Origin: Gemmatimonadota bacterium
Lineage (GTDB): Bacteria > Gemmatimonadota > Gemmatimonadetes > Gemmatimonadales > GWC2-71-9
DNA: 48,223 nucleotides
Direction: 5' to 3'
NCBI GenBank assembly: GCA_003223415.1
Contig: QHUY01000006.1
Location: 19,676-67,898, forward strand
Below are positions 1 to 48,223 of this stretch, one piece after another. The first letter of the stretch is position 1. Each line of letters starts with the position of its first letter. The translations under genes and the position numbers were made by a program. The notes under the pieces were generated by a model. The model searched no databases. It had not been told where the DNA came from and worked only from the letters and a program-made list of their open reading frames with translations.

Positions 1-13
1 CGCTGAAGCGCAG

Positions 14-39
14 ACGGGCCGCCCGCCGGCACGGCCCGT
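14..39. terminator. GC-rich hairpin
   Basis: Perfect 8-bp stem (ACGGGCCG at 14-21 with CGGCCCGT at 32-39) around a 10-nt loop, in the 144-nt gene-free start of the window. The same arm sequence recurs at 1611-1636. A second imperfect hairpin (GTGAC...GTCAC, 82-112) lies closer to the stop of the minus-strand gene at 145. No U-tract follows. Apart from these hairpins I see nothing in 1-144. Confidence 0.4.
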
Positions 40-144
40 AACTCCCTGTCCTGCGCGCTTCGCTCCGTCACCACCAACGGCAGTGACGGGCCAAACCTAG
101 GCCGTCTCGTCACCACAACGTCAACAGAGGGGGCCCCGGATTCA

Positions 145-1461
145 CTATTGCCGCAGCTTCACCCTGTCCTTCTGGATATACCCTTCCTTGCCACCCAGCA
201 GCTTGACGCGAAACCAGTCGCCCTCCTCGCGAACGACTTGGAAGGTGACGCCACCCGGTACGGAGGCCACCACCTCGCTGTGCTCATCGGGCTGTGCCCG
301 AATGGGGATGCGATCCTCCCCGCCACCGCGGATCTCCACCAGCTTCGCGGTCGCCCGGGCCACGTCTTCCGCGGCGGCGGCGAACGTGTGCTCCTGGATC
401 ACCACGCCCAGCTGAGCGAGCGCGTCGCGGAAGCTCAGGCTTTTCGTCATCCGGTCGAGGCCGCGCTTGTAGTCGTCACTCTTCTTGAGCTGAAACGCCT
501 GATCGTAAAACTCCTTGGCTTGACGCCAATTACCGACTACCTCATTGAGGATCGCGAGGTCGACCAGCACTTCGGGGCTGTAAGGATCTTGATCGTGGAT
601 CGACTTGTAGATGGCGTAGGCCTCGTCGACTCTCAACGCCTCCGCGAACTCGGCGGCCCTCTCTCCCAAGCCTTCGAACTGCTTGCTCCGGATCTTCTCG
701 AGCTCGAATTCCCGAAGCTCGAAATGCGGTGCCAGGTAGTTCGCGATGGCCTCTGCCAGATCATGCGACGACGCTTCCGCCACCGCCTGCGGCGTCGGGA
801 GGCTCTCGTTATCATCCTGACAGTGCTTCCCAGTGATGGGGACGGGTCGGTCCACGCTCCCCAAGACTTGGCCGCTCTCGGTACTCACGACGCTCGTATG
901 GGCCTTCATGAGACCCTGTCGCTGCACGCAACTCACGTACCGCGTGTACTGCCGCCGGTTCTGCGTATACGAGCGCTCCTCCCGGAGCGGGCGATCTGTT
1001 AACGTGAAGCTCACGGTACCTACCACGATGGCGTCAACGCCGAGGATCTTACCGACCTGCGCCGCCTGCGCCACGTCGAGCAGGCCCGACTGTGCGAGCC
1101 GCTGCTCCTGCAGGACCTGCGCCAGCCGGTTTCGCTCGATGAGCGCAAACACGTCCGTGAACGCTCCCTGCTGCAGGGTCTGTCCCTCCTGCGAGCGACT
1201 GCGGATGCCAAACAAGCCCGTTGTGCGGATGTCCTGGATCCCGCGCTGCTTCTCAAACAGCCTCGAAGTGAGAACGTCGGCGAAGGAACGCCCGTCGGCC
1301 CCTTGGCCGGCGAAGTCCAGAACCGCCAGCTTTTTCACGCCGGGAAGGATCTGGTCCGGTGGGATGAGGACGAAGACGCGCATCTTCTTGTACACAACGG
1401 TCGGCGGGTCAGCGATCAGCACAGCGGCCGTAAGCAACGCGACTATGTTGGCGGCCAACAT
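145..1461 (-). CDS. CsgG-like protein with tetratricopeptide region and C-terminal SH3-like domain
   Basis: 438 aa. A hydrophobic N-terminus (about 1-20) suggests export. Residues about 40-245 resemble the CsgG/FlgO curli-export family: KKLAVLDFAGQG, then FALIERNRLAQVLQEQ and GKILGVDAIVVGTV, the usual CsgG order. About 260-345 are alpha-helical with one TPR-like unit (AYAIYKSIHDQDP). The last about 60 residues look like a bacterial SH3 domain (IRAQPDEHSEVVASV ... GDWFRVKLLGG...GYI). The ATG at 1461 is chosen because GGAGG (1467-1471) lies 5 nt upstream; a GTG two codons earlier overlaps that site. In the family, CsgG forms an outer-membrane pore, but no other curli genes are present, so only an envelope role is inferred. 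Confidence 0.75.
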   Translation of the reverse strand: MLAANIVALLTAAVLIADPPTVVYKKMRVFVLIPPDQILPGVKKLAVLDFAGQGADGRSFADVLTSRLFEKQRGIQDIRTTGLFGIRSRSQEGQTLQQGAFTDVFALIERNRLAQVLQEQRLAQSGLLDVAQAAQVGKILGVDAIVVGTVSFTLTDRPLREERSYTQNRRQYTRYVSCVQRQGLMKAHTSVVSTESGQVLGSVDRPVPITGKHCQDDNESLPTPQAVAEASSHDLAEAIANYLAPHFELREFELEKIRSKQFEGLGERAAEFAEALRVDEAYAIYKSIHDQDPYSPEVLVDLAILNEVVGNWRQAKEFYDQAFQLKKSDDYKRGLDRMTKSLSFRDALAQLGVVIQEHTFAAAAEDVARATAKLVEIRGGGEDRIPIRAQPDEHSEVVASVPGGVTFQVVREEGDWFRVKLLGGKEGYIQKDRVKLRQ

Positions 1462-1477
1462 AGACACCTCCGGGTCG

Positions 1478-1508
1478 GGCCCCTAGGCGGCGTCTCGACG
1501 CCGGGGCC
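1478..1508 (-). promoter_or_regulatory. Strong nested hairpin just upstream of a ribosome binding site
   Basis: Inner perfect stem GGCGTC/GACGCC (1489-1502, 2-nt apex) inside outer stem GGCCCC/GGGGCC (1478-1483 and 1503-1508). It ends 7 nt upstream of the GGAGG of the CsgG-like gene, so if transcribed it could affect translation. It could equally be a protein-binding palindrome. The rest of the 202-nt gap 1462-1663 holds only the hairpin at 1611-1636. Confidence 0.3.
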
Positions 1509-1610
1509 AGCTGGGCGCCCTCGGCTCCCTGGCCCTAGTTTCGCAGTGTGAATCTGGTGCCCGACGAGTGGCCCCGCCACCCTCCGGACTCGCTGGCCCC
1601 CAGAACGCCG

Positions 1611-1636
1611 ACGGGCCGCCCAGCGGGGCGGCCCGT
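1611..1636 (-). terminator. Terminator hairpin after the HU gene
   Basis: Perfect 11-bp stem (ACGGGCCGCCC with GGGCGGCCCGT) and a 4-nt loop, 27 nt after the HU stop on the minus strand. There is no U-tract, as is common in GC-rich genomes. Confidence 0.6.
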
Positions 1637-1663
1637 GACGCAGGTTCGGACAGCCTAGGCAGC

Positions 1664-1954
1664 TCATGCCTTCTTGTTCACCGCCATCTTCAGCTGCTTG
1701 CCGGCGCGGAACGCTGGGGCGATCGACGCCTTGATCTGGATCACGCCGCCCGTCTTGGGGTTGCGGCCCATGCGCGCAGCGCGCTTGCGTGCCTCGAAGT
1801 TCCCGAAACCGGTGATCTGCACCTTCGCGCCCTTCTTCAGCTCGACGGCGATGATGCCCTTGTCGTCGAACAGGGCTTCGATCGTGCGAGACGCGTCGGC
1901 TTTGGACATCTTGGTGCGCATCGCCAGCGCTGAGGTCAGCTCGGCCTTGTTCAC
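1664..1954 (-). CDS. hup: HU/IHF-family DNA-binding protein
   Basis: 96 aa, the normal HU length. It starts MNKAELTSALA, has ITGFGNFEARKRAARMGRNP (the HU signature and beta-arm entry), and ends in the typical FRAGKQLKMAVN. HU proteins bind and bend DNA as dimers and compact the nucleoid. The GTG start at 1954 is fixed by AAGGAG 6-11 nt upstream. Transcription probably starts at the promoter at 2050-2078, giving a leader of roughly 90 nt with a GC-rich hairpin, and ends at the hairpin at 1611-1636. Confidence 0.96.
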   Translation of the reverse strand: MNKAELTSALAMRTKMSKADASRTIEALFDDKGIIAVELKKGAKVQITGFGNFEARKRAARMGRNPKTGGVIQIKASIAPAFRAGKQLKMAVNKKA

Positions 1955-2049
1955 GGCGGTCTCCTTTTGAGGGACGAGGACTGAGACAACCCTTGAGATT
2001 CCGCCCCTTTCGCGGGGGGGCGCACGAAAACCCGCATGAAACCGGCACT

Positions 2050-2078
2050 ATTATGGGGTATCCCCAGGAAATCCGCAA
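2050..2078 (-). promoter_or_regulatory. Sigma-70-like promoter for the HU gene
   Basis: On the minus strand TTGCGG (2073-2078) and CATAAT (2050-2055) are separated by exactly 17 nt, about 95 nt upstream of the HU GTG. It is an AT-rich island in GC-rich sequence and points at HU. Confidence 0.6.
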
Positions 2079-2100
2079 GTTGTGGGCGTTTTCTCATGTC

Positions 2101-2209
2101 AAGATGCTAAGACGCTAAGAGGCCAAGCGGGGAACAGGTGGGAGGGGGCGGGACCTTCCTCCCCCCTATAGACTTGGAACCGCTTGGCGTCTTAGCGTTT
2201 TGGCGTCTT
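2101..2209. repeat. Octamer repeat hairpin
   Basis: The left arm 2101-2130 reads as 8-nt units AAGATGCT, AAGACGCT, AAGAGGCC, AAGCGG. The right arm 2180-2209 is its inverted counterpart (AAGACGCC, AAAACGCT, AAGACGCC, AAGCGG on the minus strand). The arms match at 26 of 30 positions around a 49-nt loop. It lies in the divergent gap between HU and tdk. Confidence 0.85.
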
Positions 2210-2213
2210 CCCT

Positions 2214-2234
2214 GGCACCCGACACCTGACACCT
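2214..2234. repeat. GACACCT heptamer run
   Basis: Three contiguous 7-nt units, GGCACCC, GACACCT, GACACCT, directly after the octamer hairpin and 9 nt before the tdk ATG. No inverted arm is seen. Confidence 0.55.
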
Positions 2235-2243
2235 ACGACTCCG

Positions 2244-2849
2244 ATGTTCCACGGCACCCGCCCCGGCTGGATCGAGGTCATATCCGGCGTGATGTTCTCC
2301 GGCAAGAGCGAGGAGCTGATCCGGCGGGTCCGCCGGGCGGTCATCGCCCGCAAGCAAGTCCAGGTCTTCAAGTCCCACCTCGACGCCCGCTACGCCGGCC
2401 TCTACAACGTCACGACCCACGACGGCTTGACCGTGGAAGCCGAGCCGGTGGACAGTGCGGAGGAGATCATGCGGCGCCGGCGGGCCGGCACCGAGGTGGT
2501 CGCCGTGGACGAGGTTCAGTTCCTGGACGACGGGATCGTCGAGGTCTCCAACGCCATGGCCGACCGCGGGGTCCGGATCATCCTGGCCGGGACGGATGTG
2601 GACTTCCGCGGCCTCCCGTTCGGGGCAATGCCGACCCTGATGTGCATCGCCGAAGTGGTGGACAAGTTCCACGCCATCTGCGTCGTGTGCGGCGGGCCGG
2701 CGACGAGGAACCAACGGTTGGTCAACGGCAAACCGGCCACGTGGGAGAGCCCCGTGATCATGGTGGGCGGGCGGGAGTCCTATGAGGCGCGGTGCCGGCA
2801 CTGCCACAAGGTGCCGAGGCAGGATGAGGACCAAACCGCACTGCTGTGA
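2244..2849 (+). CDS. tdk: Thymidine kinase
   Basis: 201 aa, normal for type II thymidine kinases, which phosphorylate thymidine with ATP for dTTP salvage. Visible motifs: P-loop SGVMFSGKSEE near residue 16; VVAVDEVQFL with the catalytic acidic residue; AGTDVDFRGLPF; two zinc Cys pairs (CVVCGG and CRHC); and GGRESYEARC for thymidine binding. No clear Shine-Dalgarno sequence: the leader is the repeat at 2101-2234. coaE follows after the repeat at 2855-2912. Confidence 0.96.
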   Translation: MFHGTRPGWIEVISGVMFSGKSEELIRRVRRAVIARKQVQVFKSHLDARYAGLYNVTTHDGLTVEAEPVDSAEEIMRRRRAGTEVVAVDEVQFLDDGIVEVSNAMADRGVRIILAGTDVDFRGLPFGAMPTLMCIAEVVDKFHAICVVCGGPATRNQRLVNGKPATWESPVIMVGGRESYEARCRHCHKVPRQDEDQTALL

Positions 2850-2854
2850 CGGCG

Positions 2855-2912
2855 ATTTCCGTTATCCGTTATCCATGGGTTGCAACACGGATGACGGAAA
2901 ACGGATTACGGA
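2855..2912. repeat. TCCGTTA heptamer repeat hairpin
   Basis: The left arm (2855-2874) reads TTTCCGT, TATCCGT, TATCC. The right arm (2889-2912) reads on the minus strand as TCCGTAA, TCCGTTT, TCCGTCA, TCC. The arms face each other around a 14-nt loop. It begins 6 nt after the tdk stop, and its right end carries the GGAG used by coaE. Confidence 0.8.
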
Positions 2913-2920
2913 GAACGCCG

Positions 2921-3538
2921 TTGCTTAATGTGGCCCTCACCGGCAACATCGCCGCCGGCAAGTCCACCGTGGTCGAGCTGTTCCGGAAGTGGGGCGCCAC
3001 GATCATCGACGCCGACCAGCTGGCGCGGGAGGCCGAGACGCCGGGCACCGAGGTGCTGGCGGCGATCGTGCGGCGTTTCGGCAGCGATGTCCTGGACCCG
3101 GACGGCGGGCTGGACCGGGCCGCGCTGCGCGCCAAGGTGATGGGGGATGACGCGGCACTGGCGGCCCTCAATGCCATCGTGCATCCCGCGGTTCAGCGGC
3201 GGCGGGAGGAGCTGCTGGCCGCGGCGCGCGCGCGCGGCGACGCGGTCGTGATCAATGACATCCCGCTCCTGTTCGAGGCGCTCGACCCGGAGCAGTTCGA
3301 CGTCGTGGTGCTGGTGGATGCGCCGGCCGCCCTGCGGCACACCCGACTGCACGCCCTGCGGGGACTCAGCGACGAGGAAGCCGACCGCATGATCGCCGCG
3401 CAGATGCCGGCCGAGCGCAAGCGGGGGCGCAGCCGGTTCGTAGTCGAGAACGTCGGCACGGTGCAGGAGCTCGAGCGCGCGGCGAAGGCTGTCTACAAGG
3501 AGTTGCGTCGCTTGGCCAAGGTCCAACCCTCGCCTTGA
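2921..3538 (+). CDS. coaE: Dephospho-CoA kinase
   Basis: 205 aa from TTG 2921. It catalyses the last step of coenzyme A synthesis, ATP-dependent 3'-phosphorylation of dephospho-CoA. The start reads MLNVALTGNIAAGKST, the normal CoaE N-terminus with P-loop GNIAAGKS. Further signatures are IDADQLARE, HPAVQRRREE, INDIPLLFE and the lid segment QMPAERKRGRSRFVVEN. In-frame starts at 2846 and 2891 would add residues encoded by the repeat and are rejected. GGAG at 2910-2913 lies 7 nt before the TTG, so the ribosome binding site comes from the repeat edge. Confidence 0.93.
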   Translation: MLNVALTGNIAAGKSTVVELFRKWGATIIDADQLAREAETPGTEVLAAIVRRFGSDVLDPDGGLDRAALRAKVMGDDAALAALNAIVHPAVQRRREELLAAARARGDAVVINDIPLLFEALDPEQFDVVVLVDAPAALRHTRLHALRGLSDEEADRMIAAQMPAERKRGRSRFVVENVGTVQELERAAKAVYKELRRLAKVQPSP

Positions 3539-3563
3539 CAGGGGTTTCCGGCCCCGGTAACCT
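3535..3563 (+). promoter_or_regulatory. Near-consensus sigma-70 promoter for the glycine cleavage cluster
   Basis: TTGACA (3535-3540, overlapping the coaE stop), exactly 17 nt, then TAACCT (3558-3563), 38 nt upstream of the gcvH ATG. The -35 is a perfect consensus. It probably drives gcvH and the genes behind it. Confidence 0.7.
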
Positions 3564-3601
3564 TCGCCCCGACCTCACCGCCGTCCGAGACCGGCCTCCG
3601 C

Positions 3602-3991
3602 ATGTCGAACATCCCGAAGGACCTCCGCTACACGAAGGAACACGAGTACGTAAAGCCGACCGCCGACAAGGCGGTCGTCCAGATCGGGATCACCGACTAC
3701 GCGCAAGGCGAGTTGGGCGACGTCGTGTACGTGGACCTGCCCAAGCCGGGCGCCGCATTTGGCCACATGGACGTGTTCGGCACGATCGAGGCTGTCAAGG
3801 CAGTCTCGGAGCTGTTCTGCCCTGTGACCGGCACGGTGGTGGAGGTCAACGGGGCCCTGGAGAGCGACCCCGCGCTCGTGAACAAGGACCCGTACGGCGC
3901 CGGCTGGATGATCAAGCTCCGCGTGAAGGACTCGGGCGAGATGGCGACGCTGTTGGACAGCGCCGCCTACGCGAAGCACATCGGAGAATGA
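3602..3991 (+). CDS. gcvH: Glycine cleavage system H protein
   Basis: 129 aa, full length. The lipoyl carrier shuttles the aminomethyl group between P, T and L proteins. The lipoylation site is Lys66 in TIEAVKAVSELF; the N-terminal YTKEHEYV and C-terminal GWMIKLRV are typical. gcvT, which commonly precedes gcvH, is not in the window. A LipM-like transferase at 7647 and LipA/LipB further on could supply the lipoyl group. Confidence 0.97.
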   Translation: MSNIPKDLRYTKEHEYVKPTADKAVVQIGITDYAQGELGDVVYVDLPKPGAAFGHMDVFGTIEAVKAVSELFCPVTGTVVEVNGALESDPALVNKDPYGAGWMIKLRVKDSGEMATLLDSAAYAKHIGE

Positions 3992-3998
3992 GCCGTCG

Positions 3999-4069
3999 GC
4001 CATCAGCCGTCAGCCGTCAGAGGTCTCCGATGCCAAACCCGTCGACACTGACGGCTGAGAGCTGATGGC
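3999..4069. repeat. AGCCGTC heptamer repeat hairpin
   Basis: Arms 3999-4020 and 4048-4069 are inverted repeats matching at 20 of 22 positions, around a 27-nt loop. Each arm is made of heptamers AGCCATC or AGCCGTC. It follows directly on the gcvH stop and ends 3 nt before the next ATG, leaving that gene no visible Shine-Dalgarno sequence of its own. Confidence 0.88.
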
Positions 4070-4072
4070 TGA

Positions 4073-4756
4073 ATGCTTACTTTGACGTTCCACGGCCACG
4101 CCTGCTTTCTCATCGAGGCGGACGACCGCCGCATTCTCATCGACCCCTTCCTCACCGGCAACCCGGCGGCCGACATCGGGCCGGACAAGCTGCCCAAGAT
4201 CGACGCGGTGCTGCTGTCCCACGGGCACGGCGACCACCTTGGCGACGCGGTAGCGATCGCCACGAAGCACGGCGCCACCGTCGTCGCGACGTACGAGCTC
4301 GCCCAGTTCTGTAACGACCAAGGCGCAACGGTCCACAGCATGCACATCGGTGGGGCGCATCGGTTCCCCTGGGGTACGGTGAAGCTCGTGCCCGCCTTTC
4401 ACGGCGGCGCCGTGGAGGGCGATCTCACGGGCAAGTACACCACCAACCCGTGCGGCCTCGTCGTGACCGCCGGCGGCAAGACGGTGTACCACACCGGCGA
4501 CACCGCCCTCACCGTGGAGATGCGGCTGCTCGAAGGGCGGGTGGACGTGATGCTGGTGCCGATCGGCGACAACTACACCATGGGGATCGACGACGCCGTG
4601 CGCGCGATCGAGTTCGTGAAGCCGCAGATCGCGATTCCGATGCACTACAACACCTTCGACGTGATCAAAGCCGACCCGCAGGAGTTCCGGCGCAAGGTCG
4701 GCAACCGGGCGGACGTCGTGATCCTGAGGCCCGGCGAGTCCCTCAAACACTCCTGA
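4073..4756 (+). CDS. UPF0173-type metal-dependent hydrolase, metallo-beta-lactamase fold
   Basis: 227 aa. It begins [15 protein letters not shown]. The metal site HGHGDH is at 50-55, and YHTGDTAL and IPMHYNTFD supply the later ligands. This matches the UPF0173 (YtkL-like) family, whose substrate I do not know. It lies between gcvH and gcvP where gcvT might be expected, but shares no folate-enzyme features, so it cannot be assumed to replace it. Confidence 0.88.
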
Positions 4757-4767
4757 GACGTCTCCAC

Positions 4768-7646
<2,879 letters not shown>

Positions 7647-7650
<4 letters not shown>

Positions 7651-8393
7651 TTGTCTGGCACCTCCTGCTCGACTCCTTGAGCCGCAGCGGGGCGGAGAAC
7701 ATGGCAATCGACCAGGCCCTGCTGGAGGAGGCGGACCGCACGGGTAGGGCGGTCCTCCGCCTGTACCGCTGGGACCCGCCCTGTCTCTCCTTTGGGCGCA
7801 ACGAGCCGGCGCTGGCGCGCTACGACCGCGCCGCGATCGCGCGCCTCGGGCTCGACGTCGTGCGCCGCCCGACCGGAGGCCGCGCCGTGTGGCATGAGCA
7901 CGAGGTTACTTATGCCGTCGTCGCGCCGATCGCCGCGTTCGGGTCGCTGCGCGAGAGCTATCACGGGATCCACGAGCGGCTGGCGGCGGGGCTGCGGGCC
8001 CTGGGCGTGGAGGCCACCCTCGCCTCGGACCACCCCACCGCCCGACCGCATGACCGCCCCCCCCCGGGAGCGTGCTTCTCGTCCCCAGTCGGTGGCGAGA
8101 TCCTCGCTGCCGGGCGCAAGGTGATCGGGTCCGCGCAGGTGCGGCACGGCAGGGCCTTCCTGCAGCACGGCTCGATCCTCCTCGATGGGTCGCAGGACGT
8201 CATTCGAGCCATCAGCCGTCAGCCGTCAGCCGTCGGTGGGGAAACCACTCTTGCGGCCGTCCTCGGCCGGTCGGTCTCCTTCGAGGAGGTCGCCGCAGCC
8301 GTTGTGGCGGCTTGGGACGGGCCGCTTGCCCCGTGCGGCCGTCCGACCGTCCGACCGTCCGATTACGGCGAGGCCTGGACCTGGCGCCGCTAG
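7647..8393 (+). CDS. LipM/LplA-family lipoyl (octanoyl) transferase or lipoate ligase
   Basis: 248 aa from GTG 7647, which overlaps the gcvP stop by 4 nt. The biotin/lipoate transferase fold shows in [17 protein letters not shown] (73-89), [18 protein letters not shown] (156-173) and QHGSILL. Lys158 is the conserved lysine; Cys143 in GACFSSP lies where LipM octanoyltransferases carry the catalytic cysteine. Translational coupling with gcvP suggests it serves GcvH. The C-terminal quarter contains translated repeat [11 protein letters not shown] (189-196, from 8207-8234) and [11 protein letters not shown] (from 8339-8362). LipM versus ligase cannot be settled by eye; LipB is also present at 39506. 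Confidence 0.82.
8207..8234. repeat. AGCCGTC heptamers inside the LipM-like gene
   Basis: Four contiguous heptamers (AGCCATC, then AGCCGTC three times) lie inside the reading frame and are translated as AISRQPSAV. No facing arm is present nearby. Confidence 0.85.
8339..8362. repeat. Octamer run CCGTCCGA x3
   Basis: Three perfect 8-nt copies in tandem, in frame at the 3' end of the LipM-like gene, encoding part of [11 protein letters not shown]. No inverted arm is found. Confidence 0.75.
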
Positions 8394-8417
8394 CTCGGCG
8401 GTGAAATCTTTGGCGAC

Positions 8418-10064
8418 ATGCGCGCGCCCACAAAGCCCCCCCCCCCGTCGCTGATCGGATTAGCCGCCCTCGTCGCCCTCACTGCCTGCACTCGCCCGAG
8501 CACCTGTCGCGGCGACTACTGCGGCACACTGGTGTTCGCGGCCGCCGGCCAGCCCGACATCTTGTTGCCACCGGTCAGTGTGCAGGGCCTGGCCCGGGAC
8601 GTGTACCAGCAGATCTTCCTCAAGCTCGCGGACATCGGGCCGTCGATGAACACGCTGGGCGACCATGACTTCCAGCCGCAGCTGTCGCAGCGCTGGGAAT
8701 GGGAGACGCCGACCAGGCTGGTGTTCCATCTGGATCCGCGGGCGCGCTGGCAGGACGGGCCGCCCGTCACCGCGGCCGACGTCGCGTTCACCTTCCAGGC
8801 CTACACGGATTCCCAGGTGCACGCCGAGTCGCGCCCCCTGCTCGGGGGCATCGTGTCAGTGACCGCTCGGGACTCGCTCACGGCCGTGTTCGCTTACCGC
8901 GAGCGCTACCCGGAGATGTTCTACGCCGCCGTGTACCACATGTACATCCTGCCCCGGCACCTGTTGGACACCGTGCCGAGGCCGCGCTGGGCAACGGCCG
9001 CGTTCGGTCGGGTGCCGGTGGGTGACGGCCCTTATCGCTTCGTTTCTTGGACGCCCGGCCAGAGCGTCGAGCTGGGTGCCGACTCGACGTTCTTTCTGGG
9101 TCGGCCGCACATCCGCCGCCTGATTTGGCAGTTCGTCGGCGACCAGCAGGCGGCGATCACCCAGCTCGTGGCCGGGCAGGGCGATGCCCTCGAGTTCCTC
9201 GGCCCCCTGGACAATCTGCGGCGGGTCCAGCAGGTGCCGCAGCTCGCCACCTATCCCTACAAGAGCTCCGCGTACGGCTACATGCTGTTCAACGTCGCCG
9301 CGCCGCTGTTCAGCGACCGCGCAGTGCGGCGAGCGCTGGTGCTGGCGCTGGACCGGGACCGTATGAACCAGAGCGTGTGGGCGGGGCAGGCCAAGGTGCC
9401 CCCCGGACCGATGCCACAGCTCTGGTCGGTGTGGGACCCGGCGATCCGGAGCCTGCCCTACGACACGGCGGCGGCCGCCCGGCTGCTGGCACAGCGCGGG
9501 TGGCGCGCCGTCGGCGGGGGAGGGAGCGCGCGGACGCGCGGGGGGCAGAAGCTCGCCTTCGAGCTGCTGGTGCCGACGACGAGCGCCGTGCGGCGGCAGT
9601 ACGCCCGCCTGATTCAGGCACAGTTACTGACCGTGGGCGTCGACGTGAAGCTCGTCGAAATCGAGCCGAACGTCATGCAGGACCGGCTGGCCAAGGGCAA
9701 CTTCGAGGCCGCGATCCTCTCCTATCAGGCGGACCCCTCGCCGACGGCAGGCGTGACCCAGCACTGGGGCCGCGGCGCCCCCGGCAACTTCGGCCATTAC
9801 GCCAACCCCGCCTTCCAGCGCGCGCTCGAGGCCGCGGGCCATGGGGCGAACCGACCCGAAGAGGCGGCGCGCGCTTGGCGCGAGGCGTTCAGCATCCTCA
9901 ACGACGACGCGCCGGCCGCCTGGCTGTACGCCCCGAACCTCGTCGCCGCGGTCCACCGGCGCGTGGCCGACGTCCAGGTTCGCCCCGATTCCTGGTGGGC
10001 GCTGGTCCGAACCTGGCGCATCCCCGCCGACCGGCTGATCGATCGAGATCGCGTGGAGCGCTAG
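8418..10064 (+). CDS. Peptide ABC transporter substrate-binding lipoprotein (SBP_bac_5)
   Basis: 548 aa. The signal peptide ends in a lipobox, LTAC, with Cys24 the likely lipidated residue. The rest follows the DppA/OppA pattern: FHLDPRARWQDGPPVTAADVAFTF, VGDGPYRFVSW, YMLFNVAAPLFSDRAVRRAL, and a C-terminal YANPAFQ region. It captures oligopeptides in the periplasm. An 11-nt C run sits in the signal-peptide codons (PPPP). The stop is followed immediately by the permease GTG, so the five transporter genes form one unit. Confidence 0.93.
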   Translation: MRAPTKPPPPSLIGLAALVALTACTRPSTCRGDYCGTLVFAAAGQPDILLPPVSVQGLARDVYQQIFLKLADIGPSMNTLGDHDFQPQLSQRWEWETPTRLVFHLDPRARWQDGPPVTAADVAFTFQAYTDSQVHAESRPLLGGIVSVTARDSLTAVFAYRERYPEMFYAAVYHMYILPRHLLDTVPRPRWATAAFGRVPVGDGPYRFVSWTPGQSVELGADSTFFLGRPHIRRLIWQFVGDQQAAITQLVAGQGDALEFLGPLDNLRRVQQVPQLATYPYKSSAYGYMLFNVAAPLFSDRAVRRALVLALDRDRMNQSVWAGQAKVPPGPMPQLWSVWDPAIRSLPYDTAAAARLLAQRGWRAVGGGGSARTRGGQKLAFELLVPTTSAVRRQYARLIQAQLLTVGVDVKLVEIEPNVMQDRLAKGNFEAAILSYQADPSPTAGVTQHWGRGAPGNFGHYANPAFQRALEAAGHGANRPEEAARAWREAFSILNDDAPAAWLYAPNLVAAVHRRVADVQVRPDSWWALVRTWRIPADRLIDRDRVER

Positions 10065-11051
10065 GTGACGGCGTGGCTGGTGCGGCGCTGCGCCGCCGCG
10101 ATCGCCATCGTCTTCGCGGTCGTCACCCTCACCTTCCTGCTCATCCACCTCGCGCCCGGCACGCCGTTCGTGCCGAGCGACGAGCGCGTCCTCGATCCCG
10201 CCGTCGTCGACGGGCTACGTCGGCAGTTCGGGCTCGACCGCCCGCTCGGGGTACAGTACGTCAGGTACGTGGTCGCCCTGCTGCACGGTGATCCGGGGTA
10301 TTCCTTCAGTCTGCGGCGCCCCATCGGCGAGGTGCTCGCTACCACAGTTCCCAACACCTTGTTGCTGTCGGGCGCCGCACTCGCCATCGACTTCCTGCTC
10401 GGCGCCGCCATCGGCCTCTATCAGGCCGCCCGCGCCCGTCATCGCGCCGACGTTGTCCTTGGCAACGCCACCCTGTTTCTCTACTCCGTCCCCACCTTCT
10501 GGCTCGGCCTGGTGCTCGTGCTTGTGTTCGGCCAGCACCTCGCCTGGTTCCCTGTCGGCGGTGACCGCAATCCCGTGCTGTATCCGTCGCTCTCGCTGCT
10601 CGGGCGGCTCGGTGACCGGGCCTGGCACCTCGCGCTCCCGGCCTTGACGCTCGGGTTGGTGGGCGCCGGCGGTACGGCCCGATTCCAGCGGGCCGCGCTG
10701 CTGGAGGTCGCGGGCCAGGACTTCATCCGCACGGCGCGGGCCAAGGGGCTCCACGAGCGGCGCATCTGGCTGGTCCACACGCTGCGCAACGCGCTGCTCC
10801 CGCTCATCACGCTGTTCGGCCTCGCCCTCCCATTCCTGCTGACCGGCGCCGTCCTGATCGAGACGGTGTTCTCCTGGCCCGGGATGGGCAAGCTCGCCGC
10901 GGACGCGATCTTCACCCGGGACTATCCCGTCGTGACCGCCGCCGCCTTGCTCGCGTCCGTGATGGTCGTGCTGGGCAGTCTGGTCGCCGACGTGCTGTAT
11001 TCCGTGGCCGATCCGCGCATCCGTCTCGGCAAGGGCGGGGCACGCGCGTGA
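10065..11051 (+). CDS. dppB: Dipeptide/oligopeptide ABC transporter permease, DppB type
   Basis: 328 aa inner-membrane protein. The N-terminal helix is TLTFLLIHLAPGTPF, then several membrane segments. The permease coupling loop is visible in QDFIRTARAKGLHERRIWLVHTLRNALLPLIT, and the end ADVLYSVADPRIRLG is typical of DppB/OppB. GTG start directly after the binding-protein stop; its own stop overlaps the next GTG by 4 nt. It pairs with the DppC-type protein to form the channel. Confidence 0.94.
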   Translation: MTAWLVRRCAAAIAIVFAVVTLTFLLIHLAPGTPFVPSDERVLDPAVVDGLRRQFGLDRPLGVQYVRYVVALLHGDPGYSFSLRRPIGEVLATTVPNTLLLSGAALAIDFLLGAAIGLYQAARARHRADVVLGNATLFLYSVPTFWLGLVLVLVFGQHLAWFPVGGDRNPVLYPSLSLLGRLGDRAWHLALPALTLGLVGAGGTARFQRAALLEVAGQDFIRTARAKGLHERRIWLVHTLRNALLPLITLFGLALPFLLTGAVLIETVFSWPGMGKLAADAIFTRDYPVVTAAALLASVMVVLGSLVADVLYSVADPRIRLGKGGARA

Positions 11052-11974
11052 CGCCCCGTCACTGGGCGGTCTTGCTCGCCCTCCTCGCCGCCGCGGCGAT
11101 CGGGGCGTTGGGCCTGCGCGCCGGCACGGCCGGCAGCGACGCGGCACGGCGTTTCTTCCGGCACCCCACCGCCGCCTTCGCGGTGGGCGTGCTGCTCTTC
11201 TTCGTCCTCATCGCAGTGTGCGCGCCGCTCGTCGCGCCCTACGACCCCTCCGCGCAGCTGGAGATCGTGCAGCTGCAGAACCGCCCGCCGTCGTGGATGC
11301 ATCCGCTCGGCACGGACCTCTACAGCCGCGACCTGCTGAGCCGTCTGGTGTTCGGCGCCCGAGTCTCGCTGGCCGTCGGCACGCTCGCGATGCTGGTCGC
11401 CGTCTCCCTGGGCGCGGTGGTCGGCCTGCTGGCGGGCTACTTCCACCGGTGGATGGACGGCGTGCTCATGCGTCTGGTTGACGTCGGCCTCGCGGTCCCG
11501 CGGATCTTCCTTCTGCTGATCGCCGTGTCGCTATGGAGCCAGCTGCCGCTGGCGATCCTGGTGCTGACGATCGGGCTGACGGGCTGGTTCGCGACCAGCC
11601 GGCTGGTGCGGGCCGAAGTGCTGTCGCGGCGGGAGCTCGCCTACGTGGACGCCGCGCGGGCGCTGGGCGCGCCGCCGGCCCGCGTAATCCTCCGCCATGT
11701 CCTCCCCAACGCCGTGGCGCCGCTCATCGTCTCCGCCGCACTCGGGATCGGGAGCGTGATGCTGCTCGAGGCGTCGCTCTCGTTCCTCGGTATCGGGGTG
11801 GCGCCGCCGACGCCGAGCTGGGGCAACATGATCGCCGACGGCAAGGAGCAGATCGCCACCGCTCCCTGGACCACTTTGTCCCCGGGCCTCGCCATCGTGC
11901 TCGTCGTGATGGCCCTGAACGCCGTCGGCGACGCGCTCCGCGACGCCCTCGATCCGCGCCGGGAGGCGACGTGA
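11048..11974 (+). CDS. dppC: Dipeptide/oligopeptide ABC transporter permease, DppC type
   Basis: 308 aa. It has the DppC marker [24 protein letters not shown], the coupling motif [23 protein letters not shown], and the end [11 protein letters not shown]. An extra hydrophobic stretch at about 8-22 precedes the usual first helix, so the true start could lie a little downstream, but the GTG at 11048 gives the 4-nt overlap seen throughout this operon. Confidence 0.94.
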
Positions 11975-12977
11975 AGGAGCCGTTGCTCCGGGTGCGCGAT
12001 CTGAAGACGTACTTCGTGACGGAGCGGGGCCGTGGCACCGCGCGCGCCGTGGACGGCGTCTCTTTCGACCTGTATCCCGGCGAGACGCTGGGCATCGTGG
12101 GGGAGTCGGGGTGCGGCAAGACGGTCACCTCCCTCTCCATCCTCCGCCTGATCCCTGAGCCGCCGGGCCACATCCGCCCCGGCAGCTTCATCGAGTTCGA
12201 GGGCCGCAACCTGCTCACGCTGTCCCCGCCCGAGCTGCGCGCCGTGCGCGGCAACCGGATCGCCATGATCTTCCAGGAGCCGATGACGTCGCTCAACCCC
12301 GTCTTCACGGTCGGCGACCAGATCGCCGAGGCGGCCATCGTGCACCAGCGGCTGTCGCGCCGCGCGGCCCGCGCACGCGCGCTCGAAATGCTGCGCCTCG
12401 TCGGGATCCCGGACCCCGAGGCGCGCCTCGACGACTACCCGCACCAGCTCTCGGGCGGCATCTGCCAGCGGGTGATGATCGCGATGGCGCTCGTCTGCCA
12501 CCCCCAGGTGCTGATCGCCGACGAGCCGACGACCGCGCTCGACGTCACCATCCAGGCGCAGATCCTCGAGCTGCTGGAGCGCCTGCAGGCCGAGCTCGGC
12601 ATGGCGATCATGCTCATCACCCACGACTTGGGCATCGTCGCGGGGAGCGCCGACCGCGTCGTGGTGATGTACGCGGGCCAGGTGGTGGAGACCGCGCCGA
12701 CGCCGGAGCTGTTTACGCGGGCGCAGCATCCGTACACCGAGGGGCTGATGGCCTCGGTACCGCGGCTCGACCGTCCCCCCGCGGCGCGGCTGCACAGCAT
12801 CCCCGGCAACGTCCCGGCCGCCACCGATTGGCCGAGCGGGTGCCGCTTCCATCCCCGCTGCCCGTACGCTTGGGACAAGTGCCGGGCCGAGGAGCCGCCG
12901 CTCCTGGAGACGGGCGGCGCCGGGCACACCGCCCGCTGCTGGCTCGTCGCCGAACCGCAGCGCCGGATGCGGCGGTC

Positions 12978-12981
<4 letters not shown>
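11971..12981 (+). CDS. dppD: Peptide ABC transporter ATPase, DppD type
   Basis: 336 aa from GTG 11971 (4-nt overlap upstream). Walker [10 protein letters not shown]-loop [11 protein letters not shown], signature LSGGICQRV, Walker [13 protein letters not shown] and H-loop ITHDLG are all present. The C-terminal oligopeptide-transporter extension shows as [15 protein letters not shown]. The signature reads LSGGI where LSGGM or LSGGQ is more common, a mild change. Confidence 0.94.
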
Positions 12982-13963
<982 letters not shown>

Positions 13964-13967
<4 letters not shown>

Positions 13968-14560
13968 GCACCGGTGCGCTGCTCGCCCTGCAGGTGCTCA
14001 CGAACCTAGCGATCGTCCCGGCGAGCGCGGGCGTCCCTCGAGGGTGGACGCTCCAGCGTGTGCGCGACGTGGAAGCACCACAATTCCAGGTGACCGGGGG
14101 CCACGCCCTTCGGGTCGAGGCGCGCCGCGCCGCGGGAGGCGCAAGCTACCGGCTGCGCGCGCCGCTGCACCCACCGACGGGACACGCCGGTACCCTCAAG
14201 TGGCGCTGGCGTACCGACACCCCGATCCGTGGGGCGTCCCTCCGCGTGCGGGCGCGCGACGATACGCCGGTGCGCGTGGTCGTCACCTTCGACGACGGAC
14301 GGAGCATCGCCTACAGCTGGGGAAACTCCGAAGGGCGGGGCGAAAGCTTGCTCAGCGGGGCGCGTGCCGTCGTCGTGCTCGAGCGCGCCGACGACGCGGA
14401 CGGGTCCTGGCATGTGGAGCGCCGGGACCCGTTCGCCGACTACCGCCGGCTGTTCAGCCGGGCGCCGCACCCGATCGTGGCCGTCGGCGTGAGCGCCGAC
14501 ACCGACCGGTTGGGCGGCCGGGCGGTGGCCGAAGCAGGCGATTTCGAGTGGGAGCCGTAG
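13964..14560 (+). CDS. DUF3047-family secreted protein
   Basis: 198 aa, GTG start overlapping dppF by 4 nt, so co-translated with the peptide transporter. A hydrophobic N-terminus (about 1-24) suggests secretion. The rest fits DUF3047: [46 protein letters not shown] and [20 protein letters not shown]. Function is unknown. Why it ends a peptide-transporter operon is unclear. Confidence 0.72.
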
Positions 14561-14566
14561 TAGGTT
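14561..14566 (+). promoter_or_regulatory. Candidate -10 element for a leaderless start
   Basis: TAGGTT lies 8 nt before the ATG at 14575. The same geometry (TAGATT, 6-8 nt before ATG) is seen before the genes at 23053, 28134 and 42412. No convincing -35 is present. Confidence 0.3.
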
Positions 14567-14574
14567 CTGCCATC

Positions 14575-16668
14575 ATGATCTCCCACCTCCGTTCTCTCGC
14601 CGTCGTCGCGACTGCTGCGCTAGCGCCGACCACACTGCCCGCCCAGCAGCCCGCCTTCACCCTCGAGCAGGCGCTGTCCGCGTCGTTCCCCGAAGAGCTC
14701 GTCGCCGCGCCGACCGGCGGCGCCGTCGCCTGGGTGTTCAACGACCGCGGCGCGCGCAACATCTGGATCGCCGCGCCACCCGACTACCAGGGGAAACCGG
14801 TCACAACCTACACCGGCGACGACGGCCAGGAGATTGGGGAGCTCCAGTGGACGCCCGACGCAAAGGCGATCGTCTACGTCCGCGGCGGCGGACCCAACGG
14901 CCGCGGCGAGACGCCCAACCCGCATAGCCTCCCCGAGGGCGTCGAGCAGGACGTCTGGGTCGTGGCGGTCTCAGGCGGTGCCCTCCGGCGCCTGGGTGAG
15001 GGGTCGAGCCCCGCCGTCTCGCCCAAAGGGGATCGGGTGGCCTTCCTCCGCCGCGGTCAGATCTGGTGGGTCTCGCTCGCCGACTCGGCGGCTCCGCAGC
15101 AGCCGATCCACGCGCGGGGTCGCGCCGGCGCGCTGCGCTGGTCTCCCGACGCCGCCGCGCTCGCTTTCGTGAGCCGCCGCGACGACCATGCGTTCATCGG
15201 CATCTACGACGTCGCCGCCAAGACGCTTCGCTTCGTCGACCCCAGCGTGGATTCGGACGTCGATCCCGTCTGGGCGCCGGACGGCAAGCGGCTTGCGTTC
15301 GTCCGCATTCCCGCGGCCACCGGCACCCTGCCGTTCACGCCCGAGCGCGCGGCGCAGCCCTGGTCCATCCGGGTGGTGGACGTGGCGAGCGGCGCGGGAC
15401 GGGAGGTTTGGAAGGCCGACACCGGTCGCGGCAGCGCCTTCCAGGGCGTCGTCACCGCGAATCAGCTGCTCTGGACGGCGGGCGATCGCCTCGTGTTCCC
15501 CTGGGAGAAGGATGGGTGGACGCACCTGTACGCGGTGCCGGTGGCCGGCGGAGCGGCCGCGCTGCTCACGCGGGGGGCGTTCGAAGTCGAGTACGTCGCG
15601 CTCGGCGCGGACGGGAGCTCGATCGTTTACAACTCGAACCAGGACGACATCGACCGCCGGCACGTGTGGAGAGTCGCGGTAGCCGGCGGAGCGCCCGTCG
15701 CGCTGACGCGGGGCACGGGACTCGAGTGGGCGCCGGTGATAACCAGCGACGGCAAGGCCGTCGCGTTCTTCCACGCGGACGCCCGTCAGCCGCCGCGTCC
15801 GGCGATCCTCCTCGGCGCGGCCGCGCCGCGGGACATTGCGCCGGCGGCCATCCCCGCCGACTTTCCCGCAGCGGCGCTGCTCGAGCCACAGCAGGTGCTC
15901 TTCTCGGCGGCGGATGGCGTGACGATTCACGGGCAGCTGTTCCTGCCGAAGAACCTGAAGCCCGGCGAGCGGCGCCCGGCGGTGGTGTTCTTCCACGGCG
16001 GTTCCCGCCGCCAGATGCTGCTCGGCTGGCACTACCTCTACTATTACCGCAACGCCTACGCCCTGAATGAGTACCTGGCCAGCCAGGGCTACGTCGTCCT
16101 ATCGGTGAACTACCGCAGCGGCATCGGCTACGGGATCGAGTTCCGCGAGGCCCTGCACTACGGGGCCCAAGGGGCGAGCGAGTTCAACGACGTGTTGGGC
16201 GCGGGGGTGTACCTCCGCAGTCGCGCCGACGTCGATGCGGCGCGCATCGGCCTGTGGGGCGGCTCCTACGGCGGGTTCCTGACGGCGATGGGCCTCGCGC
16301 GGGCTTCCGACCTGTTCGCGGCGGGGGTGGACCTACACGGGGTGCACGACTGGAACATCGAGATCCGCAACTGGGTCGAGAGCTACGATCCCGCCAAGCA
16401 GACCGACGCCGCGAAGCTCGCCTACGAATCCTCGCCGATCGCCTACGTGAAGGATTGGCGCTCGCCGGTATTACTGATTCACGGCGACGACGACCGCAAC
16501 GTGCAATTCAGCCAGACGGTGGAGCTCGCCGAGGCGCTGCGGCACCAGGGCGTGGTCGTCGAGCAGCTGATTTTCCCGGATGAGATCCACGACTTCCTGA
16601 CGCATGCGCATTGGCTCGCGGTGTACCACGCGGCGGCGGAGTTCTTCGAGCGGCGTTTGCGGCGATAA
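14575..16668 (+). CDS. Secreted prolyl oligopeptidase-family (S9) serine peptidase
   Basis: 697 aa with a signal peptide (cleavage near LPAQQ). Residues about 30-430 form WD40-like propeller repeats (QWTPDAKAIVYV, RWSPDAAALAFV, VWAPDGKRLAFV), which screen substrate size in this family. The alpha/beta-hydrolase domain carries the catalytic triad: Ser564 in GGSYGG, Asp at about 638-640 in HGDDDRN, and His672 in IHDF. It probably cleaves peptides in the periplasm, which fits the peptide transporter just upstream. Confidence 0.93.
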   Translation: MISHLRSLAVVATAALAPTTLPAQQPAFTLEQALSASFPEELVAAPTGGAVAWVFNDRGARNIWIAAPPDYQGKPVTTYTGDDGQEIGELQWTPDAKAIVYVRGGGPNGRGETPNPHSLPEGVEQDVWVVAVSGGALRRLGEGSSPAVSPKGDRVAFLRRGQIWWVSLADSAAPQQPIHARGRAGALRWSPDAAALAFVSRRDDHAFIGIYDVAAKTLRFVDPSVDSDVDPVWAPDGKRLAFVRIPAATGTLPFTPERAAQPWSIRVVDVASGAGREVWKADTGRGSAFQGVVTANQLLWTAGDRLVFPWEKDGWTHLYAVPVAGGAAALLTRGAFEVEYVALGADGSSIVYNSNQDDIDRRHVWRVAVAGGAPVALTRGTGLEWAPVITSDGKAVAFFHADARQPPRPAILLGAAAPRDIAPAAIPADFPAAALLEPQQVLFSAADGVTIHGQLFLPKNLKPGERRPAVVFFHGGSRRQMLLGWHYLYYYRNAYALNEYLASQGYVVLSVNYRSGIGYGIEFREALHYGAQGASEFNDVLGAGVYLRSRADVDAARIGLWGGSYGGFLTAMGLARASDLFAAGVDLHGVHDWNIEIRNWVESYDPAKQTDAAKLAYESSPIAYVKDWRSPVLLIHGDDDRNVQFSQTVELAEALRHQGVVVEQLIFPDEIHDFLTHAHWLAVYHAAAEFFERRLRR

Positions 16669-16689
16669 GGCGTTTTCCGTTAACGCCTT
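16667..16689. terminator. Bidirectional terminator hairpin
   Basis: Perfect 8-bp stem AAGGCGTT/AACGCCTT with a 7-nt loop, in the 27-nt gap between two convergent genes (stops at 16668 and 16696). Confidence 0.6.
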
Positions 16690-16695
16690 TCGCTC

Positions 16696-17999
<1,304 letters not shown>

Positions 18000-18018
18000 G
18001 AGGCTCTTCCGAGAGGAA

Positions 18019-18414
18019 TCAGGTGAACAGGTCGTCCTGCCCGGCCGGCTCGATCACCGGGGCCGGGCGCAGCAGCTCGCTCAGATGCAGCTCCCATTTC
18101 TCCACGTCGAAATGGTGCTCGTGTTGCAGCGCGCGCCGCAGCACCGGCGAGAACTCGTGAAATGCCTCCAGCAGCTCTCGGGTCGCCTCCCGCAGCGCCT
18201 GGGTCTGGAAGCTATCGTCGCTCGCGCCCATGTCCTCGAGGATGCTCTCTTCGGTGCGCGACGCCACGATCGGGTCGGCGCGGCCCTCGACGAAGACGTT
18301 GGTGCGCTGGCCGGGCCCGCGACCCTCCTCGATCGGCATCAGCCCGAGGATCCGGTCGGAACGCCAATACTTCCCATAGCCCAAAAAGACCATGCGGTCG
18401 CGCTTGATGTCCAT
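18019..18414 (-). CDS. RemA-like (DUF370-related) protein with C-terminal extension
   Basis: 131 aa. Residues about 8-60 ([23 protein letters not shown]...[13 protein letters not shown]) align in order with RemA/DUF370 proteins, which have GFGNxVxxxRIIAIV and a later RTRAVI/TDS segment. RemA of Bacillus is a DNA-binding activator of matrix genes that forms oligomeric rings. Here an added helical tail (about 65-131), rich in acidic residues, replaces the normal end. The start is clear: GGAGG sits 4 nt before the ATG. Assignment is by eye; the regulatory role is inference. Confidence 0.5.
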
Positions 18415-18428
18415 GGAGCCTCCACGAG

Positions 18429-18488
18429 AGCCGTCAGCCGTCAGCGATCAGCCCTCAGTCACACCCTGATGGCCGATGGCTGATGGCT
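18429..18488. repeat. AGCCGTC heptamer repeat hairpin
   Basis: Arms 18429-18451 and 18466-18488 are inverted repeats matching at 19 of 23 positions, loop 14 nt. The left arm continues to about 18458. The right arm runs into the DUF1028 stop codon (18487-18489). Confidence 0.85.
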
Positions 18489-19479
18489 ATTTCTTCCGCC
18501 GCCGCGCCAGAATGTCGTCTAACGCCACTCGATCGATCTTCCCGTCCATCCGAACCCGCACGTCGTAATTCTCCCAGTACATGAAGTTGGCCAGCGCCTC
18601 GAGGAACCTCTGGGTCGCGGTCCCCTGCGGCGCGTCGAGCCACTTCTGCGGCTGGCCGAGCGGCTCGCGCAGCAGGATCGGCTCGAGCTGCTTCACGACG
18701 TCCAGGGTGAGGGGGACCAGGTCCTCGGGGCGGCTCTGGAAAAAGTAGAGCTGATGCAGGCGGTAGAGTCGCTGCAGCTCGCGGATCGGTTGGCTGTCGT
18801 CGTAGATGCGCAGGTCGATGTAGCGGTCGTTGCCGCCCAGGTAGCCGGCCCCCGCGCGCACCACGAGCAGGGCCGCCGACTCCATCCCGCGTTTGTCGCC
18901 TCCCCCCGCCTGCCCCGCCTGGAGGGCCGCCATCAGCCGATCGGCGAGAGCGCCGGCGGCGTGCTGGAAGGCATTCGCCATGTTCTTCACCGTCTGGTCG
19001 GAGACCATGATGTTCGCCTGGGCTGCGAAATACCGGCCAACGATGATCTGACCCTTCCCCGCGGCGATAATGTCGCCCGCGGGTGTCATGGTGCGCCCCC
19101 CAGCCCAGTCGAAGCAGGAGTCTCCCGTCCAGCTGGCGGTGTTGCCGCGCGCGTCCACCATGCCGACCTGACGCTGCGCGCGGCGCGGATCGCTGCGCAT
19201 CACGATCCGCAATACTTCCGGTGCGGACGCGCCCAGCGCCATCAGCTCGAGACCGCGCTCGCCGTAGGCGGTGTTGCCGAGCGACTGCGTCGCCACCGCC
19301 CCCACTCCCGCCTTCGCCCACGGCACGATCCCGCCCACATTAGGGAACTTGGACTGCACCGCGACGCCCAAGTCCCCCGTCGCGGAGTCCCAGGCGACGA
19401 TGCTGTAGGTATGGGCGCGCTTCTGTAGATCGGTGGGGGCGGGTTGCTGCAGGAGCACGGCAAGCACGACGGAGAACAT
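18487..19479 (-). CDS. DUF1028-family secreted protein
   Basis: 330 aa. A short signal peptide precedes the DUF1028 core: YSIVAWDSATGDLGVAVQSKF, VPWAKAGVGAVATQS and SWTGDSCFDWAGG. DUF1028 proteins have an Ntn-hydrolase-like fold of uncertain activity. An added C-terminal region (from about 215) has no recognised domain. ATG 19479 is chosen because AAAGGA lies 7 nt upstream and the preceding gene ends only 2 nt before it. A longer in-frame extension overlaps that gene and is rejected. Confidence 0.85.
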   Translation of the reverse strand: MFSVVLAVLLQQPAPTDLQKRAHTYSIVAWDSATGDLGVAVQSKFPNVGGIVPWAKAGVGAVATQSLGNTAYGERGLELMALGASAPEVLRIVMRSDPRRAQRQVGMVDARGNTASWTGDSCFDWAGGRTMTPAGDIIAAGKGQIIVGRYFAAQANIMVSDQTVKNMANAFQHAAGALADRLMAALQAGQAGGGDKRGMESAALLVVRAGAGYLGGNDRYIDLRIYDDSQPIRELQRLYRLHQLYFFQSRPEDLVPLTLDVVKQLEPILLREPLGQPQKWLDAPQGTATQRFLEALANFMYWENYDVRVRMDGKIDRVALDDILARRRKK

Positions 19480-19481
19480 GC

Positions 19482-20051
19482 TCAGTCCTTTCGCAATTTC
19501 TTCTTCATCTCCTCGAGCTGCCTCTCCGCCGCGGCCTCTCGCGCCGCCCGATCCATCTCCGACTTCAGCAGCTCGTCGCGCAGGTCCACACCGGGACGCT
19601 CGCCGCCCGCCGCCTGCAGATCGCGCCACGCCTGCTCGGTGCTTCGCTCGCCGCCCCCTTGAGGCCGGTCCAGCTCGGCCTTGTGCAGCTGCGCCTGCAT
19701 CTCCGTCAGGTCGCGCTCGGCGAGGGCCAGCTCGTCCTGCTGCGCGGCGCGCTTGCGCTCGAGCACGCCCACCCGCTCCCGGTGCTTCGCCGTGAACCGC
19801 TGGGCCACCTCCACCGTTTCCCCGTCCTGGATCTCGGCGGCGAGGCGGCCCCGCCGCTCAGCATCGGCAAGCCGCTGGCGCTCTGCGGCGACCTCAACGT
19901 CGGTGCGCGCCAGGGCTTGGCGCATCTCCTGCACCGCCACCTTGGCGTCCACGACCGCCTCGTGCATCTGGCGCACCAGCTCCCGCAGATCCCCGGTGGG
20001 CGTCGCCGCGTCCAGGGCGGCCCGCAGTGCATCCCGCAGACGCTCGAACAT
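19482..20051 (-). CDS. PspA/IM30-like coiled-coil protein
   Basis: 189 aa, almost wholly helical with long heptad stretches and many charged residues. It begins MFERLRDALRAALDA. The layout (short N-terminal amphipathic helix, then ELVRQMHEAVVDAKVAVQEM, long coils) resembles PspA/Vipp1 membrane-stress proteins, but no residue-level signature settles it. ATG 20051 is used because the in-frame extension to 20297 lies over the FmdB gene. It is placed 26 nt after fmdB and 2 nt before the DUF1028 gene. Confidence 0.55.
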   Translation of the reverse strand: MFERLRDALRAALDAATPTGDLRELVRQMHEAVVDAKVAVQEMRQALARTDVEVAAERQRLADAERRGRLAAEIQDGETVEVAQRFTAKHRERVGVLERKRAAQQDELALAERDLTEMQAQLHKAELDRPQGGGERSTEQAWRDLQAAGGERPGVDLRDELLKSEMDRAAREAAAERQLEEMKKKLRKD

Positions 20052-20077
20052 GTCCGCCCCCCCCGGTCCTCCCGCCG

Positions 20078-20242
20078 TCAGCTCTTGCGGACCGTCTTGG
20101 CGAAGAACGACGAGAGCACCGGCTGCACCGCCTTCGATTTGCAGTTGGGGCAGGTGGGGTGCCGCCGGCCGTGCTGGCTGATCGGTTGCTGTTGGCTGAA
20201 GCGCTTCCGGCACTTGGTACAGCGATACTCGTAAATGGGCAT
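20078..20242 (-). CDS. FmdB-family zinc ribbon protein
   Basis: 54 aa. It starts MPIYEYRCTKCRKRF, the hallmark of the FmdB/CxxC_CxxC_SSSS family, and has a second pair in CPNC. Zinc ligands are Cys8, Cys11, Cys31 and Cys34. The C-terminus (SSFFAKTVRKS) is basic. The family's role is poorly defined; it may be regulatory. It is the first gene of the minus-strand operon running into the PspA-like and DUF1028 genes, and is read from the promoter pair at 20277-20289. Confidence 0.88.
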   Translation of the reverse strand: MPIYEYRCTKCRKRFSQQQPISQHGRRHPTCPNCKSKAVQPVLSSFFAKTVRKS

Positions 20243-20276
20243 AGTGGGGAATGAAAGTGCGCTCGCCGGAAACGAT

Positions 20277-20289
20277 GGTCAAGTTGACG
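20277..20289. promoter_or_regulatory. Back-to-back -35 elements of a divergent promoter
   Basis: GGTCAA (20277-20282, read as TTGACC on the minus strand) and TTGACG (20284-20289, plus strand) are separated by one base and form the palindrome GTCAAGTTGAC. On the minus strand CACTTT follows after 17 nt, upstream of fmdB; the plus -10 near 20307-20312 is weak. A regulator-binding palindrome is the alternative reading. Confidence 0.45.
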
Positions 20290-20317
20290 GCCCGCACGGC
20301 AAGGTCGAGTTTGCTGC

Positions 20318-20854
20318 ATGCTGCCGCACCCCCCGTCCGCCAGGCTGCTACTGCCGATCGCGATCGCCATCCTGGCGTTCGCCTGCAATGAGGGGCTGCG
20401 GCCCGTTCGCGTGCCCACGACCTGCCCGCATGGCGTTGTCGGGATTTGCGGGACGGTGCGGTTCCGTGGGGCGTTGCCCGACTCGACCGAGGCAGTCTAC
20501 CTGGTGGCGTACCCCACGTTTCCCCAGAGCCGGAACGATCTCTTCAACTTCGTGCCGTTCCCGCCCCAGTCGATCCCCACCGCGGACTCGAGCTACTTCT
20601 ACACCTTGGGCATCCTCAACGGTCGCTACGAATGGGTGGTCGCGGTGTGGAAGAAGCTCGGGAGTTTCAATCCCGACTTTTCCAACGCCGACTCGCTGCT
20701 GCGTGAGGCGGGTTACTACCGGGACCGGAGCGACCCCACGAGGCCGGGGGTCGTGGTGGTGAACGGATCTGGGACGGACTCGATCAATATTGTGGTGGAT
20801 TTCGCGAACATGCATCCGATCTCGTATTACTTCCCGGCGGCAGCGAAGCAATGA
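20318..20854 (+). CDS. Putative lipoprotein, function unknown
   Basis: 178 aa. The signal sequence ends in LAFAC, with Cys23 the likely lipidated residue. After it comes VVGICGTVRFRGALPDSTEAVYLVAYP, which reads like a small beta-sandwich or transthyretin-like fold, but no family is recognised. The stop overlaps the TonB receptor ATG by 4 nt (ATGA), so the two are co-translated and this may be the receptor's partner lipoprotein. Confidence 0.75.
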   Translation: MLPHPPSARLLLPIAIAILAFACNEGLRPVRVPTTCPHGVVGICGTVRFRGALPDSTEAVYLVAYPTFPQSRNDLFNFVPFPPQSIPTADSSYFYTLGILNGRYEWVVAVWKKLGSFNPDFSNADSLLREAGYYRDRSDPTRPGVVVVNGSGTDSINIVVDFANMHPISYYFPAAAKQ

Positions 20855-23043
20855 GAATCCTCGCCATCGCTCCGTTCGTTCTCGCTTCGACGCTGGCGGC
20901 ACAGGGGACCAGTGAGGTATACGGAACGGTCCGGGACAGTACCGGCAAGCCGATCCCCGCCGCCAGGGTGTCCGTGCAGGGTATGCTCCTGAGCGTCAAC
21001 ACCGACAGCCGCGGAGAGTATCGGCTGTCCGGCGTTCCGGCCGGCACGGTCATTCTGAGCGCCGGGCACGTGATCGGCTACCTCGCGGTATTCGACACGG
21101 TGTCGATCACTGCGAGCACGCCCCTGCGACACGACTTCGTACTCCGATCGCAGGTCATGTCGCTGCGTCCCATCGTCGTCACCGCCGCCAAGCGCCCGCA
21201 AAGCCTCGAGGACGTGGTGGCGAGTGTGGCCCTTCTGTCCGACTCCGACATCGCCAAGCGCGCCGTCAACACAATCGACGAAGCCGTAGACAAGGCGCCC
21301 GGCGTCCAGTTCCTCTCCGGCCAGGTGAACATCCGCGGGTCGAGCGGTTTCGTGCAGGGCCTGGGCAGCCGCGTGCTGTTGCTCGTGGACGGCGTTCCCG
21401 CCAACCAGGGTGACCGCGGCGGCATCAGCTGGGATCTGCTCCCCGTGGACGACGTCGAGCGCGTCGAGGTCGTCAAGGGCGCCGGATCGGCCTTGTACGG
21501 ATCCGCCGCCTTCGGCGGCGTGGTGAACCTCATCACGCGCGAGGTCCCCGTCGGCGTCCACGCCCGCCTGAGGGCCACCGGCGGGGCGTACGCCAATCCG
21601 CCCTACGCCGAGTGGCGTTTCCGCGACTTCACCGGCATGCACGGCGGCGCCGAGCTCACTTCGAGCTACGGACGTGAGGATCTGCGCGGCGCCGTCACTG
21701 TCGGCGGCTGGCGGTCCGACGGCTACCGCCAGCAAGACCATCAGGACCACTGGCAGCTCGCCGGCAAGGGCGATTGGCGGGCGAGCCCGTACACGCGGCT
21801 CACCGTCTCCGGTTCGTGGGCGAGCGACCAGTACCAGGTGCCGCTCGCCTGGTGCGAGCGCGGCGGCTGCGACGACCGCGGCCAGGCCTACCAGCCGTTC
21901 CTTATCGACACGTCAGGTCTGGGCAGCCACACCCGCTCCGACAAGGGTTATCTCACGGCGGTGCTGGCGCGCACGCCCAGCGAGCGTGTCCACTGGCAGG
22001 CGCGCGCCTCGTGGCTACGCACGCACTTCACCGATTTCCAGCCCACGAGCCGCGACGACTACGGCGTTGCCGACCGCTTCGGCGGCGAGCTGCGCGGCGA
22101 GTTCCGCCCCGACGGCGGAGGCAGCGTGGTCACCGTCGGCGCCGAGACCGGCCTCTCGGACATTACGAGCAACATCTTCGGCGGCTCCCACCATCAGGGG
22201 GAGTACGCGGCGTATGGCGAAGGGGAGCGGCCGCTGGGAGGGGGGGGGAGCCCGGCCCACCTCACGGCCGGGGCGCGCATCGATTTCCTCACGATCGACG
22301 GCGGCGCGCTCAGCGCCGTCGTCAGCCCCCGGGTCGGCGCGGTTCTGCCCACCGGCGCGGGGATCTGGCGCGCATCGGCCGGTCGCGGGTTCCGGGCCCC
22401 GTCCCTCGCGGAGCGGTTCGTGTCCACCGTCGTGAGCGGGTTCACCGTGGATTCAAATCCCAACCTGAAGCCGGAGAAGGCGTGGACGTTCGAGGTCGGT
22501 CACGCGCGGCCCATCGCGGGCTCGGCGCGCGTGGACGCCGCGCTGTTCTGGACCGAGGCGAGCCAGCTGATCGAGCCAACCGTCAACACAACGGTCCTGA
22601 AGATCCAGTTCCAGAACGTGGCGCGCGCCCGCCTCGCGGGACTCGACCTCGCCGTGAGCGCGAATCCGCTCACACCGCGTCTCGCGACCACGCTCGGCTA
22701 CACCTTCCTGTACGCCCGCGAGCTCTCCCACGACACGGTGCCGCAGCGCCCGCTCGCCTTCCGCCCGCGCCACCTGCTCACCCTCGGCGCCGACTACACC
22801 GCGGGCGGGCTCGGCGTCGGCGCAGAGTTCCGCTACAGTAGTCGATTCGAGCGCGTCGAGCTCACGCCGCCCTCCGATCCCCGGGTCGCCGTCAAAGTCC
22901 TGGACCTCCGGGTAGGCTGGGCGCGCGGCCCGGCGAGCGTTCGCGTGCTCGTCGCCAACGCGCTCAACTATCTCTACAATTACGCGCCCCGTGCGCTCGA
23001 GCCGGTGCGCACCGTGTCGGTCACTTTCGTCTTCATCTATTAG
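20851..23043 (+). CDS. TonB-dependent receptor with carboxypeptidase-like regulatory domain
   Basis: 730 aa outer-membrane receptor. Signal peptide 1-18; carboxypeptidase-regulatory-like domain about 22-100 (VYGTVRDSTGKPIPAARVSVQG); plug about 110-225 (DEAVDKAPGVQF, VNIRGSSG, LLLVDGVPAN, ERVEVVKGAGSALYGSAAFGGVVN); then a 22-strand-type barrel ending in an aromatic residue (VTFVFIY). The plug resembles the BtuB/FepA group; the ligand cannot be told from sequence. An 8-nt G run (22237-22244 region) lies in an extracellular loop region. Confidence 0.92.
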   Translation: MRILAIAPFVLASTLAAQGTSEVYGTVRDSTGKPIPAARVSVQGMLLSVNTDSRGEYRLSGVPAGTVILSAGHVIGYLAVFDTVSITASTPLRHDFVLRSQVMSLRPIVVTAAKRPQSLEDVVASVALLSDSDIAKRAVNTIDEAVDKAPGVQFLSGQVNIRGSSGFVQGLGSRVLLLVDGVPANQGDRGGISWDLLPVDDVERVEVVKGAGSALYGSAAFGGVVNLITREVPVGVHARLRATGGAYANPPYAEWRFRDFTGMHGGAELTSSYGREDLRGAVTVGGWRSDGYRQQDHQDHWQLAGKGDWRASPYTRLTVSGSWASDQYQVPLAWCERGGCDDRGQAYQPFLIDTSGLGSHTRSDKGYLTAVLARTPSERVHWQARASWLRTHFTDFQPTSRDDYGVADRFGGELRGEFRPDGGGSVVTVGAETGLSDITSNIFGGSHHQGEYAAYGEGERPLGGGGSPAHLTAGARIDFLTIDGGALSAVVSPRVGAVLPTGAGIWRASAGRGFRAPSLAERFVSTVVSGFTVDSNPNLKPEKAWTFEVGHARPIAGSARVDAALFWTEASQLIEPTVNTTVLKIQFQNVARARLAGLDLAVSANPLTPRLATTLGYTFLYARELSHDTVPQRPLAFRPRHLLTLGADYTAGGLGVGAEFRYSSRFERVELTPPSDPRVAVKVLDLRVGWARGPASVRVLVANALNYLYNYAPRALEPVRTVSVTFVFIY

Positions 23044-23052
23044 ATTCTCCGC

Positions 23053-23586
23053 ATGCGTCATGCTCTCGTCTCTCTCTCCAGCCTCGCGCTCGTCACGGCC
23101 GCCTGCGGGGGCGACCGCGGTCGCTCCCCGGTGTGCGGCTTCGCGCAGGTGGCGGGGCCCGCGCTCATCCAAGACCGGCTGCGCAACGCGCGCGCCCTGC
23201 TCACGGACGCGCCCCGCGGCCTGCCCGGCCGGCTCCCGGCCCGCGTCGTCGGCCAGCAACAGCAGGACGAGGTGCAGGTCGGCTACACCGAGCAAAGCGC
23301 CAGCGGCCAGCTGGTGCTGAGCTATCAAGGGCCCGGCTTCCAGGCGCGCGCCGCCAACGACACGATGACCTACGCCGTGCTGGTCGTGGACGACACCTCC
23401 GAGCGGGCGATGGGCATCCTCGTCTACGAGACGCGCCGCCCGCCGCCCGACTACCCCCAGCTCGGCACCATGGAGGGTGGAGGGAAAATGGTGCCGGTCT
23501 ACGGCGTGCGCGTGAACTGGGCCGGGACGAGCAACCCCCGCTGCCCCCTCCTCGGCCCGACGCCCGCCGCCGACAGGAAACCGTGA
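23053..23586 (+). CDS. Putative lipoprotein, function unknown
   Basis: 177 aa. Lipobox VTAAC with Cys18. A conserved-looking core GYTEQSASGQLVLSYQGPGF and YAVLVVDDTSERAMGILVYE follows, with no family recognised. TAGATT, which begins with the TonB receptor stop, lies 6 nt before the ATG. The stop overlaps the next gene's GTG by 4 nt. Confidence 0.7.
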   Translation: MRHALVSLSSLALVTAACGGDRGRSPVCGFAQVAGPALIQDRLRNARALLTDAPRGLPGRLPARVVGQQQQDEVQVGYTEQSASGQLVLSYQGPGFQARAANDTMTYAVLVVDDTSERAMGILVYETRRPPPDYPQLGTMEGGGKMVPVYGVRVNWAGTSNPRCPLLGPTPAADRKP

Positions 23587-24272
23587 CGCCGGTCGTCGCC
23601 GTCTCCGCCCCGCGCCGCACCGACGCCGGGCGCGAGCGGGTCGCCCTCAACACCGCGTACGTCAGCGCGCTCACCCGCGCCGGGCTCCTGCCCCTCGTCG
23701 TCCCGCCGCTCATCGACCCCGCCGACGCGGGTGCGGTCGTGGACGCCACACGCGGGCTGGTGCTCACGGGGGGGGAGGACGTGGACCCCACCCGCTACGG
23801 CGCGGCCCCCCATCCCCGGCTCGAGGAGACCGACCACGGGCGCGATGCGCTCGAGCTCGAGCTGATCCGCTCCGCACGCGCCCGGCACCGCCCCATCCTG
23901 GCGATCTGCCGCGGCATCCAGATCCTCAATGTGGCCCTCGGTGGTACCCTCTATCAGGACCTGCAAAGCGAGCGCCCCGGGCCGATCGACCACCAGGACA
24001 AGACGGGTTGTCACGCGATCCGCGTCGCACCCGACTCGCTGCTGCACCGCACGCTCCGCACCGCCGCCGCGACCGTCAACAGCCGCCACCATCAGGCCGT
24101 GCGCGACCTCGCGCCCGGCCTGCGGGCGACCGCGTGGGCCGAAGACGGCCTCGTCGAGGCCGTCGAGTGGGACGCGCCGTGGATGCTCGCGGTGCAGTGG
24201 CATCCCGAGGACTTCACCGAGATGGCGCTGTTCGCCGGCTTCGCGCAGGCGGTGCGGTGCGGTGAGGACTGA
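23583..24272 (+). CDS. Class I glutamine amidotransferase-like hydrolase, peptidase C26 (PuuD-like)
   Basis: 229 aa from GTG 23583. Family features: LVLTGGEDVDPTRYG; the nucleophile elbow AICRGIQILNVALGG with catalytic Cys; the segment INSRHHQAV in form VNSRHHQAV; and catalytic His and Glu in VQWHPED. PuuD-type enzymes hydrolyse gamma-glutamyl amides such as gamma-glutamyl-GABA, but no putrescine genes are nearby, so the substrate is open. Confidence 0.9.
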   Translation: MTPVVAVSAPRRTDAGRERVALNTAYVSALTRAGLLPLVVPPLIDPADAGAVVDATRGLVLTGGEDVDPTRYGAAPHPRLEETDHGRDALELELIRSARARHRPILAICRGIQILNVALGGTLYQDLQSERPGPIDHQDKTGCHAIRVAPDSLLHRTLRTAAATVNSRHHQAVRDLAPGLRATAWAEDGLVEAVEWDAPWMLAVQWHPEDFTEMALFAGFAQAVRCGED

Positions 24273-24298
24273 CGGCTGATGGGGGAAGGCTGACGGCT
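24271..24298. repeat. GACGGCT heptamer run between convergent genes
   Basis: Four contiguous heptamers (GACGGCT, GATGGGG, GAAGGCT, GACGGCT), which are AGCCGTC-family units in the opposite orientation. They fill the 24-nt gap between two convergent genes and include most of both stop codons (TGA 24270-24272; TAG on the minus strand 24297-24299). There is no facing arm. Confidence 0.8.
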
Positions 24299-25016
24299 AC
24301 AGATTCCGAATCACCTTGTCCGCTGTAAACACGTTCGGGAAGAACACCCGGTCGCTGAGCCGGTTGAAGGCAGCCCGCAGTGCCGGGAAGCGCCCGGCGG
24401 CTTCCCGGTAGATCCCCGCCACCCCAAACCGTTCGGCCAGCACGTGCCGTGAAGCGAGGTCGTAGCCCTGCCGGCCAAGCTCATCGTAGTAGAGCAGGTC
24501 GGGCCCGCCGGCCCGCAGCCGCCGCGCCGCGATGTAGTCGGGGAAGAGCCCGGCGAGCCACAGGCTGTAGTTCCCCAGGTGCGCCTGCAGCAAGAAGCCC
24601 CGCTCGGCGCCCTCCGGCTCCTGCGACAGGTCGCTGACGATATCCACCAGATAATTGTAGGTTTGGTCGTCGGAGACCCCCCCGCCTCCGCCGATTCGCG
24701 CGTGGCGGTTGTGCTGACCGAACTCCAGCAGCAGGGCGGCGAGGTAATCGGCCAGGTCGCGGTCGTCGACGCCGGCGGCGAGCAGCGTATGCCGCACCGC
24801 CACGTAAGTGAACAGCGGGGGCGAGGGGACGACCAGGGAGCGCAAGGCGAGGAGCCCTTCGAGCAAGCCGGGCTCGTCGAGCAGCGCGTCCGGGCCCTCG
24901 GCCAGGAGTCGGCGCTCGGCGCGCGCGGCGACCGCCGGGTCGCCCCGCGCCAGGGCCAGGACCACCAACCGGAAGTCGGCACCGCGCAGCCGACCCCGCA
25001 CATTGGCGAGGATCAT
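24297..25016 (-). CDS. Conserved-looking helical protein of unknown function
   Basis: 239 aa from ATG 25016. Mostly alpha-helical, with LVVLALARGDPAVAARAERRLLAEG resembling a helical-repeat start, a glycine run in ARIGGGGGVSDDQTYNYLVDIVSDL, and a Tyr-rich centre (LLYYDELGRQGYDLASRH). No signal peptide and no family I recognise. The start codon overlaps that of the divergent histidine kinase by 2 nt, so either one start is further in or regulatory DNA lies inside the partner gene. Confidence 0.75.
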   Translation of the reverse strand: MILANVRGRLRGADFRLVVLALARGDPAVAARAERRLLAEGPDALLDEPGLLEGLLALRSLVVPSPPLFTYVAVRHTLLAAGVDDRDLADYLAALLLEFGQHNRHARIGGGGGVSDDQTYNYLVDIVSDLSQEPEGAERGFLLQAHLGNYSLWLAGLFPDYIAARRLRAGGPDLLYYDELGRQGYDLASRHVLAERFGVAGIYREAAGRFPALRAAFNRLSDRVFFPNVFTADKVIRNL

Positions 25017-26967
25017 GAGTAAGCCTCCAGCCAAACGACCTACGCCTCGAGGGGCGACGCAGGTACTGGAGCGCCTCACGGCGCTGTCCCAGGAACTGGC
25101 CGGCGCCTACCGGCCGGCGACCGTCGTGGAGATCATGGCCCGGGCCCTCAGTGACAGCCTCGCACCCGAGCGGCTCTCCATCTCGCTCCTCGACATCGAT
25201 GCCAACCGGCTCGTCGTCTCCTACGACAGCGGCGCCGAGCCAGTGCCGACCGACGATCCACTGCTGCAGCTCGCTCTGGGGCGCGGCCCGCTGGTGTTCA
25301 AGCGGGACGTCGCGGCGGAGGCCGCGAAACTGGGGGCGACTGTGCGCGACGCGCCGCCGTCGTGGCTGGGCGCCCCCATCGCCGCCACCGGCCGTACCAT
25401 CGGCGCCGTGTCGGTCTCCGGCGCGCGCACTGGAGCGTACGGACCGCGCGAGCTTGAGGTCGTCAAGGCGATCGCCGCCCAGGCAGCGATCGCGCTCGAA
25501 AACGCGCGGCTCGTCGAGCTCCTCTCGAGCGGCAAGCGACAGTGGGAGCTCACCGTGGACGCGATCACGCAGGCCATCTGCATCGTCGACGCCCGGGGCG
25601 TCGTTCGGCGCGCCAACCGCGTCTTCGCCGGACTGATTCAGGTCCCCGTCACCGCACTCGCGGGCCGCCCCTGGATGGAGCTGCTGCCGACCGCCTGGGC
25701 TGAGGTCGTCGCCCACGCGCTGGGCCAGCCCGGCTCGCCCCCCACGGAGGTGCGCTCCGGAGACCGCATCTTCCTCGTCAGCGCCGTGCCGATCGCCGGC
25801 GACCAGGGTGGCGCGGCGGTGCTGCTGTTCGAGGACCAGACGGACAAGCGGCGCCTGCAGGACCAGCTCATACAGTCTGAGAAAATGTCCGCGATTGGTC
25901 AACTCATCGCTGGGGTTGCCCACGATTTGAACAACCCGCTGGCCTCGGTGGTGGGTTTCAGCGACTTCCTGGCGGAGGCCGGGGAGGTGCCCCCGAACCT
26001 CGCCGAGCCGCTGCAGGTGATCCGCCAGGAAGCCGAGCGGGCCGCCAACATCGTTAAAAACCTGCTCAACTTCGCCCGAAAGCAGGAAGCCGAGCGACGC
26101 CACCACCCCATCCGGCCGGTGCTCGAGTCGACCCTGGCATTGCTGCGCAACCAGCTGATGGCCCTCAAGGTTGAGGCCGCGCTCCACGTGGAGCCGGGCG
26201 TGCCGGACGTGGAAATGATCCCCAACCAGATCGCCCAGGTGTTCGTGAACCTGGTGAACAACGCCGCCCAGGCGATCGCGACCACCGGGCGGAGCGGCCA
26301 TGTCCGGATCACGGCCCGCAAGTGGCTCGACGGCGTTGCCGTGACCGTGTCGGACGACGGGCCGGGCATCTCCGAAGAGATCGCCGCCCGCATCTTCGAG
26401 CCCTTCTTCACGACCAAGTCCGAGGGCGAGGGGACAGGGCTTGGCCTCTCGATCTGCCAGGGCATCGTGACGGAGCATGGGGGTCGCATCACCTTCGAAT
26501 CGAGCCCCGGCGCGGGCGCCAGGTTCACCGTGGAGCTCCCCGGCGCGCCGCACCAGGCCAAGTCCCAGGAGTCGCCGGAGGCACTGGCGCCGGGCACGCC
26601 CCTGCGAATCCTCATCGTCGACGACGAGCCTCACATCCTGCACTACATGCGCGCCACGCTCGAGAGCTGGGGCCACCACGTCGACGTCGCGACCGACGGA
26701 GGCCAGGCCCTGACCCGCGCCCTCACCCAGCCGTTCGACGTGATCATCTGCGACCTGCGCATGCCGCGGCTCGGCGGCCGGGAGATGTTCCAGAACCTCG
26801 TCCGGATGCACCCCCAGGTGGCCGAGCGGATCATCTTCGCCACCGGCGACACCGTGCGCGGCGACACGCTGCAGTTTCTCGAAAGCCTCGGCCGGCCCTA
26901 CCTCCACAAGCCGTTCACCCTCGCCGAGCTGCGCAGCGTGCTCGGCCGCGTCACCCCCGCCAACTGA
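25015..26967 (+). CDS. Hybrid sensor histidine kinase with GAF, PAS and receiver domains
   Basis: 650 aa with no transmembrane segment, so a cytoplasmic sensor. GAF domain about 40-165 (PSWLGAPIAATGRTIGAVSVSG); PAS about 175-280 (AICIVDARGVVRRANRVF); HisKA with phospho-accepting His303 in VAHDLNNPLASVVGF; ATPase with NLVNNAAQAI (N box), DDGPGI (G1) and GEGTGLGLSICQG (G2); C-terminal receiver with LIVDDEPHI and phospho-acceptor Asp580 in IICDLRMPRLGG. It lacks an output domain, so signalling must pass to another protein. ATG 25015 gives a natural N-terminus. Confidence 0.93.
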   Translation: MSKPPAKRPTPRGATQVLERLTALSQELAGAYRPATVVEIMARALSDSLAPERLSISLLDIDANRLVVSYDSGAEPVPTDDPLLQLALGRGPLVFKRDVAAEAAKLGATVRDAPPSWLGAPIAATGRTIGAVSVSGARTGAYGPRELEVVKAIAAQAAIALENARLVELLSSGKRQWELTVDAITQAICIVDARGVVRRANRVFAGLIQVPVTALAGRPWMELLPTAWAEVVAHALGQPGSPPTEVRSGDRIFLVSAVPIAGDQGGAAVLLFEDQTDKRRLQDQLIQSEKMSAIGQLIAGVAHDLNNPLASVVGFSDFLAEAGEVPPNLAEPLQVIRQEAERAANIVKNLLNFARKQEAERRHHPIRPVLESTLALLRNQLMALKVEAALHVEPGVPDVEMIPNQIAQVFVNLVNNAAQAIATTGRSGHVRITARKWLDGVAVTVSDDGPGISEEIAARIFEPFFTTKSEGEGTGLGLSICQGIVTEHGGRITFESSPGAGARFTVELPGAPHQAKSQESPEALAPGTPLRILIVDDEPHILHYMRATLESWGHHVDVATDGGQALTRALTQPFDVIICDLRMPRLGGREMFQNLVRMHPQVAERIIFATGDTVRGDTLQFLESLGRPYLHKPFTLAELRSVLGRVTPAN

Positions 26968-26971
26968 CCGA

Positions 26972-26988
26972 CCCCCCCCCCCCCCCCC
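26972..26988. repeat. Poly-C tract (17 nt)
   Basis: Seventeen C in a row fill most of the 20-nt gap between the kinase stop and the glycosyltransferase. The region where a Shine-Dalgarno site and start codon should be is the homopolymer itself. Confidence 0.9.
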
Positions 26989-28118
26989 TGCGCGTCCTTC
27001 AGGTCGACTCCGGCCGCGAGTGGCGGGGTGGCCAGAACCAAGTGCGGCTACTCTGCCGGGAGCTGGCGCGGGAACGAGACGTGGAGCTACGACTCGCGAC
27101 GAAACCCGGCAGCGAGCTGATGCAACGGTGCTTGGCCGCAGGGGTGCTCGTGCACGGCGTCCCCTGGGGAATCAGCCTTGACCCTCGCGCGTGGTGGTAT
27201 CTCCGCAGATTCCTTTGGAGCTTTCGCCCCGACGTCGTTCATGTCCACGACAGCCACGCCCTGACGCTCGTTCGGGCCGCCCTGTGGGATATGACCCGGC
27301 CCGCGCTCCCGGGACCCGGGCGCTGGGATCCGCTGCGCCGCTGGCGCGCCCGACTCACCGCACCGTGGCGTCACGCGGACTGGAACCCTCCGGCGCTGGT
27401 GGCGCACCGGCGCGTCGACTTTCGCCTGCGGCGGCCCGGTCAATGGCTCCGCGCCGATCGCGTGATCGCCGTTTCTGAAGCGGTCAAGCGCGTCCTGATC
27501 TCCGATGGGGTGAGCCCTCGCAACGTCACCGTCGTCCCCGACGGCATCGACCTCGACGAGGTCCACCGCGCCGCCGCCGCCCCTCTTGGGATCCACGGGC
27601 GGTTGGGTCTGCCGCCCGGTGCGCCGGTCGCCGTCAACGTTGCCGCGCTGGTTGGCCACAAGGACCAGCGCACGCTGATCCGCGCCGCCCGCGCCGCCCG
27701 CGACCTTGCCCCCGACCTGCACTGGGTCGTTGCGGGCGAGGGCGAGTTGCGTTCCTCCCTCGAGCGCGAGATCGCCGACCTCGGCGTCGGGGACCGCGTG
27801 CACTTGCTGGGATTTGTGTCGGCGGTCGACGCACTCCTCCGGGAGGGGGATGTCTTGGTGATGTCCTCGAAGCAAGAGGGACTCGGCAGCGTGGTGCTAC
27901 ACGCCCTCGCGCTCGGCAAACCCGTGGTCGCGACCCGGGCCGGCGGGCTGCCGGAGATCGTCCCGACCGAATGGCTCGTGCCGGTCGGAGACCCCGCGGA
28001 GCTGGCGCGCAGGGTGGTCGACGCGCTGGGCCACCATCCCCCGGTCCCCTTTCCCCAGCAGTGCACGGCCGTTGCGATGGCGCAGGCCGTGTTGGCCTGC
28101 TATCGCTCGCTGGCCTAG
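26988..28118 (+). CDS. Glycosyltransferase family 4 (GT-B), start codon obscured by poly-C
   Basis: About 376 aa. The N-terminus LRVLQVDSGREWRGGQNQVRLL is the usual family start except that CTG stands where ATG is expected, right at the edge of a 17-nt C run. C-terminal GT4 signatures: VAALVGHKDQRTLIRAA, WVVAGEGELRSSLE and MSSKQEGLGSVVLHALALGKPVVAT. GT4 enzymes transfer sugar from a nucleotide donor. With the GT2 gene behind it, an envelope polysaccharide or LPS role is likely. The coordinates include the CTG as a provisional start; the true start may be altered by an assembly fault. Confidence 0.8.
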   Translation: MRVLQVDSGREWRGGQNQVRLLCRELARERDVELRLATKPGSELMQRCLAAGVLVHGVPWGISLDPRAWWYLRRFLWSFRPDVVHVHDSHALTLVRAALWDMTRPALPGPGRWDPLRRWRARLTAPWRHADWNPPALVAHRRVDFRLRRPGQWLRADRVIAVSEAVKRVLISDGVSPRNVTVVPDGIDLDEVHRAAAAPLGIHGRLGLPPGAPVAVNVAALVGHKDQRTLIRAARAARDLAPDLHWVVAGEGELRSSLEREIADLGVGDRVHLLGFVSAVDALLREGDVLVMSSKQEGLGSVVLHALALGKPVVATRAGGLPEIVPTEWLVPVGDPAELARRVVDALGHHPPVPFPQQCTAVAMAQAVLACYRSLA

Positions 28119-28119
28119 C

Positions 28120-28125
28120 TAGATT
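28120..28125 (+). promoter_or_regulatory. Candidate -10 element for a leaderless start
   Basis: TAGATT lies 8 nt before the ATG at 28134. See the matching elements at 14561 and 42399. No -35 is recognised. Confidence 0.3.
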
Positions 28126-28133
28126 GCAAGGCC

Positions 28134-29660
28134 ATGATCTACGTCTGCGTTCCGGTGCACAACGAGGCCAGGACGGCCGGTCTGGTGCTCTGGAAGGTGC
28201 GGCAGGTCTTCACGGCCTTCCAACGCGAGTATCAGCTGCTGGTGTGCGACGACGGGTCCACCGACGGCACCGCCGCGGTGCTCGCCACCTACGCTCGTGT
28301 GTTGCCGATGACGGTCGTGACCCACGGGGAGCGGGCGGGCTACGCCCGGAGCCTCGAGGAGCTGCTCCGGCTCGCCCTGCAGCGGACCGACCGGCCCAAG
28401 CGCGACTGCGCCATCGTCATCCACGGCGACTTCGCGCACGCGCCGGAGGCGATGGAGGAGATGGTGAAGAAGCTGGAGTCGGGCGCGGACCTGGTGGTCG
28501 CCGAGCAGCTGCGCGAGATCGGCCCAACGCCGTGGAGCCTGCGCGTGGCGCGCCGGCTGACGCCGCGCCTGCTCCCCATCGCCGGCGTGCGGGACACGGT
28601 CTCCGGGTACCTCGCATTGCGCCTCACGGTGCTCCGGCAAGCGACCCGCGGCGACGCACCGCCCGGCCATTCACTGCTCAGCACCGACGGCTGGTGCGCC
28701 AACGCCGAGCTGCTCGCCCGACTGGCGCCGCACGCGCGTCGTGTCGAGACCGTGAGCGCGGCCGCCCGCTACGACCTGCACCAGCGGCCCTCTCGTGTGC
28801 GGCCCTGGCAGGAGCTGGTCGCCGCCTGGCGCGCCCGCTCCGTGATCCGCGCCGTCCGAGCGGCCACGGCCGCCACCACGGTCACGCTGGTGCTTCTGGC
28901 GGCGCCGCTGCGCGGTCAAAACGATTCCTCCCGCGCCTCGGCCGGGCTGCCGATCGGGGCGGTCGTCGAGGTCCCGCCTCCGCCCCCGAGTCCCGTCCCG
29001 TTCAGAGTGGGGGAGCGGCTCCGCTACCAGGCCAAGTACGGGATCTTCAACGTCGGCACCGCTACTATGGAGGTCGCCGGCCTCGACACACTGCGGGGCG
29101 TCGAAACGGTCCATTTCGTGTTCCGTATCGTCGGCGGCGCGCTGTGGTACCACCTCGACCAGACGATGGAGTCGTGGGTCGGCAAGCGCGATTTTCGCTC
29201 CCGCCGCTTCCTGCAGGACACGGACGAGCGCGGCAGGCAGTGGCACCGCGGCTACGAGATCTTCCCCGACTCGGGGTTCTACCGCGAGGAGGGGAAGGAC
29301 TCCACCTTCCCCACCGTGGCGGAGCCACTCGACGACGCCGCTTTCCTGTACTGGATCCGCACAGTGCCGCTGGACCAGGGCAAGCGCTACGAGTACCGCC
29401 GCTACTTCCGGCCCGACCGCAATCCGGTCATCGTGACGGTCGTGGGCCACGAGCGCGTGAGCGTCGCGGGACACAAGTGGAACGCCATTGTCGTCCGCCC
29501 GGCGATTCCCAACGGGCGCGGCATCTTCGCCGAGAAGGCAGACGCGCGGATGTGGCTCTCCGATGACGATCGCCGCATCATGCTGGCGTTGCAGTCCAAA
29601 TTCTCGTTCGGCCAGGTCACGCTGAAGCTCAAGGAGTACGCAGTCCCGGAGCAGCCATGA
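28134..29660 (+). CDS. Fusion of a GT2 glycosyltransferase and a DUF3108 protein
   Basis: 508 aa. Residues 1 to about 235 are a GT2 (GT-A) domain: VCVPVHNEARTAGLVLWKV, LLVCDDGSTDGT and IVIHGDFAHAPEAM. At about 243-262 (ATAATTVTLVLLAAPLRGQ) there is a hydrophobic stretch that looks like a signal peptide or single membrane helix. From about 283 the sequence fits DUF3108: PFRVGERLRYQAKYGIFNVGTATMEV and YRRYFRPDRNPVIV. DUF3108 proteins are normally exported as separate proteins, so this chain would place a cytoplasmic glycosyltransferase and a periplasmic domain on either side of the membrane. A GTG at about 28842 could start the second half on its own. The stop overlaps the next ATG. Confidence 0.75.
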   Translation: MIYVCVPVHNEARTAGLVLWKVRQVFTAFQREYQLLVCDDGSTDGTAAVLATYARVLPMTVVTHGERAGYARSLEELLRLALQRTDRPKRDCAIVIHGDFAHAPEAMEEMVKKLESGADLVVAEQLREIGPTPWSLRVARRLTPRLLPIAGVRDTVSGYLALRLTVLRQATRGDAPPGHSLLSTDGWCANAELLARLAPHARRVETVSAAARYDLHQRPSRVRPWQELVAAWRARSVIRAVRAATAATTVTLVLLAAPLRGQNDSSRASAGLPIGAVVEVPPPPPSPVPFRVGERLRYQAKYGIFNVGTATMEVAGLDTLRGVETVHFVFRIVGGALWYHLDQTMESWVGKRDFRSRRFLQDTDERGRQWHRGYEIFPDSGFYREEGKDSTFPTVAEPLDDAAFLYWIRTVPLDQGKRYEYRRYFRPDRNPVIVTVVGHERVSVAGHKWNAIVVRPAIPNGRGIFAEKADARMWLSDDDRRIMLALQSKFSFGQVTLKLKEYAVPEQP

Positions 29661-30613
29661 CCGACTACCGCGAGGCGGACTTCAGCCACCTCAAGACCGT
29701 CCCCATCGCCCAGCGTTCCAACCGAGTCGAACCCGCCCTCCTCGCCCATCCCCCCGGCCCGGACCGCAGCTTCGCCGCCTTCTGGAGCGCCCTCCCCGAC
29801 ATCCTCGCCGCCCGCGACCTGCGTCTCGTGGTCGACCAGACCGCGCAGGCGGCCGGCCGTCGCGCCGTCGTGACCATGCTCGGCGGCCACGTGATCAAGG
29901 TCGGTCTGGGACCGCTGCTCATCGAGCTGCTGCGGCGCAAGGTCATCACCCATGTGGCGATGAACGGCAGCGCGGCGATCCACGATTTCGAGCTTGCCGC
30001 CTACGGCGGCACCAGCGAAGACGTGGCCGCCGGCCTGGTCGACGGAACGTTCGGCATGGCCGAAGAGACCGGCCGGGAGATGAACGCCGCGGTAGCCGCC
30101 GGCGCCCGCGAGCAGCGCGGCATGGGCGAGGCGCTCGCCCGCTGTCTGCAGCAGCGGAAGGGGCTCCCCGGACGCGCCGTGTCCGTGCTCGTCGCGTGCG
30201 AGGACCTCGGCGTGCCGGTCACGGTACACGCGGCGGTCGGCGCGGAGATCATCCACCAGCACCCCACCGCCGACGGCGCGGCACTCGGCGCCACGAGCCA
30301 CCGCGACTTCAAGCGGCTCGCCGCGGCACTCCCCGACCTCGACGGAGGGGGGGTAGTACTCAATCTGGGCAGCGCGGTGGTGATGCCCGAGGTGTTCCTC
30401 AAAGCGCTCACCGTCGCTCGCAACCTGCACGCCGGCCGGCCCACGGACTTCACGGCCTGCGACTGCGACATGCAGCGGCACTACCGCCCGCGCGTCAACG
30501 TGGTGGAGCGACCGACCCAGCAGGGCGGCCGGGGGGTCATGCTGACCGGTCACCATGAGATCCTGTTTCCCCTGCTCTGCTGGGGAGTGCTCCAACGGCT
30601 GGATGGGCACTAA
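29657..30613 (+). CDS. Deoxyhypusine synthase-like family protein
   Basis: 318 aa, overlapping the previous gene by 4 nt. The pattern VTMLGGHVIKVGLGPLLIELLRRKVITHVAMNGSAAIHDFELA followed by EDVAAGLVDGTFGMAEETG recalls bacterial proteins annotated as deoxyhypusine-synthase family, a Rossmann-like NAD fold. True deoxyhypusine synthase modifies eIF5A, which bacteria lack, so the role must differ. The neighbours (GT4, GT2, lipoprotein) suggest envelope sugar metabolism, by inference. Assignment from memory of the family, not from a search. Confidence 0.5.
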   Translation: MTDYREADFSHLKTVPIAQRSNRVEPALLAHPPGPDRSFAAFWSALPDILAARDLRLVVDQTAQAAGRRAVVTMLGGHVIKVGLGPLLIELLRRKVITHVAMNGSAAIHDFELAAYGGTSEDVAAGLVDGTFGMAEETGREMNAAVAAGAREQRGMGEALARCLQQRKGLPGRAVSVLVACEDLGVPVTVHAAVGAEIIHQHPTADGAALGATSHRDFKRLAAALPDLDGGGVVLNLGSAVVMPEVFLKALTVARNLHAGRPTDFTACDCDMQRHYRPRVNVVERPTQQGGRGVMLTGHHEILFPLLCWGVLQRLDGH

Positions 30614-31061
30614 GCGCCCAGGCGCCGTCTTGCTGGCGGCCCTGCTCCTCGCCGCCTGCACGACCTCGCGGCAGCGTATGCCGCGTGTCGCCCCGCAGAC
30701 GGCCCGGGCGACGCCCGAGCGTATTCAGGAGATGGTACGGCAGGCGATCCAGCTCGACGTGGCCGCGGACCGCGCCGCGGACACACTGTACGCGCCGGAG
30801 GCGCTAGTAGTCGCGAACGCCCGCGTGCGGTTCGCCGCGCCGCGGTTCGCCGGGGTCGGATACGGCGGCAGAGTCACCATCACGGCCGCGACGGTGACCC
30901 TCGAAGGGCGCTTTGCCTGGGTGATGGTGGACTACCGGTGGTTCAACCTCGAGCGCAACCAGGCCGAAGCAGGACGGGCCACCTTCGTATGCGAAGAGCA
31001 ACCCAGCGGCTGGAAAATCGTCCACGTCCACTCGAGTCAGGTGTTGCCCTGGGACCGCTAG
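30603..31061 (+). CDS. Small lipoprotein with SnoaL/NTF2-like fold
   Basis: 152 aa. The ATG at 30603 overlaps the end of the previous gene and gives a clean lipoprotein signal (LLAALLLAAC, Cys19). The body has the NTF2/SnoaL pattern: an N-terminal helix region, strands VTITAATVTLEGRFAWVMVDYRW, and the closing GWKIVHVHSSQV. Ligand unknown. An upstream in-frame start at 30555 would bury the signal peptide and is rejected. Its stop overlaps the stop of the convergent gene. Confidence 0.65.
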   Translation: MGTKRPGAVLLAALLLAACTTSRQRMPRVAPQTARATPERIQEMVRQAIQLDVAADRAADTLYAPEALVVANARVRFAAPRFAGVGYGGRVTITAATVTLEGRFAWVMVDYRWFNLERNQAEAGRATFVCEEQPSGWKIVHVHSSQVLPWDR

Positions 31062-31276
31062 GACTCGGCGCGACGCCCCTTGATCATGTCCCGGAGCTTG
31101 TCGGCCGTGCTCGGGCTGATCACTCGCAACACGACGTAGAAGAGGAAGCCGAGCGCCGCCAGCCACAGAATCGTGCCCGCGATGGCGATCAGCCCACCGA
31201 GCAGCCCGAACAGGATCTTCAGGCCCAGCCAAGCGACGACCGCGAATATGGCGAAACCGAGTATGCTCCGAAGCAT
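31058..31276 (-). CDS. Small membrane protein
   Basis: 72 aa with two hydrophobic helices (about 5-22 and 26-50) and a basic cytoplasmic tail (STADKLRDMIKGRRAES). It overlaps the convergent lipoprotein gene by 4 nt at the stop codons. No family recognised. A GGAGGA (31280-31285) lies just upstream of the ATG. Confidence 0.65.
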   Translation of the reverse strand: MLRSILGFAIFAVVAWLGLKILFGLLGGLIAIAGTILWLAALGFLFYVVLRVISPSTADKLRDMIKGRRAES

Positions 31277-31294
31277 GGTGTCCTCCGCGTGGTC

Positions 31295-31312
31295 CGGCCG
31301 TCCTGACGGCCG
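31295..31312. promoter_or_regulatory. Palindrome in a divergent intergenic region
   Basis: CGGCCGTC-CT-GACGGCCG, a perfect 8-bp inverted repeat with a 2-nt centre, in the 48-nt gap between the divergent small membrane protein and ThiO-like genes. Its tight centre fits a dimeric regulator site better than an RNA hairpin. Which gene it would control is unknown. Confidence 0.35.
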
Positions 31313-31324
31313 TACGCCGGCATA

Positions 31325-32425
31325 ATGGCCAAGGTTTCGGCGTACCAGGTCGCCGTGATCGGCGGCGGGGTGATCGGCACCGCCTGCGCCCGCGCCGCCG
31401 CGCTACGGCAGCTCCATACCGTCATTCTGGAGCCGGGCCCCGACCCCGCGGCGGCCTCCCCCGCGTCGGCCGGGATGCTCGCGGCGCAGATCGAGCCGAG
31501 CGACGACCTCATGCTGGGGCTGTGCGTCCGCGGGCGCGACGTCTACGAACACCTCGCCGCCACTCTGAAAGATACCACCGGCATCGACATCGCGTTCTGG
31601 CGCGGCGGCATCGCCGCGGCGGCCTTCGACGAGCCGCAGGCCGACGGGCTGCGCGAGGCCGCGGCGCTCCAGCGCCAAGCCGGGCTCCGCTGCGACTGGC
31701 TCTCCGGCGACGAAGTGCGCGAGCGCTGGCCGGGCGCCGCCCCGGACGCCACCGGCGCGCTGCTCGCCTCGGAGGACGGCGCCGTGGATCCGCAGGCATT
31801 GACGCGCGCCCTGCTCGCCGATGCCCGCCGCCTGGGGGCGAGCCTCCTGCCGCGCCAAGCCGATCGGATCATCATCACCGGGGACCGCGTCACGGGAATC
31901 GTGGTGGGGGGCGAGACCGTCGCCGTCGAGCAGGTCGTGCTCGCCGCCGGCGCCTGGTCACCGCTGCTCGAGGGGCTGCCGCGGCCGCTCGCCGTGACAC
32001 CGGTCCGCGGCCAGATGGCCGCCACGCCGTGGCCCGGCGAGACGCCGCCCGCCATCCTGTATTACGATCACGGGTACGTTCTCACGCGGGGCGCGGAGGC
32101 AGTGCTCGGCAGCACGATGGAGCACGCCGGGTTCGACTGCCGGGTGACCAACGAGGGACTGGCCCAGATCTTCCGCTGCGCGGTGCGCCTGCTCCCCGCC
32201 GTGGCGCGGCTCCCCGTGCTACGGACGTGGGCGGGACTGCGGCCCGTGACTCCCGACGGCCGGCCAATCGTCGGTCCCGACCCCGACGTCCGCGGCTTGT
32301 TCTACGCGACGGGCCACGGTCGCAATGGAGTGCTGCTCGCGGCCTTGACCGGCGACACCATCGGCGACCTCTTGTCGAAGGGGTCGACGGACCTGGACCT
32401 GACGCCATTCCGCCCGAACCGCTGA
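31325..32425 (+). CDS. thiO: FAD-dependent glycine/D-amino-acid oxidase, ThiO-like
   Basis: 366 aa. FAD-binding start VAVIGGGVIGTACARAAALRQ. ThiO-like features: ASPASAGMLAAQIEPSDDL, TPVRGQM and the C-terminal ATGHGRNGVLLAALTGDTIGDLL. ThiO oxidises glycine to the imine used for the thiazole of thiamine. No other thiamine genes are in the window, so a general amine oxidase is possible. The stop overlaps the next ATG (TGATG). Confidence 0.85.
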   Translation: MAKVSAYQVAVIGGGVIGTACARAAALRQLHTVILEPGPDPAAASPASAGMLAAQIEPSDDLMLGLCVRGRDVYEHLAATLKDTTGIDIAFWRGGIAAAAFDEPQADGLREAAALQRQAGLRCDWLSGDEVRERWPGAAPDATGALLASEDGAVDPQALTRALLADARRLGASLLPRQADRIIITGDRVTGIVVGGETVAVEQVVLAAGAWSPLLEGLPRPLAVTPVRGQMAATPWPGETPPAILYYDHGYVLTRGAEAVLGSTMEHAGFDCRVTNEGLAQIFRCAVRLLPAVARLPVLRTWAGLRPVTPDGRPIVGPDPDVRGLFYATGHGRNGVLLAALTGDTIGDLLSKGSTDLDLTPFRPNR

Positions 32426-33426
32426 TGTACACCACCTGCGCCTTCTGCAACGGCAAGTTCGACGGCGACGGCGGCCCGTCGGGCCTCGGCGTCGGGCGGC
32501 GGCTTGCATTCGACGAATGGCGCGGCCGGCTGTGGGTGATCTGCCCCAAATGCGCCCGCTGGAACCTCACCCCACTCGACGACCGGTTGGAGCGCATCGA
32601 CGCACTGGCGCGCACCGCGCGCGCCGGGCATCTCGTCGCCTCGACCGACCAGGTGGCCCTCCTCCGCTGGCAACGCTACGACCTCGTCCGTGTCGGCAAA
32701 CCGCCCCGAGTCGAACTCGCCCCGTGGCGCTACGGCGAGCGGCTGCGGGCGCGCCAGCGGGAACGCGCCAGGGTCGTGATTCCGCTCACGCTTGCGGCCG
32801 TCGGACTCGGCATCGCGGCGAACGTGGCAGCCGGCGGCTCGCTCGGCGTGTTCGCCTGGAATCTGCACGCGGTCGCGGACTGGACCTATTTGCAAATCGT
32901 GGGCAACCGCAAAGTCGTCTTTGCCGAGCCGCCGATCTGCGAGCGGTGCGGCAGCCTCATGCAGCTGCGGGCCAAGCATGTGCAGCATGCCCGGCTCGTT
33001 CCCGACGCCCGGGCCGACCTGGCAGTACTAGTGAGCTGCCCGACTTGCCACCACGAGGGCGCGCTGCTCACGGGCCACCAGGCCGCGCTGGCGCTGCGGC
33101 AAGGCCTGACCTACCTCAACGTGCGGCGCAGCAGCCGACGGCGCGCGGAGGACGCGGCCCGGGTGGTGGACCAGAGCGGCGGCCCGGACCGGCTGATTCA
33201 AGACATCGCGCGGCGGGAGCTCACACTGCGCTCGCTCCGCGCCGAGCGACAGCTGGCGCTCGAAATGGCGGTGGACGAGCAGGCCGAAATCCGCGAGCTC
33301 GAGCGGCAATGGCGCGAAGCTGAGGAGATCGCCGAGATCGCGGACGGAACTCTGAGCAGCTCTGCGCAGTTGGAGGAAGAGCTCCGCCGCCTGAAGGGGA
33401 AGGAGGGGGATCAACCGGGCGGTTGA
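32425..33426 (+). CDS. Zinc-finger membrane protein with coiled-coil tail, unknown function
   Basis: 333 aa. Three parts: an N-terminal zinc site (CAFC at 5-8 and CPKC at about 40-43); a hydrophobic stretch (about 113-135, VVIPLTLAAVGLGIAANVAAGG); then a second zinc site (CERCGS about 173 and CPTCHHEG about 212), followed by a charged coiled coil (LRSLRAERQLALEMAVDEQAEIRELERQ is the most regular part). I do not recognise a family. It is translationally coupled to the ThiO-like gene, and lipA follows. Confidence 0.7.
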   Translation: MYTTCAFCNGKFDGDGGPSGLGVGRRLAFDEWRGRLWVICPKCARWNLTPLDDRLERIDALARTARAGHLVASTDQVALLRWQRYDLVRVGKPPRVELAPWRYGERLRARQRERARVVIPLTLAAVGLGIAANVAAGGSLGVFAWNLHAVADWTYLQIVGNRKVVFAEPPICERCGSLMQLRAKHVQHARLVPDARADLAVLVSCPTCHHEGALLTGHQAALALRQGLTYLNVRRSSRRRAEDAARVVDQSGGPDRLIQDIARRELTLRSLRAERQLALEMAVDEQAEIRELERQWREAEEIAEIADGTLSSSAQLEEELRRLKGKEGDQPGG

Positions 33427-33442
33427 TTTCTGTAATCAAACC
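33421..33442. terminator. Weak hairpin between the zinc-finger gene and lipA
   Basis: Stem TTGATT/AATCAA (33423-33428 and 33434-33439), extended by GG/CC with one bulge, loop 5 nt. It overlaps the preceding stop codon. The rest of the 71-nt gap up to lipA shows no clear promoter. Confidence 0.3.
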
Positions 33443-33497
33443 CTATCCCCACCCGCCGACGGCGGCTATGTTCACACACTTCCGAGCACAAAGGACC

Positions 33498-34412
33498 ATG
33501 GCCGCTCCCCTCGTCCAGATCGCCTCCCGCAGCCCCGCACCCACCCCCTCGGAGCGCAAGCCGGCGTGGCTCAAGGTGAAGGCCCCCGGTGGCCCCAATT
33601 ACCTCGCCCTCAAGCAGATGATGCGGGGCCTGAAACTCCATACGGTCTGCGAGGAGGCCCACTGCCCCAACATCGGTGAGTGCTGGGAGCACAAAGCGGC
33701 AACCTTCATGATCCTGGGCGATGTGTGCACCCGCAATTGCGCCTACTGCGCGGTGGCACACGGCACGCCGGCGCCGCTCGACCAGGACGAGCCGGTCCGC
33801 CTCGCCGCAGCGGTCGCCGAAATGGGACTCCGGCACGTCGTAATCACCAGCGTGGACCGCGACGACCTGCCCAACGGCGGCGCCGAGGTCTTCGCCGGGT
33901 GCATCACCGAGATCCGTCGGCAGCTCCCCGGCGCCTCGATCGAGGTGCTGATCCCCGATTTCAAGGGCAACCCGCAGGCGCTGCGCTTGGTGATTGACGC
34001 TCGGCCCGACATTCTGAACCACAACCTCGAGACCATCGAGCGGCTCTACCGCATCGCCCGGCCGGGCGGCCGCTACGCGCGCGCCCTCGAGCTGTTCCGA
34101 CGCACCCGGGCGGTCGCGCCCGATCTGCTCACCAAGTCGGGGATCATCTGCGGTCTCGGCGAGGAGTGGGACGAGCTGCTGCTCGCGATGCGCGACCTGC
34201 GCGCCCAGGACGTCGACATTCTCACGCTGGGTCAGTACCTGCGCCCCTCTGCGGACTACCTGCCGATCGCACGCTGGTACACGCCCGACGAGTTCGCCGA
34301 GCTGAAGCGGCTGGGGCTGGGAATGGGATTCCGGCATGTGGAGGCTGGCCCGCTGGTGCGCTCGAGCTACCATGCCTGGGAGCAGGCCGCGAGCGCGGCG
34401 GCGACCAGGTAA
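33498..34412 (+). CDS. lipA: Lipoyl synthase
   Basis: 304 aa from ATG 33498. This radical SAM enzyme inserts two sulfurs into octanoyl-lysine. The auxiliary cluster cysteines are 51, 56 and 62 (CEEAHCPNIGEC). The radical SAM cluster cysteines are 77, 81 and 84 (CTRNCAYC). HNLETIERLY, TKSGIICGLGEEWDE and the C-terminal RSSY (last serine a family cluster ligand) are all present. In-frame starts at 33423 and 33468 exist; the ATG with AAGGA just upstream gives the usual length. It heads the PDH operon. Confidence 0.96.
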   Translation: MAAPLVQIASRSPAPTPSERKPAWLKVKAPGGPNYLALKQMMRGLKLHTVCEEAHCPNIGECWEHKAATFMILGDVCTRNCAYCAVAHGTPAPLDQDEPVRLAAAVAEMGLRHVVITSVDRDDLPNGGAEVFAGCITEIRRQLPGASIEVLIPDFKGNPQALRLVIDARPDILNHNLETIERLYRIARPGGRYARALELFRRTRAVAPDLLTKSGIICGLGEEWDELLLAMRDLRAQDVDILTLGQYLRPSADYLPIARWYTPDEFAELKRLGLGMGFRHVEAGPLVRSSYHAWEQAASAAATR

Positions 34413-34427
34413 CCCGAGGACGAGAAC

Positions 34428-35429
34428 ATGGCGACGGCGACCGCCCCCCCCCAATCCCAGGACCAGTCTCAGACCGAGTTGCATCGCCAGATGCTGCGGC
34501 AGATGCTGCTGATCCGCCGCTTCGAGGAGAAAGCGGCCGAAGCGTATGCGCTGGGCAAGATCGGCGGCTTCTGCCACCTGTACATCGGCCAGGAGGCCGT
34601 CGCAGTCGGCTCGCTCACCGTGCTGCGCGACGACGACTACGTGATCTGCTCCTACCGCGAGCACGGGCAGGCGCTGGTGCGCGGCATCCCGGCCAACGCC
34701 GTGATGGCAGAGCTGTTCGGCAAGGCAACGGGCTGTTCCCGAGGCAAGGGCGGCTCGATGCACCTGTTCGACGTCGACAAGCGGTTCATGGGCGGACACG
34801 CGATCGTGGGTGGGCACCTCCCGCTCGCCGCCGGGATCGGTTTCGCCATCAGGTACCGTGGGGGCGACCAGATCTGCCTCTGCTATTTCGGAGAGGCGGC
34901 CGTCAACATCGGCGCCTTCCACGAGGCGTTGAACATGTCCTCCGTCTGGAAACTCCCCGTCATCTTCCTCTGCGAGAACAACCGCTACGGCATGGGCACC
35001 GCGTTTGAGCGGGTTGCCGCCATCACCGACGTGGCCGAGCACGCCTGCAGCTACGACATGCAGGCCGAGACGGTGAACGGGATGGACGTGCTGGCGGTGT
35101 ACGAGGCCACCCAGCGCGCGGTGCAGCGGGCCCGCAAGGGTGGCCACCCCACGCTGCTCGAGGTTCGCACGTACCGCTTCATGGGCCATTCCATGTCCGA
35201 CCCGCTGCACGGTGTGTACCGGACCAAGGAGGAGGTCGAAGAGCAGAAGAAGCGGGATCCGATCACCCAGCTTGCCCACAAGTTGAAGGACGATGGGGTC
35301 CTGGGGCAGGAGGGTCTCGACGCGATCGACGCCGAGGTGCATGCCGAAGTGGATGCGGCGGTCCGGTTCGCCGACGAGAGCCCCGACCCCGCGCCGGACG
35401 AGCTGTACACGCACGTGCTGGCGGACTGA
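34428..35429 (+). CDS. pdhA: Pyruvate dehydrogenase E1 component, alpha subunit
   Basis: 333 aa. With E1-beta it decarboxylates pyruvate on thiamine diphosphate and transfers the acetyl group to E2. Visible: RRFEEKAAEAYALGKIGGFCHLYIGQEA, SYREHGQAL, GCSRGKGGSMHLFD, LCENNRYGMGT and RFMGHSMSDP. The thiamine/Mg motif, normally GDGxxN, reads GEAAVN here: Glu replaces the metal-binding Asp. A 10-nt C run (34446 region) encodes PP at the N-terminus without breaking the frame. Confidence 0.95.
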   Translation: MATATAPPQSQDQSQTELHRQMLRQMLLIRRFEEKAAEAYALGKIGGFCHLYIGQEAVAVGSLTVLRDDDYVICSYREHGQALVRGIPANAVMAELFGKATGCSRGKGGSMHLFDVDKRFMGGHAIVGGHLPLAAGIGFAIRYRGGDQICLCYFGEAAVNIGAFHEALNMSSVWKLPVIFLCENNRYGMGTAFERVAAITDVAEHACSYDMQAETVNGMDVLAVYEATQRAVQRARKGGHPTLLEVRTYRFMGHSMSDPLHGVYRTKEEVEEQKKRDPITQLAHKLKDDGVLGQEGLDAIDAEVHAEVDAAVRFADESPDPAPDELYTHVLAD

Positions 35430-35432
35430 GCG

Positions 35433-36413
35433 ATGCCGACCCTGACCTACCGCGACGCACTGAACCAGGCGTTGCGTGAGGAGATGCAGCGCGACCCCAA
35501 CGTCTTCCTCATGGGCGAGGAAGTGGGGGTCTATCAGGGGGCGTACAAGGTGAGCCGCGGCCTGCTGGAGGAATTCGGGCCCCGGCGCGTGGTGGACACG
35601 CCGATCGCCGAGCTCGGCTTCGCCGGGATCGGCATCGGTGCCGCGATGGCAGGCCTGCGACCGGTGATCGAATTCATGACCTGGAACTTCGCGCTGCTGG
35701 CGCTCGACCAGATCGTGAATTCGGCCGCGAAGATGCTGTACATGTCGGGCGGGCAGATCCCGATGCCGATCGTGTTCCGGGGGCCGAACGGCGCCGCCCT
35801 ACAGCTGTCGTCCCAACATTCCCAGGCCTGGGAGGCATGGCTCGCCCACATCCCCGGTCTCAAGGTCGTGGCTCCGGCGACGCCGGCCGACGCCAAGGGG
35901 CTGCTCAAGTCCGCCATCCGCGACAACAACCCCGTCATCGTGCTGGAGGGCGAGATCCTCTACAACACCAAGGGCGAGGTGCCCGAGGGCGAGTATATGG
36001 TGTCGATCGGCAAGGCGGACCTGAAGCGCGAAGGGCGGGACGTCACGCTGATCTGCCACTCCAAGACCGTGACGATCACCCTCAAAGCCGCGGACGCGCT
36101 CCAGGAGCAGGGCGTCGCGGCCGACGTGCTCGACCTGCGCTCCCTACGGCCGCTCGACGAGGCGGCGATTCTCGCGTCGGTGGCCAAGACCAACCGCGCC
36201 GTCGTGGTCGAGGAAGGCTGGCCGCGCTGCGGCGTTGGTGCGCAGGTGGTGGACGTGATCCAGCGCGACGCCTTCGACCAGCTCGACGCGCCGGTGCTCC
36301 GCATCACGCAGGCGGACACGCCGATGCCCTACAACAAGCAGCTCGAGCGGGCCGCCAAGCCCTCACCCGAGAAGATCGTCGCGGCCGCGCGGCGCGTCCT
36401 CTACCTCGAGTAG
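35433..36413 (+). CDS. pdhB: Pyruvate dehydrogenase E1 component, beta subunit
   Basis: 326 aa, 3 nt after pdhA. Family marks: TYRDALNQALREEMQRDPNVFLMGEEVG, RVVDTPIAELGFAGIGIGAAMAG, MTWNFALLALDQIVNSAAK and the C-terminal transketolase domain (EEGWPRCGVGAQV, PMPYNKQLE). It ends 3 nt before a long poly-C that replaces the start of E2. Confidence 0.97.
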   Translation: MPTLTYRDALNQALREEMQRDPNVFLMGEEVGVYQGAYKVSRGLLEEFGPRRVVDTPIAELGFAGIGIGAAMAGLRPVIEFMTWNFALLALDQIVNSAAKMLYMSGGQIPMPIVFRGPNGAALQLSSQHSQAWEAWLAHIPGLKVVAPATPADAKGLLKSAIRDNNPVIVLEGEILYNTKGEVPEGEYMVSIGKADLKREGRDVTLICHSKTVTITLKAADALQEQGVAADVLDLRSLRPLDEAAILASVAKTNRAVVVEEGWPRCGVGAQVVDVIQRDAFDQLDAPVLRITQADTPMPYNKQLERAAKPSPEKIVAAARRVLYLE

Positions 36414-36415
36414 CC

Positions 36416-36446
<31 letters not shown>

Positions 36447-36447
36447 A

Positions 36448-37668
36448 GACCCCGATGAACTGGTCAAGTGGATCAAGCAGGCAGGGGACGCGGTGAAGAC
36501 GGGCGAGACCCTCGCCGAAGTGGAGACCGACAAAGCAGTGATGGAGCTGGTTGCCCGGGCGGACGGGCAGCTGCTGCAGATCGCGGCGGCGGAGGGCAGC
36601 ACGGTGCCCGTGGGCAACGTGGTAGCGTACATCGGGGCGCCGGGGGAGAAGATCGACGCGTCGGCCGCCGCGCCGCAGCCGTCAGCCGTCAGCCGTCAGC
36701 CCTCAGTGAACCCTCCGCCGTCGGCGGGCCCTCAGCCGTCAGCCGTCAGCCGTCAGCCGGTTCCCGTCGCCGCTCCGATCGAGTCCGGGCGCGTGAGGGC
36801 CTCTCCCCTCGCCAGACGGATCGCGAAGGACTCCGGCCTCGACTTGAGACTCTTGACGGGCTCTGGACCGGGTGGACGGGTCGTCAAGAAGGACTTGGAG
36901 GAGGCAGTAGCTCGGCCGGCGACCGCGGCTATGCCTGCTGTGCTGCGGAGCGTACCACTCCCCACTCCCCACGTCACGACCGTTCCCTACGAGGACGTCC
37001 CTCTCACCCAGATCCGCAAGACCATCGCGAAGCGGCTGTCCGCGTCTCTCGGGCCCATCCCGCACTTCTTCCTCACAACCGAGGTCGACATGGAGCGGGC
37101 GGCAGAGGCCCGCGCGGCGCTCAATGCGCAGCTCGGCGACCGAGGCAAGATCGGCTTCAACGACATCATCCTCCAGGCAGTCGCCCTCGCGCTCGCCAAA
37201 CATCGCGCCTGCAATGCGTGGTTCCAGGACGACCACATCCGCTACTGGAACGACGTACACCTGGGGATGGCGGTGGCGGTGGAGGACGGGCTGATCACCC
37301 CCGTGATCCGGAACGCCGATCTGAAATCGCTCACCCAGATCGGCGCGGAGGCGCGGGAGCTGGCGCAGCGCGCGCGCGCCCGGCGACTCAAGCCCGAGGA
37401 GTATACCGGCGCCACCTTCAGCGTCTCCAACCTCGGCATGTACGACATCGATCAGTTCACCGCCGTGATCAACCCGCCGGAGGCGGGCATCGTGGCCATC
37501 GGGACGATCACGGAACGGCCCGTGGTGGTGGGAGGTCAGGTGGCGCCGCGCAAACGGCTGCGGCTCACGATGAGCTGCGACCACCGCGTGATCGACGGCG
37601 CGACCGGGGCAACGTTCCTGCAGACCCTCAGACAGATGCTGGAGAACCCTCTCGCCATGCTCTTGTGA
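36448..37668 (+). CDS. pdhC: Pyruvate dehydrogenase E2 (dihydrolipoamide acetyltransferase), 5' end missing
   Basis: At least 406 aa from the first codon after the poly-C (DPDELVKWIKQAGDAV). The lipoyl domain is entered late; its lipoylated lysine is in VETDKAVME. The E3/E1-binding domain is RASPLARRIAKDSGLDLRL...GRVVKKD. The catalytic domain has SCDHRVIDGATGATFL with the HxxxDG centre. No ATG, GTG or TTG precedes the lipoyl domain; the first GTG (36493) would delete part of it. The first linker contains translated AGCCGTC repeats (QPSAVSRQP twice). Neighbours confirm the PDH operon. Confidence 0.88.
   Translation, partial: DPDELVKWIKQAGDAVKTGETLAEVETDKAVMELVARADGQLLQIAAAEGSTVPVGNVVAYIGAPGEKIDASAAAPQPSAVSRQPSVNPPPSAGPQPSAVSRQPVPVAAPIESGRVRASPLARRIAKDSGLDLRLLTGSGPGGRVVKKDLEEAVARPATAAMPAVLRSVPLPTPHVTTVPYEDVPLTQIRKTIAKRLSASLGPIPHFFLTTEVDMERAAEARAALNAQLGDRGKIGFNDIILQAVALALAKHRACNAWFQDDHIRYWNDVHLGMAVAVEDGLITPVIRNADLKSLTQIGAEARELAQRARARRLKPEEYTGATFSVSNLGMYDIDQFTAVINPPEAGIVAIGTITERPVVVGGQVAPRKRLRLTMSCDHRVIDGATGATFLQTLRQMLENPLAMLL
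36677..36754. repeat. Two AGCCGTC heptamer arrays in the E2 linker
   Basis: Arrays 36677-36704 (AGCCGTC x3, AGCCCTC) and 36727-36754 (GGCCCTC, AGCCGTC x3) lie 22 nt apart in the same orientation, unlike the facing arms of intergenic sites. They encode SAVSRQPS-type peptide in the flexible linker between the lipoyl and E3-binding domains. Confidence 0.88.
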
Positions 37669-37680
37669 AAGGGGATCCAC

Positions 37681-39069
37681 TTGGCAAGCTTCGACGTCAT
37701 CATCGTGGGGGGTGGACCCGCCGGCTACGTCTGCGCCATCCGCTGCGCCCAGCTCGGCCTGACCGCCGCCGTCGTCGAGAAGGAAAAGCTCGGCGGGGTG
37801 TGCGTGAATATCGGCTGCATCCCCACGAAGGCGCTGCTGCACTCGGCCTATATCGCCAACCTCCTGCGGGAGGCCAAGGACTTCGGGGTCGACGCCGCCA
37901 GCGTGAAGACGGACTACGGGGTCGCCATGAAGCGCTCCCGCCGCGTGAGCGACCAGAATTCCAAGGGCGTCGAATTCCTGATGAAGAAGCACAAGATCAC
38001 GGTCGTCAAAGGGAGCGGCGTCCTCCAGCCAGGCAAGAAGGTGAAAGTCGGCGGCGACGTCTACGAGGCCAAGAAAGCGGTGGTCGTCGCCTCCGGCTCG
38101 CGGGTGAAAGGGATCCCGCAGATCGGTCTCGAGATCAACAAGACCACGGTGATCTCCTCGGACGAGGCGCTGCTGCTCGAGCAGGCGCCCCCCTCCCTGA
38201 TCGTCGTGGGCGCGGGGGCGGTCGGGATGGAGTTCGCCGACATCTTCAACGCCTTCGGCGTGCCGATCACGCTCATCGAGGCCCTGCCCCGCATTCTGCC
38301 GCTCGAGGATGCGGAGGCCTCGGACACGCTCGCCAAGAGCTACAAGAAACGCGGCATCGAGGTGATCGCCGGCGCCAAGGTCGCCAAGGCGACCGCGGGC
38401 AAAGACAAGGTCGTCCTGGACGTCGAGGCGGGCGGCGAACGGAAGCAGGTCGCGGCGGCCGCCGTGCTGATGGCGGCGGGCCGCGCCGTGAACACCGAGA
38501 ACCTCGGGCTCAAGGAGTGCGGCATCCAGCTCACCGAGCGCGGGTTCATCAAGATCGACCAGCGTCTCCAGACCACGGCTCCGGGCTACTACGCGATCGG
38601 CGATGTCGCGGGGCCACCGATGCTGGCGCACAAGGGGTTTCGCGAGGGCGTCGTGGTGGCCGAGCTGTTGGCGGGCCAGCAGCCGCATCCCATCAAGTAC
38701 GACAACGTGCCGAGCGTGACGTACTGCCACCCCGAGGTCGCGAGCATCGGACTCACCGAGGAGCAGTGCAAGGAGCAGAAGCGCGACTATGTGGCGGGGC
38801 GCTTCCCCTTCTCGGCCAACGGCCGCGCGCGCGGCACCGGTGAGACCGAGGGTTTCGTGAAAATCCTCCGGGACAAGCAGTACGGCGAGATTCTCGGCGC
38901 CCACATCGTAGGCGCGCACGCGTCGGAGATGATCCACGAGCTCGCCGTGGCACGCGAGAACGAGTACACCGTGGAAGAGGTCGACCTCGCCATCCACGCG
39001 CATCCCACGATGTCCGAAGCCATCGACGAGGCGAGCCTCGACTCGCTCGGACGGGTGCTGCACCTGTGA
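37681..39069 (+). CDS. lpdA: Dihydrolipoamide dehydrogenase (PDH E3)
   Basis: 462 aa from TTG 37681, 6 nt after GGGGA. It reoxidises dihydrolipoyl groups with NAD. FAD site IVGGGPAGYVCAIRCAQLG; redox disulfide in GGVCVNIGCIPTKALL; NAD site VVGAGAVGMEFADIF; YAIGDVAGPPMLAHK; catalytic His-Glu pair in HAHPTMSEA. The same enzyme probably also serves as L protein of the glycine cleavage system. Confidence 0.96.
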   Translation: MASFDVIIVGGGPAGYVCAIRCAQLGLTAAVVEKEKLGGVCVNIGCIPTKALLHSAYIANLLREAKDFGVDAASVKTDYGVAMKRSRRVSDQNSKGVEFLMKKHKITVVKGSGVLQPGKKVKVGGDVYEAKKAVVVASGSRVKGIPQIGLEINKTTVISSDEALLLEQAPPSLIVVGAGAVGMEFADIFNAFGVPITLIEALPRILPLEDAEASDTLAKSYKKRGIEVIAGAKVAKATAGKDKVVLDVEAGGERKQVAAAAVLMAAGRAVNTENLGLKECGIQLTERGFIKIDQRLQTTAPGYYAIGDVAGPPMLAHKGFREGVVVAELLAGQQPHPIKYDNVPSVTYCHPEVASIGLTEEQCKEQKRDYVAGRFPFSANGRARGTGETEGFVKILRDKQYGEILGAHIVGAHASEMIHELAVARENEYTVEEVDLAIHAHPTMSEAIDEASLDSLGRVLHL

Positions 39070-39509
39070 CCGAGCCCGCGCAGAAGGATCCGCTCGCCAT
39101 CGGGCTGGGCGCCCTCACCGCGGGAGTGGGCCTCGGCGCCGCCTGCATCACGGTCGTGCTCCTCCTGGTACGGCTGCTGCAGCGCACCGCACAGGCCACC
39201 GGCGACCCCGCCACCGACGTGACCGGCGACCTGCTGATCGCCGGCCTGATCGCCGGCATCGCGATCGCGGCGCTCTTCGGCTGGCGCCGCAGCGACGGGA
39301 TCGAGAACCTGTGGCAGCGCGGCGTGGTGGGCGTCCTCTCGGTATTCGGGGCGCTGATGGTCGCGTTCTTCCTGACCATCCCCGCCCGTCAGCTCTTCGG
39401 CACGGTCGGGCTCGTCCTGCTCGCCGTAGCCATGGCGCTCATCGGTGTGGCCGGCAGCCGATGGGCGATTCGTGGTAGCGGCGAACGGGGCGCGGGAACC
39501 GCGATATGA
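39066..39509 (+). CDS. Small integral membrane protein, unknown function
   Basis: 147 aa from GTG 39066, overlapping lpdA by 4 nt, and overlapping lipB by 4 nt. Four hydrophobic segments (about 12-35, 52-70, 86-105, 110-130) joined by short charged loops (WRRSDGIENLWQRG). No family recognised. Its coupling between lpdA and lipB suggests only co-expression. Confidence 0.7.
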   Translation: MTEPAQKDPLAIGLGALTAGVGLGAACITVVLLLVRLLQRTAQATGDPATDVTGDLLIAGLIAGIAIAALFGWRRSDGIENLWQRGVVGVLSVFGALMVAFFLTIPARQLFGTVGLVLLAVAMALIGVAGSRWAIRGSGERGAGTAI

Positions 39510-40267
39510 GCGAGCGCATACTCGAGGTCGTCCAAGCCGGTCGCGTCCCGTACGGGGAGGCGCTCGGGTGGCAGCGTCGCCTCGCGCAGGCGCGCATCGC
39601 GGGCCGGCAACCGCACGACCTGCTGCTGCTCCTCGAGCATCCGCCAGTCGTCACGCTCGGCCGCAACTCCCACCACGCGCACCTGCTGCGCACCGACGGC
39701 ATCGAGGTGTTCGAGGTGGAGCGGGGAGGGGACGTCACCTACCACGGCCTCGGCCAGCTCGTGGGCTATCCCATCCTCGATCTCATGCAGCACCGGCCAG
39801 ACCTGCACTGGTACCTGCGCACCCTGGAGCAGGCGCTGATCGACGCTCTGGCCGAGCTCGGTATCCCGGCCGAGCGCGATCCGGGCTACACCGGCGTGTG
39901 GACGCGGAGGCGGAAAATCGCGAGCATCGGAATCCACGTGAAGCAGTGGGTCACCTGGCACGGCTTCGCCCTCAACGTCACGACCGACCTGGGGTCTTTC
40001 GAGCGGATCGTGCCGTGCGGAATCCCCGGGGTGGTCATGACCTCCGTCGAGCGCGAAGTCCCGGTGCCCGCGAGAATGGGGAATGGGGAAAAGGGAATGG
40101 TGACACACTCCACCGCGTTATGGGACGATACGGTGGCGGCGGTGGTGCGGGGGTTTGAGGGGGCGTTCGCCCTAACTGCCAAATACGTCGAGGAAAGGCG
40201 TCGAGGAGAAACGTCGAGGGAACCCGTCACAAACCCGCGCGCTGCGAGTCGGTACGATGTTCCTTGA
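39506..40267 (+). CDS. lipB: Octanoyl-[acyl-carrier-protein]:protein N-octanoyltransferase
   Basis: 253 aa. It moves octanoate from ACP to lipoyl domains before LipA acts. Motifs: HPPVVTLGRNS, VERGGDVTYHGLGQLVGYPI, catalytic Lys137 in RRKIASIGIHV, and catalytic Cys171 in VPCGIPGVVMTS. The C-terminal part is altered by repeats: RMGNGEKGM (190s) comes from the GAATGGG heptamers, and the last about 30 residues from VEERRRGETSREP on come from 13-nt units, with the TGA stop inside one of them. The catalytic core is intact. Confidence 0.95.
   Translation: MSERILEVVQAGRVPYGEALGWQRRLAQARIAGRQPHDLLLLLEHPPVVTLGRNSHHAHLLRTDGIEVFEVERGGDVTYHGLGQLVGYPILDLMQHRPDLHWYLRTLEQALIDALAELGIPAERDPGYTGVWTRRRKIASIGIHVKQWVTWHGFALNVTTDLGSFERIVPCGIPGVVMTSVEREVPVPARMGNGEKGMVTHSTALWDDTVAAVVRGFEGAFALTAKYVEERRRGETSREPVTNPRAASRYDVP
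40074..40100. repeat. GAATGGG heptamer run inside lipB
   Basis: Contiguous units GAATGGG, GAATGGG, GAAAAGG, GAATGG, read in frame as RMGNGEKGM between the catalytic core and the C-terminal region of LipB. No facing arm. Confidence 0.75.
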
Positions 40268-40295
40268 CGATGTTCCTTGACGTCTTCCCTCGACG
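40186..40295. repeat. 13-nt repeat hairpin, 3 + 3 units
   Basis: Left arm: three contiguous 13-nt units (40186-40224), CGTCGAGGAAAGG, CGTCGAGGAGAAA, CGTCGAGGGAACC. Right arm, inverted: three units (40257-40295), read on the minus strand as CGTCGAGGGAAGA, CGTCAAGGAACAT, CGTCAAGGAACAT. Loop 32 nt. The left arm codes for the LipB tail; the lipB TGA lies in the right arm; the right arm ends 8 nt before the next ATG. Confidence 0.92.
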
Positions 40296-40303
40296 GTTTT
40301 CAT

Positions 40304-40914
<611 letters not shown>

Positions 40915-40921
<7 letters not shown>

Positions 40922-41016
40922 GAAAAACGTCGAGGAAAAACGTCGAGGAGAGGCGTCGAGGAACACCGTACCCGACGATTCTCCTCGACGTCTCTCCTAG
41001 ACGCCGTTCCTGGACG
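40915..41016. repeat. 13-nt repeat hairpin, 4 + 3 units
   Basis: Left arm: four contiguous units (40915-40966), CGTCTAGGAAAAA, CGTCGAGGAAAAA, CGTCGAGGAGAGG, CGTCGAGGAACAC. Right arm: three inverted units (40978-41016), on the minus strand CGTCCAGGAACGG, CGTCTAGGAGAGA, CGTCGAGGAGAAT. Loop 11 nt. The CGTCTAGG units give the TAG stops of both convergent neighbours. Confidence 0.93.
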
Positions 41017-42343
41017 ACGTTTTCCCAAGGAGTTCGTAGAACCGCTGGAAAACGCGGATCCCATCCCACAGCTGCTGCAAGTCGAGCTTCTCATCCGGCG
41101 CGTGCAGTCGGTCGTCGGGAAGGCCGATGCCGGTGAGGATGACCGGGGCGCCCGACTTGCGCAGCGCCGGGATGACGGGGATCGAGCCCCCCGCGCGCGC
41201 CGCGACCGTGCCCCGCCCCACGACCTCCGTGAAGGCCCGATCGAGCAGCGCGAACGGCGGGTGGTTCACCTCGATGACGGCCGGATCGGCGCCGTGCAGG
41301 AAGTGCACCGTCGCGGTGACGTACTTGGGGACGAGCCGCTGCACCGCCGCGGCCAGCTGGCGTTCCACCGTCAGCAGCGTCTGGTGCGGCACGAGCCGCA
41401 GGCTCACCTTCGCCGTCGCCTCGGCCGGAATCACCGTCTTGGCGCCGTTGCCCGTGAATCCTCCGGTGATGCCGTGGATCTCGAACGTCGGCAACGCCCA
41501 CAGCCGCTCCAGCACGGAATACTTCTTCATGCCGACCAGGGCTTTGGCCTGCACGCGCCGCGTAAGAAATTCCCGCTCCTTGAACGGGAGCTGCTTCCAG
41601 AGGGCGCGCTCGGCTTTGCTGGGCGGCTGCACCGACCGGTAGAGGCCGGGGACGTTGATCTTGCCGTCCGGCCCCTTGAGCCGGCCGAGCAGGCGGCACA
41701 GCTCCTCGTGGGCGTTCGGCGCCGCCCCGCCGTATTCGCCGGAGTGCAGATCGGACTTGGCGGTGCGGACGGTGATCTCCGCGTAGGCGATTCCGCGCAA
41801 CGCGGTGTAGACTGCCGGCCAGCCGGGCGCGACGTAGGCCATGTCCGCCACCAGCACCGCATCGGCCTGGGTGCGCCGGGGCTCCCGGCGCAGCACGTCG
41901 AACAGGACCTTGCTGCCGTACTCCTCTTCGCCTTCGATCAGGAAGCGGAAGTTCACAGGGGGCCGGCCGCACGACTCGATCGCCTTGAGGAGGCAGAAGA
42001 CCTGACCCTTGTCGTCGGCGGCGCCGCGGGCGAACAGCTGGCCGTCGCGGACCGTCGGCGCGAACGGCGGCGCGGTCCACTCCTCGAGGGGATCCGGCGG
42101 CTGCACATCGTAATGGCCATAGAGCAGCAGCGTCGGCGCGCCCGGGACCTGGGGGCCGACGCCCCAGACCACCGGATGAGTGTCGCTACCGAGAAACTGC
42201 ACGTCGCGGCATCCGACGTGGCGCAGCTCGGCAGCCACCCACTCGGCGGCGCGACGGCAATCGGAGTTGTGCGCGGGAAGAGTGGAGACTGACGGAATCC
42301 GGAGGAACTCCGTCAGCTCCCGCAGAAGTCGGTCGGAATCCAT
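40997..42343 (-). CDS. M20-family dipeptidase/carboxypeptidase
   Basis: 448 aa. Zinc-dependent peptidase: first metal His in LLYGHYDVQPP, bridging Asp in ARGAADDKGQ, catalytic Glu in IEGEEEYGS, and SDLHSGEYGG of the dimerisation region. It resembles the CNDP/DapE-like dipeptidase branch (IxGGFxGNGxKTVIP). Likely a cytoplasmic step in peptide breakdown after import. The last nine residues (GKTSSRNGV) and the TAG stop are encoded by the 13-nt repeat. Confidence 0.93.
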   Translation of the reverse strand: MDSDRLLRELTEFLRIPSVSTLPAHNSDCRRAAEWVAAELRHVGCRDVQFLGSDTHPVVWGVGPQVPGAPTLLLYGHYDVQPPDPLEEWTAPPFAPTVRDGQLFARGAADDKGQVFCLLKAIESCGRPPVNFRFLIEGEEEYGSKVLFDVLRREPRRTQADAVLVADMAYVAPGWPAVYTALRGIAYAEITVRTAKSDLHSGEYGGAAPNAHEELCRLLGRLKGPDGKINVPGLYRSVQPPSKAERALWKQLPFKEREFLTRRVQAKALVGMKKYSVLERLWALPTFEIHGITGGFTGNGAKTVIPAEATAKVSLRLVPHQTLLTVERQLAAAVQRLVPKYVTATVHFLHGADPAVIEVNHPPFALLDRAFTEVVGRGTVAARAGGSIPVIPALRKSGAPVILTGIGLPDDRLHAPDEKLDLQQLWDGIRVFQRFYELLGKTSSRNGV

Positions 42344-42353
42344 CGTGCGCCCA

Positions 42354-42404
42354 AATGTAGACGGTCGAGGCTCGCCTAGCCAGCGTGTCGGCGGCGGGTA
42401 GATT
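42354..42404. promoter_or_regulatory. Divergent -10-like elements
   Basis: In the 68-nt gap between the M20 dipeptidase and the TPR gene, TACATT (minus strand, 42354-42359) lies 10 nt before the M20 ATG and TAGATT (plus, 42399-42404) 7 nt before the TPR-protein ATG. -35 boxes are not obvious. Confidence 0.35.
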
Positions 42405-42411
42405 CCCCGGG

Positions 42412-43539
42412 ATGCGAACGACGGCGTCCTACGATCTGTTCCCGGACGCGCCCAGCGAGCGGGCGATGGCTCGCGCGCGGTGGCTGGCGCGCGAAGGGCG
42501 CGTGGCCGACGCCGAATCGGCCTACCGTGGCGTACTCGCCACGCATCCGGACCTGAAGCCCTGCTGGGCGGAGTACTTCGAGTTGCTGCGCACTGCGGGC
42601 CGCCCCGAGGACGCCCTGCGTCTCGCCGAGGGCGCCGCGGTGCAATTCGGCGACGGAGCCTTCCCCCTGGCGCTCAAGGGTGCGGCGTTGATCGAGCTCG
42701 CGCGATTCCCCGACGCCTTGGCGGTGCTGGAGCGTGCCGTCGAAGCCGACCCCGACCTCGCGCTCGTGTGGCACGAGCTCGGCTACGCGGCCTACCGACT
42801 GGGCAACCCCGACCGCGCGCTGCTGGCCCTCGACCGTGCGTTCGCGCTCGAGCCGCACACGGAGACGTTGAAGCTGCGGGGCCGGATCCTGCGCGAGGCC
42901 GGACGCTACGCGGCCGCCGAGGTCGCGTTCGAGGCGGCAGCGCAGGCGGCGGAGCATCGCGAGCAGCGCGAAGAGGCGGAGCGCGAGATCCTGGCCACGC
43001 GGCGCTACGCCTTCTGGGCGCCACGCCGGCCAGACGACCTGCAGCCCGCGGAGCGGTGGTTCGCCGAGACCGGCGCGGTCGTGCTGGCGCCGGTCCCGGG
43101 CCCGGTCCCGCCGAGTGACGAGGCACTCGCCAAGGCGTTCGCGGAGCTGGCGCAGGATTCGGGGTGGCGCTTCGGGCAGGTGGTGGCCGTGGGCCCGAGC
43201 CTGCCCGTGTGGGCGCCGCTCGCCGAGGCGCTGGGCGCGCCCCTGGTCGGGCGCGACGGGGTCGACCCGCCCGCGGTGCCGCTCGTGGCGGCTCTGCGGC
43301 CGCTCGCACCGGAGGCGGGATGGTCGGCGCTCACCGCAGCCATCACCGAGGCGGGGGCGGGGTTGGTGTTCGTGCTCGAGCACCCGGCAGAAACGCCCAG
43401 CGCCGTGGGTGCCGACGTGATCGGCGTTCTCACCGACGCTGGCCAGCGGCGCTCCCGGATGCCACAGCCCGCGCACGCCCTGGCGGTGGCCCAGCACCCC
43501 GGCGCCCGCCTCGCGGGCCGCCGCCTGCAGATTCCCTAG
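42412..43539 (+). CDS. Tetratricopeptide-repeat protein
   Basis: 375 aa from ATG 42412. Residues about 18-190 are four to five TPR units (WLAREGRVADAESAYRGVLATHP, LALKGAALIELARFPDALAVLERAVEADP, VWHELGYAAYRLGNPDRALLALDRAFALEP). The C-terminal half is alanine-rich and not assigned; VVAVGPSLPVWAPLAEALGAPLVG suggests a mixed alpha/beta domain. No signal peptide. TPR regions bind other proteins; the partner is unknown. Confidence 0.8.
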   Translation: MRTTASYDLFPDAPSERAMARARWLAREGRVADAESAYRGVLATHPDLKPCWAEYFELLRTAGRPEDALRLAEGAAVQFGDGAFPLALKGAALIELARFPDALAVLERAVEADPDLALVWHELGYAAYRLGNPDRALLALDRAFALEPHTETLKLRGRILREAGRYAAAEVAFEAAAQAAEHREQREEAEREILATRRYAFWAPRRPDDLQPAERWFAETGAVVLAPVPGPVPPSDEALAKAFAELAQDSGWRFGQVVAVGPSLPVWAPLAEALGAPLVGRDGVDPPAVPLVAALRPLAPEAGWSALTAAITEAGAGLVFVLEHPAETPSAVGADVIGVLTDAGQRRSRMPQPAHALAVAQHPGARLAGRRLQIP

Positions 43540-43559
43540 CCAGGAACTGGGAGGCTCGC

Positions 43560-44819
43560 GTGACCGCTCCCGCCCGCCCGACGATGTCGGGGAAGGCCAT
43601 CACCCAGAGCCAGTTCGACCGGGCCGCCGATCTGATCAATCTGGAGAGCTACATGCGTCGTATCCTCACCTCGCCGTTCCGCGAGGTGCAGGTGGAAGTC
43701 CCGGTCCGCTTGGACGACGGCCGCATCGAGGTGTTCACCGGGTACCGCATCCAGCACAACGGCGCTCGCGGGCCCTGCAAGGGCGGCATCCGCTTCCACC
43801 CCAGCGCGGACCACGACGAGATCCTCGGCCTGGCCACGATCATGACGTGGAAGACGGCCCTCATGGACATCCCGTTCGGCGGTGCCAAGGGCGGCGTGAC
43901 CGTGGACCCGAAGCGGCTGTCCCGGCTCGAGCTCGAGCGGCTGACGCGGCGCTTCACGCAACGCATCGCCATCGTCCTCGGCCCCTACCGCGACATCCCT
44001 GCGCCGGACGTGAACACCAACGCGCAAGTCATGGCCTGGATCCTGGACGAGTACTCCAGCCGGCAGGGGTACACCCCGGCGGTCGTGACCGGCAAGCCCG
44101 TCTCGTTGGGCGGCTCGCTGGGGCGCGAGGAGGCGACGGGCCGGGGAATCATGTACGTGATGGCCGAGTTCGCACGCGACTTCGGCGTCCCGCTGAAGGG
44201 CGGCCGGGTGGTGATTCAGGGGTTCGGCAACGTGGGTAGCCACTTGGCCCGGCTGCTCGACGCCGAGGCGGGCGCCAAAGTGATCGCCGTGAGCGACGTC
44301 CAGGGCGGGATTCTCAACGACAAGGGGCTCAACCTGCCCGGGCTACTCGCCCATGTCGCCGACAACAAGCCGGTCTCAGCCTGGAAGGGCGGCAAAGCGA
44401 TCACCAACGACGAGCTGTGGGCAGTGCCGTGTGACTGGCTGGTGCCCGCCGCGCTGGGCAGTGTAATCACCAAGGAAGCCAATGCGCGCACCATCGACTG
44501 CAAGGTCCTGGTGGAAGGGGCCAACGCGCCGACGACCCCGACGGCGGATCTCATCCTCGAGGAGCGCGGCATTCCGGTCCTTCCCGATTTCCTGGCCAAC
44601 GCTGGCGGCGTGACGGTCAGCTATTACGAGTGGGCGCAGAACCTGCAGCAGTACCGCTGGACGCACGAGCAAGTGAACCGCGAGCTCCAGGCGACGATCA
44701 CGAAGGCCTACGTCGCCGTGCGCGACCTGGCCAAGCAGAAGGCCGTGACGTTGCGGACGGCCGCGTACGCGATCGCGCTGCAACGCGTCGCGGAGGCGGA
44801 GCGGTTGCGGGGGAACTAG
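43560..44819 (+). CDS. gdhA: Glu/Leu/Phe/Val dehydrogenase (glutamate dehydrogenase)
   Basis: 419 aa from GTG 43560, with GGGAGG about 6 nt upstream. It interconverts glutamate and 2-oxoglutarate plus ammonia. Substrate lysine in GPCKGGIRFHP; catalytic Lys110 in PFGGAKGGV; nucleotide site VIQGFGNVGSHLARLL; ANAPTTPTAD and LPDFLANAGGVTVSYYEW are family-typical. The GGC-rich NAD motif (GxGNVG) fits NAD use rather than NADP, uncertainly. It would feed amino acids from peptide breakdown into central metabolism. Confidence 0.95.
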   Translation: MTAPARPTMSGKAITQSQFDRAADLINLESYMRRILTSPFREVQVEVPVRLDDGRIEVFTGYRIQHNGARGPCKGGIRFHPSADHDEILGLATIMTWKTALMDIPFGGAKGGVTVDPKRLSRLELERLTRRFTQRIAIVLGPYRDIPAPDVNTNAQVMAWILDEYSSRQGYTPAVVTGKPVSLGGSLGREEATGRGIMYVMAEFARDFGVPLKGGRVVIQGFGNVGSHLARLLDAEAGAKVIAVSDVQGGILNDKGLNLPGLLAHVADNKPVSAWKGGKAITNDELWAVPCDWLVPAALGSVITKEANARTIDCKVLVEGANAPTTPTADLILEERGIPVLPDFLANAGGVTVSYYEWAQNLQQYRWTHEQVNRELQATITKAYVAVRDLAKQKAVTLRTAAYAIALQRVAEAERLRGN

Positions 44820-44839
44820 GGGCGGAGCGGCGTCCGCCC
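44820..44839. terminator. Bidirectional terminator hairpin
   Basis: Perfect 7-bp stem GGGCGGA/TCCGCCC with a 6-nt loop, filling the 27-nt gap between the convergent gdhA and PF10023 genes. Confidence 0.6.
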
Positions 44840-44846
44840 GACCGCC

Positions 44847-45968
44847 TTACTCGTCCGCCGGCACCCCCGGCCGGGAGTACAGGGCCCGGTACGGGTCCTG
44901 ATCCGGTTGCGTGAACACGCGGATCTGGATCGCGCGGATCGCCTCCGCAATGTCGGCGTTGCTCTGCACGTAGATCTCGTCGAACAGGTTGAGGTTCATC
45001 CGGTAGAGGCGCTGGGCGATCACCACGGCATTGTTGAGCGGTACCCGGCTGAGCCACCGCCAATCGTAGGTCTCGAGCCCCTGCCCCACCCCGCCAGCCA
45101 GCTGCGCGCCGGCCCAACGGAAGATCGTCTCCCGCGCGTGCGCGAGCCGCACCGCGCTGAGGGTATCGGCGTACGCTGAATCGAGCCGCCGCGCCAGCTC
45201 CGCGTAGAAGACGTCCAGCGTGCGCTCGTCCCGCCAGCGCGCCGCCGCCCGCCTCGCATCGAGCGTGTCGCCGCGCGAGCGGAAGAACCGCTCCGCCCCG
45301 CGATACCCCACGAAGCTCGCGAAGCTCTCGTTGAACGGCGTCTGGCTCTTCAGGTACAGGGTGTTGTGGGCCAGCTCGTGGAGGACGGTCGCGACCAGCT
45401 CCATCGTGTCCCGGTCCACCGCGGTGGAGAACAGCGGATCGCTGAAGTAGCCCAGCGTCGAGAACGCCCCCGAGGGCCGCAGGTAGACGTCGTACCCCTC
45501 CCGGTCGAGCTCGGCCGCCTCGGACTGGGCGCGGCGGGCGTCGAAGAACCCCTTGTAGGGCACGTCCCCCACGATCGGAAAGCTCCAGGTGAACTGCCGC
45601 AGCTTGTTGCGGGGGCTGGCCGACAGGACGAGCAGCAGCGTGTCGCGGCCGACGTTTACGTAGGTCGTATAGGTCTCGCCCGCCGCGAGGCGCAGCGAAT
45701 CGGCGGCGAACTGCCGCGCGACGAGCACGAGCTTGAGCCGCTGCGCCAGCGGCGCGGGAGTGGTCGGGTCGACAAGCAATTTGGCGATCGACCGGCGCTT
45801 GAGGAGAATCCGCATCTCCTCGAGTCCGGCGCGGGCCACGTAGCGGGCGTCGCCGCTGACGACCAACAGCAGCCCGGCCGCCGCGACGAGGCCGACCAGC
45901 GCGCCAAGCGCGAGCCGCCGTAGGATCCGCCCCCAGCGGGGGCGGCGGCGCACGGTCAGGGTGTCCAC
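44847..45968 (-). CDS. Putative aminopeptidase (PF10023/DUF2265 type)
   Basis: 373 aa from GTG 45968. An N-terminal membrane anchor (about 15-40, LALGALVGLVAAAGLLLVV) is followed by the PF10023 pattern: AAGETYTTYVNVGRDTLLLVLSA, FPIVGDVPYKGFF, RPSGAFSTLGYFSDPL, the zinc motif HELAHNTLY, and NESFASFVGYRGA. The family is annotated as putative zinc aminopeptidase, without firm biochemistry that I know of. The start overlaps the end of the PorV-like gene by 13 nt; a GTG at 45953, just after that stop, is an alternative. Confidence 0.8.
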   Translation of the reverse strand: MDTLTVRRRPRWGRILRRLALGALVGLVAAAGLLLVVSGDARYVARAGLEEMRILLKRRSIAKLLVDPTTPAPLAQRLKLVLVARQFAADSLRLAAGETYTTYVNVGRDTLLLVLSASPRNKLRQFTWSFPIVGDVPYKGFFDARRAQSEAAELDREGYDVYLRPSGAFSTLGYFSDPLFSTAVDRDTMELVATVLHELAHNTLYLKSQTPFNESFASFVGYRGAERFFRSRGDTLDARRAAARWRDERTLDVFYAELARRLDSAYADTLSAVRLAHARETIFRWAGAQLAGGVGQGLETYDWRWLSRVPLNNAVVIAQRLYRMNLNLFDEIYVQSNADIAEAIRAIQIRVFTQPDQDPYRALYSRPGVPADE

Positions 45969-46861
45969 CGCAACCCGACGCGGTGCGTCCCGCCGCCCAG
46001 GACCGCGAAGCCCTGGTAAGCGTAGTCGAAATGCAGCCGACCCAGCTCCACGCCGCCCCCCACCGTGAAGCGGGAGGCGTCGCTCGTGGGCGAGCGCGTG
46101 GCGTAACCCAGCCGTCCCACCAGCCCGACGCCCCCCGTCACCACACCGCCCTCCACACCCTGGACGAGGATCGCCGGCTGCCCGGGGGTCCACTGCCCTT
46201 CGAGCGTGCTGAGCAACCGCATCGTGCCCTGGGGGTCGACATAGTTCAGGGTGACGCCAGCGCGAGTGCGCCGCGGCAGCCGGGCGCCGCCGCCGAAGTC
46301 CCCACCGATGTTCTGCACGCTCGCCCCAAGCGCGAAGATATCGAAGACGGCAATCGCAAGCCCCGCGTCGCCCGCCCAGGCGTCGGCCGCATAGCCGCCG
46401 ATCTGCTGCCGGGCGTACTTACCCGAGACGCCCAGCGCGATCAGGCCGCGCCGGTAGACGAAGGAGGAGACGGCGAGCAGGTCGGCGGCCGTGAAGGTGC
46501 CGCCCGTCGGCATCCCGCGACGACCGCCGGTGGACGGATCCGGCACGATGATCTGCTCGGAGCCGTAGTCGAGCGCCTGGGCGCCCGCCCCCCAGGTGAG
46601 TCGCCCCACCCGGACCGCGATGGCGGCCGTCGAATAGACCGTCCCCACGAGATACGGCTCGTAGGAGCCTTCTATGGCGACGTGCCGGATGGTGGCGAGG
46701 CCGGCGGGGTTCGCGAACATCGCGCCGGCGTCACCCACGAGCGCCGCCCCCGCACCGCCCAGCCCCGCCGATCGGGTCGAGCCCGGCAGGCTGCTCAGCA
46801 CGCTCCCCTCCGATTGTCCCGCCAGCAGCGTTACGACGAAGACGTCGAGGAACAGCGTCAA
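45956..46861 (-). CDS. PorV/PorQ-family outer-membrane protein, 5' end made of repeat DNA
   Basis: 301 aa from TTG 46861. The family start GSTRSAGLGGAGAALVGDAGAMFANPAGLA is clear, followed by barrel-like alternating strands ending in VGLRWTP. PorV/PorQ proteins are FadL-like barrels, some linked to type IX secretion. The signal peptide (LTLFLDVFVVTLLAGQ) is encoded in its first residues by inverted 13-nt units: the TTG start is the centre of a CCTTGACG unit. An extension to 47218 overlaps the protease gene upstream and is rejected. Confidence 0.75.
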   Translation of the reverse strand: MTLFLDVFVVTLLAGQSEGSVLSSLPGSTRSAGLGGAGAALVGDAGAMFANPAGLATIRHVAIEGSYEPYLVGTVYSTAAIAVRVGRLTWGAGAQALDYGSEQIIVPDPSTGGRRGMPTGGTFTAADLLAVSSFVYRRGLIALGVSGKYARQQIGGYAADAWAGDAGLAIAVFDIFALGASVQNIGGDFGGGARLPRRTRAGVTLNYVDPQGTMRLLSTLEGQWTPGQPAILVQGVEGGVVTGGVGLVGRLGYATRSPTSDASRFTVGGGVELGRLHFDYAYQGFAVLGGGTHRVGLRWTP

Positions 46862-46927
46862 GGAGCAACGTCGAGGAAAAACGTGACGACCTACCTGGAC
46901 GTTTCCCCTCGACGGTGTTCCTCGACG
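46843..46927. repeat. 13-nt repeat hairpin, 3 + 3 units
   Basis: Left arm: three contiguous units (46843-46881), CGTCGAGGAACAG, CGTCAAGGAGCAA, CGTCGAGGAAAAA. Right arm: three inverted units (46889-46927), on the minus strand CGTCGAGGAACAC, CGTCGAGGGGAAA, CGTCCAGGTAGGT. Loop 7 nt. It starts 11 nt after the stop of the M30-like protease gene and enters the PorV-like coding sequence. Confidence 0.92.
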
Positions 46928-46938
46928 CCGTTGCATTT

Positions 46939-48223
46939 CTATCGTATCCGAATGATCTCGAGCCGCGACCGGACACTCGGTGGCAGCGGAGCGATCCCGG
47001 GAATGTGCACGAACGCCTCGGGGGCGCCGTACAGCAACGTAAAGCCCGCCGCACCCGGCGCCTGGAGGACCCGGTGGAAGACGCCTGAGCCCGCCCGCAG
47101 CGTCCCCCCCACGTTCACCGCCTCGCCGGCGCTGACCGTCGGCACGAGGGGAAACACCTTGGGGAAGGTGCCGGGGCTTTGATTGTGCAGCGACGCATAG
47201 GTCGTCCGGAACCGCCACGAGGTGTACTTGAGCACGGCTGGCGGCGTGAAGCCCGGCACGGTGTCGAGATCGGAGACGAAGTTGGCGAGCGCCCAGCGCG
47301 TGGCGAGGGTGTCGAAGCCCACCCCGGTCTGGGCGACGACGTTGGCCGCCCCCGTCAGGCTCGTCTGTTCCAGCTTACGCGTAACCGCAGCCGTAGCGGC
47401 GAGCGTGGTGTCGAAGGGGCTTTTGACCTGGTCCACCAGATAGCGGACGAACAGCCACATGGCCCCCCGCTCCGCCAGCGTGCCGATGCCTTCCGTGGCC
47501 AGCAGGAAGTGATCCCCCGGGGCGTCGAGGTATTGGTAGGCGTTGAACACGTCGCCGATCGCGAAATCGCTGAATTGCGAAGTCCCGAGCCCGAACGAGC
47601 GCCCCCCGAGCTCCTCGGCAAGGTGCGACATCCCCTCGTTCAGCCACAGCACCTCCGCCTCCTGGCCGCGCAGGAGGACATGCTGATTGAAGCTGATCAT
47701 GTGCTGGAACTCGTGGATGAACGTGACCGGCACGAGCCGCTTGATCGCGCTCGCGTTGTGCGGGCAGCTCAGCGTGCCGTTCGGGTCCGCGACGAGCGAG
47801 TAGAACACCTCGCCGTGGTTGTAGTTGCTGTTGTTGGCGGTCGCCGGGTCGAGGTCGGCGCCAAAGAAGAACCCGGCAACGAAACCCGATGTCTGGCAGG
47901 TCGAAGCCGTGACCAGCTTGTTCACAGCGGGCGTCATCAGCACGGCCACGACCTGGTTGTCGTCGATGTCCGACTCGCGCCCGAACGCCGTGGTATCGAT
48001 CGCGTACAACCTGCTGTTGAACATGTCGGCGATGGAGTCGAGGTCCGTCTGGGGGAGCCCCGGGCTCGGGGCCGCGTTGTCCACGTAGAGCGCGATGTGG
48101 CCCCGCACCACCAGGGCTGTGGCCGTCACTTTCGTGAACGACGAGCAGTCGAGCTTCGCGCACACACTGAACAGGCGCGTGCTGCCACTGTCGGGCGGCA
48201 CGCCCGCGAGCAGGGAAGCGGCA
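46939..48223 (-). CDS. M30-like zinc protease (hyicolysin type), partial
   Basis: At least 427 aa; the 5' end lies beyond the window edge, and the frame is open to 48223 (GVPPDSGSTRLF preceded by ASLLA). Zinc motif HEFQHMISFNQH with NEGMSHLAEELGG downstream, which supplies the third ligand in this peptidase group. MFNSRLYAIDTTAFGRESDIDDN matches M30-like proteins. The C-terminal about 90 residues look like a beta-sandwich domain. Probably secreted. It ends 11 nt before the 13-nt repeat hairpin. Confidence 0.82.
   Translation of the reverse strand, partial: AASLLAGVPPDSGSTRLFSVCAKLDCSSFTKVTATALVVRGHIALYVDNAAPSPGLPQTDLDSIADMFNSRLYAIDTTAFGRESDIDDNQVVAVLMTPAVNKLVTASTCQTSGFVAGFFFGADLDPATANNSNYNHGEVFYSLVADPNGTLSCPHNASAIKRLVPVTFIHEFQHMISFNQHVLLRGQEAEVLWLNEGMSHLAEELGGRSFGLGTSQFSDFAIGDVFNAYQYLDAPGDHFLLATEGIGTLAERGAMWLFVRYLVDQVKSPFDTTLAATAAVTRKLEQTSLTGAANVVAQTGVGFDTLATRWALANFVSDLDTVPGFTPPAVLKYTSWRFRTTYASLHNQSPGTFPKVFPLVPTVSAGEAVNVGGTLRAGSGVFHRVLQAPGAAGFTLLYGAPEAFVHIPGIAPLPPSVRSRLEIIRIR

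Follow-up and report, generated by a model that had tools for sequence, protein, structure and literature searches.

The window analysed here is a stretch of 48,223 nucleotides from a Gemmatimonadota bacterium. Its forward strand carries an open reading frame (28134-29660) that begins with ATG, ends with TGA and encodes 508 amino acids without an internal stop. Two Pfam domains were matched within it: PF00535, a GT2 glycosyltransferase, at residues 4-132 (7e-15; 55.8 bits against a curated cut-off of 23.3), and PF11306, or DUF3108, at residues 297-500 (9.5e-28; 97.9 bits against a curated cut-off of 26). The original prediction that the GT2 runs without a stop into a signal-like segment and a DUF3108 domain was thus confirmed. 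The GT2 part spans 28134-28838 and the DUF3108 domain 29022-29633. Between them lies a segment resembling a signal peptide (28836-28919; about residues 235-262), which reads SVIRAVRAATAATTVTLVLLAAPLRG|Q; in it, a hydrophobic core follows a basic stretch and is itself followed by a motif made of a small residue and Q. By sequence it divides into an n-region (about 28836-28877), an h-region, TVTLVLLAAPL (28878-28910), that forms its core, and a c-region in which signal peptidase I is proposed to cut between residue 261 and Q262 (28917-28919). A variable linker, recognised from an alignment of the fused sequences, leads from the cleavage motif to DUF3108 (28917-29021). An in-frame GTG (28842-28844), followed by A to give GTGA, stands within the n-region.

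The genes on either side of the fusion frame are encoded on the same strand. A GT4 glycosyltransferase gene (26967-28118; the frame matched by Pfam is 26967-28115) ends 15 nucleotides upstream, and a gene for a GSU2086-family protein (29657-30613) overlaps the stop of the fusion by four nucleotides (ATGA). Among 22 loci from the window's family (L054-L075), the GSU2086 family follows the fusion in all 22 and the GT4 gene precedes it in 21, the one exception (L057) beginning too late to show it; the order in the family is GT4, GT2-DUF3108, GSU2086 family. Directly before the GT4 gene the window also holds a hybrid sensor kinase with GAF, PAS, HisKA, HATPase and receiver domains (24808-26967), which recurs in the same position in 21 of the 22 loci, L057 again starting too late.

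Related genomes were searched for the same domain pair, as had been suggested as a check. Among the matches listed, the same uninterrupted frame was present in 28 of the 102 genomes of the window's family, distributed over nine genera, and the 27 other fusions were 66-78% identical to the frame in the window. GT2 and DUF3108 share one frame, with the signal-peptide-like segment inside it, in all 28 distinct full-length family sequences, and these form one clade with an SH-aLRT support of 100 in a quick tree. In a draw of 395 genomes from across the phylum Gemmatimonadota, to which the fusion survey was confined, at least 38 genomes matched both domains without interruption; 25 of them belong to the window's family and 13 to other families. 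For all 13 of the latter, the sequences confirmed the fusion and its internal signal-peptide-like segment. The loci of 22 named relatives come from metagenome-assembled genomes labelled Gemmatimonadetes bacterium; the depth labels in their names suggest soil, and one name says groundwater.

In other genera, GT2 and DUF3108 appear among the matches listed as separate matches. All 50 separate pairs that we collected were adjacent and on one strand. In 33 of them, an in-frame start codon, putatively the true start, overlaps the GT2 stop by four nucleotides; in nine others the two genes share a frame but are separated by a stop, and the remaining eight show neither arrangement. The GTGA at 28842 in the window is likely a relic of such a four-nucleotide stop/start overlap with an ancestral DUF3108 gene. 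The fusions may have arisen through a change of frame or, in same-frame pairs, through loss of the stop. Two separate pairs of family f4 (L112 and L122) have unusually long GT2 frames, of 503 and 325 residues, with DUF3108 in the same frame after a stop.

We mapped the fused and separate states onto a tree built from the two domains, with the junction left out. From 103 loci, 12 whose fetched stretch yielded just one member of the gene pair were dropped, and a 69-row set was drawn from the remaining 91 by leaving out 19 of the 28 family fusions (near relatives), L088 (a long branch) and L079 and L080 (near-copies of L077). The 69-row tree requires nine changes of state, eight of them forced by well-supported branches, and trees with a single change made up 0% of 200 bootstrap trees. 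A quick tree of all 91 rows requires 11 changes, nine of them forced. These counts do not distinguish a gain of the fusion from its loss, and the rows for separate genes were picked to cover genera rather than at random. Since nine changes are needed and eight are forced, the fused/separate state has changed repeatedly within the phylum.

With respect to enzyme type, the GT2 part is closest, among solved structures, to the DPM1/ArnC enzymes (profile match of 3.5e-16 to 5mlz_A). It contains the motifs DDGSTD and HxDF. Like the DPM1/ArnC-type polyprenyl-phosphate glycosyltransferases (5mlz, 9hwj), it has a largely conserved DDxSxD motif and the second aspartate of the DXD motif, D99, which is found in at least 90% of 27 sequences. 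Unlike these enzymes, it has H, Q or another residue in place of the first aspartate, and it does not have their multi-pass C-terminal membrane helices: a single short hydrophobic segment, the one between GT2 and DUF3108, is present. The GT2 half was poorly modelled in the full-length prediction (pLDDT below 50 over residues 1-287).

A model of DUF3108 alone reached a pLDDT of 86.9, and PF11306 matched 30 of the 30 aligned members scanned. Among the top-ranked structural matches, the best was EipB (6ntr_B; Z 15.2, rmsd 3.4, 203 residues aligned), the second-ranked an unrelated axonemal chain (Z 12.7), and further matches included 2h1t, 3fzx (Z 10.7) and the LolA entry 8t5j (Z 10.4). Foldseek hits include LprG, with one entry containing bound PIM, at modest TM-scores (best 0.58, rmsd 5.8). 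The DUF3108 profile had no sequence match in the PDB and no family match in NCBIfam. DUF3108 is predicted to adopt the beta-spiral fold of LolA, LprG and EipB, and it may likewise handle lipids, bearing in mind that a shared fold alone does not establish function. It resembles EipB (DUF1849, PDB 6NTR), LolA/LolB and LprG in this predicted periplasmic fold but belongs to a different sequence family, and EipB is a stand-alone periplasmic protein of unknown exact function. PMC10787603 describes EipB as a periplasmic envelope-integrity protein, encoded in a locus with LPS and envelope genes. Bacteroides BF2203 (3FZX), the structure cited for DUF3108 in PMC4364669, is itself a DUF3108 protein of similar fold; unlike the domain in the fusion, it is a stand-alone exported protein that does not stand behind a GT2.

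Outside the window's family, the neighbouring genes point to lipopolysaccharide synthesis. In 45 of 50 loci, an LpxL-type acyltransferase gene is found upstream in the same orientation, and an ABC transporter gene was found in 33 of 50, many fetched stretches ending before one could show. The transporter at L082 has the MsbA model as its best NCBIfam match at 485 bits, below the cut-off of 602, and L090 carries a gene of the GT9 heptosyltransferase family that exceeds the Pfam cut-off and stays below those of the NCBIfam models. Because L081 combines LpxL upstream with GSU2086 downstream, it ties the arrangement in the window to the LPS-associated one. In PMC5585712, Geobacter GSU2086 is listed as belonging to a sugar biosynthesis operon, with hldE and gmhA on either side of it. 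The link to LPS is weaker for the window's own family (L054-L075), where the neighbours are GT4 and GSU2086 rather than LpxL and MsbA, and for the three f2 loci, where LpxL is absent from the stretch that was fetched.

We next consider the segment between the two domains. By sequence rules implemented in our own scripts, the 28 family fusions have a positive n-region, a hydrophobic core and a small residue at -1, this last being P in two of the 28. Position +1 is Q in 28 of 28; -1 is A in 21, G in three, S in two and P in two; and -3 is L in 25, A in two and T in one. An [AGSP]Q motif follows within 23 residues of the h-region in 39 of 41 fused and 39 of 50 separate sequences. The basic region, the core and the [A/G/S]-Q motif are, in these sequences, kept in the fusions. 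The linker behind the motif, in contrast, varies freely in sequence and length in the alignment of the 28 fusions, and the distance from the GT2 tail to the start of DUF3108 ranges from 57 to 86 codons.

The motif resembles that of other exported proteins in the sample. Among signal-like N-termini that were not lipoproteins, xx[AGS]Q followed in 35 of 68, compared to 23 of 196 in the background; the sample comprised 98 N-termini from 657,574 bases of genomes G000 and G026 (L126-L165 and the window) and includes false positives. A smaller control of 16 proteins with signal peptides showed no enrichment (2/16 against a background of 2/16). Q directly after the signal peptidase site is common in the exported proteins of the Gemmatimonadota sampled, in the manner of the 'Q-rule'. 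That rule is described as specific to Bacteroidetes in PMC5837995, and the term Gemmatimonad is absent from the main text of that paper.

It was originally proposed that the hydrophobic segment is a lasting membrane helix. The corresponding alternative, an uncleaved protein with an N-in/C-out signal anchor that keeps GT2 on one face of the inner membrane and DUF3108 on the other, coupling the addition of sugar to a lipid with the handling of that lipid in the periplasm, is the main rival to the reading that we prefer. The single frame is compatible with it, and so is the net positive charge before the core, which is 3.6 in the fused sequences compared to 2.3 in the separate ones. An uncharged run of at least 19 residues, long enough for an anchor, occurs in 11 of 41 fused segments (and 12 of 50 separate ones); the window's own run is 17. 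Against an anchor, the median uncharged run is 15 residues in the fused sequences and 16 in the separate ones, core hydropathy stays near that of the separate genes (2.55 vs. 2.39), and the [AGSP]Q motif with its invariant Q at +1 is retained right beside a freely varying linker. The segment therefore looks more like a cleavable signal peptide than an anchor, and the short runs and the constant Q make a lasting helix less probable than was first proposed. We consider the anchored, two-faced protein unlikely, while still giving it the largest share among the alternatives. The accompanying expectation, that the inner membrane separates the two domains, is supported.

In the reading that we prefer, and to which we assign a probability of about 60%, the fusion is a precursor that signal peptidase I would split, leaving a GT2 with a short tail in the cytosol and a DUF3108 protein that handles lipids in the periplasm. 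The observations behind it are a single frame under purifying selection, the loss of the second start, the signal features, the repeated changes of state, the LPS-related neighbours in other families and the modelled fold. That the pair has been fused or split repeatedly with the export signal kept in the middle suggests one long product that is cleaved into two parts as it is exported. According to this model, one open reading frame would yield one precursor, whose N-terminal GT2 would fold in the cytoplasm and add a sugar while lipid A/LPS core, or a related glycolipid, is being synthesised. From its internal position, the former signal peptide would then start Sec translocation of DUF3108, and signal peptidase I would cut at [L]-x-[A/G/S]|Q. 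After the cut, GT2 would stay on the inner membrane by its short hydrophobic tail and DUF3108 would be released into the periplasm, where its spiral may handle the lipid-linked product. Fusion would in this way replace the translational coupling of overlapping genes with a fixed 1:1 ratio of synthesis.

The precursor model presupposes that DUF3108 is made from the long frame, whereas the original prediction had allowed for a separate start of DUF3108 at the GTG near 28842. Any start codon within 1-20 codons before the h-region was found in 15 of 41 fused sequences compared to 46 of 50 separate ones, and an ATG in none of 41 compared to 33 of 50. In 20-codon stretches elsewhere in the same fused frames, the corresponding levels are 0.71-0.76 for any start and 0.23-0.25 for ATG, a rough yardstick since it is taken from other parts of the frame and the R/A-rich n-region has fewer V, L and M codons. 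The h-region of L040 was mis-picked in the later linker in this count, and the alignment gives L040 no usable start either; in the four separate genes scored as startless (L009, L021, L024, L027), we read the overlapping start codon as lying at or within the interval that was picked. Across the 28 family fusions, the column that holds the window's GTG reads GTC in eight, ATC in five, GTG in four, CTG in four, CTC in two, GCG in two, and GTA, CGC and TTG in one each. An ATG, GTG or TTG that would give a signal peptide of 15-34 residues is lacking in 16 of the 28 and present in 12, the window included. As far as the codons tell, the old start has decayed in the fusions.

A conserved internal start was accordingly rejected as the general case, and the separate start at 28842 did not hold up as a feature of the family. 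A narrower form, in which the frame gives both the full-length protein and a DUF3108 product initiated at GTG 28842 or another weak codon, is conceivable for the 12 fusions that retain a start at a workable distance; in the window the GTG lies 25 codons upstream of the proposed cut, in the same GTGA context as the overlaps of separate relatives. Its restriction to four of 28 sequences, the shortage of start codons near the h-region relative to other parts of the frame and, by eye, the absence of a suitably spaced Shine-Dalgarno-like run upstream of 28842 speak against it, and we regard two products from one frame as improbable.

The integrity of the frame itself is supported by substitution patterns. 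In 30 close pairs analysed with our own script, dN/dS was lowest in the two domains (0.09 for GT2 and 0.08 for DUF3108), 0.16 across the GT2 tail and n-region, and highest in the h/c region (0.40) and the linker (0.39); values below 1 through the junction fit translation of the whole frame, junction included. Gap lengths in free nucleotide alignments of 26 pairs (43 of 71 gaps being multiples of three) were not clean and are not counted as evidence, nor are the 28 junction lengths, every one of which is by construction divisible by three. A 29th family member (L075/G081) has a run of N, an assembly gap, at the junction; it is uninformative and was rejected as a split member of the family. G069 and G062 have partial matches only, at contig starts. 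An error in sequencing or assembly, or a gene pair in decay, has next to no probability left: two-gene relatives are indeed numerous, as the original prediction had anticipated for an error, most of the data are draft genomes and the gap in L075/G081 falls exactly at the junction, but an error is rejected for the family clade, and excluded in the window, because the same open frame recurs in 28 family genomes of nine genera, both domains are under purifying selection and the old start has decayed.

The FbcH cytochrome b/c1 polyprotein of Bradyrhizobium offers a precedent: it is encoded by one gene, and signal peptidase splits the precursor at an internal signal sequence into two mature proteins, both of which are parts of one membrane complex. 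The GT2-DUF3108 fusion resembles FbcH in its single continuous frame with an internal segment like a signal peptide. It differs in pairing a cytosolic sugar transferase with an exported domain resembling a lipid carrier, and in that fused and separate forms alternate between lineages. Precursors split by signal peptidase are thus known in principle, and both domains belong to known families; what is unusual is this pairing, its repeated change between the fused and separate states, and a second start that has decayed while the cut site is kept. A literature search found no description of a GT2-DUF3108 fusion, which does not by itself establish its absence from the literature.

A broader interpretation, which we hold tentatively and at somewhat short of even odds, is that Gemmatimonadota have repeatedly made a translationally coupled LPS gene pair into a polyprotein with the ordinary signal peptidase as its processing protease, such that a cytosolic glycosyltransferase and its periplasmic lipid carrier would be made 1:1 from one start codon. 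In this view, the decayed second start and the retained cleavage motif would indicate that their separation now depends on the cut. A gene pair whose products are destined for different sides of the inner membrane has, more than once in one phylum, become one frame or been split again, and the export signal was kept and is apparently cleavable. If cleavage is borne out, the fusion would be a naturally occurring polyprotein of bacteria that signal peptidase processes, and its unfused relatives would serve as controls. The LpxL and ABC-transporter neighbours and the predicted EipB/LolA-like fold also link DUF3108, a family whose function is unknown, to LPS synthesis and give it a testable role. 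A second DUF3108 fusion was found in the same genome (L129:11064-13787; G000 contig C2), where a 907-residue open reading frame carries M16 peptidase domains followed by DUF3108 at residues 743-898.
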